Positions 1 to 64,000 of a DNA stretch of 64,000 nt are shown in pieces. The stretch covers positions 519,195 through 583,194 of the forward strand of contig NZ_RBWE01000001.1 in the NCBI RefSeq assembly GCF_003627965.1, read 5' to 3'. The stretch is from Desulfofundulus salinus (lineage in GTDB: Bacteria > Bacillota > Desulfotomaculia > Desulfotomaculales > Desulfovirgulaceae). Both the position numbers and the translations under genes were made by a program. Below the pieces are notes generated by a model. It did not search any database. It was not told the origin of the DNA and saw only the letters and a program-made list of their open reading frames with translations. The number at the start of each line of letters is the position of its first letter. The first letter of the stretch is position 1.

Positions 1-1
1 T

Positions 2-1327
2 GGCTGGGGCTGGGTAGTCCTGGCGGGTACATGGGTTGAATCAGCCGGTTCCATAGGGGCAATGCTGGCCTTTCTCATTGGCAGCATTGTGGTTATTTTT
101 GTGGGGTTAACTTATGCTGAATTGACACCGGCCATGCCCAAGGCGGGCGGTGAATTTGTGTTCAGTTTCCGCGCCATGGGCGTTACCCCTTCCTTTATAT
201 GCGGCTGGATCCTGGCCCTGGGTTACACTTCGGTGGTGGCCTTCGAGGCTGTGGCCCTGCCTACCGTGGTGGAGTATCTCATACCGGATTACAAGCACGG
301 TTACCTCTGGACGGTGGCCGGATGGGATGTATATGCTTCTTGGGCGCTAGTAGGTATCATTGGTTCCATCATCCTTACCATAATTAATTATGTGGGCATT
401 AAGCCGGCAGCATTTTTGCAGGGAGTGCTTACATTGTTAATTGCCGTTGTAGGCATTATGCTCATGACCGGTGCCCTGTTTAACGGAAATACCGGCTATT
501 TGGAGCCCCTGTTCGTAGGCGGCATGAAAGGAGTTTTTGCCGTTTTAATCATGACTCCCTTCATGTTTGTAGGGTTTGACGTTATTCCCCAGGCAGCGGA
601 AGAAATGAATATTCCGTTTAAGTCAATCGGGAAAATACTCCTCCTGTCCATTTTCCTGGCGGCTTTATGGTACATCATGGTCATTTTTAGCGTTTCCGTG
701 GCGCTAACCGAGCAACAAATGCACGCTTCCAAGCTGCCCACCGCCGATGCCATGGCAGCCCTTTTTAAAGGCGGTTGGGCCGCCAAATTGCTGATCCTGG
801 GCGGCATTGGCGGCATCATTACCAGCTGGAACAGCTTTTTCGTGGGTGCCAGCCGGGTGATCTTTGCCATGGCCAGGGCCAAGCTGCTCCCCGATTTTCT
901 GGGCCAGCTGCACCCCCGGTACAAAACACCGGCTAACGCCATTTTGCTTGTGGGTGTGTTATCCACCCTGGCCCCCCTCCTGGGCCGCAAAATGCTGGTC
1001 TGGCTGGTGGATGCAGGCAGCCTGGCTACCATCGTGGCCTGGACCATGGTGGCAATATCATTTTTGATCCTGCGGTACCGTGAACCGGAGATGGAGCGCC
1101 CCTTCAGAGTTAGCTACGGCAAGCCGGTGGGGTTTTTGGCCGTAATTTTTAGCCTGGCCCTGATACTCTTATACCTGCCCGGCAGTCCCGCTGCCCTGGT
1201 GTGGCCCTATGAGTGGCTGATCTTCCTGGGTTGGTGCGCGTTGGGTGTGGTTTTCTACTTTTGGGCGCGGTCTTCCCACGCGCAAACCACAGCCATCATG
1301 CGGGAATTGTTGCAGGCTGAAAAGTAG
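2..1327 (+). CDS. APC-family amino-acid permease (5' end missing)
   Basis: Integral membrane transporter of the amino acid-polyamine-organocation superfamily, probably importing an amino acid or amine. The frame is open from base 2, so the gene begins upstream of the window; the ATG at 62 is internal. Reading starts in a first helix rich in Gly/Trp, continues through a stretch ending GLTYAELTPAMPKAGGE, a typical APC TM2 motif, and then about ten further hydrophobic segments. The next gene is an aminotransferase in the same direction, suggesting that the imported substrate is transaminated. A small hairpin (1344-1363, CCCTGGT/ACCAGGG) follows the stop without a T-run. Family call is firm; the substrate cannot be read from sequence. 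Confidence 0.85.
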   Translation, partial: GWGWVVLAGTWVESAGSIGAMLAFLIGSIVVIFVGLTYAELTPAMPKAGGEFVFSFRAMGVTPSFICGWILALGYTSVVAFEAVALPTVVEYLIPDYKHGYLWTVAGWDVYASWALVGIIGSIILTIINYVGIKPAAFLQGVLTLLIAVVGIMLMTGALFNGNTGYLEPLFVGGMKGVFAVLIMTPFMFVGFDVIPQAAEEMNIPFKSIGKILLLSIFLAALWYIMVIFSVSVALTEQQMHASKLPTADAMAALFKGGWAAKLLILGGIGGIITSWNSFFVGASRVIFAMARAKLLPDFLGQLHPRYKTPANAILLVGVLSTLAPLLGRKMLVWLVDAGSLATIVAWTMVAISFLILRYREPEMERPFRVSYGKPVGFLAVIFSLALILLYLPGSPAALVWPYEWLIFLGWCALGVVFYFWARSSHAQTTAIMRELLQAEK

Positions 1328-1394
1328 CATGCCCTTGCGAGGGCCCTGGTTGGAACACCAGGGTTCCTTCGCGTTAATAAAATCGCCTGAAAAA

Positions 1395-1441
1395 CTCCCG
1401 GACGGAGGTATATGAGTTTTTGGTTCCCCCCGGGCCGGGAG
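1395..1441 (+). promoter_or_regulatory. Leader hairpin in front of the aminotransferase
   Basis: CTCCCGG (1395-1401) pairs perfectly with CCGGGAG (1435-1441), ending 11 bases before the AGGAGG Shine-Dalgarno site at 1453. There is no T-run, so it is not a clear terminator. It could be a processing or stability structure, or an unassigned leader element. Confidence 0.3.
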
Positions 1442-1466
1442 AAAAAATTAGCAGGAGGTTTTGCGT

Positions 1467-2801
1467 GTGATGCTTCAGAAAGTTACTGCCATACCCGGTC
1501 CCAGGTCAAATAACCTGCTGGAAAAGAAGAACAGATACGTCGCCAGGGGTATTTCCAATGCCACTCCCGTTTTTGTAGCAGAAGCAAAAGGAGCCCTGAT
1601 CAAGGATGTGGACGGGAACGAATTTATTGACTTTTACGGCGGCATCGGCACCTTAAACGCCGGCCACTGTCCCGAGCCGGTGGTAAAAGCCATTAAAAGC
1701 CAGGCCGACAAGCTCCTGCACACTTGCTTTATGGTGACCATGTACGAGAACTATGTGGACCTGGCCGAAAAGCTGGCCGGTCTGTGCCCCGTTAAAGGCG
1801 AGAGCAAAAAGGTTATGTTTGCCAACAGTGGGGCGGAGGCGGTGGAAAACGCCGTCAAGATAGCCCGTTTTTACTCCAAAAAGCCGGGCATTATTGCCTT
1901 CGAGTGCGCCTTTCACGGCCGGACTCTGATGGCCATGAGTTTAACCAGCAAGGTGAAACCCTACAAGTTCGGCTTCGGGCCCTTTGCCCCGGAAGTGTAC
2001 AAGGTTCCTTCCGCCTACTGCTACCGCTGTTACTACAATTCTACTTACCCGGAGTGCGGCCTGCACTGCCTGGAGAATTTCACCCGTTTCTTTGCCGCTG
2101 AAGTGCCGCCCGAAAATATCGCCGCCATGATTATCGAGCCCGTGCAGGGTGAGGGTGGGTTCATTGTACCCCCGCCGGAGTTCCTGCCGGGCCTGCAGAA
2201 GCTCTGCGAAAAGCATGGCATCGTCTTTATTGTGGATGAAGTGCAGACCGGTTTTGCCCGGACCGGAAAGATGTTCGCCGTGGAACACTGGGGCGTACAG
2301 CCCGACCTGATGACCGTGGCCAAGTCCATTGCTTCCGGGCTGCCCCTGAGTGGAGTGGTCGGCCGGGCGGAGGTCATGGACGCGCCCGATCCGGGTCACA
2401 TCGGCGGCACCTACGGCGGCAACCCCATTTCCTGTGCCGCGGCCCTGGCCACCATTGACTACATGCAGGAGCAGAAGCTGGCGGACCGGGCCGCCAGAAT
2501 CGGGGAAATGGCCCTGGGGCGGTTGCGGGCCATGCAGGAGAAATACCCCCTCATTGGCGATGTGCGCGGTCTTGGGGCCATGGTGGCCATGGAGCTGGTC
2601 AAGGACAGAAAAACCAAGGAACCGGCTAAAGACGAGACTGCCCGCATTATTCAGGAGTGTTACAAGCGCGGCCTGATCATTATCTCGGCGGGTATATTCA
2701 GCAATGTGGTGCGTATGCTCATGCCCCTGACCATTACGGACGAGCAGCTGGATCTGGGATTCTCCATTCTGGAAGAAGTGATGGCTGAAGTGGCCGGTTA
2801 A
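1467..2801 (+). CDS. Class-III pyridoxal-phosphate aminotransferase
   Basis: Cytosolic PLP enzyme of the GabT/ornithine aminotransferase fold (about 444 aa), moving an omega- or alpha-amino group to a keto acid and releasing an aldehyde or keto acid. The cofactor-loop NSGAEAVENAVK motif, the VDEVQTGFARTG motif around the PLP-binding aspartate and the Schiff-base lysine (about residue 286, in TVAKSIASG) are all present. A cysteine-rich insertion (YCYRCYY...CGLHC) resembles that of clostridial 4-aminobutyrate-type enzymes. A TTG at 1461 is only two bases from AGGAGG (1453-1458), so GTG 1467 or ATG 1470 is the better start. Downstream, 31 bases away, is a tungsten AOR that could oxidise the aldehyde product. 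Substrate is unknown. Confidence 0.85.
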   Translation: MMLQKVTAIPGPRSNNLLEKKNRYVARGISNATPVFVAEAKGALIKDVDGNEFIDFYGGIGTLNAGHCPEPVVKAIKSQADKLLHTCFMVTMYENYVDLAEKLAGLCPVKGESKKVMFANSGAEAVENAVKIARFYSKKPGIIAFECAFHGRTLMAMSLTSKVKPYKFGFGPFAPEVYKVPSAYCYRCYYNSTYPECGLHCLENFTRFFAAEVPPENIAAMIIEPVQGEGGFIVPPPEFLPGLQKLCEKHGIVFIVDEVQTGFARTGKMFAVEHWGVQPDLMTVAKSIASGLPLSGVVGRAEVMDAPDPGHIGGTYGGNPISCAAALATIDYMQEQKLADRAARIGEMALGRLRAMQEKYPLIGDVRGLGAMVAMELVKDRKTKEPAKDETARIIQECYKRGLIIISAGIFSNVVRMLMPLTITDEQLDLGFSILEEVMAEVAG

Positions 2802-2832
2802 AAGCCACCTGTAATTAGGAAGGAGGCTCAAA

Positions 2833-4590
2833 ATGTACGGTTTTTACGGCAGGTTACTGCGCCTGAACCTTTCGGACCGGTCCTTTGCGGTAGAGGAATT
2901 GCCGGAAAGCGTGTACCGGGACTACCTGGGCGGGAAAGGGCTGGGCACCTACCTGTTGCTGCGCGAGGTCGAACTGGGGATAGACCCTCTCTCCCCGGCC
3001 AACAAGCTGATTATCACCACCGGTCCCGCCACCGGCACGCTGCTGCCCGGGTCCAGCCGCTACGGAGTTTTCAGCAAGTCTCCCCTGACCGGCCTTTATG
3101 CCGAGTCGTACGCTGGCGGGCGGGTGGCCCCAGCCATACGCCGCACCGGCTACGACGCGGTGATTGTGGAAGGTGCGGCTGATGCGCCCGTGTACGTGGA
3201 AATCAGCGACCGGAACGTGATTTTCCACGATGCATCCCACCTGTGGGGCAAGGACACTTACGCCACGGAAGACGCCGTGCTGGCCGAGGTGGGGCAAAAA
3301 GGGGCCCAGGCCGTGGTCATCGGGCCGGCGGGGGAAAACCTGGTGAGGTTTGCCTGCATTGAAAACAACTACTGGCGCTCGGCGGGGCGCACCGGCATGG
3401 GTGCCGTAATGGGGTCCAAAAAGCTTAAAGCCCTGGTATTCCACGGGGAAGTCGACTGTGAGGTTGCCGACCCGGTCCTTTTGAAGGAGGCTGCCCGCCG
3501 CATCAGGGAAAAGGGCAGGGACAACCCGGGGGTTAAGGCTTACCAGACCTACGGCACCACGGTTATGGTAGGTACCATGAACGGCGCCAGGGCATTTCCG
3601 GCCCGTTACTGGTCCATGGGTACCGACCCGAAGTGGGAGAACTTGAGCGGTGATACGCTGCTACAAAATTTTGAAGTGCGGCCCAGGGCCTGCCCCAACT
3701 GCTTTTTGACCTGCGGCAAGCTGACCACCGTGAAGGAAGGAAAATATGCCGGCTTAAAGCTGGAAGGTCCCGAGTACGAAACCATATATGCCTTCGGCGG
3801 GTTGTGCGGCATTAACAGCCTGGACCAGGTCATTTACCTCAACGACCTGTGCGACAGGCTGGGCATGGATACTATAACCGCCGGGAACCTGGTGGCCTTG
3901 ATGATGGAGGCCGGGGAAAGGGGCCGGGTAAAAGGTTATCCCGCCTACGGGGATGCTGAAGGAGCGGCCCGCTTGCTGGAGGATATTGCCTGCACTCGCG
4001 GCCCGGGGGAATTGCTGGCCGGGGGGATAAAACGCGTGGCCACTGAGCTGGGCCTGGAGGATCTGGCCATTCACGTCAAGGGGCTGGAGCCGGCCGGTTA
4101 TGACCCCCGGGTGCTGAAGGGAATGGGACTGGCCTACGCCACCTCGCCCAGGGGCGCCTGCCACCTGCGGGCCACATTTTATAAGCCGGAATTAAGCGGG
4201 ATGATCGACCCCTCCACCACCGAGGGGAAAGCCGCCCTCTTCATTGAATTTGAAAACCGGCTGACGGTTTTCAACACCATGATTTTCTGCGTCTTTTTCC
4301 GCGACCTGATCCAGTGGGACGACCTGGTGGCCATGATCAAGGGAACCACCGGCTGGGAGTACACCCGGGAGGAACTGGCCCGGCTGGCCAACCGGATTGT
4401 CACCGCCACCCGCCTTTTCAACACCAGGGAAGGCGCCACCCGGGCGGACGACATGCTGCCGCCCAGGTTTTTCAACGAGCCAATTAACGACGGCCGGGAC
4501 ATCATCACCAGGCAGGAACTGGATACCATGCTGGACGACTACTACCGCCTGCGCGGCTGGGATCAAAACGGCGTTCCGCAGGGGAATTAA
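2833..4590 (+). CDS. aor: Aldehyde:ferredoxin oxidoreductase (AOR), first copy
   Basis: Tungsten-bis-pterin enzyme that oxidises aldehydes to carboxylic acids and reduces ferredoxin, cytosolic, 585 aa (the usual AOR length is about 600). Visible features: N-terminal YGFYGRLLRLNLS start, the GGRVAPAIRRTGYDAVIVEG region, RTGMGAVMGSKKLKA (family signature), and a cubane-binding C-x2-C-x3-C at residues 287, 290 and 294, as in archaeal AOR. AAGGAGG precedes ATG by a good distance. It follows the aminotransferase in an apparent operon ending at the terminator at 4646. Most similar in layout to the third AOR (14051); the second copy (10565) is a different branch. Confidence 0.93.
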   Translation: MYGFYGRLLRLNLSDRSFAVEELPESVYRDYLGGKGLGTYLLLREVELGIDPLSPANKLIITTGPATGTLLPGSSRYGVFSKSPLTGLYAESYAGGRVAPAIRRTGYDAVIVEGAADAPVYVEISDRNVIFHDASHLWGKDTYATEDAVLAEVGQKGAQAVVIGPAGENLVRFACIENNYWRSAGRTGMGAVMGSKKLKALVFHGEVDCEVADPVLLKEAARRIREKGRDNPGVKAYQTYGTTVMVGTMNGARAFPARYWSMGTDPKWENLSGDTLLQNFEVRPRACPNCFLTCGKLTTVKEGKYAGLKLEGPEYETIYAFGGLCGINSLDQVIYLNDLCDRLGMDTITAGNLVALMMEAGERGRVKGYPAYGDAEGAARLLEDIACTRGPGELLAGGIKRVATELGLEDLAIHVKGLEPAGYDPRVLKGMGLAYATSPRGACHLRATFYKPELSGMIDPSTTEGKAALFIEFENRLTVFNTMIFCVFFRDLIQWDDLVAMIKGTTGWEYTREELARLANRIVTATRLFNTREGATRADDMLPPRFFNEPINDGRDIITRQELDTMLDDYYRLRGWDQNGVPQGN

Positions 4591-4645
4591 AAGGCAGAAT
4601 AACGCTACCCTGCCTTGTCCAACTAGAGATGTTCCATCCTCCACC

Positions 4646-4672
4646 ACACCCCCGCCAGGGGGTGTTTTTTTT
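4646..4672 (+). terminator. Rho-independent terminator after the first AOR
   Basis: Perfect 8-bp stem ACACCCCC / GGGGGTGT with a GCCA loop, running straight into eight T. It separates the aminotransferase-AOR unit from the dehydrogenase operon. Confidence 0.88.
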
Positions 4673-4740
4673 GCCGACAGGAATTTTCCCGGTGATACAG
4701 AATTAAAACAATTAGAAAAAATATTCTGGAGAGAAAGCCC

Positions 4741-5913
4741 ATGCGGATGATCAGTAAATTTGTGGCTCCCGAAATTATTTTCGGCCTGGGGGCCTTGAGC
4801 CAGGTGGGTGAAAGCGCCCTGCGCCTGGGAGCGACCAAACTTTTTGTCATCAGTGACCCGGGGGTGGTGGCCAACCAGTGGGTTGACAGGGCCATCGCCC
4901 GGCTCAAGGAGGCCGGCCTTTCCTTTGAGATATGGTTTGAGGTGACCAGCAACCCGAAGGATTACGAGGTGATCGAAGGGGTCAAGCGCTACCAGGACAC
5001 GGGCTGCGATGCCATTCTGGCCGTGGGAGGAGGCAGCCCCATTGACGTGGCCAAGGCCGTGGCCATCCTGGCTACCAACGGGGGAGTTATCCAGGATTAT
5101 GAAGGGGTCAACAAGATCACCCGCCCCCTCCCGCCGTTGCTGGTTGTGCCCACCACGGCCGGTTCGGGGTCCGAGGTCACCCAGTTTGCCATTATCGTTG
5201 ACACCCGGCGCAAGGTCAAAATGACCATTATTTCCAAATCCCTGGTGCCCGACATAGCCATTATCGACCCCGTGGTACTCCAGACCAAGGACGCCAGGCT
5301 GACGGCCGCTACCGGGCTGGATGCTTTAAGCCACGCCATCGAGTCCTTTGTATCCCTGGCCGCAACCCCCCTTACCGACGTAAATGCTTTGAATGCCATA
5401 CGCCTGGTTGCCAGGTACCTGCGTCCATCGGTTGCCTGCCGCTCCAACCTGGAGGCCAAGTCGGCCATGGCCATGGCTGCTTTACAGGCCGGTCTGGCCT
5501 TCTCCAACGCCATTTTAGGGGCCACCCATGCCATGGCCCACCAGCTGGACGCGCAGCTGGATTTGCATCATGGAGAAACCAATGCCATCCTTTTGCCATA
5601 TGTAATGGAATTTAACATGATCGCCTGTGTGGAAAAATTTGCCCGGATAGCCGAGGCCATGGGCGAGAATATTGCAGGACTGAGTACATGGGAGGCGGCG
5701 GAAAGGGCCATTCAGGCGGTACGCAGGCTGGCCCGGGATCTTGATATACCGGATAAAATTACCGTGGGGAACCTGTCGGAGGAGCGTATAAATAATCTTG
5801 CCCAAAACGCCCTGAAAGACGCCTGCATTATTACCAACCCGCGGGATGTAACCGAAAGGGATTTGCATAACCTTTTTGCTCTGGCGCTGAAGAGAGGGAT
5901 TCAGGTTGATTGA
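4741..5913 (+). CDS. Iron-containing (type III) alcohol dehydrogenase, copy 1
   Basis: NAD(P)-dependent interconversion of alcohols and aldehydes, 390 aa, cytosolic. The nucleotide site GGGSPIDVAKAVAI is present, and the metal-binding Asp/His residues are visible in GLDALSHAIES, ATHAMAHQLDA and LHHGETNAILLPYV. A GGAGAG site precedes ATG 4741. Its 3' end overlaps the histidine kinase gene by 8 bases, so the dehydrogenase and the two-component system form one operon. About half of its residues look alike to the second dehydrogenase at 9143. Physiological role is inferred: aldehyde reduction or alcohol oxidation beside AOR. Confidence 0.92.
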   Translation: MRMISKFVAPEIIFGLGALSQVGESALRLGATKLFVISDPGVVANQWVDRAIARLKEAGLSFEIWFEVTSNPKDYEVIEGVKRYQDTGCDAILAVGGGSPIDVAKAVAILATNGGVIQDYEGVNKITRPLPPLLVVPTTAGSGSEVTQFAIIVDTRRKVKMTIISKSLVPDIAIIDPVVLQTKDARLTAATGLDALSHAIESFVSLAATPLTDVNALNAIRLVARYLRPSVACRSNLEAKSAMAMAALQAGLAFSNAILGATHAMAHQLDAQLDLHHGETNAILLPYVMEFNMIACVEKFARIAEAMGENIAGLSTWEAAERAIQAVRRLARDLDIPDKITVGNLSEERINNLAQNALKDACIITNPRDVTERDLHNLFALALKRGIQVD

Positions 5914-7264
5914 CGACAAAGCCAGGCTGATTGAGAATTTGACGGGGGTCAGGTCATCCAAGCTGAATTATTACGTGGAGTTAAAAAAACGCAACCGGGA
6001 AATTGTTATCCAGAACCGCCGCCTGGAGATCATCCACCAGTTGAGCCGGGATATCAATATTGATATGTCCCTGGAAATGATCGTGCAAAGGGTTTATGAA
6101 AACCTTCCCCTGGTTATTCCGTGTGATTTTCTGGGCCTGATCACGCTGGAAGGCAGTGAGCTGCGCCTGGTGGCCACGCAGCCTCCGCTGCCATGCAACG
6201 GCCTGGTGGTGCCCCGGAATTCGGTGCTCTGGGAGATCATTAGAAAACAGCAAGAACAGGTGTACCTGTGTATTGCCGGCGATGGGAAACTTCTTGAGGA
6301 GCTTCCCGTGCGGCAGTTCGAGCTCAACTGCCTGATCTTGGACCCCCTTAAGGTGAAGCAAAACATCATTGGTATGCTGGTAATCGGCACCCGGGAAAAG
6401 AATATCTACTCCCAAAATGATTTAACTTTTGCCCGGCAGCTGGCGGATCAGCTGGCCATCTGCGTCCAGAACCGCCGGCTTTACGAGGAAGTGGTCCAGG
6501 CCAAGCGGGAATGGGAGGAAGCCTTCCGGGCGCGGGTGCAAATGCAGGCTCAACTGGTCCAGTCGGCCAAGCTGGCGGCCATAGGTGAAATGGCCGCGGG
6601 AGTGGCCCACGAACTTAACAGTCCCATGACCGTGATCATTGGCAACGCCCAGATGCTGCAGCGTGAGCTTGTGCCTGAACACCCGGCTTCCCAGTTGCTC
6701 AAGGATATCGTTGCCTGCGGCCTGCGCTGCAAAAAAATAATCCAGAACCTGCTTACCTTTGCCCGCCAGGAACCGCCGGCGGTAGCTCCCACCGACCTCA
6801 ATGAGGTGGTGGAAAGGGTGCTGAGCCTGGTTAAATATCAGATTAACCGGAACGGGATCAATGTCTGCACGGACCTGGCCCCGGACCTGCCCAGGGTGGC
6901 CGCCAACGGGCAGCAGCTTGATCAGGTCTTGATCAACCTGTTGCTCAATGCCCGGGATGCTTTAGAAGGGGTGGAAAGGGAAAGGTATATTCATATCCGC
7001 ACCGGGGTGCGCAGGGATGAAAATGGGCGGCGTTGTGCAGCCGTGACTGTTCAGGATAACGGGCAGGGAATTTCCCCTGAAAATATGAGCCGGGTTTTTG
7101 ATCCCTTTTTTACGACGAAAGAAGCTTCCCGGGGTACCGGGCTGGGGTTGAGCGTGAGCCTTGGCATTGCCCGGGCCCACGGGGGAACCATCGAAGTAGA
7201 GAGCCGCCCGGGGGAAGGAAGCACCTTCACGCTGGTCCTTCCTTTGGAGGAGGACCGGTCCTAG
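5906..7264 (+). CDS. Soluble GAF-domain sensor histidine kinase
   Basis: Cytosolic two-component sensor (452 aa). No membrane segments are visible. A GAF-like domain covers about residues 45-195, then a coiled linker, a HisKA domain with the phospho-acceptor His near residue 235 (GVAHELNSPMTV) and a HATPase_c domain with the N box (LLLNARDAL), FDPFFTTK and GTGLGLSVSLG. TTG start at 5906 overlaps the dehydrogenase stop; an AGAGAGGG site lies just upstream. The partner is the NtrC-type regulator beginning 50 bases downstream. Lack of a transmembrane sensor implies an intracellular signal, plausibly an alcohol, aldehyde or redox state; that is inference. Confidence 0.9.
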   Translation: MIDDKARLIENLTGVRSSKLNYYVELKKRNREIVIQNRRLEIIHQLSRDINIDMSLEMIVQRVYENLPLVIPCDFLGLITLEGSELRLVATQPPLPCNGLVVPRNSVLWEIIRKQQEQVYLCIAGDGKLLEELPVRQFELNCLILDPLKVKQNIIGMLVIGTREKNIYSQNDLTFARQLADQLAICVQNRRLYEEVVQAKREWEEAFRARVQMQAQLVQSAKLAAIGEMAAGVAHELNSPMTVIIGNAQMLQRELVPEHPASQLLKDIVACGLRCKKIIQNLLTFARQEPPAVAPTDLNEVVERVLSLVKYQINRNGINVCTDLAPDLPRVAANGQQLDQVLINLLLNARDALEGVERERYIHIRTGVRRDENGRRCAAVTVQDNGQGISPENMSRVFDPFFTTKEASRGTGLGLSVSLGIARAHGGTIEVESRPGEGSTFTLVLPLEEDRS

Positions 7265-7313
7265 GTTTTTCATGTTTTAGTTCTAAATTCAGCCTGTTCC
7301 CGGAGGGATTATT

Positions 7314-8876
7314 TTGTCTTTACAGGCACGTATCCTGGTGGTAGATGATGAAGTGGAGGTAGGCACCTTTTTCCGTTGCCTGCTGGAAAGAAAAGGGTAC
7401 CGGGTAACCGTAGCTACAAGGGGCCAGGAGGCCCGCGAGGCCATTAACGACCAGAAGTTTCACGTGGCGGTGGTTGATTTAAAGCTGCCCGATTTCGATG
7501 GCCTGTCCCTGCTCCAGGAGGTAAAAAAGGTGCAGCCCGGCTGTGAAGTCATAATCATGACGGGGTACAGCACCACCAGGACGGCTGTGAGGGCCATTCA
7601 ACTGGGGGCTTACGATTACATTGAAAAGCCTTTCGAGGACATTTCGCAAATCGAGGCCTTGATCGATAAGGCCCTTGATTTTGCCGGTGGTGCTGAAGAG
7701 AGGAAAAAAAGGCTTTCCACCGCCGAATGGGGCCATATTGCCGCCCGGGCCGGAATAATTGTCGGGAACAGCCGGGCCATGAACCAGCTTCTTTCCGTGG
7801 CTTTTAAAATTGCCCGCAAGGATGTTAACGTCCTGATCCAGGGGGAAACCGGCACCGGCAAGGAAGTGCTGGCCCGCTTCATCCATGCGGCCAGCCACCG
7901 GAGCGACCGCCCCTTTATTCCCGTTAACTGCGGTGCGCTGCCGGAAAATCTTCTGGAAAGCGAGTTGTTTGGCCATGAAAAGGGTGCGTTTACAGGTGCC
8001 ACCGGCCAGCGCAGGGGTATTTTCGAGCTGGCCAACCATGGCACACTATTCCTGGATGAAATTGGTGAGGCCAGCCTGTCCATCCAGGTAAAGCTCCTCC
8101 GGGTGCTGGAGACCGGGGAGTTTATGCGGGTGGGGGGAGAAAAACCCATTAAAACCGATGTCCGCGTAATTGCCGCCACCAATGTGGATCTGGAGCAGGC
8201 CGTCAGGGAAAAGAGCTTCCGGGAAGATTTATTTTACCGGCTTGACGTAGTGCGGCTGCATCTCCCCCCTTTAAGGGAACGCAAAGAAGATATTCCGGTG
8301 CTGGTCAATCATTTTTTAAATGAGCTTGCCGGACATGGAACAGGCCAGAGTATAAAAATCTCTCCTGAAGCAATGAAAATCATGATGCAATATTCCTGGC
8401 CGGGCAACGTGCGGGAACTGGTTAATGCCATCCACCAGGCCGCGGCCCTGTGCGACGGCACGGTAATTTTACCCGGGCACCTCTCCAACCGCATAACCGG
8501 TGCCTTGAACCGTTTCCCAAAGCCGGGGTCGGCGTCCCCGGATGATCGACCGGAAGGCTCGCCTTCTTTGGCCCAACTGCAAAACCTGGTGCATTCGGAT
8601 GATTTCCTGGCCGGCCTCGAGGACGGGGAACTGCCACGGGTTTTTCATTTGTTAAAGGTACTGGAAAAAAGGGTGCTGGAAGTGATGTCCCGCAGGGGCC
8701 TGCCCTGCCCGCCTCCCGCAACCATTGAGGAAATGGAAAGGGAAGCCATCAATCAGGCCCTGGTTTATTCCCGCGGCAACATTACCCTGGCCGCCCGTAT
8801 ACTGGGTATCGGCCGGAATACCCTCTACCGGAAGTTAAAAGAAATGGAGGCTGGAGCAAAAAATAACCGGCTGTAA
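7314..8876 (+). CDS. NtrC-family sigma-54-dependent response regulator
   Basis: DNA-binding activator of sigma-54 RNA polymerase, 520 aa. Receiver domain residues 1-125 with phospho-Asp near residue 55 ([11 protein letters not shown]); AAA+ domain about 150-390 with Walker A GETGTGKE, the sigma-54 contact loop GAFTGA at about residue 224 and the arginine-rich sensor region; C-terminal Fis-type helix-turn-helix ([20 protein letters not shown]). TTG start behind CGGAGGG. Cognate kinase is immediately upstream. The GAFTGA loop is intact, so it should work with sigma-54; a near-consensus -24/-12 site lies 150 bases after its stop in front of the next dehydrogenase, an obvious target. Confidence 0.93.
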
Positions 8877-8878
8877 GG

Positions 8879-8910
8879 ACCGCTTTCATACCGAAAGCGG
8901 TTTTTGTTTT
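8879..8910 (+). terminator. Terminator of the dehydrogenase-kinase-regulator operon
   Basis: 9-bp stem ACCGCTTTC / GAAAGCGGT with loop ATACC, followed by TTTTTGTTTT. Confidence 0.88.
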
Positions 8911-9025
8911 AGAGCCGCTTCTTATTGAAACTGGCTGCTCCAAATTGGTCGGGCTTGCGTCCCGCAATGGAACACCGGCCAGTTCTGTTTGTGCATCGAT
9001 AACCGAATTGAGTGACTTTTTAAAC

Positions 9026-9040
9026 TGGCATGCATCTTGC
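9026..9040 (+). promoter_or_regulatory. Sigma-54 (-24/-12) promoter
   Basis: TGGCATGCATCTTGC: the GG at 9027-9028 and GC at 9039-9040 are exactly ten bases apart, as sigma-54 promoters require, and both half-sites are near consensus (TGGCAC...TTGC). It lies 103 bases before the dehydrogenase ATG at 9143 and just downstream of the regulator gene. An inverted repeat TTGCG-TCC-CGCAA (8955-8967) about 70 bases upstream of -24 could be an enhancer site. Confidence 0.82.
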
Positions 9041-9142
9041 CTTACAAGAATCGCAAAAATAAAAATCTTAAAAAGGGAGGGACAAATGCGGCTAGTCCGT
9101 ATTCCTTCCCGCCACAAAAAACTTTTTGAGGAGGCGGTTTTA

Positions 9143-10306
9143 ATGGCATTGGGTGAACAGGTTTACGGGTATTACATCCCCACGGTGAACCTCATGGGTA
9201 TTGGGGCTCACAAAAAGGTCGGCGAACAGGTGAAAATTCTCGGCGGCAGGAGGGTGCTCATTGTAACGGATGCCTACCTGGCCAGGTCCGGCATGGCCGA
9301 CCAGATTAAGGCGCAGGTGGAAGAGGCCGGCGCCGAGGCCGTTATCTTTGCCGGGGCCGAGCCCAATCCCACCGATATCAACGTCCATGACGGCTTAAAA
9401 GTGTTCCAGGAAAACCAGTGCGACATGATCATCTCCCTGGGCGGCGGCAGTTCCCACGATTGCGCCAAGGGTATCGGCATCGTAGCCACCAACGGGGGCA
9501 ACATCCGGGATTATGAAGGCGTGGACAAGTCCAGCAAACCCATGCCCCCCTTCATTGCCGTGAACACCACCGCGGGGACGGCCAGCGAAATGACCCGTTT
9601 CTGCATCATTACCGATACCGACCGGAAGGTGAAAATGGCCATCGTGGACTGGCGGGTTACCCCCAACGTGGCCATAAACGACCCCCTGCTCATGGTGGGC
9701 ATGCCCCCGGCTCTGACGGCTGCAACGGGGATGGATGCTTTAACCCACGCCGTGGAAGCGTATGTTTCGACCATGGCCACCCCGGTTACCGATTCGGCGG
9801 CGCTGATGGCCATGAAGTTAATTGCCGGCAACCTGCGCCAGGCCGTGGCCAATGGCCAGAACATGGAAGCCCGGGATAAGATGGCCTATGCCGAGTTCCT
9901 GGCCGGCATGGCTTTCAACAACGCCAGCCTGGGTTACGTCCACGCCATGGCCCATCAATTGGGCGGCTTCTATAACCTTCCCCATGGCGTGTGCAACGCC
10001 ATCCTGCTCCCCCATGTCTGCCGTTTCAACCTGATTGCCTGCCCGCAGCGGTTTGCCGACATTGCGGTGGCTTTAGGCGAAAACATTGAGGGGCTTTCCG
10101 TGCGTGAGGCCGCCGAAAAGGCTATTTTCGCCATTCAGAAACTGTCGGAGGATGTGGGTATTCCTTCCGGTCTCGCCGGCCTGGGAGTGAAGGAGGAAGA
10201 CCTGGCCATCATGGCCGAAAACGCCATGAAAGATGCCTGCAGCCTGACCAACCCGCGCCTGGCCACCCTGGACGATATAATTGACATCTACCGGCAGGCA
10301 ATGTAA
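9143..10306 (+). CDS. Iron-containing (type III) alcohol dehydrogenase, copy 2
   Basis: 387 aa from ATG 9143, matching family length, with the typical start leading into [23 protein letters not shown] nucleotide loop and metal ligands in [22 protein letters not shown] and [15 protein letters not shown] are present. GAGGAGG at 9128-9134 gives ideal spacing to 9143. An in-frame ATG at 9086 also has a Shine-Dalgarno site but would add 19 residues absent from the family. The longer upstream extension of the frame includes the sigma-54 promoter and cannot be translated from that transcript. Controlled by the -24/-12 promoter at 9026; a strong terminator follows, so it is probably monocistronic. 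Confidence 0.92.
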
Positions 10307-10324
10307 AATATAATCACTAGCTAA

Positions 10325-10358
10325 TGATAGGAGAGCCAAATCTCTCCTATCATTTTTT
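10325..10358 (+). terminator. Terminator after the second dehydrogenase
   Basis: Perfect 11-bp stem TGATAGGAGAG / CTCTCCTATCA, loop CCAAAT, then six T. Confidence 0.93.
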
Positions 10359-10366
10359 AATAAAAG

Positions 10367-10404
10367 TGTCCTGTTATGATGCTGGTGCCCTGTTATGGAG
10401 CAGG
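10367..10404 (+). repeat. Two 19-bp tandem repeats upstream of the second AOR
   Basis: Units at 10367-10385 and 10386-10404 share TG(T/C)CCTGTTATG and end GC(T/A)GG or AGG; 15 of 19 positions agree. They sit directly head to tail, 70-105 bases upstream of a possible -24/-12 element at 10472, the usual distance for an enhancer of an NtrC-type activator. Function is inferred from position only. Confidence 0.5.
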
Positions 10405-10471
10405 TATGGCGTATCAAAATGGCGCGTTACTTTTGTATATGGCGAAGGCATGCGGCAGGATTTATGCAGGG

Positions 10472-10487
10472 TGGCATAAAAATTGTA
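10472..10487 (+). promoter_or_regulatory. Possible sigma-54 promoter of the second AOR
   Basis: TGGCATAAAAATTGTA has the GG element and, exactly ten bases on, GT in place of the consensus GC. Spacing is right and the -24 half perfect; the -12 half deviates by one base. No convincing sigma-A promoter was seen nearby. The tandem repeats at 10367 would be its enhancer. Confidence 0.4.
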
Positions 10488-10564
10488 TAAGAGTTATGTA
10501 TATATAAAAAAATTGTATAGTTAGGAAAAACAAAAAGATCAAATAAAAAAAGGGGGAAAAAGCG

Positions 10565-12292
10565 GTGTCCAAGTTCCTGCGAGTTAATACGACCACCGGG
10601 GAAGTCAAGTTTGAAGAAGTACCGGAAAAGTACCTGGCACTTGGGGGCAGGGCGCTCACGTCCCAGCTGGTTTTGGATGAGGTGCCGCCCACCTGTGATT
10701 CTCTCGGTCCCTACAACAAGCTGGTCATTGCCCCGGGATTGCTCTCCGGCACCAACGCACCGTCGTCGGGACGGCTGTCGGTAGGAGGAAAGAGTCCCCT
10801 CACCGGAGGAATTAAGGAAGCCAATGCCGGCGGTATTACTTCTCAAAAGCTGGCCAACCTGGGCATCAAGGCCATCATTCTTGAGGGTAAGCCCGCGGGC
10901 AGCGACTGGTACCTGTTGAAGGTAACTCCCGATGGGGCGGAGTTGCTGCCGGCCAATGATCTGGCCGGCAAGGGTACCTACGAGGTTACATCCATCTGCC
11001 GTGAGCGGTACGGTCAAAAGGTGGGCGTAATTACCATTGGTCCCGCCGGGGAAATGCTCATGCCGGCCGCAGGGGTGACCAACAACGACAGCGAAGGCAA
11101 CAGCAGCCGTTATGCCGGCCGGGGCGGCCTGGGGGCGGTAATGGGCTCCAAGAAAATTAAGGCCATCGTCGTGGACAGCCCCACCACCTTTGATGCCCCG
11201 GTCAAAGAACCCGAGCGGTTTAAGGCGGCGGCCAGGAAGTTTGCCCAAATTTTACAAAACCACCCCGTAACCGGGCAGGGCCTGCCCAGCTACGGTACCA
11301 ATGTGTTGATGAACATTATCAATGAAGCCGGTGCCCTTCCCACCAGAAACTTCCGCTTCGGCCGTTTTGACAGGGCCAGTGAAGTCAGCGGGGAGAAGCT
11401 GGCCGAAGTGGCCGTGGCCCGGGGAGGAAAGGCTACCCATACCTGCCACCCCGGTTGCGTCATGCGGTGCTCCAACGTGTATCCCATGCCCGACGGCAAG
11501 GTTTGTGCCCCCATTGAATATGAAACCGCCTGGTCCTTCGGCCCGAACCTGGAAATCGGCGACCTGGATGTTATAGCCAAACTGAACTACATCTGCAACG
11601 ACGTGGGTTTGGACACAATTGAGACGGGGTGCACCCTGGGTGTGCTCATGGAGGCCGGCGTCATACCCTTTGGCGACGGTGAGGCTGCCATTAAAGCCTT
11701 AGAAGAAGTGGCCAAAGGTACGCCTCTGGGGCGGATTATCGGCAGCGGTTCGGCCAATGCCGGCCGGGTTTACGGTGTCACCCGCGTGCCCGCTGTGAAG
11801 GGCCAGGGCATCCCCGCCTATGACCCGCGGGCCTGCAAAGGTAACGGCGTTACCTACGCCACCACGCCCATGGGTGCCGACCATACTGCGGGTTACGCCG
11901 TAACGGCCAACATCCTCAAAGTGGGCGGTTATGTGGATCCCTTGAAGCCCGAAAGCCAGGTTGATCTCTCTCGGAACCTGCAGATTGCCACTGCGGCGGT
12001 GGACAGCACAGGGTTGTGCCTCTTTGTGGCTTTCGCCGTTCTGGATAATCCGGAAGGATTGCCCACCATTGTAGAAATGATCAATGCCCAGTATGGCCTG
12101 AATTTAACGCCGGATGACGCGCTCAACCTGGGCAAGCAGGTATTAAAAGTGGAAAGGGAGTTCAACCTCAAGGCCGGGTTTACCAGCGCCGACGACCGGC
12201 TGCCCGAGTTCTTCAGCCTGGAAGAACTGCCGCCCCACAACGTGGTCTTTGACGTCAAAGAAGAGGAACTGGATCAAGTATTTAACTTCTAA
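10565..12292 (+). CDS. Aldehyde:ferredoxin oxidoreductase family protein, second copy
   Basis: Tungsten-pterin oxidoreductase of the AOR superfamily, 575 aa, GTG start behind AGGGGG. It carries the RGGLGAVMGSKKIKA signature, and its cluster-binding cysteines are spaced C-x3-C-x3-C (residues about 294, 298, 302, in CHPGCVMRC) instead of the C-x2-C-x3-C of the other two copies. That marks a different branch, closer to the YdhV-like or uncharacterised AORs. N-terminus (SKFLRVNTTTGEVKFEEVP) also differs. It stands alone between two terminators with its own leader. Substrate unknown; the dehydrogenase upstream suggests alcohol-derived aldehydes. Confidence 0.9.
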   Translation: MSKFLRVNTTTGEVKFEEVPEKYLALGGRALTSQLVLDEVPPTCDSLGPYNKLVIAPGLLSGTNAPSSGRLSVGGKSPLTGGIKEANAGGITSQKLANLGIKAIILEGKPAGSDWYLLKVTPDGAELLPANDLAGKGTYEVTSICRERYGQKVGVITIGPAGEMLMPAAGVTNNDSEGNSSRYAGRGGLGAVMGSKKIKAIVVDSPTTFDAPVKEPERFKAAARKFAQILQNHPVTGQGLPSYGTNVLMNIINEAGALPTRNFRFGRFDRASEVSGEKLAEVAVARGGKATHTCHPGCVMRCSNVYPMPDGKVCAPIEYETAWSFGPNLEIGDLDVIAKLNYICNDVGLDTIETGCTLGVLMEAGVIPFGDGEAAIKALEEVAKGTPLGRIIGSGSANAGRVYGVTRVPAVKGQGIPAYDPRACKGNGVTYATTPMGADHTAGYAVTANILKVGGYVDPLKPESQVDLSRNLQIATAAVDSTGLCLFVAFAVLDNPEGLPTIVEMINAQYGLNLTPDDALNLGKQVLKVEREFNLKAGFTSADDRLPEFFSLEELPPHNVVFDVKEEELDQVFNF

Positions 12293-12302
12293 TCAGGATG
12301 CA

Positions 12303-12341
12303 GGCAAGGCACCCCGGGGAGGGGTGTCTTGCCGCCTTTAA
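12303..12341 (+). terminator. Hairpin terminator after the second AOR
   Basis: 13-bp stem GGCAAGGCACCCC / GGGGTGTCTTGCC (one G-T pair) with loop GGGGA; the following GCCTTTA is only weakly T-rich, so termination may be partial. Confidence 0.6.
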
Positions 12342-12363
12342 GTAAATAGTGGGGGTATGTTGT

Positions 12364-12603
12364 TTGCGGCTGGAAGTGCGAGTTTTCAGCGGACTGGAGA
12401 AATATATACCTGGGGCCCGTTTCGGCCGGAGTATAGAGGTGGAGTGTCCGGAAGGGACTACCGTGGCCGAACTTGTGGACAGCCTGGGCATTCCCCGGAG
12501 CCAGGTTTTTACGGTCCTGGTCAACGGGCGTCACGCGGCCATGGATGCCGTTTTGCAGCCCGGCGACCGTGTTTCCCTGTTCCCGCCGGTAGGTGGGGGA
12601 TAA
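12364..12603 (+). CDS. moaD: MoaD/ThiS-family sulfur carrier
   Basis: Small ubiquitin-like protein of 79 aa that, once thiocarboxylated, donates sulfur to molybdopterin. The beta-grasp pattern ends in FPPVGGG, giving the Gly-Gly tail needed for adenylation. TTG 12364 is spaced eight bases from GGGGG (12351-12355) and starts at the conserved RLEVRVFSGL; the GTG at 12349 has no site of its own. Six bases downstream is the matching E1-like enzyme. A dedicated MoaD beside AOR genes suggests supply of the tungsten pterin. Confidence 0.85.
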   Translation: MRLEVRVFSGLEKYIPGARFGRSIEVECPEGTTVAELVDSLGIPRSQVFTVLVNGRHAAMDAVLQPGDRVSLFPPVGGG

Positions 12604-12608
12604 GTGAG

Positions 12609-13376
12609 ATGAAGAGGTGTGAGGGAATAGTGAAAGAGCTGACCCGGGAACAACAGAAGCGCTACCAGAGGAACATCCTCCTCCCTGGCGTGGGCATGGA
12701 GGGGCAGAAGAAGCTGTTGCGCGGCGGGGTACTGGTGGTGGGGACCGGCGGGTTGGGTTCACCGGTAGCCTACTACCTCGCCGCCGCCGGGGTGGGGCAT
12801 TTGGGTCTGGTGGATGCCGATGTGGTGGATTTGTCCAACCTGCAGCGGCAAATCCTGCACCGCACCGGCGATATCGGCCGGCCCAAGGTGGAATCGGCCA
12901 GGGATAAGCTGGTGGCTCTAAACCCGGACGTGCAGGTGGAGGTTTTCCCTGAGCGTTTGAGCGCCGCCAGTGCCGTGTCCTTGATCGAGAGGTATGACAT
13001 TGTTGTTGACTGCACCGATAATTTTGCCACCCGTTTCCTGCTCAACGAAACCTGCCTGCGCCTGGGGAAACCCTTTATCTACGGCGGTGTACTGGCCTTT
13101 GCCGGGCAGGTGATGACCGTGATGCCGGGGGCGGGTCCCTGCCTGCGCTGTATTTTCCCGCACGAACCGGACCCGCACGTCCCCGGCTGCGCGGAACTGG
13201 GGGTTCTGGGGGCCGTGCCGGGTGTTATCGGTACCATCCAGGCCACGGAAGCCATCAAGTACCTCCTGGGGCTTGGCGATTTGCTGGTCGGCCGTTTGCT
13301 CACCTATGACGCCCTGTCCATGACCTTTTATGAAGTTTCCATAGATCGGGACTCCGGATGCCCGGCCTGTGGCTAA
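12609..13376 (+). CDS. moeB: MoeB/ThiF-family adenylyltransferase
   Basis: E1-like enzyme that adenylates the C-terminal glycine of MoaD-type carriers, 255 aa. Nucleotide loop VGTGGLGSPVAYYLAAAGVG, the DADVVDLSNLQRQILH catalytic region, DCTDNFATRFLLN and two zinc CxxC pairs (CLRC and CPAC) are all visible. ATG 12609 is used here; GTG 12630, with GAGGG just upstream, would start nearer to the conserved LTREQQKRYQRNILLP. Its 3' end overlaps the reading frame of the next carrier, but that gene's likely start lies after the stop. No rhodanese domain is present. Confidence 0.88.
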   Translation: MKRCEGIVKELTREQQKRYQRNILLPGVGMEGQKKLLRGGVLVVGTGGLGSPVAYYLAAAGVGHLGLVDADVVDLSNLQRQILHRTGDIGRPKVESARDKLVALNPDVQVEVFPERLSAASAVSLIERYDIVVDCTDNFATRFLLNETCLRLGKPFIYGGVLAFAGQVMTVMPGAGPCLRCIFPHEPDPHVPGCAELGVLGAVPGVIGTIQATEAIKYLLGLGDLLVGRLLTYDALSMTFYEVSIDRDSGCPACG

Positions 13377-13393
13377 AAGGCGAGGTGACGGCG

Positions 13394-13675
13394 ATGGCCA
13401 GAATAGAACTGCGGGCCTTTGGCCCGTTGATGAAGATTTTTTCCCAGCGGGGGTGGTCTTTACCGCTCCATGTGGAAATCGCTCCCGGTGATACCCCCGG
13501 GGTTCTCTTAAAGCGTCTGGAAATACCTGAAGAACAGGTGGAAGTGGTCTTTATCAACGGCCGGGTGGAAAAAAAGAGCCATCCTCTGCAAGACGGCGAC
13601 CGGGTGGCTTTCGTCCCGCCGGGGATACCGTCCATTCACAGGGTCATGCTGGGGTTTTACGGCAAAAAGGCATAG
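13394..13675 (+). CDS. MoaD/ThiS-like protein without a Gly-Gly tail
   Basis: 93-aa ubiquitin-like fold protein; ATG 13394 follows GAGGTGA with six bases between. The middle (VVFINGRVEKKSHPLQDGDRV) is typical of MoaD/ThiS and it reaches AFVPPG where a carrier would end, but then continues IPSIHRVMLGFYGKKA. There is no terminal GG, so it cannot be activated by MoeB unless it is processed after the PPG. It may be a regulatory or structural relative, or a carrier needing maturation. Located directly after MoeB and before the ferredoxin-AOR pair. Confidence 0.75.
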   Translation: MARIELRAFGPLMKIFSQRGWSLPLHVEIAPGDTPGVLLKRLEIPEEQVEVVFINGRVEKKSHPLQDGDRVAFVPPGIPSIHRVMLGFYGKKA

Positions 13676-13695
13676 TTCAAGTTCCTTTTGTGTAC

Positions 13696-13716
13696 AACAC
13701 CTTCACGGTGTTTTTT
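13696..13716 (+). terminator. Terminator after the MoaD-MoeB set
   Basis: AACACC / GGTGTT stem with loop TTCAC and six T (13711-13716). Short but well formed. Confidence 0.7.
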
Positions 13717-13789
13717 ATTTGGGTACGGCAGGTTATCGGGGGCTGACCGGAGAAATTTTTAATTAACGTTATTTTCGGGGGGTACGTTC

Positions 13790-14035
13790 ATGGCCAAGGA
13801 ACTGGCGGTCAACCCCGGCAAGTGTATCGGTTGTTGCACCTGTGCCCTTACCTGTGCCATTACCCACCATGGGGAGTTCAACCTGACTAAAGCCTGTATC
13901 TGGATCACCAGGCATGAGTTTGACGGTACATTTGCCATTACCTTTTCATCCTGTTGCCGCGGCTGCAAAAAATGTGCTCTTGCCTGCCCCGCGGGAGCCC
14001 TGCGGGTGGTTGAAGTAGCCGGGGCGGCGGGATAG
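13790..14035 (+). CDS. Two-[4Fe-4S] ferredoxin-like subunit
   Basis: 81-aa iron-sulfur protein. First cluster motif C-x2-C-x2-C-x3-C at residues 12, 15, 18 and 22 (with an extra Cys 16); the second is CRGCKKCALACP near residues 56-66. GGGGGG precedes ATG. It ends 15 bases before the third AOR, so it is probably its electron-transfer partner, similar to the small Fe-S subunit of multi-subunit bacterial AORs (AorA of Aromatoleum). The two other AOR genes in the window have no such companion. Confidence 0.85.
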   Translation: MAKELAVNPGKCIGCCTCALTCAITHHGEFNLTKACIWITRHEFDGTFAITFSSCCRGCKKCALACPAGALRVVEVAGAAG

Positions 14036-14050
14036 AGAGGGGGTTAATGC

Positions 14051-15970
14051 GTGTACGGTTACAGCGGCAAAATGCTGGATATCGACCTCACTGCCGGGAA
14101 AATAAGGGAACGCCCGGTGGAGCAGGATTTGGCCGGGGAGTATTTAAGCGGCCTGGGATTTAACGCCCGCCTGCTGTATGAAGAGATTCCCGCTGGTGCC
14201 GACCCCCTCGGTCCGGAGAATGTCCTTGCCTTTAATGTGGGAGTGCTGGTGGGGACGACGGTGCCCACTGCTTCCCGCACCGAAGCTTCCGCCCTTTCGC
14301 CCGCCACCGGCTTGTTTGGCACGGCCAACTCCGGCAACTTCTGGGGGAGCGAACTCAAGTTTGCCGGGTTTGACGGGGTGATCATCCGGGGAAAGGCTGA
14401 ATCGCCGGTTTATGTATGGATCTGTGACGGCCAGGCAACAATTTTACCGGCGGGCCACCTCTGGGGGCGGGATGCCTGGGAGACGGTGCGTCAGATCCGT
14501 CGGGAACTGGGCGATGACGCCATCCAGGTGGCGGCCATTGGCCAGGCCGGTGAAAACCTGGTCCGCTTTGCCAGCATAGAAAACGGCCCCTTTGATGCCT
14601 GGGCCCGCACGGGGCTGGGGGCGGTAATGGGCAGCAAAAACCTGAAGGCCGTAGCGGTGCGCGGCCGGGGTGCCGTGCGGGTGGCTCACCGGAAGGATTT
14701 CCTGCAGGCGGTGGATGACACCCGTAAGGCCATCTTTTCTTCTCCCTTTTACGGTTCCTTTTCCCGCTTCGGCACCATGCTGGCCAGCCTGCCCTACCAG
14801 GAGTTCGGGGCCCTGCCGGGGCGCAATTACCAGCGCGGTGCCATTGACGGCTGGGTGGAAACCTGCAGCCGCAAGGTCCTGCCCAGGTACAGTACCCGCG
14901 GGGTGGCCTGTATGGCCTGCCCCATTGCCTGCGCCCACTGGGTGGAAGTAAAGGAAGGCCCTTACGCCGGTCTGAGACTTAAAGACCTGGAAGTTACACC
15001 GGTGATCGGCTTTGGAGCCGGGTGTGATATCAACAACCTGCCGGCCATCGCCATGCTTACCGAAACCTGCCAGCGCCTGGGCATGGATATGGTTTCCGCG
15101 GCGGCGGTGGTGGCCTTCGCCATGGAGATGTACGAAAAGGGGCTGATCGGGGAAAAGGATCTGGGCTTCTCCCTAAACTGGGGGGATGAACGGGCCACCA
15201 TTTCCCTGCTCGACATGATTGCCCACCGCCGGGGCATGGGGGATTTGCTGGCCGAAGGCGTCAGGAGGGCGGCGCGGCATTTCCCCGGAGCATCAAGATA
15301 TGCCGTGGAAGTCAAGGGGCTGGAGTGTTTCCTTTTAGATCCCCGGGCCCGCTGGTCCACCTGGACGCTGGGGTACATCACCAACGTACGCGGCGGGGAT
15401 CACCTGCGCACCCGGAATCCGGTGGAAAATCTCCGTTACAACGAAAACCCCGTCCCTTACCTTACCGAGAAGTTTGGTTTCCCGGAGGAGATGTACGAAC
15501 GTCTGGATATGCCGGACGAGTGGAAAAAAGAGATTTTTGATCCGGTTACCCGGGATGTAAACATACCTGAAATGTCCAGGTGGGCGGAGGATCTCATTGC
15601 CGTTTACAACGCCCTGGGCATGTGCATCCGCCCTCCCGTGCTGCATACCGTAGGTCCCACCCTTTTTGCCCGCCTGTATGCCAGCTTGACCGGCATTGAT
15701 ATTACACCGGCGGAAGTGATCAGGGCGGGAGAGCGCATCTGGAACCTCCAGAAGCTGTTTAACCTCCGCCACGGGGAAAAACCCGCCGATTCCGATTACC
15801 CCTCCCGTTTTTACGACGAGCCGGTGACGGCCGGTCCCGCCGCCGGGCGCAGGCTGGACCGCGAGAAGGTGCGGGAGGTTTTGAGGGAATATTACCTGGC
15901 CCGGGGGTGGGATCCGGATACGGGCGTACCCGGTGCGGCAAAGCTGGCGGAGCTGAATTTACTAAGGTAA
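14051..15970 (+). CDS. aor: Aldehyde:ferredoxin oxidoreductase, third copy
   Basis: 639-aa tungsten-pterin AOR, the longest of the three. GTG 14051 with AGAGAGGGGG upstream; an ATG at 14047 is in another frame. Features: YGYSGKMLDIDLTAGKI, RTGLGAVMGSKNLKA, GALPGRNYQRGAID, and cubane cysteines at residues 287, 290 and 294 (CMACPIAC). The position and spacing match the first copy, and the C-terminal part is extended. Paired with the upstream ferredoxin. Likely oxidises aldehydes in the cytosol with ferredoxin as acceptor. Confidence 0.92.
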   Translation: MYGYSGKMLDIDLTAGKIRERPVEQDLAGEYLSGLGFNARLLYEEIPAGADPLGPENVLAFNVGVLVGTTVPTASRTEASALSPATGLFGTANSGNFWGSELKFAGFDGVIIRGKAESPVYVWICDGQATILPAGHLWGRDAWETVRQIRRELGDDAIQVAAIGQAGENLVRFASIENGPFDAWARTGLGAVMGSKNLKAVAVRGRGAVRVAHRKDFLQAVDDTRKAIFSSPFYGSFSRFGTMLASLPYQEFGALPGRNYQRGAIDGWVETCSRKVLPRYSTRGVACMACPIACAHWVEVKEGPYAGLRLKDLEVTPVIGFGAGCDINNLPAIAMLTETCQRLGMDMVSAAAVVAFAMEMYEKGLIGEKDLGFSLNWGDERATISLLDMIAHRRGMGDLLAEGVRRAARHFPGASRYAVEVKGLECFLLDPRARWSTWTLGYITNVRGGDHLRTRNPVENLRYNENPVPYLTEKFGFPEEMYERLDMPDEWKKEIFDPVTRDVNIPEMSRWAEDLIAVYNALGMCIRPPVLHTVGPTLFARLYASLTGIDITPAEVIRAGERIWNLQKLFNLRHGEKPADSDYPSRFYDEPVTAGPAAGRRLDREKVREVLREYYLARGWDPDTGVPGAAKLAELNLLR

Positions 15971-16000
15971 ATATTTAGCACCACCAAGAGAGGACGAAAT

Positions 16001-16210
16001 GGCCGCCGTTTTGCACGAAGCGAGCGACATTGAGCCGAGCAGATGCCAAACTTAGCGAGACCGAGGGTGGAGGCGGGGCCGAGGGCATGGATGCCCGAGG
16101 CCGGCCCCTGAGGCATGGATGCCGAATGGGCCGGGAACCCCGCCGTAGCCCGAGGGCGAGCGATAGTTTGGCCTGCGAGGCGAACGGAGCGAGCGTGTGC
16201 AAACGGCGGG
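16001..16210 (+). repeat. 210-bp imperfect palindromic intergenic element
   Basis: The 300-bp gap between the third AOR and tupB holds one foldback unit. Ends are CCGCCGTTTTGCAC (16003-16016) and GTGCAAACGGCGG (16197-16209). Inside, GCCAAACT (16045-16052) pairs with AGTTTGGC (16165-16172), and the centre has two small hairpins, GGGCATGGATGCCC and GGCATGGATGCC. The sequence is full of GAGCGAGC/GAGGCGAG words and has no coding potential. It looks like a dispersed repetitive element of REP or MITE type, or a structured RNA. Confidence 0.65.
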
Positions 16211-16271
16211 CAAGTACTATTTCAGGACAGGTTGGGATATGGACGATAGCCACCAAAGGAGTTGAAGGAGT

Positions 16272-16970
16272 TTGGAAATCTTCTGGCAGGGTCTTGTGGA
16301 GGCCGTTCGTTTGCTGGCGACAGGCGATCTCGAGGTTCTGGATATTACCTTACGCACTTTAAAGATCTCGGGTTTCGCTACGCTGATCAGTGTTTTAATT
16401 GGCGTTCCTTTCGGTACTCTGTTAGCCCTTACCAATTTTCCGGGACGCCGTTTTCTGGTCAGTGTGGTTAACTTTGGCATGGGCCTGCCGCCGGTGGTGG
16501 TGGGACTGGCGGTCTGGCTTACCTTTACCCGGTACGGGCCCCTGGGTTTTCTCGACCTTCTTTACACCCCTGCGGCCATGGTGGTGGCCCAGGCCATTAT
16601 TGCTTCCCCTATAGTGGCCGGCTTTACCGTGGCCGCTATGCAGTCCCTCAACCCAAGGATTCCCCTGCAGATCCTGGCCCTGGGGGCTTCCCGGTGTCAA
16701 TTGCTGTGGCTTCTGGTGCGGGAGGCCCGGCTGGGCCTGCTGGCGGCGGTGATGGCCGGGTTTGGCGGTGTGATTTCCGAGGTGGGCGCCTCCATGATGG
16801 TCGGCGGCAACATTGCCGGCAGCACCCGGGTGCTTACGACAGCCACGGTACTGGCAGTGGGCCAGGGCAAGTATGAGCTGGCCACCGCCTTAAGCATCAT
16901 TTTGCTGCTCCTGGCCTACGGCATTACCGCCTTTTTAACCATGGCCCAGCAGCGCGGCAGCCATGCTTAA
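16272..16970 (+). CDS. tupB: Tungstate ABC transporter permease TupB
   Basis: 232-aa inner-membrane permease with about five or six hydrophobic segments and the EAA-type loop ALGASRCQLLWLLVREAR. The N-terminal pattern FWQGLVEAVRLLATGDLEVL and GGNIAGSTRVLTTATV are typical of TupB/WtpB. TTG 16272 is the only usable start, because a stop lies three codons upstream; AAAGGAG (16255-16261) is spaced ten bases away. Its ATPase and binding protein are not adjacent but on the opposite strand at 21969-23726. It leads the moeA genes, so the permease is made with cofactor synthesis enzymes. Confidence 0.88.
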   Translation: MEIFWQGLVEAVRLLATGDLEVLDITLRTLKISGFATLISVLIGVPFGTLLALTNFPGRRFLVSVVNFGMGLPPVVVGLAVWLTFTRYGPLGFLDLLYTPAAMVVAQAIIASPIVAGFTVAAMQSLNPRIPLQILALGASRCQLLWLLVREARLGLLAAVMAGFGGVISEVGASMMVGGNIAGSTRVLTTATVLAVGQGKYELATALSIILLLLAYGITAFLTMAQQRGSHA

Positions 16971-17042
16971 AGATCGGTGCGATGAGGGCGACGGGGGCGA
17001 CCGCCGCCCTGACGCGTTGCCATATTAAGGAGAGAAAAGTGG

Positions 17043-18275
17043 ATGAAGGAATTATTTCAGGCAGTTACCATTAAAGAGGCGCGGGAAATAGTTTTAAATC
17101 ATGTATCCTTTCCCCGGGATGGGGAGAAAGTTTCATTGTTGTCCGCCCTTGACCGTTGTCTTTTGTACGATATGGTGGCCGTTGACGATGTGCCCGGCTT
17201 TGACCGTTCCACCATGGACGGTTTTGCCGTGCGGGCAAAGGATACCTTTGGCGCCTCCGAGGGCCTGCCCGCCTACCTGGAAGTGGCGGGGGAAGTCCTG
17301 ATGGGTGTGGCGCCGGAAGGGGAGTTAAAGCCGGGCCAGGCCTGGCGCATTGCCACCGGCGGCATGCTGCCCGCGGGCGCCGACGCGGTGGTGATGGTGG
17401 AGCATACCGAGGAGCTGGATGAAAAGACCATTGGCGTTACCAGGCCCGTGGCGCCCGGGGAAAACGTCGTCCGCCGGGGTGAGGATGTCCAGGCCGGGAG
17501 CGTGGTGTTGCCGGCGGGGCACCGCCTGCGGCCGCAGGACCTGGGGATGCTGGCCGCAGCCGGGGTTGTTGCGGTGGAAGTAAGACGCCCCTTAAGGGTG
17601 GGTATCATCTCCACCGGCGATGAAGTGGTCTCCCCGGAAGAAAAGCCGGCTCCGGGCCAGGTGCGGGACATCAACTCTTATACCCTTTACGGCGCGGTGG
17701 CCAGCTGTGGCGGCGAACCCCGCCTGTACGGCATTGTCCGGGACGACTTTCACCAGCTGCAGGAACGGCTGGCCCGGGCCCTTTCTGAAAACGATATGGT
17801 GCTGCTCTCCGGGGGTAGCTCGGTGGGCACCCGGGACGTGGCGGCCCGGGTGATTGATTCCCTGGGGCGGCCGGGAATTTTATTTCACGGAGTTTCCCTG
17901 AAACCCGGCAAGCCCTCCGTGGGGGCGGTGGTGAACGGCAAGCCGGTCTTCGGGCTGCCCGGGCATCCCGCCTCGGCCCTGGTGGTCTTTGAGCTGCTGG
18001 TGGCCCCTTTGATTAGATCTTACAGTTACCCCCGGGAAAGCTTCTGGGAATTCCCCTTGAGGGCGCGGATAACCCGCAATTTGCGTTCCGCCGCCGGGCG
18101 GGAGGATTTCGTGCGGGTGAAACTGCGTTTGCAGGACGGGGAGCTTCACGCGGAGCCCGTGCTGGGCAAATCGGGCCTGATTACTACTATGGTTCGTGCC
18201 GACGGGCTGGCCCGCATCCCGGCGGGCAAAGAAGGTGTAGAAGCAGGCGAATGGGTGGAGGTCAAACTTTTTTGA
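17043..18275 (+). CDS. moeA: Molybdopterin molybdotransferase MoeA
   Basis: Inserts molybdate or tungstate into adenylylated molybdopterin, cytosolic, 410 aa as expected. Motifs: FDRSTMDGFAVRA, GGMLPAGADAVVMVEH, STGDEVV, LLSGGSSVGTRDV (MoCF domain), HGVSLKPGKPS and GLPGHPASALV. AAGGAG upstream of ATG 17043. A second MoeA-type gene follows within a few bases; paired MoeA paralogues are common where both Mo and W cofactors are made, and one may be tungsten-specific. Which one is not readable from sequence. Confidence 0.94.
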   Translation: MKELFQAVTIKEAREIVLNHVSFPRDGEKVSLLSALDRCLLYDMVAVDDVPGFDRSTMDGFAVRAKDTFGASEGLPAYLEVAGEVLMGVAPEGELKPGQAWRIATGGMLPAGADAVVMVEHTEELDEKTIGVTRPVAPGENVVRRGEDVQAGSVVLPAGHRLRPQDLGMLAAAGVVAVEVRRPLRVGIISTGDEVVSPEEKPAPGQVRDINSYTLYGAVASCGGEPRLYGIVRDDFHQLQERLARALSENDMVLLSGGSSVGTRDVAARVIDSLGRPGILFHGVSLKPGKPSVGAVVNGKPVFGLPGHPASALVVFELLVAPLIRSYSYPRESFWEFPLRARITRNLRSAAGREDFVRVKLRLQDGELHAEPVLGKSGLITTMVRADGLARIPAGKEGVEAGEWVEVKLF

Positions 18276-18281
18276 GGAGTG

Positions 18282-20225
18282 ATGGCGTTGTCTAAGGTCA
18301 CGGGCAAACGGGACGTTTATCTGGACGACCGGCCCTGGGAAGAAGCCCTGGAAGAATACATGGCTTACCTTGAGCAAAAGGGGGCACTCAATCCCGGCCC
18401 GCCCGAGGTGGTGGCGGTGGAGGAGGCCCGGGGCCGGGTGACGGCGGCTCCCGTTTATGCACGGGTGTCTTCGCCCCACTACCACGCGGCGGCCATGGAC
18501 GGCTATGCGGTCAAGGCTGCCCTTACCTTTGGTGCTTCCGAAACTGCTCCCAAACGGCTGGCTGTGGGCAGCGAGGCCATCATGGTCGATACGGGTGATC
18601 CCCTCCCCGAAGGGTGCGATGCAGTGATCATGGTGGAGGACGTGCATTTTGTGTCCTCCGGAGTCCTGGAGATCACCCAACCGGTTTATCCCTGGCAGCA
18701 CGTGCGGCCCATTGGGGAAGATATCGTCGCTACGGAAATGATCGTTCCCGCCAATCACCGGGTGCGCCCGGTGGACATCGGGGGGCTCCTGGCCGGCGGG
18801 GTAACGGAAATTTACGTCCACCCCCGGCCGCGGGTGGCCATTTTGCCTACCGGCACCGAACTGGTGGAGCCGGGTCGGGAGCTGAGGCCCGGGGATATTA
18901 TCGACTACAACAGCCGGATGCTGGCAGGCCTGGTGACCGGGTGGGGGGGCGTTCCGGTCCGCAAAAAAATCACCGCCGATGATTTTGAGGCCCTGCGCCG
19001 GTCCCTGCTGGAAGCCCTGCAGGAATCCGATATAGTGCTCATCAATGCCGGCTCTTCGGCCGGCAGCGAGGACTACACGGCGGAAGTAATTAGAAGCCTG
19101 GGCCGGGTGCTGGTGCACGGTGTGGCCACCAAGCCGGGGAAGCCGGTGATCCTGGGGGAAGTGGACGGGCGGCCGGTGATCGGGGTGCCCGGTTACCCCG
19201 TATCGGCCTACCTGTGTGCTGATTTGTTTGTTAAACCCATCATATACAAAAAGCTTGGTTCCGTCCCGCCCGCCCGCCGGAAAATTGAAGCCACCGTTTC
19301 CCGCAAGCTGGTCTCCTCCCTGGGCGTGGAGGAGTTTGTACGGGTTAAACTGGGACAGGTGGGGGACAAGATCATTGCCACACCCATATCCCGGGGAGCG
19401 GGCATTATTATGTCCCTGATCCGGGCTGACGGGATTGTGCGGGTGCCCCGGCTTTCCGAGGGTTACGGTGCGGGCCAGGCGGTGCCGGTGGAGCTCCTGC
19501 GTCCCCTGGAGGAGATCAAGGAAACCACCGTCATCATCGGCAGCCACGATATCGCCCTGGACGTCCTGGCCAATTACCTGCGCCGCCTTTACCCCCAGGC
19601 CAGCCTGTCCAGCGCCCATGTGGGCAGCCTGGCCGGTTTGAACGCCTTGAAAAGGGGAGAGGCCCACTGTGCCGGCACGCACCTTTTGGATGAGGAAACG
19701 GGGGAGTACAACGTTTCCTATATTCAGCGGCTGCTGCCGGACAGGGGAGTAGTGCTGGTCAACCTGGTCTACCGGGAGCAGGGGCTGATTGTGGCCAAAG
19801 GCAATCCCAAAGGGATCAGGGGGCTGGAGGACCTGGCCCGGCCCGGTGTCACCTTTGTGAACCGGCAGCGGGGGGCGGGTACCCGGGTTTTGCTGGATTA
19901 CCACTTGAAACAGCTGGGGATCAGCCCGGACCAAATAAACGGTTACGAGCGGGAGGAATACACCCACATGGCCGTGGCGGCGGCCGTGGCCGGCGGGGTG
20001 GACGCGGGGTTGGGCATCCGGGCCGCCGCGGTGGCCCTGGGGCTCGACTTCATACCCCTGGCCGAGGAGCGTTACGACCTCTGTATCCCCCGGGAATACT
20101 GGGATACACCTTACATCCAGCGTTTGTTGACCGTAATGAACCTGCCGGAGTTCCGGAAAGAGGTACAGGCCCTGGGCGGCTACGACCTGCGGGACTGCGG
20201 CAAGGTCATGTGGGAACAGAAGTAA
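18282..20225 (+). CDS. MoeA-like protein fused to a periplasmic-binding-protein-like domain
   Basis: About 647 aa. Residues 1-410 form a full MoeA (YHAAAMDGYAVKA, PLPEGCDAVIMVED, LPTGTELVEPG, NAGSSAGSEDYT, HGVATKPGKPV, GVPGYPVSAYL). Residues about 420-648 are a PBP-like domain (TTVIIGSHDIALDVLANYL, FVNRQRGAGTRVLLDYHL), the type also found alone or with ModE-like regulators. No signal peptide, so the PBP domain is cytosolic and probably binds an oxyanion or pterin ligand. GTG 18279, ATG 18282 and TTG 18288 are all possible starts; GAGGAG (18274-18279) best fits 18288. The fusion is known in Firmicutes and archaea, but its role is unsettled. Confidence 0.88.
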   Translation: MALSKVTGKRDVYLDDRPWEEALEEYMAYLEQKGALNPGPPEVVAVEEARGRVTAAPVYARVSSPHYHAAAMDGYAVKAALTFGASETAPKRLAVGSEAIMVDTGDPLPEGCDAVIMVEDVHFVSSGVLEITQPVYPWQHVRPIGEDIVATEMIVPANHRVRPVDIGGLLAGGVTEIYVHPRPRVAILPTGTELVEPGRELRPGDIIDYNSRMLAGLVTGWGGVPVRKKITADDFEALRRSLLEALQESDIVLINAGSSAGSEDYTAEVIRSLGRVLVHGVATKPGKPVILGEVDGRPVIGVPGYPVSAYLCADLFVKPIIYKKLGSVPPARRKIEATVSRKLVSSLGVEEFVRVKLGQVGDKIIATPISRGAGIIMSLIRADGIVRVPRLSEGYGAGQAVPVELLRPLEEIKETTVIIGSHDIALDVLANYLRRLYPQASLSSAHVGSLAGLNALKRGEAHCAGTHLLDEETGEYNVSYIQRLLPDRGVVLVNLVYREQGLIVAKGNPKGIRGLEDLARPGVTFVNRQRGAGTRVLLDYHLKQLGISPDQINGYEREEYTHMAVAAAVAGGVDAGLGIRAAAVALGLDFIPLAEERYDLCIPREYWDTPYIQRLLTVMNLPEFRKEVQALGGYDLRDCGKVMWEQK

Positions 20226-20315
20226 GAGGCAATCTTGATACGACCATGTTCCAGGGATATAATTCCGGGCCGGTATCCATAATTTGTCCGGCCTTCTTTC
20301 AGGGGAGAAGGATGA

Positions 20316-21077
20316 ATGACTAAAGATGAATTACGTCTATTGCTTGAGGATGTGCAGAGCGGCCGCCTGGAAGTGGATGCGGCTTTAGACAGGCTCAAGA
20401 CGCTGCCCTATGAAGACCTCGGGTTTGCCAAGGTGGATCACCACCGGGCCCTGCGCAAGGGTTTCCCGGAAGTGGTTTTCTGCCAGGGCAAAACCACGGA
20501 TCAAGTAGTGGAGATTGTGCAGAGGCTTTGCGGGGGCAACCGGACCGTTCTGGCCACCCGGGCCGGCCGGGAGGTTTACGAGGCAGTACGGGCTGTTTTC
20601 AGCGACGCCGTTTATTCGGAACTGGCGCGCACTATTGTGGTGTACCGCGGGGAGCGCCCGCAGCCAAAGGGTAAAGTGCTGGTGATGTCGGCGGGGACCG
20701 CCGATCTTCCGGTGGCCGAGGAAGCGGCCGTGACTGCCGAAGTGATGGGCAACCATGTGCGCCGGTGTTACGATGTGGGAGTGGCCGGCATCCATCGTCT
20801 GCTGGACAAACTGGAGATGATCCGGTGGGCGCAGGTAATCATTGTAGTCGCGGGAATGGAGGGGGCCCTGGCCAGTGTGGTGGCGGGGCTGGCGGAGCAG
20901 CCGGTTATAGCCGTGCCCACCAGCGTCGGTTACGGGGCCAATTTTCACGGCCTGGCCGCCCTTCTCACCATGCTGAACAGCTGTGCTTCCGGCATTGGTG
21001 TGGTCAATATCGATAACGGTTTTGGTGCTGCCGCCCTGGCCAGCGCCATAACCCGCATGATGGTGGGGTCGGAATGA
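20316..21077 (+). CDS. larB: Nickel-pincer cofactor synthase LarB
   Basis: LarB carboxylates and hydrolyses nicotinic acid adenine dinucleotide to pyridinium-3,5-biscarboxylate mononucleotide, the first step of the nickel-pincer nucleotide used by LarA-type racemases. 253 aa; N-terminal [28 protein letters not shown] and a C-terminal AIR-carboxylase-like domain ([52 protein letters not shown]). GGGGAGAAGG before ATG. Stop overlaps the start of larC by four bases. LarE is encoded 22 kb away (43759); no larA is in the window. Confidence 0.92.
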
Positions 21078-21880
21078 TGAAAGTGGCGTACTTTGACTGT
21101 TTTTCCGGCATTAGCGGTGACATGTGCCTCGGCGCCTTGATTGGCGCGGGGGTGGATTTCGAACAACTGGTCGGGGAATTAAAAAAGCTGCCGGTGGAAG
21201 GTTACCGGTTACGCCTGGAAAAAGTGAAGCGCAATGGAATTTCGGCCATAAACTTCTTTGTAGACGTGGACGCCCACGGCCAGCCGGACAGGCATTTGAA
21301 GGATATTGAGGAAATAATTTCCCAAAGCTCCCTGCCCGAAGAGGTGAAAGAGAAAAGCAAAGCGGTATTCCACTGCCTGGCCCGGGCTGAAGCCGGGGTA
21401 CACGATACAACCCCCGAGCGCATTCACTTTCACGAGGTGGGTGCGGTAGATGCCATCATCGACGTGGTGGGCACCGTGCTCGGGCTGCATCTGCTGGGCG
21501 TGGAAAAAGTCATCGTTTCACCCCTGCCCATGGGAAGGGGGCTTATCCGCTGCATGCACGGGCTGATCCCGTCGCCTGCCCCGGCTACGCTGGAGATTCT
21601 ATCTGAAAGGAAAGTACCGGTCTACGGGACCGGCGTTAACGGTGAACTGGTGACGCCTACGGGGGCCGCCCTGGCGGCCACCCTGGGCGACGCCTTCGGG
21701 GAAATGCCCCCCATGACCGTTACCCGGGCTGGTTACGGGGCCGGAAAGAAAACTTTTAAGCACCCCAACCTGCTGCGCGTGATCATCGGAGAGGCTCAGG
21801 ATAATTGTAAAAATACCATTAACCTTGCCTTACCCGGTGGTCAATTACATGGGCCGCCCAACCACCATGGACATAATTGA
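21074..21880 (+). CDS. larC: LarC N-terminal half (LarC1), C-terminal domain absent
   Basis: LarC inserts nickel into the pincer cofactor in a CTP-dependent reaction. This 268-aa protein carries only the first domain ([19 protein letters not shown] start, [51 protein letters not shown]). The usual second domain, beginning ETNIDDM, is missing: after about residue 245 the sequence is an unrelated tail ([14 protein letters not shown]) and no frame of the next 90 bases encodes it. Lactobacillus makes LarC1-LarC2 by programmed frameshifting; here there is nothing to shift into. Either a truncated gene, or LarC2 is encoded elsewhere. The His-rich tail could bind metal. Confidence 0.85.
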
Positions 21881-21882
21881 AA

Positions 21883-21932
21883 CTCAAGAGTTTGTATCCT
21901 CTTGAGGTCATCACGCCGGCATTTGGGCCGGC
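21883..21932. terminator. Two hairpins between convergent larC and tupC
   Basis: CTCAAGAG / CTCTTGAG (21883-21906) and GCCGGC / GCCGGC (21915-21932) lie in the 88-bp convergent gap. Neither has a good T-run; a weak bidirectional terminator is the likely use. Confidence 0.4.
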
Positions 21933-21968
21933 ACCTGTGGATGAGTCCAGGCAAGATACTAGTTTGCT

Positions 21969-22715
21969 TTACTCTGCCGCGTCGCTTTCAAAAACCCGGT
22001 AAAGGGAAGTAATGTAGTTTTCCCGGCGGGGTTTTACTTTAAATATTTCCTCAAAGGTGCCCGTTTTTACCATGCGGCCGTCCTTAAGCACGGCTATGCG
22101 GTCGGTGAGATAGGGCACCTCCGAAAAATCATGGGTTACAAAAATAGCAGCTATCCCCGTGTCTTTTAAAAGCCTGTCCAGTTTATTGAGAAGGGATAAG
22201 CGGGTGGGGAAGTCCAGGGCGGAAAAGGGTTCGTCCAGAAACAACACTTCCGGTTCCAGGGCAAAGGCCCTGGCCAGGCTGACCCTCTGGGCTTCTCCCC
22301 CCGAGAGCTGGTGGGAACGGCGCCCGGCCAGGTGGGCGATGCCCAGCCGCTCCAACCAGAGGCTTACTCTATTTTCTATTTCCTTTCTGGGAACTCCCCG
22401 TAACTTCAACCCGGCCGCCACGTTCTCATAGACCGTGGTATTTAAAAGAAGCGGTTCCTGGAACACCACGGCCACGCGCCGACGAATGGCCAGGGCGTTT
22501 CGGGGGGTGGCCGGTACGCCCCGGAATTCCACGGTTCCGCGGGTTGGTTTTAATAAAAGGGCCATTACCTGCAACAGGGTGCTTTTGCCGGCTCCATTTG
22601 GCCCGATCAGGGCGATGGTTTCCCTCTCATGAAGGGCAAAATGATCGATATTTAAAATTTCCCGGTTTCCCCGTTTGAACTGTAGATTGTGCACTTCTAA
22701 GATGGTGTTGTTCAC
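21969..22715 (-). CDS. tupC: Tungstate ABC transporter ATPase TupC
   Basis: 248-aa ATP-binding subunit. Walker A GPNGAGKST, signature LSGGEAQRVSLARAF, Walker B VLFLDEPFSALD and the switch histidine in FVTHDFSE are intact. It lies downstream of tupA on the same strand, 117 bases apart with a strong hairpin between. The expected tupB is missing from between them and is found at 16272 on the other strand. Assigned to tungstate by tupA; sequence alone would also fit molybdate. Confidence 0.88.
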   Translation of the reverse strand: MNNTILEVHNLQFKRGNREILNIDHFALHERETIALIGPNGAGKSTLLQVMALLLKPTRGTVEFRGVPATPRNALAIRRRVAVVFQEPLLLNTTVYENVAAGLKLRGVPRKEIENRVSLWLERLGIAHLAGRRSHQLSGGEAQRVSLARAFALEPEVLFLDEPFSALDFPTRLSLLNKLDRLLKDTGIAAIFVTHDFSEVPYLTDRIAVLKDGRMVKTGTFEEIFKVKPRRENYITSLYRVFESDAAE

Positions 22716-22772
22716 TGGATGATCCCCACTTCTAAGAATTGCTCCAAACTTAATTAATGCAAAGCTTAAGGA

Positions 22773-22816
22773 GCCCGCCCTGCATTTATGGTTAAAAGGT
22801 TTAAGGCAGGGCGGGC
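22773..22816 (-). promoter_or_regulatory. Intercistronic tupA-tupC hairpin
   Basis: 11-bp perfect stem GCCCGCCCTGC / GCAGGGCGGGC with a 22-base loop, just after the tupA stop. There is no T-run on either strand, so it probably protects tupA mRNA 3' ends or attenuates tupC, giving more binding protein than ATPase. Confidence 0.55.
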
Positions 22817-22832
22817 GGTTTCATATCTATCT

Positions 22833-23726
22833 TTACTTCCCCAGTTCTTCTTCCTTTTTACCGGCATCGGGGAAGAATAACGGCTGGCCGTACTTGTCTA
22901 CCCCGAACTTACCGATGATCTGCTGGGTTTCAGGTGAAATCATGAAGTCAACAAAAGCCTCTGCTCCCTCGGCGTTAACCTTGCCGAATTTTTCCGGGTT
23001 GACCTGCATCACGTGATAGATGTTCAGCAAGGTTCTATCTCCTCCGTATAAAATCTTTAACTTCAGGTGTTTCTGGTTGGCCAGGTAGGTGGCCCGGTCA
23101 CTGAGGGTATAGCCTCCCTTTTCCGAGGCAATGTTTAGAGTATTGCCCATGCCCGTACCGGCTTCCTGGTACCATTTGCCGCCGGGGGTAATGCCGGCTG
23201 CTTTCCAGATGTCTATTTCTTTTTTGTGGGTGCCCGATTCATCCCCGCGGGAAATGAAAATATTTTGGGTTTGGGCGATTTTCTTAAAGGCTTGCACGGT
23301 GTTTTGGGCCGACTTGATTCCGGCCGGGTCATTTTCCGGGCCGACCACCACAAAGTCGTTGTGCATTACCAGCCGGTAGTTGATGCAAACGCCGCTGTCC
23401 ACCAGTTCCTTTTCCGCTTTGGGGGCGTGCACCAGCAGCACGTCCGTTTCACCTTTTTTGCCCATTTCCAGGGCCTGTCCCGTTCCCACGGCAATGGTTT
23501 TCACTTTATAACCGGTTTTCTTTTCAAATTCGGGAATAAGTACATCCAGGAGACCGCTGTCCTGGGTGCTGGTGGTGGTGGCCAGAATTACGTCCTGTTT
23601 TTGCGGTTTTTCCCGGGCCGGCTGTCCTTGTTTTGCTTCTTTCTGTGCAGTATTGGAAGAGCAGCCTGCAATAAGCATGAGCGCAAGGAGAAGGGTTAAT
23701 ACAGGGGTAAGTATTCGCTTGAGCAT
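22833..23726 (-). CDS. tupA: Tungstate-binding lipoprotein TupA
   Basis: Extracytoplasmic substrate-binding protein (about 297 aa) with a lipoprotein signal peptide: hydrophobic LTLLLALMLIAGCSSN with the lipobox ending at Cys. Then VILATTTSTQDSGLLDVLIP, the TupA/WtpA-type oxyanion-binding start, and GDESGTHKKEIDIWK. ATG 23726 is spaced seven bases from GAGGTGA; the ATG at 23732 is too close. It is the first gene after a Moco-type riboswitch and two terminators, so its expression should fall when cofactor is abundant. Delivers tungstate to TupB (16272). Confidence 0.92.
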   Translation of the reverse strand: MLKRILTPVLTLLLALMLIAGCSSNTAQKEAKQGQPAREKPQKQDVILATTTSTQDSGLLDVLIPEFEKKTGYKVKTIAVGTGQALEMGKKGETDVLLVHAPKAEKELVDSGVCINYRLVMHNDFVVVGPENDPAGIKSAQNTVQAFKKIAQTQNIFISRGDESGTHKKEIDIWKAAGITPGGKWYQEAGTGMGNTLNIASEKGGYTLSDRATYLANQKHLKLKILYGGDRTLLNIYHVMQVNPEKFGKVNAEGAEAFVDFMISPETQQIIGKFGVDKYGQPLFFPDAGKKEEELGK

Positions 23727-23833
23727 TGTCATTCACCTCTTCAGGTATTAGATTGGGTTGTTTCAAAGGTAAGTGTTCAGTTAATCCGTTGCTCCGCGCC
23801 GGGAACAAGTTTCAAAGATCGCCTCTCTCACCT

Positions 23834-23965
23834 CCTGACCGCCTTAAGAACAGGCCGTACATAGCTGGATTCGCAGCCTGCTCGGACCTCAAGGCTTGTT
23901 CCAAAACAAAAAGGCTGTGCTCTGGCGAAAAAGGCAGAAGCACAGCCGTTTCCCGGGCGGTCAGG
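23834..23965 (-). other. Long-range 10-bp inverted repeat in the tupA leader
   Basis: On the minus strand CCTGACCGCC (23965-23956) is perfectly complementary to GGCGGTCAGG (23843-23834). The pair encloses the second leader terminator and about 110 bases. The downstream arm runs directly into AGGAGGTGAG. It could form a domain that competes with the terminator, or a second regulatory structure that I cannot assign to a known class. Confidence 0.5.
23903..23947 (-). terminator. Second terminator in the tupA leader
   Basis: Minus strand GGCTGTGCT-CTG / CAG-AGCACAGCC stem (23947-23913, with one extra base on the 5' arm) followed by TTTTTGTTTT. It is 180 bases upstream of the tupA start, downstream of the riboswitch terminator, and reads in the same direction. 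Confidence 0.8.
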
Positions 23966-23982
23966 TGGTTATGCGTCCGCAG

Positions 23983-24016
23983 AAAAAAACTGTGTCCTGT
24001 GGGAAACAGAACACAG
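23983..24016 (-). terminator. Riboswitch terminator (Moco switch)
   Basis: Minus strand 11-bp stem CTGTGTTCTGT / ACAGGACACAG (one G-T pair), loop TTCCC, seven T. Its 5' arm CTGTGTTC can instead pair with GAACACAG (24043-24036), which overlaps the 3' strand of aptamer stem P1, giving mutually exclusive states. Confidence 0.88.
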
Positions 24017-24039
24017 GTCTACCCCAAAAGTATAGCTGT

Positions 24040-24136
24040 GTTCTCCTTTCCGCACTGGGAGGCACGCCGGTTTCCCGGCATACCCTGTCGGCCCGAAAAC
24101 CATAGCCCTGGCCACAGGTAATCGGGCTCGGAGAAC
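24040..24136 (-). promoter_or_regulatory. Moco/tungsten-cofactor riboswitch aptamer
   Basis: 97-nt RNA on the minus strand closed by the 7-bp P1 stem GTTCTCC / GGAGAAC (24136-24130 with 24046-24040). Inside are GCCCGA / TCGGGC (P2), a CCTG / CAGG hairpin in the position of P3, the GCCGG-GAAA-CCGGC hairpin, and the conserved GTGCCTCCC and GCGGAAAGGAG stretches that I recognise from the Moco RNA motif. The 3' arm of P1 shares GAAC with the antiterminator, so ligand binding should favour termination. Controls tupA-tupC. Confidence 0.8.
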
Positions 24137-24142
24137 GGTCAT

Positions 24143-24170
24143 ATTGTACTATTGCCAGGCTATCACACAA
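24143..24170 (-). promoter_or_regulatory. Sigma-A promoter of the tupAC leader
   Basis: Minus strand TTGTGT (24170-24165), 16 bases, TACAAT (24148-24143). The start point predicted at about 24136 coincides with the first base of the aptamer, which supports both calls. Confidence 0.65.
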
Positions 24171-24340
24171 TAAACTTATTCGAGGGAATGGAGCAAAATC
24201 CTGCCGGCATATAACTTTTTTCACGCCCACTTTCTGGAATCTAGAATAAAATATTTAAGAAAAGTGCAAAAGATCAGAAGGTTTTAGAGTGTTTATGTTG
24301 AATGAATAATCATTTATTAAAGTCAGGAGGGAGGATTTCC

Positions 24341-25969
24341 ATGGCCCGGCAAGCTACACTACCCTGGCTGCGCTTTTATGAGGAAGGCGTGCCCCCAACC
24401 CTGGAATATCCGGATAAGACCATGCCCGAGTTGCTGGAACGCGCGGCAGTCGATTGGCCTGACCGGACAGCCATCATTTTCGCCGGTGTGGAGATCAACT
24501 ACCGCACCCTGGCGGGTATGGTACACCGGTTTGCCGCTTCTCTGGCGGATCTGGGCGTCAAAAAGGGTGACCGGGTAGCCCTCATGTCGCCCAACTGCCC
24601 CCAGTATGTGGTCGGCTACATGGCCATTCAGAAAATCGGGGCGGTGGTGGTGCAGGTAAACCCCATGTACACCGAGCGGGAACTGGAGCATCTTCTGGTG
24701 GATTCAGGGGCTGAAGTAATCATTGCCTATGACGCCCTTTATCCTCGCCTTAAGTGTCTCCGGGGAGCGACTCCCTTAAAACACGTAATTTTATTTAGCC
24801 TGGGCCAGCCGCAGTGCGCGGCCGATCCGGATGTCCTGCAGGCGGAAAAAATGATGGCCGGTGCCCCGCCCAGTCCGCCGGTGGTAAAGATCAATCCCGT
24901 GGAGGATCTGGCGGTACTGCAATATACCGGCGGCACCACCGGCATACCCAAAGGGGCCATGCTTACCCACCGCAATGTGGTGGCCAACGCCCTGCAGATG
25001 GTGGCCTGGTTTGCCGGCTGTCAGTACGGGCAGGAGCGGGTACTTTCGGTGCTTCCCTTTTTCCACGTCTACGGTATGACCGTGGCCATGAATTTTGCGG
25101 TGGTTATTGCGGCCACCCAGATCATTTTGCCCCGCTTTGAAATAAACCAGGTTCTTGAGTGTATCAATGCCTACCGGCCCACCCTTTTTCCCGGCGTTCC
25201 CACCATGTACGTGGCCTTTAACAACCACCCCGAGGTTAAAAAGTATGACGTACGTTCCATCAAGTATTGCATCAGCGGCTCGGCGCCTTTGCCCGTGGAG
25301 GTGGCGGAAAAGTTTGAAGAACTAACCGGCGGTTACCTGGTGGAGGGCTACGGCCTTTCGGAAACCTCCCCGGTGACCCATTGCAACCCCCTGCGGGGAA
25401 AACGCAAGGTGGGTAGCATCGGCCTGCCCCTGCCGGATACCCTGTGCAAGATCGTGGACCCGGAAACAGGTGATCGGGAGTTGCCTCCAGGGGAAGCCGG
25501 TGAGCTTTGTATCAAGGGACCCCAGGTGATGAAGGGTTACTGGAATATGCCCGGGGAGACGGCCCATGCCCTGCGGGACGGCTGGGTTTATACCGGGGAC
25601 ATAGCCAGGATGGACGAAGAAGGCTATTTCTATATTGTGGATCGCAAGAAGGACATGATTATTGCGGGCGGATTTAATATCTATCCGCGGGAGGTTGAAG
25701 AAGTTTTGTTTGAACATCCCAAGGTGCTTGAGGCAGTGGTGGCCGGGATACCCGACCCCTACCGGGGAGAAACGGTGAAAGCCTTTGTAGTTTTAAAACA
25801 GGGGGAGAAGGCTACGGAACAGGAACTGATCCAGTATTGCCGCGGTAAGCTGGCGGCCTACAAGGTGCCGCGGCAGGTAGAATTCAGGGACAGCTTGCCT
25901 AAGACCGTTGTGGGTAAGGTGTTGCGCCGTTGCCTGCGGGAGGAGGCACTGGCCAGACAGAAGAAATAG
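24341..25969 (+). CDS. Acyl-CoA ligase (AMP-forming), long/medium chain type
   Basis: ANL-superfamily enzyme of 542 aa that activates a carboxylic acid with ATP and CoA. P-loop YTGGTTGIPKGAMLTH, YGLSETSPVTHCNP, the YTGDIA motif and the C-terminal catalytic lysine region (LPKTVVGKVLRR) are all there. AGGAGGGAGG is eight bases before ATG 24341; an ATG at 24302 upstream lacks a site. It would convert acids produced by the AORs, or imported fatty acids, to acyl-CoA; that link is inference from neighbourhood. The ferredoxin that follows is separated by about 90 bases. Confidence 0.92.
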   Translation: MARQATLPWLRFYEEGVPPTLEYPDKTMPELLERAAVDWPDRTAIIFAGVEINYRTLAGMVHRFAASLADLGVKKGDRVALMSPNCPQYVVGYMAIQKIGAVVVQVNPMYTERELEHLLVDSGAEVIIAYDALYPRLKCLRGATPLKHVILFSLGQPQCAADPDVLQAEKMMAGAPPSPPVVKINPVEDLAVLQYTGGTTGIPKGAMLTHRNVVANALQMVAWFAGCQYGQERVLSVLPFFHVYGMTVAMNFAVVIAATQIILPRFEINQVLECINAYRPTLFPGVPTMYVAFNNHPEVKKYDVRSIKYCISGSAPLPVEVAEKFEELTGGYLVEGYGLSETSPVTHCNPLRGKRKVGSIGLPLPDTLCKIVDPETGDRELPPGEAGELCIKGPQVMKGYWNMPGETAHALRDGWVYTGDIARMDEEGYFYIVDRKKDMIIAGGFNIYPREVEEVLFEHPKVLEAVVAGIPDPYRGETVKAFVVLKQGEKATEQELIQYCRGKLAAYKVPRQVEFRDSLPKTVVGKVLRRCLREEALARQKK

Positions 25970-26060
25970 TGTTCATAAGATTTATCCGCGGTGGCAGGGA
26001 TCGGCTGTCCTTTGTAGAAGTTATAAATATATATAATCTTTTGCATGGGAGATGGAGAGG

Positions 26061-26354
26061 ATGGCCGAAGCCAAAAAACAACAAAAAGAAGTGGTTATTA
26101 CTTTAAACGGCGTGGAGCTTGTAATACCGCCGGGGGCCAGAGTAAAAGATGTGGCCGCGGCCGCCGGGGTCGAAATTCCTGCCCTAAAAGTGGACCCGGA
26201 AAAATGTAAGGGCTGCCAGATGTGCACTAAAGCCTGTGAAACGGGCGCCATTTCGGGCAACAAAAAGGAGCCCCATTCCATTGACCAGGCCCTGTGTATC
26301 CGCTGCGGTGAATGTCTGGCAAAGTGCAAGCTGGGAGCCATTGTTCCTGCTTAA
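26061..26354 (+). CDS. 2[4Fe-4S] ferredoxin with an N-terminal beta-grasp-like segment
   Basis: 97 aa. The first 45 residues (VVITLNGVELVIPPGARVKDVAAAAG) look like the [2Fe-2S] fold at the start of NuoG or FdhA but contain no cysteines. Then two cluster motifs, CKGCQMCTKAC and CIRCGECLAKC. ATG 26061 fits the GGGAG site at 26047; ATG 26052 is too close. Probably an electron carrier for the oxidoreductases of the region. A terminator follows directly. Confidence 0.85.
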   Translation: MAEAKKQQKEVVITLNGVELVIPPGARVKDVAAAAGVEIPALKVDPEKCKGCQMCTKACETGAISGNKKEPHSIDQALCIRCGECLAKCKLGAIVPA

Positions 26355-26365
26355 AGGTAAAATTC

Positions 26366-26396
26366 AAACCAGGCCTTTGTGGGGGGCCTGGTTTTT
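26366..26396 (+). terminator. Terminator after the ferredoxin gene
   Basis: AAACCAGGCC / GGCCTGGTTT 10-bp stem, loop TTTGTGGGG, then TTTTT. Confidence 0.88.
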
Positions 26397-26439
26397 AGCT
26401 GCCCGTTAGCCCGGTCAAAAAGCAAAGGAGGTGAAAAGG

Positions 26440-26634
26440 GTGAAAGAAAAACAAAACATTTCCGTGGAGCCCCGGGTATTGGAAGCCGTAAAGCAGGCCG
26501 CGGTTGGCGGCCGGTTGACCTGTACGGCGGCTCGCCGGCTGGCCGGGGAACTTAACGTGCCGGTACGGCTGGTGGGGGCGGCCTGCGACGCCCTGGGGAT
26601 CAAGATCAAAGCCTGTGAGCTGGGTTGTTTTTAG
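26440..26634 (+). CDS. Small helix-turn-helix-like protein ending in CELGCF
   Basis: 64 aa. GTG 26440 is seven bases from AGGAGG (26427-26432). A helical body (RVLEAVKQAAVGGRLTCTAA, then RRLAGELNVPVRLVGAACD) resembles a small winged-helix DNA- or ligand-binding unit, and the end carries a Cys-rich tail, KACELGCF. I do not know a named family. Its stop overlaps that of fdhD on the other strand by four bases, and it lies among formate dehydrogenase and pterin genes, so a metal- or redox-linked role is plausible but unproven. Confidence 0.7.
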   Translation: MKEKQNISVEPRVLEAVKQAAVGGRLTCTAARRLAGELNVPVRLVGAACDALGIKIKACELGCF

Positions 26635-27422
26635 GGCAAAATAATACGTTCCCCATGGGTATAAATATTCAACCTCTCCCCCCGGGCAAATCCCACCACG
26701 GTAATGCCCATCTCACTGGCCATTTCCAGGGCCAGGTCCGTGGGCGCACCCCGGGCAATGAGGATGGGGATGCCCATGCGGGCCACCTTGACCAGGATTT
26801 CCGAAGAAACGCGGCCGCTGAAAACCAGAAGTTTATCCTTTAATTCCATTCCATCCAGAAAAGCGCGGCCAAAAATTTTATCCACGGCGTTGTGACGGCC
26901 GATGTCCTCGTAAAGCAGCAGGCGTTGGCTCCCGGAATACAGGGCAGCACTGTGGGTGCCGCCGGTGGTTTGAAACAGAGCGGCATTTTCTTCCAGTTCC
27001 CGGCTGAACTCAAGTATTGCACCGGCCCTGACGACCAGGGGCGAGGTTACCGGTGATATACCCCGGGCATCATTGACAAAATAAAAAGAAGAGCGACCCC
27101 GGCCGCAGCAGGTGGTGATGTAACGCTTTAAAAAATGCTGGCGGGTGGGAACCGGCCCGGAAGTTTCCACCCAGATCAGTCCTTCCTCGGGCCGGATAAA
27201 GATATCCTTTAAGTCCGTGCGCCTCTGGAGGATGCCTTCGGAACAGAGGAAACCCACCGCCAGTTCTTCCAGGTTGCCGGGGGAACAGACCAGGGTAACC
27301 AGTTCCTCGTCGTTTAAAAATAAAGTAACCGGGACTTCCCTTGCCACTTCATCTTCAACGGTCACCATACGGTCGCCGGTTACTTTTTTCACCATGACGG
27401 TGGTGGTTTCAGGTACGGCCAT
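26631..27422 (-). CDS. fdhD: Formate dehydrogenase sulfurtransferase FdhD
   Basis: 263 aa. Transfers sulfur from the cysteine desulfurase to the Mo/W-bis-pterin cofactor of formate dehydrogenases. Seen: EEVARE-like N-terminus, LEELAVGFLCSEGIL, the cysteine motif TTCCGRGR (two adjacent Cys, as in clostridial members, in place of CxxC), TGGTHSAAL, YEDIGRHNAVDKI and SGRVSSEILVK. Faces the small CELGCF gene tail to tail. No formate dehydrogenase gene is in the window. Confidence 0.93.
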   Translation of the reverse strand: MAVPETTTVMVKKVTGDRMVTVEDEVAREVPVTLFLNDEELVTLVCSPGNLEELAVGFLCSEGILQRRTDLKDIFIRPEEGLIWVETSGPVPTRQHFLKRYITTCCGRGRSSFYFVNDARGISPVTSPLVVRAGAILEFSRELEENAALFQTTGGTHSAALYSGSQRLLLYEDIGRHNAVDKIFGRAFLDGMELKDKLLVFSGRVSSEILVKVARMGIPILIARGAPTDLALEMASEMGITVVGFARGERLNIYTHGERIILP

Positions 27423-27543
27423 GGGTTTAACCTCCTTTACTCATTAAACCCATTTTATCTTTCCTGGTCTTTTGCTTCAACTGTAAAGGCAGTGTTGCAA
27501 ACGTTTTTGTGTCCCGACCTTACATGCGATGGAGGTGTTGGCC

Positions 27544-28035
27544 ATGTGGCGGGTAGGTATTCTCACGGCCAGTGACAAAGGGTCCCGGGGTGAACGGGAG
27601 GATAAGAGCGCGCAGGTGATCCGGGATATGGTGGCCGGCATCGGGGGAGAAGTGGTGTCTTACCGTATTGTGCCTGATGACCTGGATGTCTTGAAGGAAA
27701 TACTCATTAAAATGGCCGACCAGGAGAAGCTGGACTTGATTTTAACCACCGGGGGTACAGGCTTCAGCCCGCGGGATAACACCCCCGAGGCGACCCGGGC
27801 GGTTATTGAGCGGGAAGTGCCGGGTATTCCCGAGGCGATACGCTACGAAAGCCTCAAAAAAACGCCCCGGGCCATGCTGAGCCGGGCGGTGGCCGGCATC
27901 CGTCACCAAACGCTCATCATCAACCTGCCGGGCAGTGCTAAGGCAGTACGGGAATGCCTGGAGGTAATATTGCCGGCCCTTTCCCACGGGTTGGAAATAT
28001 TGACCGGTCGGAGTGGGGAGTGCGGGGCGGACTAA
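27544..28035 (+). CDS. Molybdenum cofactor biosynthesis protein, MoaB/Mog type
   Basis: 163-aa MoCF-domain protein that adenylates molybdopterin before metal insertion by MoeA. WRVGILTASDKGSRGEREDKS, LTTGGTGFSPRDNTPEAT, and GSAKAVRECLEVILPALSHGL are typical. GGAGGTG is six bases before ATG 27544; the ATG at 27529 overlaps that site. Completes the metal-insertion pathway with the two MoeA-type proteins at 17043 and 18282. Confidence 0.92.
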   Translation: MWRVGILTASDKGSRGEREDKSAQVIRDMVAGIGGEVVSYRIVPDDLDVLKEILIKMADQEKLDLILTTGGTGFSPRDNTPEATRAVIEREVPGIPEAIRYESLKKTPRAMLSRAVAGIRHQTLIINLPGSAKAVRECLEVILPALSHGLEILTGRSGECGAD

Positions 28036-28327
28036 GGGGAGTTCTGCCCGCGGTAAAAGCTTACGGCCGGATCATTGAGCTTTTCTGTGTAAAACGTGAC
28101 CAATATCTAAGCGCCCTGGCGGGTGTTTTTGTTTTGCATGTATAAAGTATTTTTTTTGTGGGGAAAATGTTTCTAGGAAGGCTAAGAAATGTTTGGGCAA
28201 GAAGTAATGATAATAGCTCAATGGCGGGAGAAAATGCGAGATAATATCAGGTAATTTGCCTTGAGCGGTTAAAAAGGGGGATTAAGTCTTTTGAGGGCAG
28301 TTGCTTTTTGCCCTTCCCCCTTTATAT

Positions 28328-28368
28328 TATAATACTTGGTATTAGCACTCGGTTTAAATGAGTGCTAA
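28328..28368 (+). promoter_or_regulatory. groESL promoter -10 and CIRCE operator
   Basis: TATAAT at 28328-28333 and, nine bases on, a perfect CIRCE element TTAGCACTC-N9-GAGTGCTAA at 28342-28368, the HrcA binding site. Heat-shock derepression of groES-groEL follows. The -35 region (TTTTTG at 28305) is weak. The 290 bases between the MoaB-type gene and this promoter hold only a poor hairpin with T-run near 28111-28136. Confidence 0.95.
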
Positions 28369-28407
28369 CAATAGAAGAAAACAATCTCTTATAAGGAGGG
28401 GTTTTAG

Positions 28408-28698
28408 GTGAGGATTAGACCATTAGGTGAACGGGTGGTTGTCAAGCCGCTGCCCAGCGAGGAGAAGACCAAGGGGGGCATTGTGCTGCCTGAAACCGCC
28501 AAGGAAAAGCCCCAGGAGGGGGAAGTGGTGGCGGTAGGTCCCGGCCGCCTGCTGGAAAATGGCACCCGTGTACCTATTGATCTCAAAGTCGGGGACAGGG
28601 TTTTGTTCTCCAAGTATGCCGGTAACGAGGTCAAGATAGATGATGAAGAATATCTGATCATGCGCGAAGCCGACATCCTTGGGGTTATTGAAAAGTAA
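28408..28698 (+). CDS. groES: Co-chaperonin GroES
   Basis: 96-aa lid of the chaperonin. [14 protein letters not shown] start, mobile loop [14 protein letters not shown] and the C-terminal [15 protein letters not shown] are canonical. GTG start behind AAGGAGGGG. First gene of the CIRCE-controlled operon. Confidence 0.97.
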
Positions 28699-28719
28699 AT
28701 GGTGCTTTGGAACGCGTGA

Positions 28720-30366
<1,647 letters not shown>

Positions 30367-30386
30367 GGTAAAACGAACATTGAAAA

Positions 30387-30416
30387 GCCCCCGTGTTCCT
30401 TGCGCGGGGGCCTTTT
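30387..30416 (+). terminator. groESL terminator
   Basis: GCCCCCG / CGGGGGC stem with an 11-base loop followed by CCTTTTATTTT. The next 200 bases before cysK show no gene or recognisable element. Confidence 0.85.
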
Positions 30417-30620
30417 ATTTTCCGGGCAACCTTTTTGTCGGAAAAATTTTCGCCACTCACCCGGTACCTATGTGGGAAAAATTTTTTATAAGCCGGGAGG
30501 AAAAAGAGAGTTTATGTAGCAGTAGTAATCCCGGGGCCGGCTTTTCATTTTAATGATTTCCCACCGTTTCCGGGGGTATGTTATTTCCGGGGCTTCTTTA
30601 TACCTTAGGAGGTTGGTTGC

Positions 30621-31541
30621 ATGCGCCTTTTTAATGACGTGACGGAATTGATCGGGGCAACGCCCCTGGTCCGCTTGCAAAAGATAGCTTCCGATCTGCC
30701 TGCTGCTGTTTTGGCCAAGCTGGAGTATTTTAACCCCGGTGGCAGCGTTAAAGACCGGATTGCTTACAACATGATCCGTGAGGCGGAGGAAAAAGGATTA
30801 ATCAACAAGGATACCGTAATCATCGAGCCTACAAGCGGCAATACCGGCATTGGCCTGGCCATGGTTTGCGCGGCCCGGGGTTACCGGCTGGTGCTGACCA
30901 TGCCTGAAACCATGAGTCTGGAACGGCGCAGGCTTCTCGCCGCTTACGGGGCCGAAGTGGTTCTTACCCCCGGGAACGAGGGCATGGCCGGGGCCGTACG
31001 CAAAGCCCGGGAACTGGCGGCCTCCCATCCCAATGCCTTTATGCCGCAACAATTTGCCAACCCGGCCAACCCGGCCGCCCACCGGGCCACCACCGCCGAA
31101 GAAATCTGGCGGGATACCGGAGGGGAAGTGGATTTCTTTGTGGCCGGTGTTGGTACTGGAGGTACCATTACCGGGGTAGCCTCCGTTCTGAAAGCCCGCC
31201 GTCCCTCCCTGAGGGCGGTGGCGGTGGAACCGGCCGCCTCACCGGTGCTTTCCGGCGGGAAGCCCGGCCCGCACAAAATTCAGGGCATCGGCGCGGGCTT
31301 TGTACCGGAAGTAATAGATATGGCTTTGCTGGACGAGATTGTAAAGGTGGCCGATGAAGATGCGCTGAACACCGCCCGTCGTCTGGCCCGGGAGGAGGGC
31401 CTGCTGGTGGGTATTTCTTCGGGGGCGGCCGTCTGGGCGGCTTTACAGGTGGCCGGCCGGCCGGAAAACCGGGGTAAGACCGTGGTGGTTTTGCTCCCGG
31501 ACACCGGGGAGCGTTATTTGTCTACCGGGTTGTTTGTATAG
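30621..31541 (+). CDS. cysK: Cysteine synthase (O-acetylserine sulfhydrylase)
   Basis: PLP enzyme of 306 aa that makes cysteine from O-acetylserine and sulfide. PLP lysine near residue 44 ([14 protein letters not shown]), substrate loop [11 protein letters not shown], phosphate loop [10 protein letters not shown] and the C-terminal [12 protein letters not shown] are present. AGGAGG before ATG. Stand-alone; no serine acetyltransferase is adjacent. Confidence 0.96.
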
Positions 31542-31746
31542 GCTCACTTGTGTGAAAACCAGAGGTTTATTCCGGTCGTAAAAGCCGGGTTGTTAGCCCG
31601 TGGGGCGACTGGTATTTTGACAATAGTTGTCCGGGGTAAAGCTTCCGGATTTGCCCGGTGGAAGTTCACTTGCCTGGCAGGAATCTCTGCTTGATTGGTA
31701 GAATATGAAGGGCAGTCCTGGTTGTTCAAAGTAGGAGACTTGATGA

Positions 31747-32691
31747 ATGAGCATGCCTCAAAAAGCGCCAGAATATCGCTCCCTTGAAGAGGGGCCAGGG
31801 TCATTAACCACCGGCCTGGAGCGCCCCTTTGTCAATCCCTACCTGGCCATCCTGATGGGGGTGGTGGGAGCCGCCTTTTCTTCCATCTTTACCAAACTCG
31901 CCATGGCTCCACCTCTGGTCATTGCCTTCTACCGGTTGGGGTTTACCGTGCTCATGATTGCTCCCATTGCCCTGACCAGGGGACGGGAAGAACTGCGCTC
32001 CATGGGCCGGCGTGACATAATGCTGGCCTGCCTTTCCGGCGTGTTGCTGGCATTGCATTTCACTGCCTGGATTACTTCCCTTGAGTACACATCCATTGCC
32101 AGCTCCACCGTGCTGGTCACCATGCAACCCTTATTTGTGGTTTTAGGTGGCTACCTTATCTTTAAAGAAAAAATTGCCCGCACGGGGCTTGTGGGGGCAT
32201 CCCTGGCTTTAACCGGCAGCATTATTGTGGGTGTGGGTGATTTTCAGATCGGTGGGCAGGCTTTCTGGGGAGATATCCTGGCTTTTGCCGGGGCCATTTT
32301 TATTGCCGGCTATGTATTGATCGGGCGCGGTTTACGGCACCGCCTGTCATTATTCCCGTACATTTTTGTTGTTTACGGGGCCAGTACCGTGACTTTGTTC
32401 CTGGGTGCGCTGCTCACCGGTTTGTCCTTTTTTCCTTACCCGCCCTTCACATGGCTGTGGTTTTTCCTCCTGGCCCTGGTGCCCACCATTTTCGGGCATA
32501 CCATTTTTAACTGGGCCCTGCGTTATGTCAAGGCTGCCGTGGTCTCAGTGAGTATACTTGGCGAGCCGGTGGGGGCAACCATTCTGGCTTATATCATTTT
32601 TCACCAGGTACCTTCACCCTTACAGCTTGTGGGCGGGGCGATTATTATCACGGGTCTGGCCATTTTTATCCGGGCGGCAGCAGAAAAATAG
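31747..32691 (+). CDS. EamA/DMT-family transporter
   Basis: 314-aa membrane protein with two EamA repeats of about five helices each (first about 35-165, second about 175-310). Drug/metabolite transporter superfamily, generally exporters of amino acids or other metabolites. ATG 31747 with TAGGAG about eleven bases upstream. The 205 bases between cysK and this gene hold no clear element. Substrate cannot be predicted; next to cysK it might export cysteine-related compounds, but that is a guess. Confidence 0.88.
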   Translation: MSMPQKAPEYRSLEEGPGSLTTGLERPFVNPYLAILMGVVGAAFSSIFTKLAMAPPLVIAFYRLGFTVLMIAPIALTRGREELRSMGRRDIMLACLSGVLLALHFTAWITSLEYTSIASSTVLVTMQPLFVVLGGYLIFKEKIARTGLVGASLALTGSIIVGVGDFQIGGQAFWGDILAFAGAIFIAGYVLIGRGLRHRLSLFPYIFVVYGASTVTLFLGALLTGLSFFPYPPFTWLWFFLLALVPTIFGHTIFNWALRYVKAAVVSVSILGEPVGATILAYIIFHQVPSPLQLVGGAIIITGLAIFIRAAAEK

Positions 32692-32724
32692 ATTATTCTA
32701 TTTTGCGGCTGTGGGGGGCGTTCT

Positions 32725-33354
32725 GTGAATGGGCTTCATTTATTATCCACCAAAGCGGGCTGGGTTGGTACTGCCTGGGGTAAGCAGGGGCTGCTGGTCC
32801 TGACATTTCCCCGTCCAAGCCGGGAGGAAGCCCTGACTGCCCTGCAGGATGAACCAATGCCTGTAAAAATTAATGAAACCAGCGAGCCTGCCGTAAAAAG
32901 GTGGCCTCTGATCCTGGAAGAAAGGCTGAACCATTACTTCCAGGGCCGGCCGCTTTCCTTTGCGGATATTCCCGTGGATCTTTCCTGGTGCACCCCTTTT
33001 GTGGCCCGGGTGCTGGATTTTGTACGGCGCATCGGGTACGGTGAATTATGGTCGTACCAGCAGGTGGCGGCAGCCGTCGGGAATCCCCGGGCCGCCCGGG
33101 CCGTGGGCGGGGCTTTGGGGGCCAACCGGGTTCCTCTGGTCATTCCCTGCCACCGGGTAATCCGCCGGGATGGATCACCCGGCGGTTTTAGCGGCGGCCT
33201 GCCCTTAAAACTGCAGCTATTGCAACTCGAAGGCGTACGACCCGGCCCCACCGGGCGATACCAATTGACAAATGGCCCTACATGCGTTAATATAAGTAAT
33301 GCGCCGGTTAGTCAAGTGAGACAACAGAAAAGTGCTGGTGTGGCTCAGGGGTAG
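32725..33354 (+). CDS. ogt: Methylated-DNA-protein cysteine methyltransferase
   Basis: Suicide repair protein that removes O6-alkyl groups from guanine. Core: SYQQVAAAVGNPRAARAVGGAL, and the acceptor cysteine near residue 142 in IPCHRVIRRDGSPGGFSGG. 209 aa, GTG start. The family normally ends soon after LQLEG; here the frame continues about 40 residues through the promoter (33265-33293) and into the first 21 bases of tRNA-Thr before meeting TAG. The tail (NGPTCVNISNAP...) has no similarity that I recognise. Confidence 0.93.
   Translation: MNGLHLLSTKAGWVGTAWGKQGLLVLTFPRPSREEALTALQDEPMPVKINETSEPAVKRWPLILEERLNHYFQGRPLSFADIPVDLSWCTPFVARVLDFVRRIGYGELWSYQQVAAAVGNPRAARAVGGALGANRVPLVIPCHRVIRRDGSPGGFSGGLPLKLQLLQLEGVRPGPTGRYQLTNGPTCVNISNAPVSQVRQQKSAGVAQG
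33265..33293 (+). promoter_or_regulatory. tRNA-Thr promoter inside the ogt coding region
   Basis: TTGACA, 17 bases, TAATAT, with the predicted start 33 bases before the tRNA. Confidence 0.8.
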
Positions 33355-33408
33355 AGCAGCGCACTCGTAATGCGCAGGTCGTCGGTTCGAATCCGACCAC
33401 CAGCTCCA
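33334..33408 (+). tRNA. tRNA-Thr (CGT anticodon)
   Basis: Acceptor GCTGGTG / CACCAGC, anticodon stem GCGCA / TGCGC with loop CTCGTAA (anticodon CGT at 33366-33368), GGTTCGAATCC T-arm and encoded CCA. Its first 21 bases are also the end of the ogt frame. Confidence 0.97.
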
Positions 33409-33418
33409 AAAAAGCTAG

Positions 33419-33450
33419 ACGCCGCAAGGGTTTGCGGCGTTTATTGTTTC
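33419..33450 (+). terminator. Terminator after tRNA-Thr
   Basis: ACGCCGCAA / TTGCGGCGT stem, loop GGGT, then TTATTGTTT. Confidence 0.85.
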
Positions 33451-33535
33451 TGGCGAAACCGGCGAAATTAGCGAAATAGGGATAATTTGGGGATAGTTCA
33501 CTTTGAAATGACTGGAGGTCATGGTGTGGTAAAAC

Positions 33536-33563
33536 TTGACATTAAGTAGAATCGTGTTATATT
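33536..33563 (+). promoter_or_regulatory. Sigma-A promoter of the c-di-GMP riboswitch operon
   Basis: TTGACA (33536-33541), 16 bases, TATATT (33558-33563). It begins a leader of about 500 bases. The first 210 bases before the aptamer include a 31-codon frame from ATG 33648 (MALVPVVMDLQGLNFSLVGN) that vaguely resembles the start of precorrin-2 dehydrogenase/siroheme synthase; no ribosome site is clear, and I do not call it a gene. Confidence 0.75.
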
Positions 33564-33779
33564 ACATTGTCTTGCTTCTTTCGGAAAGGAAAATAAAATA
33601 TAGATATCGTATATTAACTTTTGGGTGCAGGTATCTTGTTTGCGGACATGGCTTTGGTACCGGTGGTTATGGATCTTCAGGGGCTGAATTTTTCGCTGGT
33701 CGGAAATTTTCTGTGTTCTGGCGGTGTTGAATCAGCCTTTTAAGTGTTAAATTAAAAACTTTACTGTCTTTATTGTGTT

Positions 33780-33857
33780 AAAGGCAAACCACTCGAAAGG
33801 GTGGGGCGCAAAGCCATGGGTCTGCAGCCCTAAAGGGTATGACTGCCAGGCTGCCGC
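33780..33857 (+). promoter_or_regulatory. Cyclic di-GMP-I (GEMM) riboswitch
   Basis: Class-I c-di-GMP aptamer: AAAGGCAAACC with the CTCGAAAGGG tetraloop hairpin, GGGGCGCAAAGCCATGGG (P2 and the ligand-binding A/C residues), CCCTAAAGGG hairpin and the closing GACTGCCAGGCTGCCG. GGCA (33782-33785) closes with TGCC (33852-33855) as P1. All conserved blocks are in order and at normal spacing. It precedes the operon starting at 34069 by 210 bases. Confidence 0.88.
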
Positions 33858-33918
33858 GATAAAGGTATTGATTGTTTTCTTTTTAATGATGTTTTGTTGC
33901 GGCAGCCTGGTCAGGCTG
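33846..33918 (+). promoter_or_regulatory. Expression platform of the c-di-GMP riboswitch
   Basis: CCAGGCTGCCGC, the 3' strand of the aptamer (33846-33857), is perfectly complementary over 12 bases to GCGGCAGCCTGG (33899-33910). That downstream arm can instead fold on CAGGCTG (33912-33918). Thus ligand binding and the 12-bp helix exclude each other. No U-run follows 33918, so the output is not a plain terminator; the T-rich stretch between the arms (33872-33897) and about 150 more leader bases leave the mechanism open. Confidence 0.6.
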
Positions 33919-34068
33919 TCGTTCCTGCTTATAAAAGTATGTTTATCCATTTGGGGTATAGAGGTCGACTCTAACAGAGCCAATGGCTGGGACGTTTGCT
34001 GGCAGTATTGTGGCAATTGAAAGGGCATAGGGCCGGGAGGGGCTGAAAGGCAGAAGGGTGGTGAAAAA

Positions 34069-35340
34069 ATGCAACGGTGTCTTGAATGCGCAAAGAAAGA
34101 ACCGGACCGTCCTTGTGTGGAGTGCCAGTATTTTGTCCAGCTAAGCCCCCTTCGGCGGGTGCCTTCGCCGCCTGTCCGGGTGTTACTGGAAGATGAGCAT
34201 GGCAGGCAGTATCCGGCTCGCATCCTGGTGTTAAATACCACGGAGTTTGGGCTGGAAACGGAAGCTCCTGTTCCGGGGCGGTATGTAATCAGGCTGCAGG
34301 AAAACTTGTGGGTCGAGGTGGCCGGGGTACCGTTCAAAGGGAAAAATAACGTCCACGTTTTTGATATCCTGTGTGTCCACCGGAAGCAGGGGACTGCCCG
34401 TCGTCTTAGCAGGGAGGAGTATCAGTTGCTGGCCGGAAGCGCCGGCGAGCTAATACAGGAGATTTCCCGGCACTTGCCGGAGCACCTTCAGGACCTGGTC
34501 AGGGAGAAACTGCTGGCTGAGGTGGAGAAATCCGAACTAATTAACGCTCTCAGGGTGGGGAAGGTGATGAAATATGAAGGAGGGCGCTTCCGCTACCTTT
34601 CGGGCCAGGCTGACCTGGACCTGCCTATGGAAGAAGCGGAAAAACTGATGCGCCAGGCTATCCGCCAGGCCGAACACCGCCGCGAGGTGATCATTAGCGC
34701 TGACGGGCAAAAGGTGTTTGACCTTCACGGCGTGCCCTTCGACCACAGGAGCGGTGGACTGCTGGCCTTTGACATCACCGAGGTGATTGAAAAGGAGAGA
34801 AAGATGCACCAGCAGGAGATGCAGGCTTACCGGGAGGCCATAGCGGCGGTAACGGGGGGCCGGTTATACCTGGTGAATAGTGGAGAAATGGAAAAAGTGA
34901 TCTCAGAAGGGACGGAACTGGCCAGGGGTGAGGTCCGGCAGACCCATGACATTCCGGAAGCCCGCCGGGCAATGCGGGAAGCCTTGCCTGTTCTCGACAG
35001 CCGCAGGCAGCATGCGATTGCCTTGTGCTTGACAGAGGCGCTGGCCAATGCTCTCAAACATGCAGGGGGCGGTTGCTGGCAAGCCAGGCAGTCAGGGGAC
35101 ACCGTCAGGATTATCGTTCAGGACCGGGGTCCGGGAATCAAAACCAGCGAATTGGCCCGGGCAACGCTGATGCAACATTATTCAACCAAGAATTCCCTGG
35201 GGTGTGGATTTACCCTGATGCTCTACTATGCGGACCACCTCTACCTTAATACAGGACCGTCAGGTACCGCCCTGGCCCTGGACTTTGGCGTTGTGCCTGC
35301 AGGTAGGTTAAAACCGGACAAGACCAATGAAAGAGGGTGA
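34069..35340 (+). CDS. RsbW-type serine kinase with PAS-like and N-terminal regulatory domains
   Basis: 423-aa soluble protein. N-terminus CLEC...CVEC gives four cysteines (residues 4, 7, 16, 19), a probable zinc ribbon; residues 35-110 (PARILVLNTTEFGLETEAPVPG) form a beta-rich domain faintly like PilZ. A PAS-like domain follows (about 150-255), then a coiled segment and an HATPase_c domain (ALCLTEALANALKHAGGG N box, VQDRGPGIK, GCGFTLML). The ATPase is of the anti-sigma-factor kinase type and lacks HisKA, so it should phosphorylate STAS proteins. ATG 34069 follows GGGTGG. First gene of the operon; overlaps the STAS gene. Confidence 0.82.
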   Translation: MQRCLECAKKEPDRPCVECQYFVQLSPLRRVPSPPVRVLLEDEHGRQYPARILVLNTTEFGLETEAPVPGRYVIRLQENLWVEVAGVPFKGKNNVHVFDILCVHRKQGTARRLSREEYQLLAGSAGELIQEISRHLPEHLQDLVREKLLAEVEKSELINALRVGKVMKYEGGRFRYLSGQADLDLPMEEAEKLMRQAIRQAEHRREVIISADGQKVFDLHGVPFDHRSGGLLAFDITEVIEKERKMHQQEMQAYREAIAAVTGGRLYLVNSGEMEKVISEGTELARGEVRQTHDIPEARRAMREALPVLDSRRQHAIALCLTEALANALKHAGGGCWQARQSGDTVRIIVQDRGPGIKTSELARATLMQHYSTKNSLGCGFTLMLYYADHLYLNTGPSGTALALDFGVVPAGRLKPDKTNERG

Positions 35341-35666
35341 TTTTGTTGCTGAAAGTGGATGTTTACGTTGACCGGGGGGTGTGCCGGGTAGTGCTGAACG
35401 GTGAATTGGACGTGGAAACGGTAGCACAATTGCAAGAAGTTGTTGGGAAGGTGGAGGAACACACACTGGAAGTTGACCTCTCGGGCGTTTCTTTCGTTGA
35501 TTCCACCGGTTTGAAAAGTTTGCTGGACATTAGCAACGACTGGCGGCAAAAAGGAGGCCAGATGCTGATTTTGAGGCCGCAACCTGATGTGGCGGAGGTG
35601 ATGCGGCTGGTAGGGCTGGACAGGCTCCTGGCGCAAAACACCGCTCCGGGCGGAGAAGAGAGGTAG
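35337..35666 (+). CDS. STAS-domain anti-sigma-factor antagonist, copy 1
   Basis: About 107 aa, the size of SpoIIAA/RsbV. NGELDVETVAQLQEVV and the phospho-acceptor loop FVDSTGLKSL (Ser in DST) are typical. The frame opens at GTG 35337 inside the previous stop; the AAGAGGG site at 35331 better fits TTG 35343 or 35346 (start LKVDVYVDRG). Expected substrate of the kinase upstream and of the phosphatase eight bases downstream. Confidence 0.88.
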   Translation: MILLLKVDVYVDRGVCRVVLNGELDVETVAQLQEVVGKVEEHTLEVDLSGVSFVDSTGLKSLLDISNDWRQKGGQMLILRPQPDVAEVMRLVGLDRLLAQNTAPGGEER

Positions 35667-35673
35667 GAGCAGG

Positions 35674-36399
35674 ATGGGAGAAGTGATTACAGGGAATGGA
35701 AAAATACTAAGGGCTTACGGGTTGGAAGTTAGTGGGTGTAGCCTGCCTGCCGAACAGGTCGGGGGAGATTTTTTTGAGTTTATTTCCTGCGACGAGAGAA
35801 CCGTATTTACCGTCATCGGAGACGTAATGGGTAAAGGATTCCATGCGGCCCGGCTGATGGAAACAATCCGCCATATGCTCCGGGAGTGTATCAGGATTAA
35901 TCCCCATCCTCTGGAGGTGGTGCGCCGGTTAAACAGGGTGGGAGGGGATGAACTGCGGAAATGCGGGGCTTTTGCCACCCTATGCCTGCTGTGTTACGAC
36001 GGGATAGCTGGACGACTCACCTGTGTCAATGCAGGGCACCACCCTCCCCTCCTTCTATCTGACGGCAAGGTGAAAGTGGCCCGGTGCCGGGGAGTCGCCC
36101 TGGGCCTGCTGGAAGATTACCTTGGGTCAGGGGAGGAGGAATTTTTTCTTGCCGACGGAGATGCGGTGGTGCTGTATACCGATGGACTTGTGGAGGCCTG
36201 TGGACCGGGCGAGCAAAGGTACGGGCAGGAACGATTGAAGGAGATAGTTCGCCTTCAGAATGGTGCTGATGCAGACAGGATGAGACAAAACATTTTATCT
36301 GACCTGGAGACATTTACCCGCGGTTTTTCCCAAAAGGATGACGTGACACTGGTTGTTATGAAGGTGACGGGAAAGGCAGGTGAAAGGGGTGGAAATTAG
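35674..36399 (+). CDS. SpoIIE/RsbU-type PP2C serine phosphatase
   Basis: 241 aa, just the catalytic domain. Metal-binding motifs GGDFFEF, GDVMGKG, NAGHHPPLLL, YTDGLVEA and KDDVTLVV are intact, so it should dephosphorylate phospho-STAS proteins. No sensory domain or transmembrane segment is attached; regulation must come from expression level or partners. AGGAG precedes ATG 35674. Overlaps the next STAS gene by 20 bases. Confidence 0.92.
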   Translation: MGEVITGNGKILRAYGLEVSGCSLPAEQVGGDFFEFISCDERTVFTVIGDVMGKGFHAARLMETIRHMLRECIRINPHPLEVVRRLNRVGGDELRKCGAFATLCLLCYDGIAGRLTCVNAGHHPPLLLSDGKVKVARCRGVALGLLEDYLGSGEEEFFLADGDAVVLYTDGLVEACGPGEQRYGQERLKEIVRLQNGADADRMRQNILSDLETFTRGFSQKDDVTLVVMKVTGKAGERGGN

Positions 36400-36700
36400 A
36401 GTCCAGCAAAAGGAAGGGATGGCGATCCTGGAGGTGGAGGGCGAACTGGATTTCAGCAATGTGGAGCAGTTGCAACAGGAAATTCAGCGACGGACGGAAG
36501 AAGTGGTGGAGATAGATCTGCAGGGACTCCGGTTCATAGACTCTTCCGGGGTGGGGATGCTTCTGAGTCAGGTCAGACACCTGTACAAGCAGGGGCGTAC
36601 CTTGAGAATTGTTCGTATCCCCGATTTTATTCGAGAAGACCTGGATGTAATAGGTTTTTTTCAAGTACTGGAAGCTCTTAAGACAAATCCCAACGCTTAG
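36380..36700 (+). CDS. STAS-domain protein, copy 2
   Basis: 106 aa. VEGELDFSNVEQLQQEI and the acceptor loop FIDSSGVGML; only moderately like the first STAS protein, so the two probably have separate partners. GTG 36380 (after GGAAAGGCAG) or GTG 36389. Translationally coupled to the phosphatase. Followed 17 bases on by FapA. Confidence 0.88.
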   Translation: MKGVEIRVQQKEGMAILEVEGELDFSNVEQLQQEIQRRTEEVVEIDLQGLRFIDSSGVGMLLSQVRHLYKQGRTLRIVRIPDFIREDLDVIGFFQVLEALKTNPNA

Positions 36701-36717
36701 CAGGAGGTGGGTTCCTT

Positions 36718-38595
36718 ATGAAATATAAAGAAACTATCCGGGGCTCCCCCGCAGCAACAGCGAGTACAGTGGACAATGCTTTTCCGGATGGAGAATCGGT
36801 GGGTCCATATGCTTTTGTGAAACAGGGGCGCCTTGTTGTATGGCACCGGCCGGAGGGACCTTACCCGGTGGTGGTACCTTGTCCGGGGGTAAGGCTGATT
36901 GTTAACGGCCGGGAGTGCACTCAACCCACCCCCGTATCCATGAAGGATACGGTGCGGGTGGAAACGGTGGAAGAGCGTAGAGAAGGGAGCTGGTCTGTAT
37001 CCGTTTCTTCCGATGGTCTACAAGCGATATTGCGAACGCGCCCTGCGGTGGTAGTTCACCGGGAACTGCCGGATCTCCCGCCTGCCAGGGTACTGCAACT
37101 GAAGGTAGTGGAACGGGAAGAACGTTTTCCCCCACTCACATGGGACGAACTATTGCGGGAGTTGTCCCGGCTGGGAATTAACTATGGCGTAGACTGGGAA
37201 GCTTGCTTTCGTGTTACATCCTGCGCTGAAGAGGAGGTGGTTATCGCCCGGGGTATTCCTGCGGAACCGGGAAAAGACAGCCGGGTAGAATTGCTTTTTT
37301 CTTCTAATTCCAAGGTACCGGTACCGGCGGGGGAAAACGAAGCGGTGGATTTCCGGGAACGCTATGTTTTTACTTCGGTGGAGGCGGGAGACGTCCTGGC
37401 TGTCAAACACCCGCCTGAGCCGGGTCGTCCCGGCACCAGCGTCAAGGGTGAGGTAATTGTGCCGCCGTCGCCCCGGGACTTCATCCTTTCGGTAGGCGAA
37501 GGGGCGGTGCTTACCAGGGATGGTGATCGGGCCGTAGCGGCCCGGCCTGGACGTCCTGTGGCCTCCCGCTGGCGCAACTTAGTAAAGGTAAGTGTGTTAC
37601 CTGAGCTGGTGCATGATGGTGACGTAGACCTTGCTTCAGGTAACATTGTCTTTAAAGGAGATATCCTGATTGCCGGTAATGTGGCAGAAGGGATGGTGGT
37701 AGAAGCGGGCGGGAATGTCAGGGTGGGAGGGTTGGTCTCCGGCGCGAGGGTTCAGGCCACGGGTTCCGTCCTGGTTGGGAGGAATATCCTCTCATCAATA
37801 GTGATTGCTGGAGGAGCCCCTGCTTTCCTGCAAATAATGCTGCCACAGGTTCATACCCTGGCGGCTGGTTTGCAGGAGATGACCATGGCTATCCGGCAGT
37901 TACTGGGTCACCCGGCGTTCAAGCAGGGCGATCTTAAACGCGGTATCGGCCCCCTGGTAAAGTTGCTCTTGGAGGGGAAGTTTCGCCACCTTCCCGCTGC
38001 CGCAAGTACTTTCAAGAAGCAGGTTGAAACCATGCCCCCGGGAATGGTCGCTGAAGGCCTGGAAGAGTTTATCCGGGAAATCGAACGGGCGCTGGTTCGT
38101 TCTCCTCTGGCCGTGCGTGACCTCCGGGAGATCGAAACATTGGCCCGACGAGCCGGGGAATGGGAACAGGCCTTTGCGTCCCCGCCGTCTGCAGAAAGTG
38201 ATGTGGTGGCGTCAAGCGTCCACAATTCTACCGTTGTAGCTACCGGCGATGTCCTGGTGGTGGGGAGTGGTTGTTATAATTCCCGGATCCAGGCTGGTAA
38301 GAAAGTGACTGTATCCGGGGTATTTCGTGGTGGCGAGATACAGGCTGGCGGGGATGTGCATGTGGGAGAGTTGGGGTCCAGAGGTGGGGCCACTACGAGG
38401 GTGGTGACTGGCCCGGCAGCCGTGGTAACCGTAGGATATGCCTTTGAGAACGCTTCTATAGTGGTGGGCGGCCGGGTTTATCGTTTTGATAGGGAGGAAA
38501 AAGGCATCCGCCTCTGGTTGGATAAAGAAGGGAACCTCAGGTCCAAAGGAATTCCAGCTTGGGAAATTGCAGATCTGCCGCAAAACCGTCGCTGA
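36718..38595 (+). CDS. fapA: FapA-family (DUF342) polymer-forming protein
   Basis: 625 aa. An N-terminal region (1-120) unlike the rest, then the DUF342 core: PAEPGKDSRVELLFS, FTSVEAGDVLAVKHPPEPGRPGTSV, and a right-handed beta-helix of short repeats (GDVDLASGNIVFKGDILIAGN, VVEAGGNVRVGGLVSGARVQ, SVLVGRNILSS), a coiled central part (about 385-475), and a second set of beta repeats to the end. FapA acts on polar/flagellar protein localisation and histidine-kinase control in Vibrio; in Firmicutes the role is not settled. AGGAGG before ATG. Here it is the last gene of a partner-switching operon. Confidence 0.87.
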   Translation: MKYKETIRGSPAATASTVDNAFPDGESVGPYAFVKQGRLVVWHRPEGPYPVVVPCPGVRLIVNGRECTQPTPVSMKDTVRVETVEERREGSWSVSVSSDGLQAILRTRPAVVVHRELPDLPPARVLQLKVVEREERFPPLTWDELLRELSRLGINYGVDWEACFRVTSCAEEEVVIARGIPAEPGKDSRVELLFSSNSKVPVPAGENEAVDFRERYVFTSVEAGDVLAVKHPPEPGRPGTSVKGEVIVPPSPRDFILSVGEGAVLTRDGDRAVAARPGRPVASRWRNLVKVSVLPELVHDGDVDLASGNIVFKGDILIAGNVAEGMVVEAGGNVRVGGLVSGARVQATGSVLVGRNILSSIVIAGGAPAFLQIMLPQVHTLAAGLQEMTMAIRQLLGHPAFKQGDLKRGIGPLVKLLLEGKFRHLPAAASTFKKQVETMPPGMVAEGLEEFIREIERALVRSPLAVRDLREIETLARRAGEWEQAFASPPSAESDVVASSVHNSTVVATGDVLVVGSGCYNSRIQAGKKVTVSGVFRGGEIQAGGDVHVGELGSRGGATTRVVTGPAAVVTVGYAFENASIVVGGRVYRFDREEKGIRLWLDKEGNLRSKGIPAWEIADLPQNRR

Positions 38596-38664
38596 TTCTG
38601 CTGGATTACTGGCAAGAACGCCACGAAGATCTACAAACGCCATAGAAACAAATGGCATTAGCAG

Positions 38665-38706
38665 AAAGCCGGGCGCCATTTTTTTGCGCCCGGCCTGAAG
38701 GTTTTT
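38665..38706. terminator. Bidirectional terminator between fapA and the yjcZ-like gene
   Basis: GCCGGGCGC / GCGCCCGGC 9-bp stem (38668-38694) with T-rich tails on both sides (GGTTTTT on plus, TTTCT on minus). Confidence 0.75.
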
Positions 38707-38815
38707 ACTGGGCCTGGTAGGGGAAGAAGCCCTTGCCGAAGAACAGCAGGATCAGAATCAAGAAGAGAATGAAGGAGAAGTGGCCGTAGTAGTAGTAGCC
38801 GGGATCAGGAGCCAT
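38705..38815 (-). CDS. YjcZ-like 36-residue hydrophobic sporulation protein
   Basis: Too short for automated calling, but well supported: ATG at 38815 sits seven bases from AGGAGG, and the product begins MAPDPGYYYYGH, followed by one hydrophobic helix (FSFILFLILILLFF) and a short GKGFFPYQAQ tail. Gly/Tyr-rich starts followed by a single IL-rich helix are the hallmark of the YjcZ family of small sporulation membrane proteins. The codon phase and terminator after it are consistent with a real gene. Confidence 0.75.
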   Translation of the reverse strand: MAPDPGYYYYGHFSFILFLILILLFFGKGFFPYQAQ

Positions 38816-39077
38816 ATAGTTGCCTCCTTTCTATTCTAGTATGTTGTTGGTTTCAATAATAGGGTATGAACGAAGCCTGAAAAAGGTGCAGGGCTACCAA
38901 AAAGATGGAAATTGGTTCCACCAACTTGTTTAATGGATAAGATGGGGATTCCAAAAGCTCAGTACCGTGGTATAATAAGATTGGTATATAATAGGTTAAA
39001 AAGAGAGGAAAAGCTCCGGAAGACACCCGGTCACCCCGGCAACCTGCACGGAGCGCTCATGAGGTGGTGGGGGTTCC

Positions 39078-39602
39078 TTGATATCGCGGGTGGAGTATCA
39101 TTTTTATCTTTACTTTCCGGAAGGGGCAGAGCAAATGGGTACCTATTTTGCCAGCCGCCTGCCGGGGGTAGGAAAGGTACCGTGGTTTATTTGTGAAACT
39201 CTTTCCTGTTTGTTTGATGACCTGGGAGAGATTAATCCCGACTATCCCGGTCTTAAGAAGATGTCAGAGCATTTTGTCCTCTCCATGTTCGGCAGCGATG
39301 GCCAACCGGTGGGGTTCTGCGTATTTATCCCGGAACGATTGGACTTAATTCAAATTGATATTATACTGATCAAAAAAGAGTTGCGGGGAAGGGGACTGGG
39401 CAGGTTACTGCTGGGTTACCTGGAGCAGGCGTTGGAACAGGGCACTATTTTATATGTCAGACAGGTAACCAATACAGGCAGGAAATTTTTCATCCGTTGT
39501 GGCTTTGCTCGAGATGTGCAACTATTTAAGGTATTAAGCCACAATAATCGTCTGCTCAAAGAAAAAACCTGCTATACGCCGGCCGTTTATGCCTGCGTAT
39601 AG
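39078..39602 (+). CDS. GNAT-family N-acetyltransferase
   Basis: 174 aa. The acetyl-CoA pyrophosphate loop ELRGRGLGRLLLGYLEQAL and the preceding strand IQIDIILIKK are clear; the C-terminal FIRCGFARDVQLFKVL completes the fold. TTG 39078 follows GGTGGTGGGGG; ATG 39135 with GGAAGGGG is an alternative that would drop 19 residues. The 260 bases upstream hold two TATAAT-like boxes (38971 and 38988 regions) and a CTCCG/CGGAG hairpin. Substrate unknown. Confidence 0.82.
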   Translation: MISRVEYHFYLYFPEGAEQMGTYFASRLPGVGKVPWFICETLSCLFDDLGEINPDYPGLKKMSEHFVLSMFGSDGQPVGFCVFIPERLDLIQIDIILIKKELRGRGLGRLLLGYLEQALEQGTILYVRQVTNTGRKFFIRCGFARDVQLFKVLSHNNRLLKEKTCYTPAVYACV

Positions 39603-39646
39603 TTGGCCAGTATCCGTCGCCACCATAAATTTACATCAAAATCTCC

Positions 39647-39675
39647 TTGACTTTTGGGAACGGGGTTGTTATAAT
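39647..39675 (+). promoter_or_regulatory. Promoter of the tRNA cluster
   Basis: TTGACT, 17 bases, TATAAT; 66 bases before tRNA-His. Confidence 0.85.
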
Positions 39676-39740
39676 AACAAATGCTGACGGAGCAGGGGCG
39701 TACCGGGAAAAGGTTTCGTTCCTGTGCGCAGCAGCATGTG

Positions 39741-39817
39741 GTGGATGTAGCTCAGTTGGTTAGAGCACCAGGTTGTGGCCCTGGGGGTCGTGGGTTCGAG
39801 TCCCATCTTCCACCCCA
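39741..39817 (+). tRNA. tRNA-His (GTG anticodon)
   Basis: Anticodon loop TTGTGGC, T-arm GTGGG-TTCGAGT-CCCAT, CCA encoded. The base before the gene (G39740) can serve as G-1 opposite C73, as histidine tRNAs require. One acceptor-stem mismatch. Confidence 0.95.
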
Positions 39818-39820
39818 CGC

Positions 39821-39895
39821 TGGGGCGTAGCCAAGCGGTAAGGCAGCGGGCTTTGGACCCGCCATTCGTTGGTTCGAATCCAGCCGCCCCAGCCA
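39821..39895 (+). tRNA. tRNA-Gln (TTG anticodon)
   Basis: Acceptor TGGGGCG / CGCCCCA, anticodon stem GCGGG / CCCGC with loop CTTTGGA, CCA encoded. Only three bases after tRNA-His. Confidence 0.96.
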
Positions 39896-39975
39896 AACAA
39901 GGCAGTAGTAGTTGGTCGCATGGGGCAGTTATTCTGCCAGCGGCCAACTATAATTTTATATTTACGGAATTAAGT

Positions 39976-40051
39976 GGGCCATTAGCTCAGCTGGTAGAGC
40001 ACCTGACTTTTAATCAGGGAGTCGGAGGTTCGAGTCCTCCATGGCTCACCA
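39976..40051 (+). tRNA. tRNA-Lys (TTT anticodon)
   Basis: Acceptor GGGCCAT / ATGGCTC, anticodon loop CTTTTAA, T-arm GGAGG-TTCGAGT-CCTCC, CCA encoded. Confidence 0.96.
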
Positions 40052-40059
40052 GTTTTTAT

Positions 40060-40143
40060 GCGGGCGTGGCGGAATGGCAGACGCGCCGGACTTAGGATCC
40101 GGTGGGGCAACCCGTGGGAGTTCAAGTCTCCCCGCCCGCACCA
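40060..40143 (+). tRNA. tRNA-Leu (TAG anticodon)
   Basis: Class-II tRNA of 84 bases with a long variable arm; acceptor GCGGGCG / CGCCCGC, anticodon loop CTTAGGA, CCA encoded. Last gene of the cluster. Confidence 0.96.
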
Positions 40144-40180
40144 AAAACAGAAAAATCAATGGCCTGCGTTGCTGGAATAA

Positions 40181-40220
40181 AATACCACCGGCTGCGGAAA
40201 AAGTATGGTCCGGTGGTATT
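40181..40220 (+). other. Long hairpin after the tRNA cluster
   Basis: Perfect 11-bp stem AATACCACCGG / CCGGTGGTATT, extended by partly paired GGCCTGCGT and ACGCAAGCC arms (about 40161-40237). No T-run on plus; the minus strand reads TTTTATTCC after it. Probably tRNA 3' processing or a minus-strand terminator. Confidence 0.45.
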
Positions 40221-40250
40221 AAAAAGGCACGCAAGCCACACCGGATTCAG

Positions 40251-40307
40251 CCTCCTTCGGTTACCCGTTACGTAAAAACCTGGGTAGCGAAGGAGGTTTG
40301 CTTTTTA
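40251..40307 (+). terminator. Terminator of the tRNA operon
   Basis: CCTCCTTCGGTTACCC pairs with GGGTAGCGAAGGAGG (one small internal loop), followed by TTTGCTTTTT. Confidence 0.8.
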
Positions 40308-40360
40308 TGGTGGACTGTCGATCCAGTTCCATGGCTTGCTTTCTGCAACGTAATGCTGTA

Positions 40361-40431
40361 GGATGAGTATAGTGTGCACAGCAGTGTTCGGGCAATTACC
40401 ATTATACGGGGAGTGGTGTGGATACTCATCC
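40361..40431 (+). other. 10-bp inverted repeat upstream of the HD-GYP gene
   Basis: GGATGAGTAT (40361-40370) and ATACTCATCC (40422-40431) are perfect inverted copies 51 bases apart in the 235-bp gap after the tRNA terminator. Could be an operator pair or a leader fold; no promoter is clear. Confidence 0.4.
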
Positions 40432-40542
40432 ATCCGGGGCAGGACCGGGTGGTTGATATACTCTCCCGGTTTGTTCCAATGTTTCAATCCATATCTAACG
40501 CAACACGAATTACCGAAAAGGAGGGGGTGTGGGTCCACTATC

Positions 40543-42690
40543 ATGGATAAAGAAAAACTGGTGCCGTACTATGAAGAGCTGAAGCAAATTGGTTTGCAGG
40601 AGCTTCTGGAAAGTATGAGCCTGGCTCTGGGGCTGGCGGTAATGGCCACATATCCGGACGGGCGTCCGCTGACCGAACCGTCCAGCCAGTGTGCTTTCTG
40701 CACCCTGCTCAACACCAGCCCGGAAGGACGGGCCAGATGTGCGGATTCGCGTGCGAGCTCCGCCAGGATTGCTGTGGTTGCGGGGAAGGAAGTCATCCGC
40801 ACCTGTCACGCCGGGCTGGTACACCTGGCGGTTCCCCTGCGGGTGGCCGGAGAAATCGTGGCTGTAATGCTGGGCGGCAACGTGGCCCTGCGGCTGCCGG
40901 CGGAGGAGGCAGTGGTGCGGCTGGCCCGGGAAACTGGCCTTGACCCGGGAAAACTCCAGGCGGCAGCCGGAGCAATACCCATCTGGCCGGAAGAACGGCT
41001 CCGGGCAGCCATGGGGCTGGCACAGGCAGTAACGGGCACCGTGGCCCGGCTGCTGCACGCCAGGCAGGAACTTCAAAGGAAGGTGGACGAGCTTACCACT
41101 CTCTTTGAATTCACCCGGACGGTTACCAGCAGTATTCAGGTGACCGAAGTGGCGCAGCAGGCCCTGGAAGCCGTGCTGGGGTTGACCGGGGCCACCAGCG
41201 GGTCGGTGGTAATGTTGAATGAGGTGATGCCGGGGGTCACGGAAAGCGAAACGGCGGCTACCCTGGAGTCCTGCAACGAGTTCCGGGTCGTGCCTGCAGG
41301 CGAAATAGTCGCCGCCGTTGAACGGGAGGCCCGCGCCGCACACTTTGACAGCCGTCCCGAAGGTAGCACGCCTGAAGAGAAGCGGCCGGCGGTAGCCATA
41401 CCTCTTACGGTTGGGGGTAAGGTAACGGGCGTACTCACCATAGCGGGCAGGCCGGAAGGTGCGCATTTCACCGAAGATGAGACCGTTTTTTTAACTACCC
41501 TGGGCACCGGCCTGGGGCTGGCGCTGGAAAACGCCCGCCTGTTCCGCCAGCTGCAGGTAAGGGCGACCATGCTGGAACGGTTAATCGAAGTGGGTCAGGT
41601 GGTATCGAGCAGCCTCGATGTGGATCTGGTACTTCAGTCGGCTCTGGAGAATGTAAGGGACGTGCTGGGTGCACAATGGTGTGCGCTGCGGTTGCTTGAC
41701 GAGGAGACGGGCGAACTGGTGCTGAAAGCCGGCCTGGGCATGAGCGCGGAGCTGCAGGCCAGGGCAGGCCGTATCCGGCCGGACGGTACCCTGCTGGGCA
41801 GGGTGCTCCAGACGGGAAGACCCGCCGTAGTGGAAGACTTGGCCGCCAGCGGACCCGGTACGCACCTGCCCTACTATGCGGCCGAGATGCGGGCTGTGGC
41901 CGTGGTGCCGGTGAAGGTGGGTGGAAGGATCCTGGGCACGTTGAAGGTTTACTCCCCCGTACCGCGGCGCTGGAGTAAAGATGAAGTCAGTTACCTGGCG
42001 ACCATTGCGGGCCAGACCGGGCTGGCGCTGGAGAATGCCCGTCTCTACTCGTCGCTGCGGGAGTATTATTCGAGCGTCGTGCAGGCGCTGGCGGCGGCAC
42101 TGGAGGCCAGGGACGTTTATACAAAGGGTCATTCTGTGCGGGTGGCGAATTGGGCGCGGGCATGTGCCCGCGTGCTGGGACTTGGCGCCGGAGAACAGGA
42201 ACAGGTTTACCTGGCCGGGCTTTTACATGATCTGGGTAAGATCGGCGTGCGGGAAGACATCCTGCTCAAGCCGGGGCCCCTTACTACGGAAGAAAGAAGG
42301 GAGATGCAGAGCCACCCCGAGGTGGGGGCCAGGATCCTGGAACCGGCCAGATTTCCGGCGGCGGTCATTGCGGCCGTACGGCACCACCACGAGGACTTTG
42401 ACGGCGGTGGTTATCCCGCCGGTCTGGTGGGAGAAGAGATTCCTCTCCTGGCGCGCATTATCCGTGTGGCCGATACTTACGATGCCATGACGTCCGCCAG
42501 GCCCTACCGGCAGGCCTTTACTCCCCGGCAGGCGCGGGAGGAACTGCGGCGGTGGGCGGGCCGGCAGTTTGACCCGCGCGTGGTGGAGGCTTTCCTCCAG
42601 ATCCCGGAAGATGAAATGGTAGTTAATACCAATGGGGGGGGGGGTAGCTACTCTGCTGTTTCTACCGGCAGGTGTTGCTTCCTTCGCTGA
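40543..42690 (+). CDS. PocR-GAF-GAF-HD-GYP protein, probable c-di-GMP phosphodiesterase
   Basis: 715 aa from ATG 40543. Domains: PocR sensory domain (about 10-170; SSQCAFCTLLNTSPEGRARC, HAGLVHLAVPLRV), GAF 1 (about 195-330), GAF 2 (about 345-500), HD-GYP (about 515-690) with LLHDLGKIGVRED, HHHEDFDGGGYP and ARIIRVADTYDAMTSARPY. HD-GYP domains cleave c-di-GMP. The nearest ribosome site (AAAAGGAGGGGG, 40517) is rather far from the ATG. The C-terminal tail is read through 11 consecutive G (42634-42644), so its frame depends on that tract. Soluble; PocR domains bind small organic compounds. Confidence 0.88.
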   Translation: MDKEKLVPYYEELKQIGLQELLESMSLALGLAVMATYPDGRPLTEPSSQCAFCTLLNTSPEGRARCADSRASSARIAVVAGKEVIRTCHAGLVHLAVPLRVAGEIVAVMLGGNVALRLPAEEAVVRLARETGLDPGKLQAAAGAIPIWPEERLRAAMGLAQAVTGTVARLLHARQELQRKVDELTTLFEFTRTVTSSIQVTEVAQQALEAVLGLTGATSGSVVMLNEVMPGVTESETAATLESCNEFRVVPAGEIVAAVEREARAAHFDSRPEGSTPEEKRPAVAIPLTVGGKVTGVLTIAGRPEGAHFTEDETVFLTTLGTGLGLALENARLFRQLQVRATMLERLIEVGQVVSSSLDVDLVLQSALENVRDVLGAQWCALRLLDEETGELVLKAGLGMSAELQARAGRIRPDGTLLGRVLQTGRPAVVEDLAASGPGTHLPYYAAEMRAVAVVPVKVGGRILGTLKVYSPVPRRWSKDEVSYLATIAGQTGLALENARLYSSLREYYSSVVQALAAALEARDVYTKGHSVRVANWARACARVLGLGAGEQEQVYLAGLLHDLGKIGVREDILLKPGPLTTEERREMQSHPEVGARILEPARFPAAVIAAVRHHHEDFDGGGYPAGLVGEEIPLLARIIRVADTYDAMTSARPYRQAFTPRQAREELRRWAGRQFDPRVVEAFLQIPEDEMVVNTNGGGGSYSAVSTGRCCFLR

Positions 42691-42850
42691 TTATGAAAAG
42701 TCGAAGGGAAAACAGAGAGAACCGGGAGCAGGCGGCAGCCGGGCTATAGCTGCAGGAGTGCCCGGGGCGTGCCCGGCCAGAAATCCCGGTGCGTGATTTT
42801 GCTCTGCTCCAGGAAAGCAGTCCGGTTGGGGCAATTGCCTTCACCGGATT

Positions 42851-43609
42851 TCAGCTTTCTGAAATCGTGGTTTGGGCGTACCTGAACAATTCTTTGCCAT
42901 TCCCGCCGTTTTCCGGGTAAACCGCCAGGCCAAAGCGCCACCCTTTTTCAGCCACCCATTCCTGCAGCTTTTTTATTACTGTGGCTGCTCCTTCCTTATC
43001 TGTTAAGGGAAGTACCAGCGCCAGGAGGTTATCATCAAGCATCAGTACCTCGTCAATTTCACGCAGCTTTTTCTGCAGAATCCTCTTTACACTTGCTGTG
43101 TTGAACCTGCCGGCTGCTGTTCTCTGCGCCAGTACCAGGGAAAATTTTGAATTTCCTCTCTTGGCGCGGTTAATTTCTAATCTAAGCAACCTTTCTAAAA
43201 TTTCGCGGGGGTTTTCGCTGTGTCCAATAAGCCTTTCTACCCGCTGCAGTAATTGTTCGGAGCTGAAAGGCTTGCAAAGGTATTCGATGGCGCCCACCTG
43301 GATGGCCTGCTTAACCGTGGATATCTTTGCTTCAACAGTCAAAATCATTACCGGAACGTGACGGTAATGCGGAATGGCCTTTATTTTTTCTATAGTGGTC
43401 AGGCCATCGATACCGGGCAGGTTAATGTCTATAACAATAAGATCAAATGGATCAAGCCTTTCCCTTATTTTGACCAGAGCTTCTTCCCCGCTGACCGCTT
43501 CTGCTACTTCATAACCGTTGTTTTCTAAAAGCCTCCTGGAATAAAACCTGGTTAACGTAGAGTCTTCCACCAGAAGTATTGATCCTTTGCTACGGCTCAA
43601 AAACCCCAC
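42851..43609 (-). CDS. Response regulator with degenerate GGDEF-like output domain
   Basis: 252 aa. Receiver domain (1-125): ILLVEDSTLTRFYSRRLL, phospho-Asp in VIDINLPGIDGL, CKPFSSEQLL. The remainder has GGDEF topology (INRAKRGNSKFSLVLAQ, LPLTDKEGAATVIKKLQEW, FGLAVYPENGGNGKELFRYA), but the GG(D/E)EF catalytic loop is replaced by LDDNLLALVL, so it cannot make c-di-GMP. It may bind nucleotide or act by protein contact. Convergent with the HD-GYP gene. No kinase is adjacent. Confidence 0.8.
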   Translation of the reverse strand: MGFLSRSKGSILLVEDSTLTRFYSRRLLENNGYEVAEAVSGEEALVKIRERLDPFDLIVIDINLPGIDGLTTIEKIKAIPHYRHVPVMILTVEAKISTVKQAIQVGAIEYLCKPFSSEQLLQRVERLIGHSENPREILERLLRLEINRAKRGNSKFSLVLAQRTAAGRFNTASVKRILQKKLREIDEVLMLDDNLLALVLPLTDKEGAATVIKKLQEWVAEKGWRFGLAVYPENGGNGKELFRYAQTTISES

Positions 43610-43758
43610 CCCGTCTCACTCCTGTAATTCTAGATTAGATAACAGGGCCTTTTTTCTACATCAAAACAAAAAATTCCTGCATTAGAAAATATAGATCCTG
43701 TCTTATCCGGAGGAGGTTCGCATTTTACGGCGAAAGACTATAAAGGCAGGTGACAACC

Positions 43759-44565
43759 ATGAGCCTCTTAAATAAATTTGATCATCTGAAGAAAATTCTG
43801 GAGAATCTGGGTGGTTGTCTGGTGGCCTTTTCCGGGGGGGTAGACAGCACCTTACTGCTTAAAGTGGCCCATATGGTTCTGGGGGAGGAAAAAGTTCTGG
43901 CGGTTACGGCTACCTCCGATATTTACCCCGCGGAAGAGGTGGAAGAAGCGAAAGATCTGGCCCGTTTGATTGGTGCAAAACATCTTGCTATAGCAACAAA
44001 GGGTTTGGACAACCCGGTGTTTGCCACCAACCCTCCGGACCGGTGTTACCACTGCAAGAAAGAAGTGTATGCCAGATTATGGGAAGAGGCCCGCATCCAC
44101 GGCTTAAATTGCGTGCTCGACGGCCTGAATGCCGATGATACGGGCGATTACCGGCCGGGCATAAAAGCCGCAAAGGAAATGGGGGTTCGCAGCCCTCTGC
44201 AGGAAGCAGGTTTGACTAAAGGGGAGATCCGCGCGCTATCCCGCCAGCTGGGGTTGCCCACTGCCGGCAAGCCGGCTTCTCCCTGCCTGGCCACCAGGTT
44301 CCCCTACGGCACCCCCGTTACCCGGGAAGGACTGGCACGGGTGGCAGAAGGGGAAAGGTTTTTACGGCAGCTGGGCATTCCGGAGCTGAGAGTCAGGGAC
44401 CACGGCAACCTGGCCCGGATAGAGGTGCCAAAGGATTATCTTGCTTTTATTATCCAGCGATCCGGTGAAATTAGTGAAAAATTAAAGCAACTGGGATATA
44501 CCTATGTAACGCTGGATATACAGGGCTTCCGGAGCGGGAGCATGAATGAGACTTTAAACCTGTAG
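43759..44565 (+). CDS. larE: LarE, sacrificial sulfur transferase for nickel-pincer cofactor
   Basis: 268 aa. ATP-pyrophosphatase fold with the P-loop FSGGVDSTLLLK; NPPDRCYHCKKEVY and PASPCLATRFPYG are family motifs. With the ATG at 43759 (AGGTGA five bases upstream; GTG 43750 is less likely) the Cys of PCLATR is residue 176, matching the sulfur-donating Cys176 of the Lactobacillus enzyme. Thiolates the product of LarB. Separated from larB/larC by 22 kb and apparently alone. Confidence 0.93.
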   Translation: MSLLNKFDHLKKILENLGGCLVAFSGGVDSTLLLKVAHMVLGEEKVLAVTATSDIYPAEEVEEAKDLARLIGAKHLAIATKGLDNPVFATNPPDRCYHCKKEVYARLWEEARIHGLNCVLDGLNADDTGDYRPGIKAAKEMGVRSPLQEAGLTKGEIRALSRQLGLPTAGKPASPCLATRFPYGTPVTREGLARVAEGERFLRQLGIPELRVRDHGNLARIEVPKDYLAFIIQRSGEISEKLKQLGYTYVTLDIQGFRSGSMNETLNL

Positions 44566-44613
44566 TGCCGGCTTTAATCCGGTTACATCACTTAATTTTT
44601 AAAGAGCATCCAC

Positions 44614-45621
44614 TCAGCTCCAGCAGGTGGGCCAGGCACGGGAATGATCTGCCGGAGCGGCGGGGTCCGGGTTATGCTCACGGCTTTTGATCAGCTGATA
44701 AAATCCTTCTATCACTTCATCCAGCGGTTCGGTATTTTTGAGCTCCTTGAGCCACCTCTGTGGGATGGCCTCAAAGCCGTAATAGGTTCCAGCCAGGCCG
44801 CCGGTTACCGTACCGGCGGTATCCGTATCATCCCCCCGGTTGACTACCGTAATAAGGGCATCTTCAAAACTTTCCGTATTCAAAAAGCACTGCAGCGCTG
44901 CGGCCAGGGTATCCAGGGCGCTGCCCCGGGGGACAACCTCCGGTGCACCCTTCTGGATGTGGCGGATAATATACCAGAAAAATTTGCTCGGCTGGATGCC
45001 CACCTGCTTGCAGTATTGATCCGTCAGGTGCAGGGCCCGGGTTACTGCTTCCCGCCGGTTTAAATGCCGCTGGGACCCCAGCAGGTAGATCAGCAGGTTG
45101 TAAAACAGGCAGCAGGCAGCGCCCTCCTGGCTGTAATGGGTCATGTAAGCTATTTCCACCGACCATTTGGCCATGGCCGGAAGGTTGTGCCAGTAACCGA
45201 AGCTCACCGGCAGGGTGCGCATCAGCCCTCCGTTGGAGTCGAGCTTGTTCAGGGCCTGGGCGGTAAGGCGGGAGGCTTCCTGCCAGTTGCCCGTGCGAAG
45301 GAAATTGCGGAAAGACATTAAAGTGGTGTTGCCGATGTCCTTGGGCCTGGACTGGTACCAGCGGATGAAGCGGCGACCGATTTCTTCAATGGGGGAGACG
45401 GGGTTGGCCAGGATGCCCCGGGCTACCGTCAGGGTCATCTGGGTATCATCGGTGTATTCCCCGGGTTCTAAATTCAGCCAGCCGCCGCCGACCATATCCT
45501 TCAGGACGCCGTACTTTTCGCGGATTTCGCCGGCACTCATCAGTTCCACCGGGCCGCCCAGGGCATCCCCTACTGTGGCACCGTAAAAGGCTCCCTTAAT
45601 TGTGTTTTTCACCGCGGTCAC
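44614..45621 (-). CDS. ADP-ribosylglycohydrolase family protein
   Basis: 335 aa. DraG/ARH-type hydrolase that removes ADP-ribose from proteins or small molecules. Metal-binding motifs GEYTDDTQMTL and NRGDDTDTAGTVTGGLAGTYYG are complete; GALYG-like start GAFYGATVGDALGGP. Its start overlaps the stop of the transglycosylase gene by four bases, so the two are co-transcribed. Target unknown; no DraT partner nearby. Confidence 0.9.
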   Translation of the reverse strand: MTAVKNTIKGAFYGATVGDALGGPVELMSAGEIREKYGVLKDMVGGGWLNLEPGEYTDDTQMTLTVARGILANPVSPIEEIGRRFIRWYQSRPKDIGNTTLMSFRNFLRTGNWQEASRLTAQALNKLDSNGGLMRTLPVSFGYWHNLPAMAKWSVEIAYMTHYSQEGAACCLFYNLLIYLLGSQRHLNRREAVTRALHLTDQYCKQVGIQPSKFFWYIIRHIQKGAPEVVPRGSALDTLAAALQCFLNTESFEDALITVVNRGDDTDTAGTVTGGLAGTYYGFEAIPQRWLKELKNTEPLDEVIEGFYQLIKSREHNPDPAAPADHSRAWPTCWS

Positions 45622-46187
45622 CTCCCGTAAAGATAGCGGTAAACCTGGTAGTTCCAGAGTACTTTACGGACAAACTCCCTGGTTTCAGCAAAAGGGATCT
45701 GGTCCAGTTTGCTTTTTTCGCCCGTCCAGCGCTGCTGTTCCAGCCATTTTTGCACGTTTCCCTGCCCGCCGTTATAGGCAGCCAGAACCAGGATGGTGTC
45801 CCGGTTAAAAGTCCGGTACAGGTCGGCTAAATACCAGGTGCCAATGCGAATATTGAATTCCGGATCATACAGCAGGTCCGGGTGGTAGCAGGGCAGGCCC
45901 ATTTTTTCAGCCGCCCAGGTTCCCGTTTCCGGCATTACCTGCATCAATCCCCGGGCACCCCGGCGGGATGTGGCCCGGGGATTAAAGTTGCTCTCGGTTT
46001 TAATCACCGCCGCTACCAGGTAAGGATCCAGCCCGCGGCCGGCGGCATACTCCATTACCGTTTCCCGGTAAGGGAAGGGGTAGATGAGCCGGCCCAGGTG
46101 ATCGATGTTCAGGATTGCCAGCAACGTTAAAATGAAGAAAAATAACCGCACCTTGAAGCCTTTACTCCTCTTCAAGTGTAAAGACAA
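45618..46187 (-). CDS. SLT-family lytic transglycosylase
   Basis: 189 aa with an N-terminal membrane anchor or signal (FFILTLLAILNIDHLG). Catalytic Glu in IKTESNFNPRATSRRGARGLMQVMPET, then NIRIGTWYLADLY and AAYNGGQGNVQKWL. Cleaves peptidoglycan on the outer face; sporulation or cell-wall role likely. Confidence 0.93.
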   Translation of the reverse strand: MSLHLKRSKGFKVRLFFFILTLLAILNIDHLGRLIYPFPYRETVMEYAAGRGLDPYLVAAVIKTESNFNPRATSRRGARGLMQVMPETGTWAAEKMGLPCYHPDLLYDPEFNIRIGTWYLADLYRTFNRDTILVLAAYNGGQGNVQKWLEQQRWTGEKSKLDQIPFAETREFVRKVLWNYQVYRYLYGR

Positions 46188-46343
46188 GCAGTCATCACTC
46201 CAAAAATTTGCTTGCGGGCAGTTGCAACACGGATGTTTTCATACTATATACAAGCAATTCGCCCTGTAAGTCCAGGTTCCTGCACTGAGGATAAATGAGT
46301 GAGGGGGACGGATTGGCCGGCCCCGTAGCCGCTGGAGCATAAA

Positions 46344-46991
46344 TTACTGCAATTTGAATAGCCCCAGCAAGATTAATATGCATCCGGGCAGGGCGGAGAA
46401 CTGGCGGCCAAGAGCGGTGGCACCAAACCCCCGGCCGGCCAGCAGGCCCGCATAAGTGGTAATTATATGCCCGGCGCCAACTAAAAGGGCGGTGAGCACC
46501 AGGTCGAAACCAAGCATGGAAAAGGCAAAGCCGGCGCCGAAGGCGTCCAGGGCCAGGGCCAGGCCCAGCAGGATGGCCTCCCCGGCAGAGATCACGCCCG
46601 AGCGGTCCAGGTCGGCCCGGTGGGGTTCCCGCAGTACCTGGACCATTACCCCAAGGGTGCGGATCCTTATTTGGACCACCGTTTGGGGTTCCTCTTCACA
46701 GTCAGACGGTCCAACTCCTTTTTTCCCTTCCCTGAGAGCCTGGAACATTATCCAGAGCCCGATGAGGATTAAGATGATCCCGCCCAGGCGCCGGGCGAAG
46801 CTTATGGAGATGGCCTGGGCCACCAGGTTCCCGGTGATCATGGAAAGGCTGATGGCCGTCACCGACATGAGGCTGATGATCAGTACGGAAGAAAAGGGCA
46901 GCCGGATACCCCTTACCCCGTAGGCTACCCCGGCTGCGAAGGCGTCCATATTCAGGGCGAGTGCAAAGATGAGGATGGTGAATAACTCCAC
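46344..46991 (-). CDS. ytaF: YtaF, MntP-like sporulation membrane protein
   Basis: 215 aa, six hydrophobic segments in two LysE-like halves. LALNMDAFAAGVAYG, and the central EPHRADLDRSGVISAGEAI followed by LGLALALDAFGAG, are typical of YtaF, a relative of the manganese exporter MntP found in spore formers. About 150 bases separate it from the transglycosylase. The soluble middle segment (RSGVISAGEA, an EF-hand-like DLDRSG) may bind a divalent cation. Confidence 0.87.
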   Translation of the reverse strand: MELFTILIFALALNMDAFAAGVAYGVRGIRLPFSSVLIISLMSVTAISLSMITGNLVAQAISISFARRLGGIILILIGLWIMFQALREGKKGVGPSDCEEEPQTVVQIRIRTLGVMVQVLREPHRADLDRSGVISAGEAILLGLALALDAFGAGFAFSMLGFDLVLTALLVGAGHIITTYAGLLAGRGFGATALGRQFSALPGCILILLGLFKLQ

Positions 46992-47076
46992 TGACCAGTC
47001 CCTCCCGGGTGGTTTTTAAAGTCTCCTAACCATTTGTATGGGAGGAACGGCCGAATGGTGATTTTAAAAGCCCAGG

Positions 47077-47901
47077 TTACTTCTGGCATCCGGGACAAAA
47101 GTAGGCGCTGCGGCCGCCCAGGCGCAGGCGTTCGATAGTTTTGCCGCACCGCATGCAGGGCCGGCCGCTTTTGCCGTAAACCCTTAGTTTTTCTTGAAAG
47201 GTACCGGCCTGTCCCGTGCCGTCCACATAGTCCCTCACGCTGGTACCCCGGCTGGCAATTCCCTCTTCCAGCACCTCCCGGATGGTTTGGAAAAGGGCCT
47301 CCACTTCCCCGGGAGTGAGGGTGTTTGCCTGTCTTGAGGGGTGCAGCCCCGCCCGGTGGAGGGCTTCATCTACGTAGATGTTGCCCAGGCCGGAAATAAA
47401 TGTCTGGTCCAGTAAAAGGGTTTTTAAACGGGTGCGCCGCTTTTTTAATTCCTTTTTGAAAAAATCTATGGTAAATTCCCCGCTTAAGGGCTCCACCCCC
47501 AGGTCTTTCAACCCGCTGACGGTCTTGAACTCCTTTGCCGGCACCAGCCAGAAGCGGCCGAACTGGCGCATATCGGTAAAGCGCAGCTGGTGGCCGTTGT
47601 TCAGGTGAAAAATCAGGTGGGTGTGTTTTGACCGGGGTTCATCCGTGGCGGTGTAGACCAGTCGCCCCGTCATGCGCAGGTGCACGACCAGCATCAGCCC
47701 CCGTGAAAGGGAGATTAAAAGGTACTTGCCCCGGCGGCCCACGTCCAGGATCCTTTTGTCCACCACCAGGTGGCAGAATTCCTCCGGTGAGGGTGTCTGG
47801 ATGATTTTGGGGAGATAGATATTTACACCGCAGATGGTGAGACCGGGCAATTTTTCCTTCAGGGTGCGCTTGACCGTTTCTACTTCCGGTAATTCAGGCA
47901 T
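47077..47901 (-). CDS. mutM: Formamidopyrimidine-DNA glycosylase MutM
   Basis: 274 aa. Base-excision repair of 8-oxoguanine; catalytic Pro2-Glu3 in MPELPEVE, helix-two-turn-helix (FISGLGNIYVDEALHRAGLHP) and the C-terminal zinc finger CMRC...CPGC. Lies 11 bases downstream of polA, one repair operon. Confidence 0.96.
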   Translation of the reverse strand: MPELPEVETVKRTLKEKLPGLTICGVNIYLPKIIQTPSPEEFCHLVVDKRILDVGRRGKYLLISLSRGLMLVVHLRMTGRLVYTATDEPRSKHTHLIFHLNNGHQLRFTDMRQFGRFWLVPAKEFKTVSGLKDLGVEPLSGEFTIDFFKKELKKRRTRLKTLLLDQTFISGLGNIYVDEALHRAGLHPSRQANTLTPGEVEALFQTIREVLEEGIASRGTSVRDYVDGTGQAGTFQEKLRVYGKSGRPCMRCGKTIERLRLGGRSAYFCPGCQK

Positions 47902-47912
47902 CTGCTTCGCTC

Positions 47913-50585
47913 CTAAATTTTTTTCACCTCGTACCAGTTTGGCCCCAGCTTCATGTCTACCACCAGCGGGACGTCCAGCACCAGGGCGTTTTCCATGTGC
48001 CGCCGGACCAGTTCGGAAACCTCCGGCAGTTCCCCGGCAGGCATGTCGAAAATCAATTCGTCGTGCACCTGCAGGATCATCCTGGTGGCCAGTCCCCGCT
48101 CCTTTAATTCCCGGTGGATACGCACCATGGCCAGCTTGATGATGTCGGCGGCGCTGCCCTGAATGGGTGTATTGATGGCGGTACGCTCGCCAAACATGCG
48201 CACGTTGCGGTTGGCGCTAAAGAGATCCGGCAGGTAGCGGCGCCGGTTTAAAAGAGTGGTTACGTAGCCCTTCTCCCTGGCCTGCTGGATGGTGCGCTCT
48301 ATAAAAGCCTTTACCCCTGCGTAACGGGCAAAGTAATTTTCAATGTATTGCCGGGCTTCCTGGCGGGAGACGTTAATGTCCCGGGCCAGGCCAAAATCAC
48401 TGATGCCGTAGACAATACCGAAGTTGACCGCCTTGGCCCGGCCCCGCATATCGGCCGTTACTTCGGTAATGGCCACGCCAAAAACCTCGGCGGCCGTGCG
48501 GGTGTGGATGTCCTGGCCCTGGCGGAAGGCTTCCAGCAGGTTGGGATCCCCGGACATGTGGGCCAGAATCCGCAATTCGATCTGGGAGTAATCGGCGGTA
48601 AGGATCAGGTTTCCCTCCCGGCGGGGGATGAAAACCCTTCTGATTTTGCGTCCTTCCTCCATGCGGATGGGGATGTTCTGCAAGTTGGGATCGGAGCTGG
48701 ATAGCCGTCCGGTAGCCGTTACCGTCTGGTGGAAGGTGGTATGCAACCGGCCCGTTTCGGGATTGATCAGGGCGGCCAGGCCGTCAACGTAGGTGGATTT
48801 TAATTTCATCAGCTGGCGGTATTCCAGTACCAGAGGAACAATGGGATGAGCGCCGGCCAGTTCCTCCAGCACGGAAGCATCGGTGGAATAACTTGTTTTG
48901 GTTTTTTTGATTACGGGCAATTCCAGCTTTTCAAAAAGGATGTAACCCAGCTGGCGGGTAGAGTTGATGTTAAATTGTTCCCCGGCCAGCTGGTAAATCT
49001 GCTCCGCTATAGCGGCGAGCTTTATCTCCAGTTCCCGGGACATTTCTTCCAGGTATTGTTTATCCACGGCCACCCCGGTCATTTCCATGTCGGCCAGGAC
49101 GGCTACCAGGGGCAACTCTACTTCGTAATACAACCTTTCCATTTCCGCCAGGCGCAGCTTTTCGGCCAGCAGTTCCGACAGGCGCCAGATGACGTCGGCC
49201 CGGGCCGCCAGGGCTTCCTCACCCCGGGCGGGCAGGACAACTTTTAAATGTTCCAGGGCCAGGTCCGCGAGTTCCTGGTTGGCCGAGGCGGGATTGAGCA
49301 GGTACGCAGCCACCATGGTATCAAAAGCCAGGTTGTTTAAGGCGAGGCCGTGCTTTTGTAAAAGCCACAGGGCGCTCTTGCCGTCATGGAGGAGCTTTTC
49401 TGTATCGGGGTCGCGGAAAATCCTGGCCAGGGCATCCAGGGCTGCCGGGTTGCTGGCCGGGTCCCCCGGTTCCAGGTAAAAGATTGATAGATAGGGTGCT
49501 TCCGGACTGTCCCCGGGGGCTTTTAATCCCAGGGCCGCCGCCACTATGCCTTCCTGGCGGCTCCCGCTCAAAGCTATAGCCACCCGGCCCGCGCGCCGGC
49601 ACAGTTCCACCAAACGGGATAAATCTTCCCGGCCGGTGAGGTGCCGGAAGGTTACCCGGTAGGTTTCCACCTCCCGGGCAGGTTGCCTGCCTTCAGCTTC
49701 TTCTTTTTCCCCCAGCTCTTGCCTGATGACCCGGATTAAGGTTTTAAATTCCAGCCTGCTGAAGAGGGATAGCAACTGATTATAATCCGGCCCCGGCCAG
49801 CGAAAAGCATCCAGGTTAATCTCCAGGGGTACCTCCCGCTCAATGGTGGCCAGTCGTTTGGATAACAAAGCCTGCTCGTGATACTGGCGTATTTTATCCC
49901 GCTGACGGGCGGGCAGGTCGTCCACATGGGATACCACTTCTTCCAGGCTGCCATATTCCTTAAGTAAGGCTTTAGCCGTTTTGGGACCAATTCCCGGTAC
50001 GCCGGGAATATTGTCGGAAGGATCTCCTACCAGCCCTTTATAATCTGGAAACTGTGCCGGGGTAATGCCAAAACGTTCCCATACCCGGCCTTCAGTGTAT
50101 TCCTCCAGTTCACTGATTCCCTTACGGGTGAGGAACACCCTGGTCAGGGGTGAAACCAGTTGCAGGGTATCCTGGTCACCGGTAACGATAATGCTGGAGA
50201 TTCCCGCTTGCTCTGCCCGGCCGGCCAGCGTACCTATTAGATCATCAGCCTCGTATCCCTCACACTCCAGCACGGGGATGTTCATGGCCGCTAAAACTTC
50301 TTTGATCAGGGGGAACTGGGGGCGCAATTCATCGGGGGTACCCGGACGGTGGGCCTTGTAGTCCTCATAATGATCGTGGCGAAAGGTAACCCTCCCCTTA
50401 TCAAAGCAAACGGCTGCCAGGTCGGGTTTGACCTCTTTGAGGACTTTAAAAAGCATATTGGTAAAACCGTAGACGGCATTGGTTGCTACCCCTTGACTGG
50501 TCGCCAGGTGGGGTATGGCATGAAAGGCCCGGTGGGCCAGGCTGTTGCCGTCCAGGATTAGAAACGTGCTTGCCTGCAAAACCAC
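47913..50585 (-). CDS. polA: DNA polymerase I
   Basis: 890 aa. 5'-nuclease domain 1-295 (DGNSLAHRAFHAIP, VTGDQDTLQLVS, DNIPGVPGIGPKTA), a 3'-5' exonuclease-like domain in which the DxE proofreading residues are replaced (VAIALSGSRQ), and the polymerase domain with ADYSQIELRILAHMS, RAKAVNFGIVYG and VHDELIFD. Loss of proofreading is usual for Firmicutes PolA. GTG 50585 or TTG 50579. Followed by mutM. Confidence 0.96.
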   Translation of the reverse strand: MVLQASTFLILDGNSLAHRAFHAIPHLATSQGVATNAVYGFTNMLFKVLKEVKPDLAAVCFDKGRVTFRHDHYEDYKAHRPGTPDELRPQFPLIKEVLAAMNIPVLECEGYEADDLIGTLAGRAEQAGISSIIVTGDQDTLQLVSPLTRVFLTRKGISELEEYTEGRVWERFGITPAQFPDYKGLVGDPSDNIPGVPGIGPKTAKALLKEYGSLEEVVSHVDDLPARQRDKIRQYHEQALLSKRLATIEREVPLEINLDAFRWPGPDYNQLLSLFSRLEFKTLIRVIRQELGEKEEAEGRQPAREVETYRVTFRHLTGREDLSRLVELCRRAGRVAIALSGSRQEGIVAAALGLKAPGDSPEAPYLSIFYLEPGDPASNPAALDALARIFRDPDTEKLLHDGKSALWLLQKHGLALNNLAFDTMVAAYLLNPASANQELADLALEHLKVVLPARGEEALAARADVIWRLSELLAEKLRLAEMERLYYEVELPLVAVLADMEMTGVAVDKQYLEEMSRELEIKLAAIAEQIYQLAGEQFNINSTRQLGYILFEKLELPVIKKTKTSYSTDASVLEELAGAHPIVPLVLEYRQLMKLKSTYVDGLAALINPETGRLHTTFHQTVTATGRLSSSDPNLQNIPIRMEEGRKIRRVFIPRREGNLILTADYSQIELRILAHMSGDPNLLEAFRQGQDIHTRTAAEVFGVAITEVTADMRGRAKAVNFGIVYGISDFGLARDINVSRQEARQYIENYFARYAGVKAFIERTIQQAREKGYVTTLLNRRRYLPDLFSANRNVRMFGERTAINTPIQGSAADIIKLAMVRIHRELKERGLATRMILQVHDELIFDMPAGELPEVSELVRRHMENALVLDVPLVVDMKLGPNWYEVKKI

Positions 50586-50755
50586 GCACCTGCCTTTTTT
50601 TTAATTATTTCACCGTGTAAATCTGCAATACCTTCCGCATAAAAATGTTGATAAATTTAAACATGCCCCTGTTTTCTTTCGGAGGTTCCGGCAGGAGATT
50701 AACCCGGGCAGGGCGAATTACAACTTATGGATCATAAGCTTTGAGGTGAGCCGGT

Positions 50756-52240
50756 TTGCAAATAAGAATAATCCTTTTGGTGATGGCTTTATTATTTTTT
50801 CTGCCTGTTTTTCCTGCCGGTGCGGGCGACGACCTGGAACGGGCAGCTGCTACGGTGTCAGAAGTGATGGACTATGTTTACCATTACCATATTGCCCGTC
50901 CCGGTGTGGACCAGCTGGTTGACGGGGCCATTAATGGCCTTTTAAGCAGGCTGGGTGACCCTTATACGGAATATTTTACTGCCGAAGACCTTGATAATTT
51001 TACCAATTCCCTGGAAGGAAATTTCGCCGGAATTGGCGTGGAACTGGAAGGATGGCCCCCTTACCCGCAGGTGGCCAGGGTACTGCGCGACTCACCTGCT
51101 TACCGGGCCGGAATCAGGGAAAAAGACCTGATTATCCGGGTGAATGGGGAAGATACAGCCGGGTTGACCCTTTCCCAGGTGGTGGAAAGAATTCGCGGTC
51201 CTGCCGGTTCCCGGGTGCAACTGACCATTCGCCGTGGAGGTGTTCCCGATTTCAATGTGGAACTTGTACGGGAAAAAGTGAGCAGTTCCACGGTTGAATG
51301 GGAGGTGCTTCCTGGAAATATCGGCTACGTTAGAGTGCATTTTTTTAGTTCCAGGACGGTCGAGGAATTTGGTATCCTGATGCAGGAATTCCGGGCCAGG
51401 GGGATCAAGGGAATGATCCTGGACCTGCGTAACGATCCGGGGGGATACCTGCAGGCTGCCGTTGATCTGGCCGGTTATTTCTTGCCGGCCGGTCAGGTGG
51501 TAGTCACCACGGTGGACCGGAATGATCAAAAGGAAGTTTATTATACCGCCGGTAAAACCCCTGCCCTTGATCTGCCCCTGGTGGTCCTGGTCAACAACAT
51601 GAGTGCCAGTTCCGCCGAAGTTCTGGCCGGAGCATTACAGGACTACCGGCGGGCAGTGCTGGTGGGCGACCGTACTTACGGCAAGGGGGTTGTCCAGGCC
51701 ATCATTCCCCTGGAAACGGGAGGTGCACTGAAATTAACCATTGCCCGTTATTTAACTCCGGGAGGCAGGTCAATTGATGGCCGCGGCGTTGAGCCCGACC
51801 GGTGGGTTTCCACGCCATCCCTGCAACTGGTGGCTGCCCGGCAGGAATTGCAGCCCCGGTCACCGCGTACCGTATTATTTAATCTATCGGGTACCGGTGT
51901 CTTCGTTAACGGGGAAAAAATAAGCGATCATTTATCACCCCTGATTCAGGCCGGGGAAACCTGCGTTCCCCTGCGATTTACCCTGGAGGCTCTGGGGTTC
52001 AGTGTCCACTGGCAGCACGAAGGTCATAAGGTTTTAGCCCGCGCCGGTGACCGGGAGCTTATTCTGGACGTGGGCATGAAAACGGCCATAATCGGGGGAC
52101 AAAAGTTGGGATTGGGATCTCTCATGATCCGGGGAGGAAGTATATACCTGCCGGTTTCCCTTTTTTCCCGGTTGGGAGTAAAAGTCGAACGGGAGGGGGA
52201 ACAACTAAAACTGGAATTATTGCCGGTTAAGCAGGAATAA
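50756..52240 (+). CDS. S41-family carboxy-terminal processing protease
   Basis: 494 aa, exported: signal peptide LLVMALLFFLPVFPAGAG. PDZ domain (about 85-165, GIREKDLIIRVNGED), then the protease with catalytic Ser in NMSASSAEVLAGALQD and Lys in TYGKGVVQ. The C-terminal 110 residues are a copper-amine-oxidase-N-like stalk (GTGVFVNGEKISDH), used for wall binding. TTG start after GAGGTGA. Divergent from polA. Confidence 0.93.
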   Translation: MQIRIILLVMALLFFLPVFPAGAGDDLERAAATVSEVMDYVYHYHIARPGVDQLVDGAINGLLSRLGDPYTEYFTAEDLDNFTNSLEGNFAGIGVELEGWPPYPQVARVLRDSPAYRAGIREKDLIIRVNGEDTAGLTLSQVVERIRGPAGSRVQLTIRRGGVPDFNVELVREKVSSSTVEWEVLPGNIGYVRVHFFSSRTVEEFGILMQEFRARGIKGMILDLRNDPGGYLQAAVDLAGYFLPAGQVVVTTVDRNDQKEVYYTAGKTPALDLPLVVLVNNMSASSAEVLAGALQDYRRAVLVGDRTYGKGVVQAIIPLETGGALKLTIARYLTPGGRSIDGRGVEPDRWVSTPSLQLVAARQELQPRSPRTVLFNLSGTGVFVNGEKISDHLSPLIQAGETCVPLRFTLEALGFSVHWQHEGHKVLARAGDRELILDVGMKTAIIGGQKLGLGSLMIRGGSIYLPVSLFSRLGVKVEREGEQLKLELLPVKQE

Positions 52241-52339
52241 TGCTGCCCGTGTTGAATCACTTAGAATAAACTAAAATAAACAAGAATGATTGCACAACCC
52301 GCGGGCCAGGTTCGCTGCCGGTAAAGGAGGTGTTTTGGA

Positions 52340-53839
52340 ATGGCTGACTATCTTTGCCCTTGCGGGAGCGGGAAGTCTTATCGTAACTGCTGTGGTATCA
52401 GGGAAAAGGTAATTTTTTTGGAACAGTACAGGTGGCGGCGTGCCGGTCAGGAGTTACGCCGTAAACTGGGCGAATTTGCCGATAGCCAGTGTTTTGCCCA
52501 GGAAGTGGTTAAGGCGCAGGAAAAGTATCTCAATTGCCTTGATCCGGAACTGGTTGACCGCGATGACGAATTTACCATGGAAAGATGCTTTGAATGGTTT
52601 ATTTTCGATTATGTTCTCCCTGACGGGTTAACCATCATTGAAACTTTCCGGCAGAATCCTGATCTCTCGGAAAGGGAGCAGGCCTTACTGGCAGACTGGG
52701 CCGCGGCGAGGATTTCCCTTTATGAAGTGCTAAAGGTTCTGCCCCGCAAAGGGGTTGTGTTACGGGATCTCCTTCAAAAAAGGGAACTAAAGGTACATGA
52801 TATAAATGCAGCTGCCGAGCTTCAGCCGGGGACTATCCTGCTTATGCGGGTTTTAAAGGTGGGAGACGAGTACGAGTTTTCTACCAGTGGTCTTGCTTTA
52901 CCGGGTTTCTGCAAAGATGTCCTGTTGAAAAAGCTGCGCCGGGACCTGCGGTTTTATGCCCGGAAACGGAATGCTCCTACCAGGCAGGTGCTCAGTGATT
53001 ACCTGCGGGATCGTTCCCATATCATCAACGCCATCGTGGTGGAGATGGGGTTTAATTATACCCTGCCCCATTTAGTTGATGATAGTGAGGGAGACGAGTA
53101 TTTTCCGCCGGTCAACGATGCCCTGTTTGACAGGATTTCGGCCCGGATTGCCCAGCAAATTACCGAGGCTGTGTTGGATGAATATTACGACCGCTGGATC
53201 GATAAGCCCGTTCCGGCCCTGGATGGGAAAACTCCCCGGGAGGCCTGCCGTACTGCCGAAGGCAGGGCCAGGCTGGAAGAGCTATTTCGCGAACTGGAAT
53301 TGGTGGAAACCAGCCGGGAATTAAAGGGAGAACCCCATTATGACCTGCAGAAGCTGCGTCGCAAGCTGGGGCTTTTGCCGGCCGGTGGGAATGCAGAGGA
53401 GGGTTCCCGGGAACAGGAGAACTTTAAAAAGCCCGAGGATTACCAGTGGCCGACGGTAACCCATGCCGATGTGGCCCGGGGTGTGATGGAAGACCTCCGG
53501 GTGAGAGGTTACGGGCCGGGTCAGGTTCAGGGAGCTCTGCACCTGTGGCATGACTACTGTTCCAAGGTGCAGCCCTCCTTTCGCAAGCCCGAGCTGTGGG
53601 TGGCCACGGTGGTATATGCCATGGCCCGCCTGGAGTGCGACCATCGAATCAGCCAGCACGAGCTGGCCAGGCAATATGGGGTGGCTCCCTCGAGTATCTC
53701 GGCCAATTTCCGGGCCATGTGCCGGGCGCTGGATCTGGTGGTCTTCGACAAGCGCTATTCCACACGCAAGTCGCCGCTCGCCGGACTGAAGGAAGCTGAT
53801 CCGCTTCTGGCCCAGATACTGGAGAACCTGAAGTTATAA
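52340..53839 (+). CDS. SEC-C zinc-motif protein of unknown function
   Basis: 499 aa. N-terminal SEC-C motif (CPCGSGKSYRNCC) binding zinc, a long alpha-helical middle without a family that I can name, and a C-terminal helix-turn-helix-like region (RISQHELARQYGVAPSSISANFRAMC), which suggests DNA binding. AAAGGAGGTG upstream of ATG 52340. Terminator directly follows. Possibly a regulator of translation or secretion. Confidence 0.75.
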   Translation: MADYLCPCGSGKSYRNCCGIREKVIFLEQYRWRRAGQELRRKLGEFADSQCFAQEVVKAQEKYLNCLDPELVDRDDEFTMERCFEWFIFDYVLPDGLTIIETFRQNPDLSEREQALLADWAAARISLYEVLKVLPRKGVVLRDLLQKRELKVHDINAAAELQPGTILLMRVLKVGDEYEFSTSGLALPGFCKDVLLKKLRRDLRFYARKRNAPTRQVLSDYLRDRSHIINAIVVEMGFNYTLPHLVDDSEGDEYFPPVNDALFDRISARIAQQITEAVLDEYYDRWIDKPVPALDGKTPREACRTAEGRARLEELFRELELVETSRELKGEPHYDLQKLRRKLGLLPAGGNAEEGSREQENFKKPEDYQWPTVTHADVARGVMEDLRVRGYGPGQVQGALHLWHDYCSKVQPSFRKPELWVATVVYAMARLECDHRISQHELARQYGVAPSSISANFRAMCRALDLVVFDKRYSTRKSPLAGLKEADPLLAQILENLKL

Positions 53840-53870
53840 CCCTGGTTGAGATACATGATATTGCAAGGGA

Positions 53871-53899
53871 AAAGGGCGGGTTAAGCACCCGCCCTTTTT
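53871..53899 (+). terminator. Terminator after the SEC-C gene
   Basis: AAAGGGCGGGT / ACCCGCCCTTT 11-bp stem, loop TAAGC, then TT. Confidence 0.9.
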
Positions 53900-53918
53900 C
53901 AGGTGGAGGGATTGCTGG

Positions 53919-54530
53919 TTGGGTTATCTTTCTTCCTTACTGGAAATTGTTGTTGAATGGGTGGTTGGTTTTATTTCCGACCTGGGCTATTGGGGGATTG
54001 CCATTGGCATGGCCATTGAGAGTGCCAATATACCCCTGCCCAGCGAGGTCATCCTCCCCTTTGGCGGCTACCTGGTATCCACAGGCCGGTTGGATTTCTT
54101 CTGGGCGGCAATGGCCGGTACCATTGGCGGTACCGTGGGGTCGATCATCTCTTATTTTATCGGTTTGTGGGGTGGACGCCCTTTTTTACTGCGTTACGGG
54201 CGCTACATTGGGATTTCCCACAAACACTTCGAACTGGCAGAGAGATGGTTTCATCGCTATGGTGAGGCAACGGTATTCTTCACCCGGTTGATGCCTGTTG
54301 TGCGTACCTTTATTTCCTTGCCGGCGGGAATCACCGGCATGAACTTTCCCCGTTTTGTCATTTACACCTTTTTAGGTTCCTTGCCCTGGTGCTTTTTCCT
54401 CACCTACCTGGGTGTAAAAATGGGCCAGCACTGGCAGGATTTGAAATACTGGTTTCACCGCCTCGATCTGGTGGTGGCCCTTGTGCTGCTTGTGCTTGTG
54501 CTTTACCTGTGGCGCAAACGGAAAAGATAG
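53919..54530 (+). CDS. DedA-family membrane protein
   Basis: 203 aa. Family features: GIAIGMAIESANIPLPSEVILPFGGYLV, GTIGGTVGSIISYFIGLWGG, FTRLMPVVRTFISLPAGITGM and the C-terminal helix. DedA/SNARE-associated proteins flip undecaprenyl phosphate or phospholipids. TTG start. Hairpin terminator follows. Confidence 0.92.
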   Translation: MGYLSSLLEIVVEWVVGFISDLGYWGIAIGMAIESANIPLPSEVILPFGGYLVSTGRLDFFWAAMAGTIGGTVGSIISYFIGLWGGRPFLLRYGRYIGISHKHFELAERWFHRYGEATVFFTRLMPVVRTFISLPAGITGMNFPRFVIYTFLGSLPWCFFLTYLGVKMGQHWQDLKYWFHRLDLVVALVLLVLVLYLWRKRKR

Positions 54531-54574
54531 GCCGGATTTTGTCCGGCTGACGGGCATTGAACGAGTTCTGTTAC

Positions 54575-54608
54575 AACCAGCCTTTTCTTACGGCTGGTTT
54601 TTTTTGTT
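54575..54608 (+). terminator. Terminator after the DedA gene
   Basis: AACCAGCC / GGCTGGTT stem, loop TTTTCTTAC, long T-run. Confidence 0.9.
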
Positions 54609-54664
54609 TTCATAAAGCGCCCGGCAGGCGAGGAAAAATAAAGGGGTGAAAGGAAGGGGTCGCT

Positions 54665-55888
54665 TTGAAACGGAAAACAGGTGAAAAAACGGGCGACAAG
54701 ATGCCCTTTAAAAACTCAGCCGTCATCCGGTATTCCTTTATTTTAAGCCTGACATTGTTCCTGTCTGGCGCTTTGCTTTTATCCTTCCCTGCGCCTGCAG
54801 GAGCAGTCCCGCCTTCTGTCACTGCAGATGCTGCCGTGCTCATGGATGCACGCACGGGGCAAATCTTCTATGATAAAAATGGCCTGCAGAGGCGCGAGCC
54901 GGCCAGCCTGACCAAGATCATGACGGCTATCATTGCCCTGGAGTACGGCCGTTTAAACGACGTGGTAACCGTAAGCCGCAATGCCGCCGCCGTAGGCATG
55001 GGTTCCGTGCTGGACCTGCGCGCCGGCGAAAAAATTACCCTGGAAAACCTGCTCAAGGCCGCCCTGATTATGTCGGCCAACGACAGCACCGTCGCCATCG
55101 CCGAACATGTGGCCGGCTCCGAAGAGGACTTTATCAGGATGATGAATGCCAAGGCACCGGTCCTGGGGGCCCTGCACACACGCTTTGCCAATACCAACGG
55201 TTATCATGATCCCCGGCATTATACCTGCGCCCGCGACCTGGCCGTGATTACCCGTTACGCCCTGCAAAACCCCCTTTTTAACCGGATGGTACGCACCCGG
55301 GAAACAACCATCAGCTTTTGTGATTCCAAGCGGAAAGAAACCATTTCCAACACCAACCGCCTTTTGCGCGAAGGCAGTTGCCCGGGCATTGACGGGGTAA
55401 AGACCGGTTCCACCCCCCGGGCCGGCAATTGCCTGATTGCATCGGCCACCCGGGGCGATCGCCAATTGATTGCGGTGGTGCTCCACAGTGCCAACCGCTA
55501 CCGGGACGCCGTCACCCTTCTGGACTATGGTTTTAACGAAGTGGAACGGGTGACCCTGGGTGCTGAAGGGGAAGAGGTGGCCCGGCTACCCGTTTCCAAC
55601 GGCCTGGCCGGTACGGTACCCGTTGTTATTGCCACCCCCGTGGAGGTTGACCTGGCCCGCGACCAGCTTTCCCGGGTGCGAAGGGAAGTCAGGATGGTGC
55701 CGTCTCTTACCGCCCCCGTTAAGGCTGGAGAAAAAGTGGGCGAAATCACTTTTCGTTTAAAGGATGAGGAACTGGGCCGGTCGGCCCTGGTGACTGCACG
55801 GGACGTACCGAAAAAAGGCTTGTTTGCCCGCTGGCGAAAAGGTACCCGGGCGAACACACCCAATGGCAGGGAAATTATCCGCGAATGA
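54665..55888 (+). CDS. dacF: D-alanyl-D-alanine carboxypeptidase (DacF type)
   Basis: 407 aa, exported (signal FILSLTLFLSGALLLSFPAPAGA). Active-site SxxK at residues 81-84 (SLTKIM), SAN in IMSANDSTVAIAEH, KTG in DGVKTGSTPRAGN, and a C-terminal PBP5-like beta domain with a basic tail. Trims the terminal D-Ala of peptidoglycan; DacF-type enzymes act in the forespore. TTG start at 54665 after GGAAGGGG. Confidence 0.93.
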   Translation: MKRKTGEKTGDKMPFKNSAVIRYSFILSLTLFLSGALLLSFPAPAGAVPPSVTADAAVLMDARTGQIFYDKNGLQRREPASLTKIMTAIIALEYGRLNDVVTVSRNAAAVGMGSVLDLRAGEKITLENLLKAALIMSANDSTVAIAEHVAGSEEDFIRMMNAKAPVLGALHTRFANTNGYHDPRHYTCARDLAVITRYALQNPLFNRMVRTRETTISFCDSKRKETISNTNRLLREGSCPGIDGVKTGSTPRAGNCLIASATRGDRQLIAVVLHSANRYRDAVTLLDYGFNEVERVTLGAEGEEVARLPVSNGLAGTVPVVIATPVEVDLARDQLSRVRREVRMVPSLTAPVKAGEKVGEITFRLKDEELGRSALVTARDVPKKGLFARWRKGTRANTPNGREIIRE

Positions 55889-55959
55889 CCCAGCGCAAAG
55901 AGGCTCACATTATGCAGTCTGATTTTCTGGCCAGGCTACAACTTTCCCGGGGGCACCCC

Positions 55960-55988
55960 TTGACATCCTCCCCGGTTTGCGTCATAAT
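55960..55988 (+). promoter_or_regulatory. Promoter of tRNA-Val
   Basis: TTGACA, 17 bases, CATAAT; the tRNA starts 21 bases later. Confidence 0.85.
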
Positions 55989-56009
55989 ATAGGTGTTATA
56001 ACCGCATAC

Positions 56010-56084
56010 GGGCGGGTAGTTCAGTGGGAGAACGTCTGCTTGACGCGCAGAAGGTCGTAGGTTCAATTCCTACCCCGCCCACCA
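56010..56084 (+). tRNA. tRNA-Val (GAC anticodon)
   Basis: Acceptor GGGCGGG / CCCGCCC, anticodon stem TCTGC / GCAGA with loop TTGACGC, T-arm GTAGG-TTCAATT-CCTAC, CCA encoded. Probable former attachment site: an integrase remnant follows. Confidence 0.96.
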
Positions 56085-56114
56085 GGAAAATAAAGGTGTC
56101 GTCAGCCCATCATT

Positions 56115-56140
56115 AGCCTTCCTGAACGGAAGGCTTTTCT
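56115..56140 (+). terminator. Terminator after tRNA-Val
   Basis: AGCCTTCC / GGAAGGCT stem, loop TGAAC, then TTTTCTCTTT. Confidence 0.85.
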
Positions 56141-56245
56141 CTTTGCCTTCAGAAGTTCGTTTGGTCGCCGCCCGCTTCACCAGCTCCGGGCTGGTGTGGG
56201 TGTAAATATCCAGCGTGGTTTGCAGATTGTTCATAACTGATGGAT
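56140..56245 (-). pseudogene. C-terminal remnant of a tyrosine recombinase
   Basis: The minus strand encodes VMNNLQTTLDIYTHTSPELV followed by KRAATK, the ending of phage/ICE integrases (the nucleophile Tyr is in IYTH). The rest of the enzyme, including the catalytic Arg and His boxes, is absent. Its position next to a tRNA 3' end is where such integrases sit. Confidence 0.65.
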
Positions 56246-56436
56246 AACTCCCACAACCCGCCAAAACAATATTTTTGCCAGACCTGGAAGCCAGTTCAGG
56301 AGTTGCCCAGGTCTGGATCAATTTTTTGGGGGTGGTGAATATAAGATTTCTTTTTGTCACCGTTCGACAGGTTTTTTCTTGACGCATTTTCCTGGAAGTG
56401 GTTCAATTGAACCTGGTGCAAATTGGCGGAAGGGGG

Positions 56437-56622
56437 ATGCTTCTGTTGGATCTTGGCAGGGTGATCCTGCGGCTGGAGAAGGCCAGGAGGGAGCTCCTGG
56501 CTACCGACCCTGGCGATAAAGAAAAGCTCCTGGCGGCCAGTCGTAAATTGGACGAGTTGATCGTGGAGTATTATCGGGCGAAATTAGGCCCCAAAATGGC
56601 GGGGTCGGCAGCAGGTAGATAA
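56437..56622 (+). CDS. Spo0E-like aspartyl-phosphate phosphatase
   Basis: About 58-61 aa, two predicted helices; the signature SRKLDELIVEYYR matches the Spo0E family SQxLDxLI motif. These proteins dephosphorylate Spo0A and delay sporulation. Start is ATG 56437 or TTG 56446; GAAGGGGG at 56430 suits the latter better. Lies within the acquired region. Confidence 0.65.
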   Translation: MLLLDLGRVILRLEKARRELLATDPGDKEKLLAASRKLDELIVEYYRAKLGPKMAGSAAGR

Positions 56623-56686
56623 CTTTTTCCGTTCCAGGGCAGGAACCCGCACGGAAAATTGGGAAAAATATCAGGTTTTGACACCC

Positions 56687-57190
56687 TCATTCCATTGCCG
56701 GCTGGTCATCCCACCGCGCCTTTAATTCCCGGTCCTCGAGAAACAGGGAAGCCATCAGACCCCCCGTCAAAAGGATGGCTCCGATGAAAAACCCGTGGGT
56801 AATACTGAGAGAAAAAGCATGTTTCAGCAGAGACAGGCGGGGATCGCCGGGCATCTGCATCAAACGGCCCAGAACCTGACCGGGATCAATTTTTGCCGGT
56901 GCACCGGGTGGCAAAAGATCCGCCAGACGGTGGCTTAAATCGGTCAAAACAATATTGCCGGTAAGGGCGCTGCCAAAAACGCCGCCAATACTGCGGAACA
57001 AGTGGGAAGCGGCCGTAACTGTTCCCAACTCCGTGCGGCGCACGGTATTTTGTACGGCCACGGTAAAGGTGGGCATGGCTATACCCATTCCGGTACCGCT
57101 GATAATCATGCCGGCGACGGCCAGGGGTACCACCGCGCTTGAGGTAAGAATGTAGGCGGTGGCCAGCCAGCTATAGAGGTCCAGTCTGTG
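56687..57190 (-). pseudogene. MFS (DHA2/EmrB) transporter with internal deletion
   Basis: The frame reads LDLYSWLATAYILTSSAVVPL, characteristic of TM2 of the N-terminal half, and passes directly into AVAGMIISGTGMGIAMPTFT, characteristic of the C-terminal half, then to the end of the family. About 300 residues are missing and the N-terminus is not found upstream of 57190. An 8-bp inverted repeat GTAAAGCG/CGCTTTAC (57190-57233) marks the broken end. Confidence 0.75.
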
Positions 57191-57234
57191 TAAAGCGTGA
57201 AAAAAGCGGCCGCCTTTTGGCTTGTCGCTTTACG

Positions 57235-57263
57235 TTGCTCATGCTGACAGGATATGGTATAAT
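57235..57263 (+). promoter_or_regulatory. Promoter of the MNT/HEPN pair
   Basis: TTGCTC, 17 bases, TATAAT; a perfect -10 box 36 bases before the first ATG. Confidence 0.8.
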
Positions 57264-57298
57264 CCATTCAATCAGCTTTTCGAAGGAGTGAAGTACTT

Positions 57299-57634
57299 AT
57301 GATGGCCTTCTTGAATCCTCTGGAAGAAAAGGCCATTCGGGAGTTTTCTTCAAAAGTTAAAAGTTCACTTGGCAAAAACCTCCTCGACCTGAAACTTTTC
57401 GGTTCAAAATCAACCGGTAAATTTCATGAGGAGTCCGATATTGACATTCTTGTTGTTGTAAACGAAAGGGATGAGCAACTTTTGGATGCCATAAGCGAAA
57501 TCCTCCTGGATGTCGAGCTAAAGTACAATTCCATGCTTTCCCCCGTGGTTTTAACGGCCGCCGAGTTCCTGCAGAACCAAAAACACCAGACCCTGTTTTA
57601 CCACGAGGTAGCGCGGGACGGGGTGACCCTGTGA
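57299..57634 (+). CDS. MNT-type minimal nucleotidyltransferase (antitoxin-like)
   Basis: 111 aa. Pol-beta-type nucleotidyltransferase core GSKSTGKFHEESDIDILVV with both catalytic aspartates (DID). In MNT/HEPN toxin-antitoxin pairs this protein adenylylates or otherwise blocks the HEPN partner. GAAGGAG before ATG 57299. Its stop overlaps the HEPN start by four bases. Confidence 0.88.
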   Translation: MMAFLNPLEEKAIREFSSKVKSSLGKNLLDLKLFGSKSTGKFHEESDIDILVVVNERDEQLLDAISEILLDVELKYNSMLSPVVLTAAEFLQNQKHQTLFYHEVARDGVTL

Positions 57635-58050
57635 GCGAGACGAACCTTGACCTGGTCAGGCACCGCTTCCAAAAAGCGCGTGACCACCTGAAATCCGCGG
57701 AAATATTGTTGGATGCGGGGATGTACAGCGATTCCCTGAGCCGTTCTTACTATACCATGTTTGCCGCGGCCCGGGCGCTTTTGGCATTAAAACAGCTTGA
57801 TAGTAAGAAACACAGCGGCGTGATTTCCCTATTCAATCAGCACTTTGTTAAACCCGAAATCGTCGACCGGGCAACAGGCAGGGATTTGAGCAAAGCCAGG
57901 GTCAGAAGAGAATCATCCGACTATACCGATTTCTACCTGGTTACCAAAGAAGAAGCCGCCAGCCAGCTGGAAACCGCGAAGAGATTCCTTGCGAATATTG
58001 AAACTGCCCTTGAGAGAATGATGACGGGCCTGGAAAATAATAAGTTATGA
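57631..58050 (+). CDS. HEPN-domain protein (toxin-like)
   Basis: 139 aa, all-helical HEPN fold: HLKSAEILLDAGMYSDSLSRS, YYTMFAAARALL, KHSGVISLFNQHFV, LETAKRFLANIE. A canonical Rx4-6H RNase motif is not evident, so RNase activity is uncertain. GTG start coupled to the MNT gene. A degenerate copy of its first 70 bases lies at 59650. Confidence 0.85.
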   Translation: MSETNLDLVRHRFQKARDHLKSAEILLDAGMYSDSLSRSYYTMFAAARALLALKQLDSKKHSGVISLFNQHFVKPEIVDRATGRDLSKARVRRESSDYTDFYLVTKEEAASQLETAKRFLANIETALERMMTGLENNKL

Positions 58051-58059
58051 GCTTTGTGA

Positions 58060-58087
58060 ATGTGTCGTTGCGAGCGGCACATTTTTT
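58060..58087 (+). terminator. Terminator of the MNT/HEPN operon
   Basis: ATGTGTCG / CGGCACAT stem (one G-T pair), loop TTGCGAG, six T. Confidence 0.8.
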
Positions 58088-58217
58088 CTGTTCAGGAATT
58101 ATATAACCCTCGGCAAGAGCAACTTTCTGGTCGATTCCAACAGGTATTAAATATTTTAGTTTTACCGAGAACTTGAAGCTGGGTGGCGAAAACCTGAAAC
58201 GTTGCCATCGCCCATAG

Positions 58218-58367
58218 AGGAATCTGAGCTCTGCTTCGCGCAGGAACTACTTCCTCCAGCGCCACAATTTCCTGGAAGAACTAGCGGAAAACGAAGCGGT
58301 CAGAATTATCCACGTCCCCTTCGACAGGGAGCGGTACTCCAGGTGGCTCCTGGAAAACCCTCACTGA
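58218..58367 (+). pseudogene. Coding remnant without start codon
   Basis: Open frame reading FLQRHNFLEELAENEAVRII, continuing HVPFDRERYSRWLLENPH and a stop. Composition and phase look like real protein, but no ATG/GTG/TTG precedes it after the in-frame TAG at 58215. Family not recognised; likely the end of a lost gene. Confidence 0.4.
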
Positions 58368-58376
58368 GAGGATGGG

Positions 58377-58607
58377 GTGAAAGCCAGGATCGCTGGAAGT
58401 GGCAAAAAACCGGCGGCTCTCAAAGAAGTTGTGTCCTTACATCCCATCTTGCCCGCACCGCACCTGGAGGAGGAGCTTACCGTACTGGTATATTACAGTG
58501 TTGCCGTGGTTCTGGTGGCTTCCGGCGAGATCGCGACAATTTCTGGGAGGTGTCGCAACAAGATGTTGCGCAGGTTGCGCTTATCGTGCAGGAGTTCGCC
58601 CCCTTAA
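58377..58607 (+). CDS. Small hypothetical protein
   Basis: 76 aa from GTG 58377, ten bases after the preceding remnant ends. Contains KKPAALKEVVSLHPILPAPH and a valine-rich stretch LTVLVYYSVAVVLVASG that could be a membrane helix. The last 18 residues become Arg/Cys-rich, suggesting decay. A good terminator (58595) overlaps its end. I do not recognise it and it may not be functional. Confidence 0.35.
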   Translation: MKARIAGSGKKPAALKEVVSLHPILPAPHLEEELTVLVYYSVAVVLVASGEIATISGRCRNKMLRRLRLSCRSSPP

Positions 58608-58619
58608 GGGCGAATTTTT
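58595..58619 (+). terminator. Terminator upstream of the adenine methylase
   Basis: TTCGCCC / GGGCGAA stem, loop CCTTAA, five T. Confidence 0.8.
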
Positions 58620-58646
58620 GTTTGCATAAGTTGATCCGGAAGGACG

Positions 58647-59495
58647 ATGATAGTTATGTTTGAGACATTCCCTGCCCGCATGGTGGGGAGCGGTCCCAGG
58701 CCGCCGGTCAAGTGGGCGGGTGGCAAGGGCCAACTCATTTCGCAGTTCGAGCCGTTGTTCCCTAAAAGAGAGTACGGCTTCTACATAGAACCCTTTGTCG
58801 GCGGCGGTGCTGTTTTCTTCCACCTTTTGCCCTCCAGGGCGATACTGATTGATAGCAATGACGAGTTGATTAACTTTTACCATGTTGTCCGGAACGACCT
58901 GGAAGCCCTCCTTAGAGATTTGAGGAAACATGAGAACACGGCTGAATATTATTACCGTGTCCGTGCCCTGGATCCCGAACAGCTTACCCCTGTGGAAAGG
59001 GCCTCCAGGTTTCTTTACCTGAACAAGACGGCTTATAATGGGTTGTGGCGCGTTAACAGCCGGGGGAAGCACAACGTGCCCTTCGGGCGGTATAAAAATC
59101 CCAGGATAATGGACGAGACGAACCTGCGCCTGGTGAGCCGGGTTTTGAAAGACGCGGAAATCCTTTGTGACGACTTCAGCCGGGTGCTGGAATATGCCGG
59201 GCCGGGCGCTTTCGTTTATATGGATCCACCCTACCACCCGCTTTCGGAAACGGCCGATTTCACCAGCTATACCCCTGATGCATTTGGAGAAGACGACCAG
59301 CGCCGGTTGGCGGAAGTTTTTCGAAAGCTGGACTCAATTGGCTGCCTCGTCATGTTGAGTAATTCGGATACACCATTCATCCGCGGGCTTTATAAAGGCT
59401 ATGACGTACAGGTGGTTTACGCCAGAAGGGCCATCAATTGCCGGGCTGATAAACGTGGTCCGGTACCGGAGCTGGTTATTCGTAATTATTGCTAG
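58647..59495 (+). CDS. D12-class N6-adenine DNA methyltransferase
   Basis: 282 aa, Dam/DpnM type. AdoMet motif KWAGGKGQLISQF with YIEPFVGGGAVFFHL, and the catalytic YMDPPYHPLS (DPPY). FLYLNKTAYNGLWRVN is typical of the target-recognition part. No restriction enzyme gene is adjacent, so it is an orphan or the remains of a system. It lies amid toxin-antitoxin debris. ATG 58647 or 58656. Confidence 0.92.
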   Translation: MIVMFETFPARMVGSGPRPPVKWAGGKGQLISQFEPLFPKREYGFYIEPFVGGGAVFFHLLPSRAILIDSNDELINFYHVVRNDLEALLRDLRKHENTAEYYYRVRALDPEQLTPVERASRFLYLNKTAYNGLWRVNSRGKHNVPFGRYKNPRIMDETNLRLVSRVLKDAEILCDDFSRVLEYAGPGAFVYMDPPYHPLSETADFTSYTPDAFGEDDQRRLAEVFRKLDSIGCLVMLSNSDTPFIRGLYKGYDVQVVYARRAINCRADKRGPVPELVIRNYC

Positions 59496-59542
59496 CCGGG
59501 AGTGGGAAGATTGTCACCAGATGTCTCTTCCAGGTATAATAC

Positions 59543-59659
59543 GATGCGGCGGGGACAATGTGAATTTTGGACGGTGGATGAAAAGTTGGTAAACCTCTTA
59601 AACGGGCGAAGAGACCATGTAAGGTTGTTGAAGGTATTGAACGAACCCGGCGAGCCTTG
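59543..59659 (+). pseudogene. C-terminal fragment of a PIN-domain (VapC) toxin
   Basis: Frame reading CEFWTVDEKLVNLLNGRRDH, then VRLLKVLN and a stop. FWT(A)DE+L.N.L.GR...VR.L is the hallmark of VapC C-termini. The earlier part of the domain is absent or frameshifted (a YDA-like codon run lies just before, in another frame). Confidence 0.55.
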
Positions 59660-59721
59660 ACCTGTCCGGGTGTCGCTTTCAAAAGCGCGTAACCACCTGC
59701 AATCCGCGGAAATACTGTTTT
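59650..59721 (+). pseudogene. Degenerate 5' fragment of a second HEPN gene
   Basis: About 70 bases closely match the start of the HEPN gene at 57640-57715: both contain CCTTGACCTG, AAAAGCGCGT, ACCACCTG and AATCCGCGGAAATA in the same order with small indels. It then meets the end of the convergent YkvI gene. Confidence 0.7.
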
Positions 59722-59748
59722 GGAAATACTTACCCGCCGTTTTACCCG

Positions 59749-60930
59749 TTACTCATGCTTTTTACCGCCTCCCTCCTTTTCCTCCCCCGCCAGTTCCTCA
59801 GCCACTTCGAAGGCCATGGCCGGGGCGGGTTGGCGGGCCAGGACACTCTCTCTTGCTTCCCTTGCTGGCTCCACTTTTTTATCCTTAATAAAACCGTATA
59901 CCAGGGAACCCAGTAGCAACAGCCCCGCAAAGCCTACCGCCGGGAATAGGGTGCCCACCAGCTTTGAAAAACCAAATTGGGCCAGGCCGAAGGCCATAAC
60001 ACCTGCTCCGATGGTTATCAAGCGGTACTTTGACGTACCCTGTCTGGCCAACCGGGCCACAAAACCGTAGAGGCTGCTAACCGCCGTGGTATAAATTTCA
60101 GCGAGAAGCACAATGATATACCCGATACGGGCCAGGGGTGAAATGGTGCCTGCCACATAGATCATGGGTATTTCAAAGTTTGTTGCCCGGCCGATATGCG
60201 TTAAAATAGAAAGGTTAATGGCGGTTGCGCCCACTCCCAGGCCGATTCCTCCCAGAATGGCGCCTATTTTTAATTTCCGGGCATCGGACATGCTGCCCAG
60301 GGGAGCAAGTATGGCCACCGACAGCACCAGGTTATAGGAGGCATACAAAAGGGCCGTCAGGGGCCAGAAGGGTACCGGTGCTTTTCCGGGGTTGGCGTAG
60401 ACCCTGAGTGTCGACGCCAGGGTGCCGAAATCTGTGGTGATGGTATATATGGCCACCCCAAACACTGCCGCCAGCAGCAGTGGCACTACGAAACTGATGG
60501 AAGTAACCACCCCGGCAATGCCGGTAAGCACCGTGACAAGGGAAATGACAATCATTGCCAGGCTGCCCCAAAAGAAGGGCAGCCCTAATTGTTCCGTAAA
60601 AATTGCCCCGGCCCCCGCTCCCATGGTGACCAGACCGCCAAACAGGAAAAGGGTAATCACCCAATCTATAGCCGTACCCACCCATTTTCCGCCGGCGTAA
60701 CGAACAAGAGGTAAGTGAGAATCCGCGTTAAGCCTCCTTCCCAGGTCCAAAATCAGGTAACCAAAAAAGGCCAGAAGAACTGTAGTCAATACCAGTCCCA
60801 GCATTCCGGGCAGGCCAAAGTAACCGAAAAACTGCAGTACTTCCTGGCCGGACGCAAAACCTGCCCCTACCACTGTTCCAATGTAGGTTGCGGCGATTGT
60901 GAAAACGGAAAGCAGCTTTTTCTTTGTCAT
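59749..60930 (-). CDS. YkvI-like membrane protein
   Basis: 393 aa with about ten transmembrane helices; start FTIAATYIGTVVGAGFASGQEVLQFF is typical of the YkvI family (APC-superfamily fold, related to spore germinant-type transporters). C-terminal charged tail contains REARESVLARQP. Function unknown; possibly an amino acid or ion transporter. Divergent from ytxC. Confidence 0.87.
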   Translation of the reverse strand: MTKKKLLSVFTIAATYIGTVVGAGFASGQEVLQFFGYFGLPGMLGLVLTTVLLAFFGYLILDLGRRLNADSHLPLVRYAGGKWVGTAIDWVITLFLFGGLVTMGAGAGAIFTEQLGLPFFWGSLAMIVISLVTVLTGIAGVVTSISFVVPLLLAAVFGVAIYTITTDFGTLASTLRVYANPGKAPVPFWPLTALLYASYNLVLSVAILAPLGSMSDARKLKIGAILGGIGLGVGATAINLSILTHIGRATNFEIPMIYVAGTISPLARIGYIIVLLAEIYTTAVSSLYGFVARLARQGTSKYRLITIGAGVMAFGLAQFGFSKLVGTLFPAVGFAGLLLLGSLVYGFIKDKKVEPAREARESVLARQPAPAMAFEVAEELAGEEKEGGGKKHE

Positions 60931-61039
60931 ATCCTTATTTTTAGATAAATGGCCCGAATTTAAACAGCCACATTATTACGGGAAAGGCTGGTTGTATACC
61001 GGTTTTTAGCCGCACATATACTAGATTAAAGAAAGGACG

Positions 61040-61927
61040 GTGAAATTGATGGCAGATATCTCCATCGGGACTGCCCGGCACATAGATCTAATTAAAATCC
61101 GGCTGGGAAGGGATATGAAAAATTTAGAAAAAGAGGGGTTGAAGGTCAGGCTGAAAGAAAGCTCAGCCGGCAGGTTTAATTTTGTGTCCTGTCAGGTAAT
61201 GCCCGATGGAGGCCAGAAGGGAGACATCCAGGCCATTTTTCGCCACCATATTGCCCGCTCTCTCTCCGATTTGATTTTGGGCCAGTGGCAGAAGTTGCTG
61301 CTTAAGGATATGATCAGGGAGAACTACTACTACTTCAACGAGGAGGAACGGCAAAACATTTTTAAGTATGCCTTAAGCCATGTGGGTTATGGTCGGGGCG
61401 GGCGAAAAGCAGTTTGCCAGCAACTGTTTAAAAAGAGAATCATGGAAAAGATTCTGGATTTTTTGAGGCATAATAACCAGATCATTGTTGAAGGATTTAT
61501 ACGCTTCCGTCTTAAGGATTATGTGGAACAATTGGAACAGGCCGTGGAAAGGGCAGTGGACGACTTCCTGATGGAAAGGGAGTATCAGGAATTTATCCAG
61601 CTGCTTAAATATTTTGTGGAAATTCAGGAATCCCGGGTTGAACTGGTGCATGTGCTCAAGCTGCCCGGGGGGGCGTTTCAACTTTTAGACGAGCAAAAAC
61701 AGGTCCTCAGGGTAGACTACCTGGAAAATCTATTTATGGATTTAACGGAAGGGGAAATTAATTATGAGGACATGCTTATCAGCACCTTAATTACCCTGGC
61801 GCCCAAACAAATTGTCATTCATAACCCGGACTGCGAGAAAAAAAACACCGTCATGGAAACGATTAACCTCGTCTTTTGGGGCCGGGTAAGGGAATGCACC
61901 GACTGCTCCTTATGTCGAAAAAAATAA
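61040..61927 (+). CDS. ytxC: Sporulation protein YtxC
   Basis: 295 aa. HHIARSLSDLILGQWQKLLL, YYYFNEEERQNIF, and a C-terminal stretch with NPDCEKKN and a cysteine motif C-x2-C-x2-C (ECTDCSLC) match the YtxC family of spore formers. Starts GTG 61040, TTG 61046 or ATG 61049; AAAGGA at 61032 favours the later two. Next gene follows at once. Confidence 0.85.
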   Translation: MKLMADISIGTARHIDLIKIRLGRDMKNLEKEGLKVRLKESSAGRFNFVSCQVMPDGGQKGDIQAIFRHHIARSLSDLILGQWQKLLLKDMIRENYYYFNEEERQNIFKYALSHVGYGRGGRKAVCQQLFKKRIMEKILDFLRHNNQIIVEGFIRFRLKDYVEQLEQAVERAVDDFLMEREYQEFIQLLKYFVEIQESRVELVHVLKLPGGAFQLLDEQKQVLRVDYLENLFMDLTEGEINYEDMLISTLITLAPKQIVIHNPDCEKKNTVMETINLVFWGRVRECTDCSLCRKK

Positions 61928-61970
61928 TTTGTTGCCCGTTTTTTTTTGTTCTGATATATTTCTTACAGGA

Positions 61971-62594
61971 ATGCCAGAACGGGGTGAGAAGGATTTGCAT
62001 TGGACGCAGGCCGTGCTGTTGCCGGTAGTGGGGGCCCTGATCGGGTGGCTGACCAACTGGCTGGCGGTACGGCTGATCTTTCGTCCCTACAAACCAGTTC
62101 GTGTGCTTGGCTACACCATCCAGGGGGTAGTACCCAAAAGGCGTGGTGAGCTGGCCAGGGTCATCGGCAGGGTGATTGAGGAGCAACTCCTTCCCAAGGA
62201 GCAACTGCTCAACTACCTTCGCTCAGAACAATTAAACGAAGATCTGATCTGTTCCGTGGATACGGCTGTCCGTGCCAGGGTGATGGACAGGCTGCCCGGT
62301 TTTTTACCCCTGTCCCTGCGGCGAATGATTTCCGACGCTCTGGCCGAACAGATCAAAAGGGAACTGCCACCCCTGGTTAATGAACTGGTAGACCGCTTTG
62401 GGGAAAAGCTAAAAGTAGATTTCTGTTTGTCCAGGGTAGTGGAGGAGCAGGTAAATAGTTTTTCGCTGGAACAGTTGGAAAAAGTCATTATCTCTGTTGC
62501 TTCCCGGGAACTAAAACATATCGAAATCCTGGGAGGCTTGCTGGGGTTTATGATTGGTCTTTTGCAGGTGGGCATTTTGGGGCTGTATAAATAG
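61971..62594 (+). CDS. DUF445-family membrane protein
   Basis: About 207 aa. Starts with a membrane helix (AVLLPVVGALIGWLTNWLAV) followed by RLIFRPYKPVRVLGYTIQG, PKRRGELARVIGRVIEEQLL and a C-terminal helix (ILGGLLGFMIGLLQVGILGL), as in YheB/DUF445 proteins of spore formers. ATG 61971 is used; TTG 61995 is also possible. Confidence 0.85.
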   Translation: MPERGEKDLHWTQAVLLPVVGALIGWLTNWLAVRLIFRPYKPVRVLGYTIQGVVPKRRGELARVIGRVIEEQLLPKEQLLNYLRSEQLNEDLICSVDTAVRARVMDRLPGFLPLSLRRMISDALAEQIKRELPPLVNELVDRFGEKLKVDFCLSRVVEEQVNSFSLEQLEKVIISVASRELKHIEILGGLLGFMIGLLQVGILGLYK

Positions 62595-62628
62595 GCGTTG
62601 TGCTGAAAGCCTCCGGGTCGCCTTTCAG

Positions 62629-62657
62629 TTGACACAAGCACAGATTCCCAATATAAT
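62629..62657 (+). promoter_or_regulatory. thrS promoter
   Basis: Consensus TTGACA, 17 bases, TATAAT. Drives the T-box leader. Confidence 0.93.
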
Positions 62658-62664
62658 AACGTAA

Positions 62665-62934
62665 CGAAGCATAAAGCAATGGTGATGAAGGGGAAGAGTA
62701 GGCCCTGAAATGCCCGTCCCCAGAGAGGGGGTGCCGCGGCTGGAAGCATCCCTGGATGGGAGGGGCTGAAAACCACCCCGGAGCTGCCCTGCCGAACGCC
62801 GTGACACGCGGTAAATAAGCGGGGCCGGTGAGGACCGTTACCACCTTAGAGGCGGGCTGGCCTTTTTTATCTTTTGGTCGCCAAGCAGGGTGGAACCGCG
62901 GATTATTTCGTCCCTGAAACAGGGACGTTTTTTA
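62665..62934 (+). promoter_or_regulatory. T-box riboswitch of thrS
   Basis: Stem I with the AGAGAGG and GGAAGC elements, a probable specifier ACC (Thr, 62772-62774, in GAAAACCACC), and the T-box sequence AGGGTGGAACCGCGG (62887-62901) whose UGGA pairs with the uncharged tRNA end. Terminator CGTCCCTG / CAGGGACG plus T-run (62909-62934); its 5' arm competes with the T-box antiterminator. Confidence 0.93.
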
Positions 62935-62963
62935 TTTCGGTATTAAAAGAAAGGGGTTCTTCT

Positions 62964-64000
62964 ATGGTCAAGGTAACCTTAAAAGATGGTTCCGTGCGGG
63001 AATACGAGCCCGGTACTCCTTTGAGCCGCATAGCGCAGGACATCAGTCCCCGCCTGGGCAAGGAAGCCCTGGTGGCGGCGGTGGACGGGCGGCTGGTGGA
63101 CTTGAGCTACCCTTTACACAGGGATGCCGCCGTTGAGTTCTACACCTTTGAAGATGAGCCGGGGCGGGATGCTTTCCGCCATAGCGCCGCCCATGTCATG
63201 GCCCAGGCCGTGAAGCGACTCTTCCCGGAAGTCAAGCTGGCCATCGGCCCGGCCATTGCTGAGGGGTTTTACTACGATTTTGATGCGGAAAAGCCCTTCA
63301 CGCCTGCGGACCTGGAGAAAATTGAAAAGGAAATGCAGGCCATTGTGAAGGAAGATCTTCCCTTTAAACGGTTTGAAGTATCCCGGGAGGAGGCACTGGA
63401 GCGGTTTTCTGCCGCCGGGGAAAAGTACAAGGTGGAGCTTATCAATGAGCTGCCGGGAGATGCGGTAATTTCCTGTTACCAGCAGGGTGAATTCGTGGAC
63501 CTCTGTGCCGGTCCCCACATTCCTTCCACCGGCAGGCTGAAAGCCTTTAAGCTCACTTCCGTGGCCGGGGCTTACTGGCGAGGCGACGAGAGAAATAAGA
63601 TGCTCCAGCGCATTTACGGCACCGCTTTTCCTAAGAAATCCCAGCTTGAAGAATACCTCTTCCGTATTGAAGAGGCCAAACGCCGGGATCACCGGAAGCT
63701 GGGAGCGGAGCTGGACCTGTTCAGCATCCAGGAAGAAGGGCCGGGCTTTCCCTTTTTCCATCCCAGGGGCATGGTCCTGCGCAACCAGCTGGAACAATTC
63801 TGGCGGGAAGAGCATTACAAGAGGGGTTACCAGGAAATCCGCACGCCCATCATCTTAAACCGCTCCTTGTGGGAAAGGTCGGGGCACTGGGAACACTACC
63901 GGGAAAACATGTACTTTACCCGGATCGATGACGTGGAATACGCCATCAAGCCCATGAACTGTCCGGGGGGCATCCTGGTGTACAAGAGCCGCCTGCACAG
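62964..64000 (+). CDS. thrS: Threonyl-tRNA synthetase (3' end beyond window)
   Basis: First 345 residues: TGS domain (VKVTLKDGSVREYEPGTPLS), editing domain (HSAAHVMAQAVKRLFPEVKL, CAGPHIPSTG) and the start of the catalytic core (FPFFHPRGMVLRNQLEQFW; KPMNCPGG with the zinc Cys). ATG 62964 is seven bases from AAAGGGG. Controlled by the T-box upstream. It runs off the right edge. Confidence 0.97.
   Translation, partial: MVKVTLKDGSVREYEPGTPLSRIAQDISPRLGKEALVAAVDGRLVDLSYPLHRDAAVEFYTFEDEPGRDAFRHSAAHVMAQAVKRLFPEVKLAIGPAIAEGFYYDFDAEKPFTPADLEKIEKEMQAIVKEDLPFKRFEVSREEALERFSAAGEKYKVELINELPGDAVISCYQQGEFVDLCAGPHIPSTGRLKAFKLTSVAGAYWRGDERNKMLQRIYGTAFPKKSQLEEYLFRIEEAKRRDHRKLGAELDLFSIQEEGPGFPFFHPRGMVLRNQLEQFWREEHYKRGYQEIRTPIILNRSLWERSGHWEHYRENMYFTRIDDVEYAIKPMNCPGGILVYKSRLH

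Follow-up and report, generated by a model that had tools for sequence, protein, structure and literature searches.

Riboswitches for c-di-GMP and partner switches that work by serine phosphorylation are usually studied apart. Class-I c-di-GMP riboswitches are known in both regulatory directions. The systems SiaABCD, HsbA-HsbD and BgrSTUWV use STAS-type partners to regulate diguanylate cyclases (PMC8457831). For FapA (DUF342) of Vibrio vulnificus and spirochetes, a connection with HubP or with the sigma-28 flagellar genes has been described (PMC11607428).

Here, we analyzed a window of 64,000 nucleotides from Desulfofundulus salinus in which a c-di-GMP riboswitch, a partner-switching operon and fapA follow each other on the plus strand. 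Our main reading, to which we assign a probability of roughly 0.55, is a partner-switching module that is made under the control of a c-di-GMP-responsive OFF riboswitch and has FapA as its output, addressed via the second STAS protein. The parts are known, while the conserved wiring between them is new. Aptamer, genes, catalytic residues, conserved linkage and conserved competing hairpins are computed results.

Aptamer and operon in the window

The first-pass annotation had placed a GEMM aptamer ahead of the operon, and we recover it at 33774-33859 as a c-di-GMP-I-GGC riboswitch (RF03167, 72.8 bits vs. a gathering score of 59, E 2.6e-15). It retains the GGCAAAC, GCAAAGCC and UGC blocks (alignment A2). 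The equivalents of the ligand-contact residues G20, A47 and C92 of Vc2 are all present in the alignments, i.e., the aptamer carries G20 and not the A20 of cGAMP variants. Judged by sequence, c-di-GMP would be its ligand. An 81-aa ORF spanning the riboswitch (33775-34020) was judged to be a chance occurrence. Other c-di-GMP-I riboswitches of the same genome lie ahead of genes for flagella, pili, HD-domain proteins and chemoreceptors.

The proposed gene order behind the aptamer was borne out: the five genes at 34069-38595 encode a SpoIIAB/RsbW-type kinase, a STAS protein, a SpoIIE-type phosphatase, a second STAS protein and FapA, with all products above their Pfam cutoffs (HATPase_c_2, STAS, SpoIIE, STAS, FapA_N + FapA). 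Gene overlap, also part of the annotation, is found for two pairs (35337/35340 and 36380/36399).

The serine kinase K (34069-35340, 423 aa; HATPase_c_2, PF13581, 36.7 bits) starts with a CxxC-x8-CxxC motif, followed by a PilZ-like barrel, a possibly PAS-like middle region and a SpoIIAB/RsbW-type ATPase domain (residues 294-404, 34948-35280; PF13581/PF02518). The latter retains the N-box EALANALKHA, DRGPGI and GxGF, such that the N, G1 and G2 boxes of anti-sigma-type GHKL ATPases are present. With regard to its relatives, the catalytic domain is nearest to SpoIIAB/RsbW by fold (Foldseek: 1l0o, 1til, 6m36) and to SpoIIAB by profile (anti-sigma F factor SpoIIAB, E 1.9e-8). Of the label "PAS/RsbW-type kinase", the RsbW/SpoIIAB part thus stands on Pfam, profile and Foldseek results, while the PAS part lacks Pfam support and falls into a region of low AF2 confidence.

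Behind the CxxC pairs, the N-terminus of K is predicted to be PilZ-like (residues 28-105, 34150-34383; AF2 pLDDT 90). Its top PDB structure matches are the PilZ domains of Alg44, BcsA and PA0012 (probability 0.99-1.0, TM ~0.5, E >0.01); by sequence, the region shows no Pfam or PDB match. The canonical RxxxR and [DN]xSxxG motifs are absent, with LRRVP and NTTEFG found here and not conserved in relatives. These missing motif residues rule out K as a canonical PilZ c-di-GMP receptor, and we retain the fold resemblance.

Both STAS proteins, i.e., STAS1 (35337-35666; PF01740, 67.8 bits; motif DST) and STAS2 (36380-36700; PF01740, 68.9 bits; motif DSS), exceed the TIGR00377 cutoff of the anti-sigma factor antagonist superfamily. 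Their phospho-acceptor serine lies within D-S-[ST]-G (DSTG and DSSG) in the window as well as in nearly all relatives. The SpoIIE-type PPM phosphatase (35674-36399; PF07228, 151 bits) retains all its metal-binding motifs (GGD, GDVMGKG, TDG, DD), which are conserved in relatives, too. FapA (36718-38595), which adjoins STAS2 and is the proposed output, shows both FapA_N (PF20250, 124 bits) and the beta-solenoid (PF03961, 111.6 bits) above cutoff; a search by sequence for FapA relatives of known structure returned none.

Conservation of the linkage

We compared 30 assemblies in which the kinase operon has an ortholog and the sequence ahead of it is long enough to be searched (among them Desulfofundulus, Desulfoscipio, Desulfallas, Moorella and Pelotomaculum). 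An aptamer is located 3-475 nt ahead of the first gene in 26/30 of them, while four show no detectable riboswitch at the operon. The linkage of riboswitch and operon recurs in many anaerobic bacteria and is no local accident. At 15 loci whose kinases are only distantly related, the same search gave no aptamer, and Rfam models revealed neither c-di-GMP-II nor other riboswitches at seven riboswitch-less loci. More distant versions of the operon occur in Halanaerobia and Bacillaceae, and two loci (L071, L086) are reduced to K, SpoIIE, STAS and FapA.

In relatives, the operon begins with a gene for an HD-GYP-like protein that frequently carries a fused Spo0E-like domain. This fusion would offer a possible route by which c-di-GMP could influence sporulation.

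Proposed output of the partner switch

In most loci fapA is adjoined by a STAS gene, which may precede or follow it. FapA and its STAS neighbor form a constant pair across very different arrangements. Beside this, two genomes have no kinase operon between riboswitch and fapA: in one (G435) the riboswitch directly precedes fapA, in the other (G377) the order is riboswitch-HD-FapA. Since riboswitch and FapA persist there without the intervening operon, we favor FapA as output.

The alternative that fares best assigns the module to an unlinked sigma factor, as in a classical partner switch, with FapA as a co-transcribed passenger that has a motility role of its own. It draws on K's catalytic domain, the nearest relatives of which, SpoIIAB and RsbW, are anti-sigma factors, and on the superfamily match of the STAS proteins, but both the constant FapA-STAS pair and the two loci with FapA under the riboswitch speak against it. 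Furthermore, the operon is free of sigma factors, as had been stated, and no sigma-70 family recurs among the 25 largest families listed for the 78 flanking genes of 15 loci. Relatives that lack the riboswitch and have an adjacent sigma factor, which the annotation had named as evidence to the contrary, are thus not the picture we observe. We consider the sigma-factor explanation unlikely on balance. It counts against our main reading, however, that a kinase of the SpoIIAB type could have a sigma factor encoded elsewhere as its target. For the second FapA of the same genome, the ORF list shows no clear sigma-28 neighborhood.

It is markedly less probable that the STAS proteins target c-di-GMP metabolism (HD-GYP, EAL or GGDEF proteins) in the manner of SiaABCD, HsbA-HsbD and BgrSTUWV, which would turn riboswitch and partner switch into a feedback loop. 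The STAS-controlled diguanylate cyclases of these systems (PMC8457831) provide the precedent, and relatives carry HD_5, EAL or GGDEF genes within or next to the operon. However, the gene type varies there (HD_5, HD_5-Spo0E, EAL, none), and in the window no such gene is part of the operon; the nearest HD domain gene follows only after tRNA genes, about 1.8 kb downstream.

Expression platform, proposed mechanism and comparison with known systems

For the promoter that had been annotated, we find a sigma-70-type candidate (TTGACA-16-TATATT, 33536-33563) with 11/12 consensus matches, which is only plausible because the scan expects about 2.3 chance matches in such a region. Between this candidate and the aptamer, a conserved terminator-like stem-loop (33679-33741, fold z -3.97) recurs in similar form in relatives, where both strands of the stem show base changes. 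An upstream tandem aptamer is intact in one relative (L062) and weak in another (L052), and the stem-loop is probably the platform of such an aptamer that was lost here. The stem-loop, the expression platform and the PilZ-like domain of K had been overlooked in the earlier reading.

Downstream of the aptamer, an intrinsic-terminator-like hairpin (33899-33922; 10 bp, -16.6 kcal/mol) is found, the 5' arm of which (33899-33908) shows 10-bp complementarity to the aptamer's 3' strand (33848-33857). The latter can thus serve as antiterminator (-40 kcal/mol, z -7.75). This three-way complementarity with competing terminator and antiterminator is present in 22/30 leaders compared to about 9% in shuffles. 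Given that the antiterminator is the aptamer's own 3' strand, ligand binding should favor the terminator, i.e., the platform reads as an OFF switch from its pairing. Among the leaders compared, many show a T tract after the hairpin; here it is weakened to TTCCTGCTT, such that attenuation may be leaky, or assisted by Rho or pausing. An ON switch or a translational one, with high c-di-GMP raising the module, would suit this weak tract and the gene-on description of Vc2 (PMC12564702) within a class of both directions, but it is at odds with the antiterminator built from the aptamer strand and hardly probable.

For the OFF reading, we propose the following course. At high c-di-GMP the aptamer would fold and hold its 3' strand, such that the terminator forms and transcription stops. 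At low c-di-GMP this strand would instead pair with the 5' arm of the terminator and prevent the hairpin, and all five proteins (K, STAS1, phosphatase, STAS2 and FapA) would be made. That is, c-di-GMP probably decides whether the serine-phosphorylation switch is made at all. The annotation had already proposed that c-di-GMP sets the transcription of such a switch and that FapA may be its output, a reading that our results support; the direction of control is added here. K would then phosphorylate STAS1, STAS2 or both on their serine, the phosphatase would remove the phosphate, and the phosphorylation state would decide on the binding of STAS2 to FapA. FapA, elsewhere linked to flagellar assembly, would take the place of a sigma factor as output, with a putative effect on motility. 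While c-di-GMP would set the amount of the module, a second signal would set its activity, possibly redox or metal via the CxxC pairs, possibly c-di-GMP again via the PilZ-like domain. An extended version, in which c-di-GMP acts twice (on transcription via the riboswitch and on kinase activity via a non-canonical PilZ domain) and the partner switch targets FapA, a cytoplasmic beta-solenoid protein, rather than a sigma factor, coupling motility and, via the HD-Spo0E protein of relatives, sporulation, is speculative and in our view rather doubtful.

With a partner switch under a c-di-GMP riboswitch in at least 26 assemblies from several Bacillota lineages, the conserved operon is a concrete case of layered signaling. 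It supplies defined candidate partners for FapA and makes two questions testable, namely what the function of FapA is and whether such non-sigma outputs exist among the partner switches of Bacillota.

Compared to other c-di-GMP-I (GEMM) riboswitches of RF03167, aptamer sequence and structure, the 5' leader position and the attenuator-like platform are alike, while the partner-switching operon as target differs; within the open-access literature searched, we found no report of a partner-switching or SpoIIE/STAS operon as target. FapA shares FapA_N and beta-solenoid domains with its counterparts from Vibrio vulnificus and spirochetes, but ends a kinase-STAS-phosphatase operon here instead of accompanying HubP or the sigma-28 set. 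The locus resembles SpoIIAB/SpoIIAA/SpoIIE and RsbW/RsbV/RsbU in having a kinase, STAS protein and PPM phosphatase, the catalytic residues of which are conserved. In contrast to both, it lacks a linked sigma factor, has two STAS proteins as well as FapA within the operon and a kinase with a CxxC pair motif and PilZ-like N-terminus, and its synthesis is predicted to be set by a riboswitch. SiaABCD, HsbA-HsbD and BgrSTUWV likewise join a partner switch to c-di-GMP signaling. There, the switch controls c-di-GMP synthesis, whereas here c-di-GMP is predicted to control the transcription of the switch.

Aptamer, gene set and their conserved linkage

The region 33774-33859 matches RF03167 (c-di-GMP-I-GGC) with 72.8 bits in cmscan, compared to a gathering score of 59, and the five genes downstream of it (34069-38595, plus strand) all score above the cutoffs of their families, i.e., HATPase_c_2, STAS, SpoIIE, STAS and FapA_N/FapA. 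Both the riboswitch and the kinase-STAS-phosphatase-STAS-FapA set proposed in the first-pass annotation are thus confirmed. The promoter candidate at 33536 agrees with 11/12 consensus positions, a match quality that is expected by chance in this region. Elsewhere in the window, we find a molybdenum/tungsten cofactor riboswitch (RF01055, 81.4 bits, 24027-24145, minus strand) and, about 1.8 kb downstream of FapA and past a tRNA cluster, a 775-aa ORF (40363-42690) with an HD-GYP-like C-terminus (HDLGK, GGGYPAGL).

Kinase orthologs were gathered from relatives, from 84,980 species genomes and, via FapA, from 398 Bacillota genomes; their upstream DNA was scanned with Rfam and with R1, a covariance model built from 13 aptamers. 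The closest relatives in the kinase search include Desulfofundulus thermosubterraneus and D. australicus. The aptamer is present on the operon's strand, 3-475 nt before the first gene, in 26 of the 30 assemblies that carry an orthologous operon with sufficient upstream sequence. This is our tally over several searches, from which L053, L059 and L074 were excluded since a contig end lies too near upstream. The Rfam/R1 search found no aptamer at the remaining four operons (L131, L132, L133, L144), nor at 15 loci with merely distant kinase relatives (L076-L083, L085, L087-L092). Given only about seven c-di-GMP-I aptamers in the 2.89 Mb D. salinus genome, chance co-occurrence at this frequency is excluded, even though the assemblies are related and hence non-independent. 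Aptamer and partner-switch operon form a conserved module, and the main idea of the first-pass annotation, a c-di-GMP riboswitch over such an operon, is right. In two MAG records, titled Armatimonadetes (L052) and Actinobacteria (L061), the kinase operon shares 93% and 81% identity, respectively, with that of the window; these bins are probably mislabelled or contaminated.

Expression platform

The segment GCGGCAGCCT (33899-33908) has two possible pairing partners. One is the 3' strand of the aptamer, AGGCTGCCGC (33848-33857); the other is AGGCTGTCGT (33913-33922), with which it can form a 10-bp hairpin (-16.6 kcal/mol). Three-way complementarity of this kind, spanning 7 bp or more, is observed in 22/30 leaders vs. 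roughly 9% with shuffled downstream sequence, and in relatives' leaders a T tract follows the equivalent hairpin. Since the antiterminator uses up part of the aptamer, the riboswitch should be an OFF switch, i.e., ligand binding is expected to favour termination; both the response and its direction are predictions, and the weak T tract of the D. salinus leader calls for caution with the termination reading.

Between promoter and aptamer lies a further conserved terminator-like stem-loop (33679-33741, z about -4). An upstream tandem aptamer is intact in L062 (992-1087), weak in L052 (9532-9603) and deleted in the window; the stem-loop is probably the platform left by this lost c-di-GMP aptamer.

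Partner switch and candidate output

In almost all relatives, the STAS proteins retain their phospho-acceptor serines and the phosphatase its metal-binding residues, so the phospho-cycle is probably active. We favour FapA as its output, given the following observations. In most loci, FapA is adjoined by a STAS gene on its 5' or 3' side, and the minimal sets of L071 and L086 comprise SpoIIE, kinase, FapA and a single STAS. In genome G435 (L151 2124-9631; L145 537-5430), an aptamer immediately precedes FapA, with STAS, HATPase, SpoIIE, GGDEF and GGDEF-EAL genes on the opposite side, and a second aptamer lies ahead of a chemotaxis operon (MCP-CheW-CheB); genome G377 shows the order aptamer, HD-Spo0E, FapA. 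Finally, no recurrent sigma factor is seen among the 25 largest families in 78 genes flanking 15 loci. Direct STAS-FapA contact is a prediction.

A profile comparison places the kinase's catalytic domain nearest to SpoIIAB, and a fold comparison nearest to SpoIIAB and RsbW. For its N-terminal 125 residues (AF2 model, pLDDT 90), the top PDB matches are PilZ domains (TM about 0.5, no E-value below 0.01), and a CxxC-x8-CxxC motif precedes this barrel in nearly all orthologs. Since the PilZ motifs RxxxR and [DN]xSxxG are absent from the kinase and not conserved in its orthologs, direct c-di-GMP sensing may be possible but is not backed by a known motif.

Variants and comparison with known systems

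Aptamers also accompany more distant versions, i.e., those of Candidatus Frackibacter (L086) and genome G048 (EAL gene, aptamer, kinase, FapA, STAS, HD_5, SpoIIE), as well as clusters in which HD_5 is fused to the kinase, from Desulfallas (L058), Peribacillus (L075), Robertmurraya (L084) and a Clostridiales bin (L074). A second riboswitch-linked cluster, encoding STAS, a small membrane protein, an HD_5-HATPase fusion kinase, SpoIIE and sometimes FapA, is found at L034 8859-14080 and also in L074, L075, L084, L127 and L129. In many relatives the first gene encodes an HD_5 (HD-GYP-like) protein, commonly with a Spo0E-like C-terminus (L034 3251-3988; L032 13595-14347; L036 7182-7967; L065 9140-9958). 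The GYP motif of these fusions is changed to GYE, GYA, GYV or GYL, such that their phosphodiesterase activity is uncertain; they possibly provide a route from c-di-GMP to sporulation.

Other c-di-GMP-I aptamers of D. salinus sit ahead of genes for flagella, type IV pili, HD-domain/MCP proteins and transporters. In many bacteria, FapA is part of a sigma-28 flagellar gene set (PMC11607428). An unexpected target is the CitMHS/ArsB-type transporter gene behind a c-di-GMP-I riboswitch at L041 8395-10036. Searches of open-access literature found no description of a riboswitch-controlled partner switch. Partner switches that control c-di-GMP synthesis are already known, namely SiaABCD, HsbA-HsbD and BgrSTUWV (PMC8457831), whereas in the window operon c-di-GMP would control the partner switch. 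The parts are known; their wiring appears to be new.
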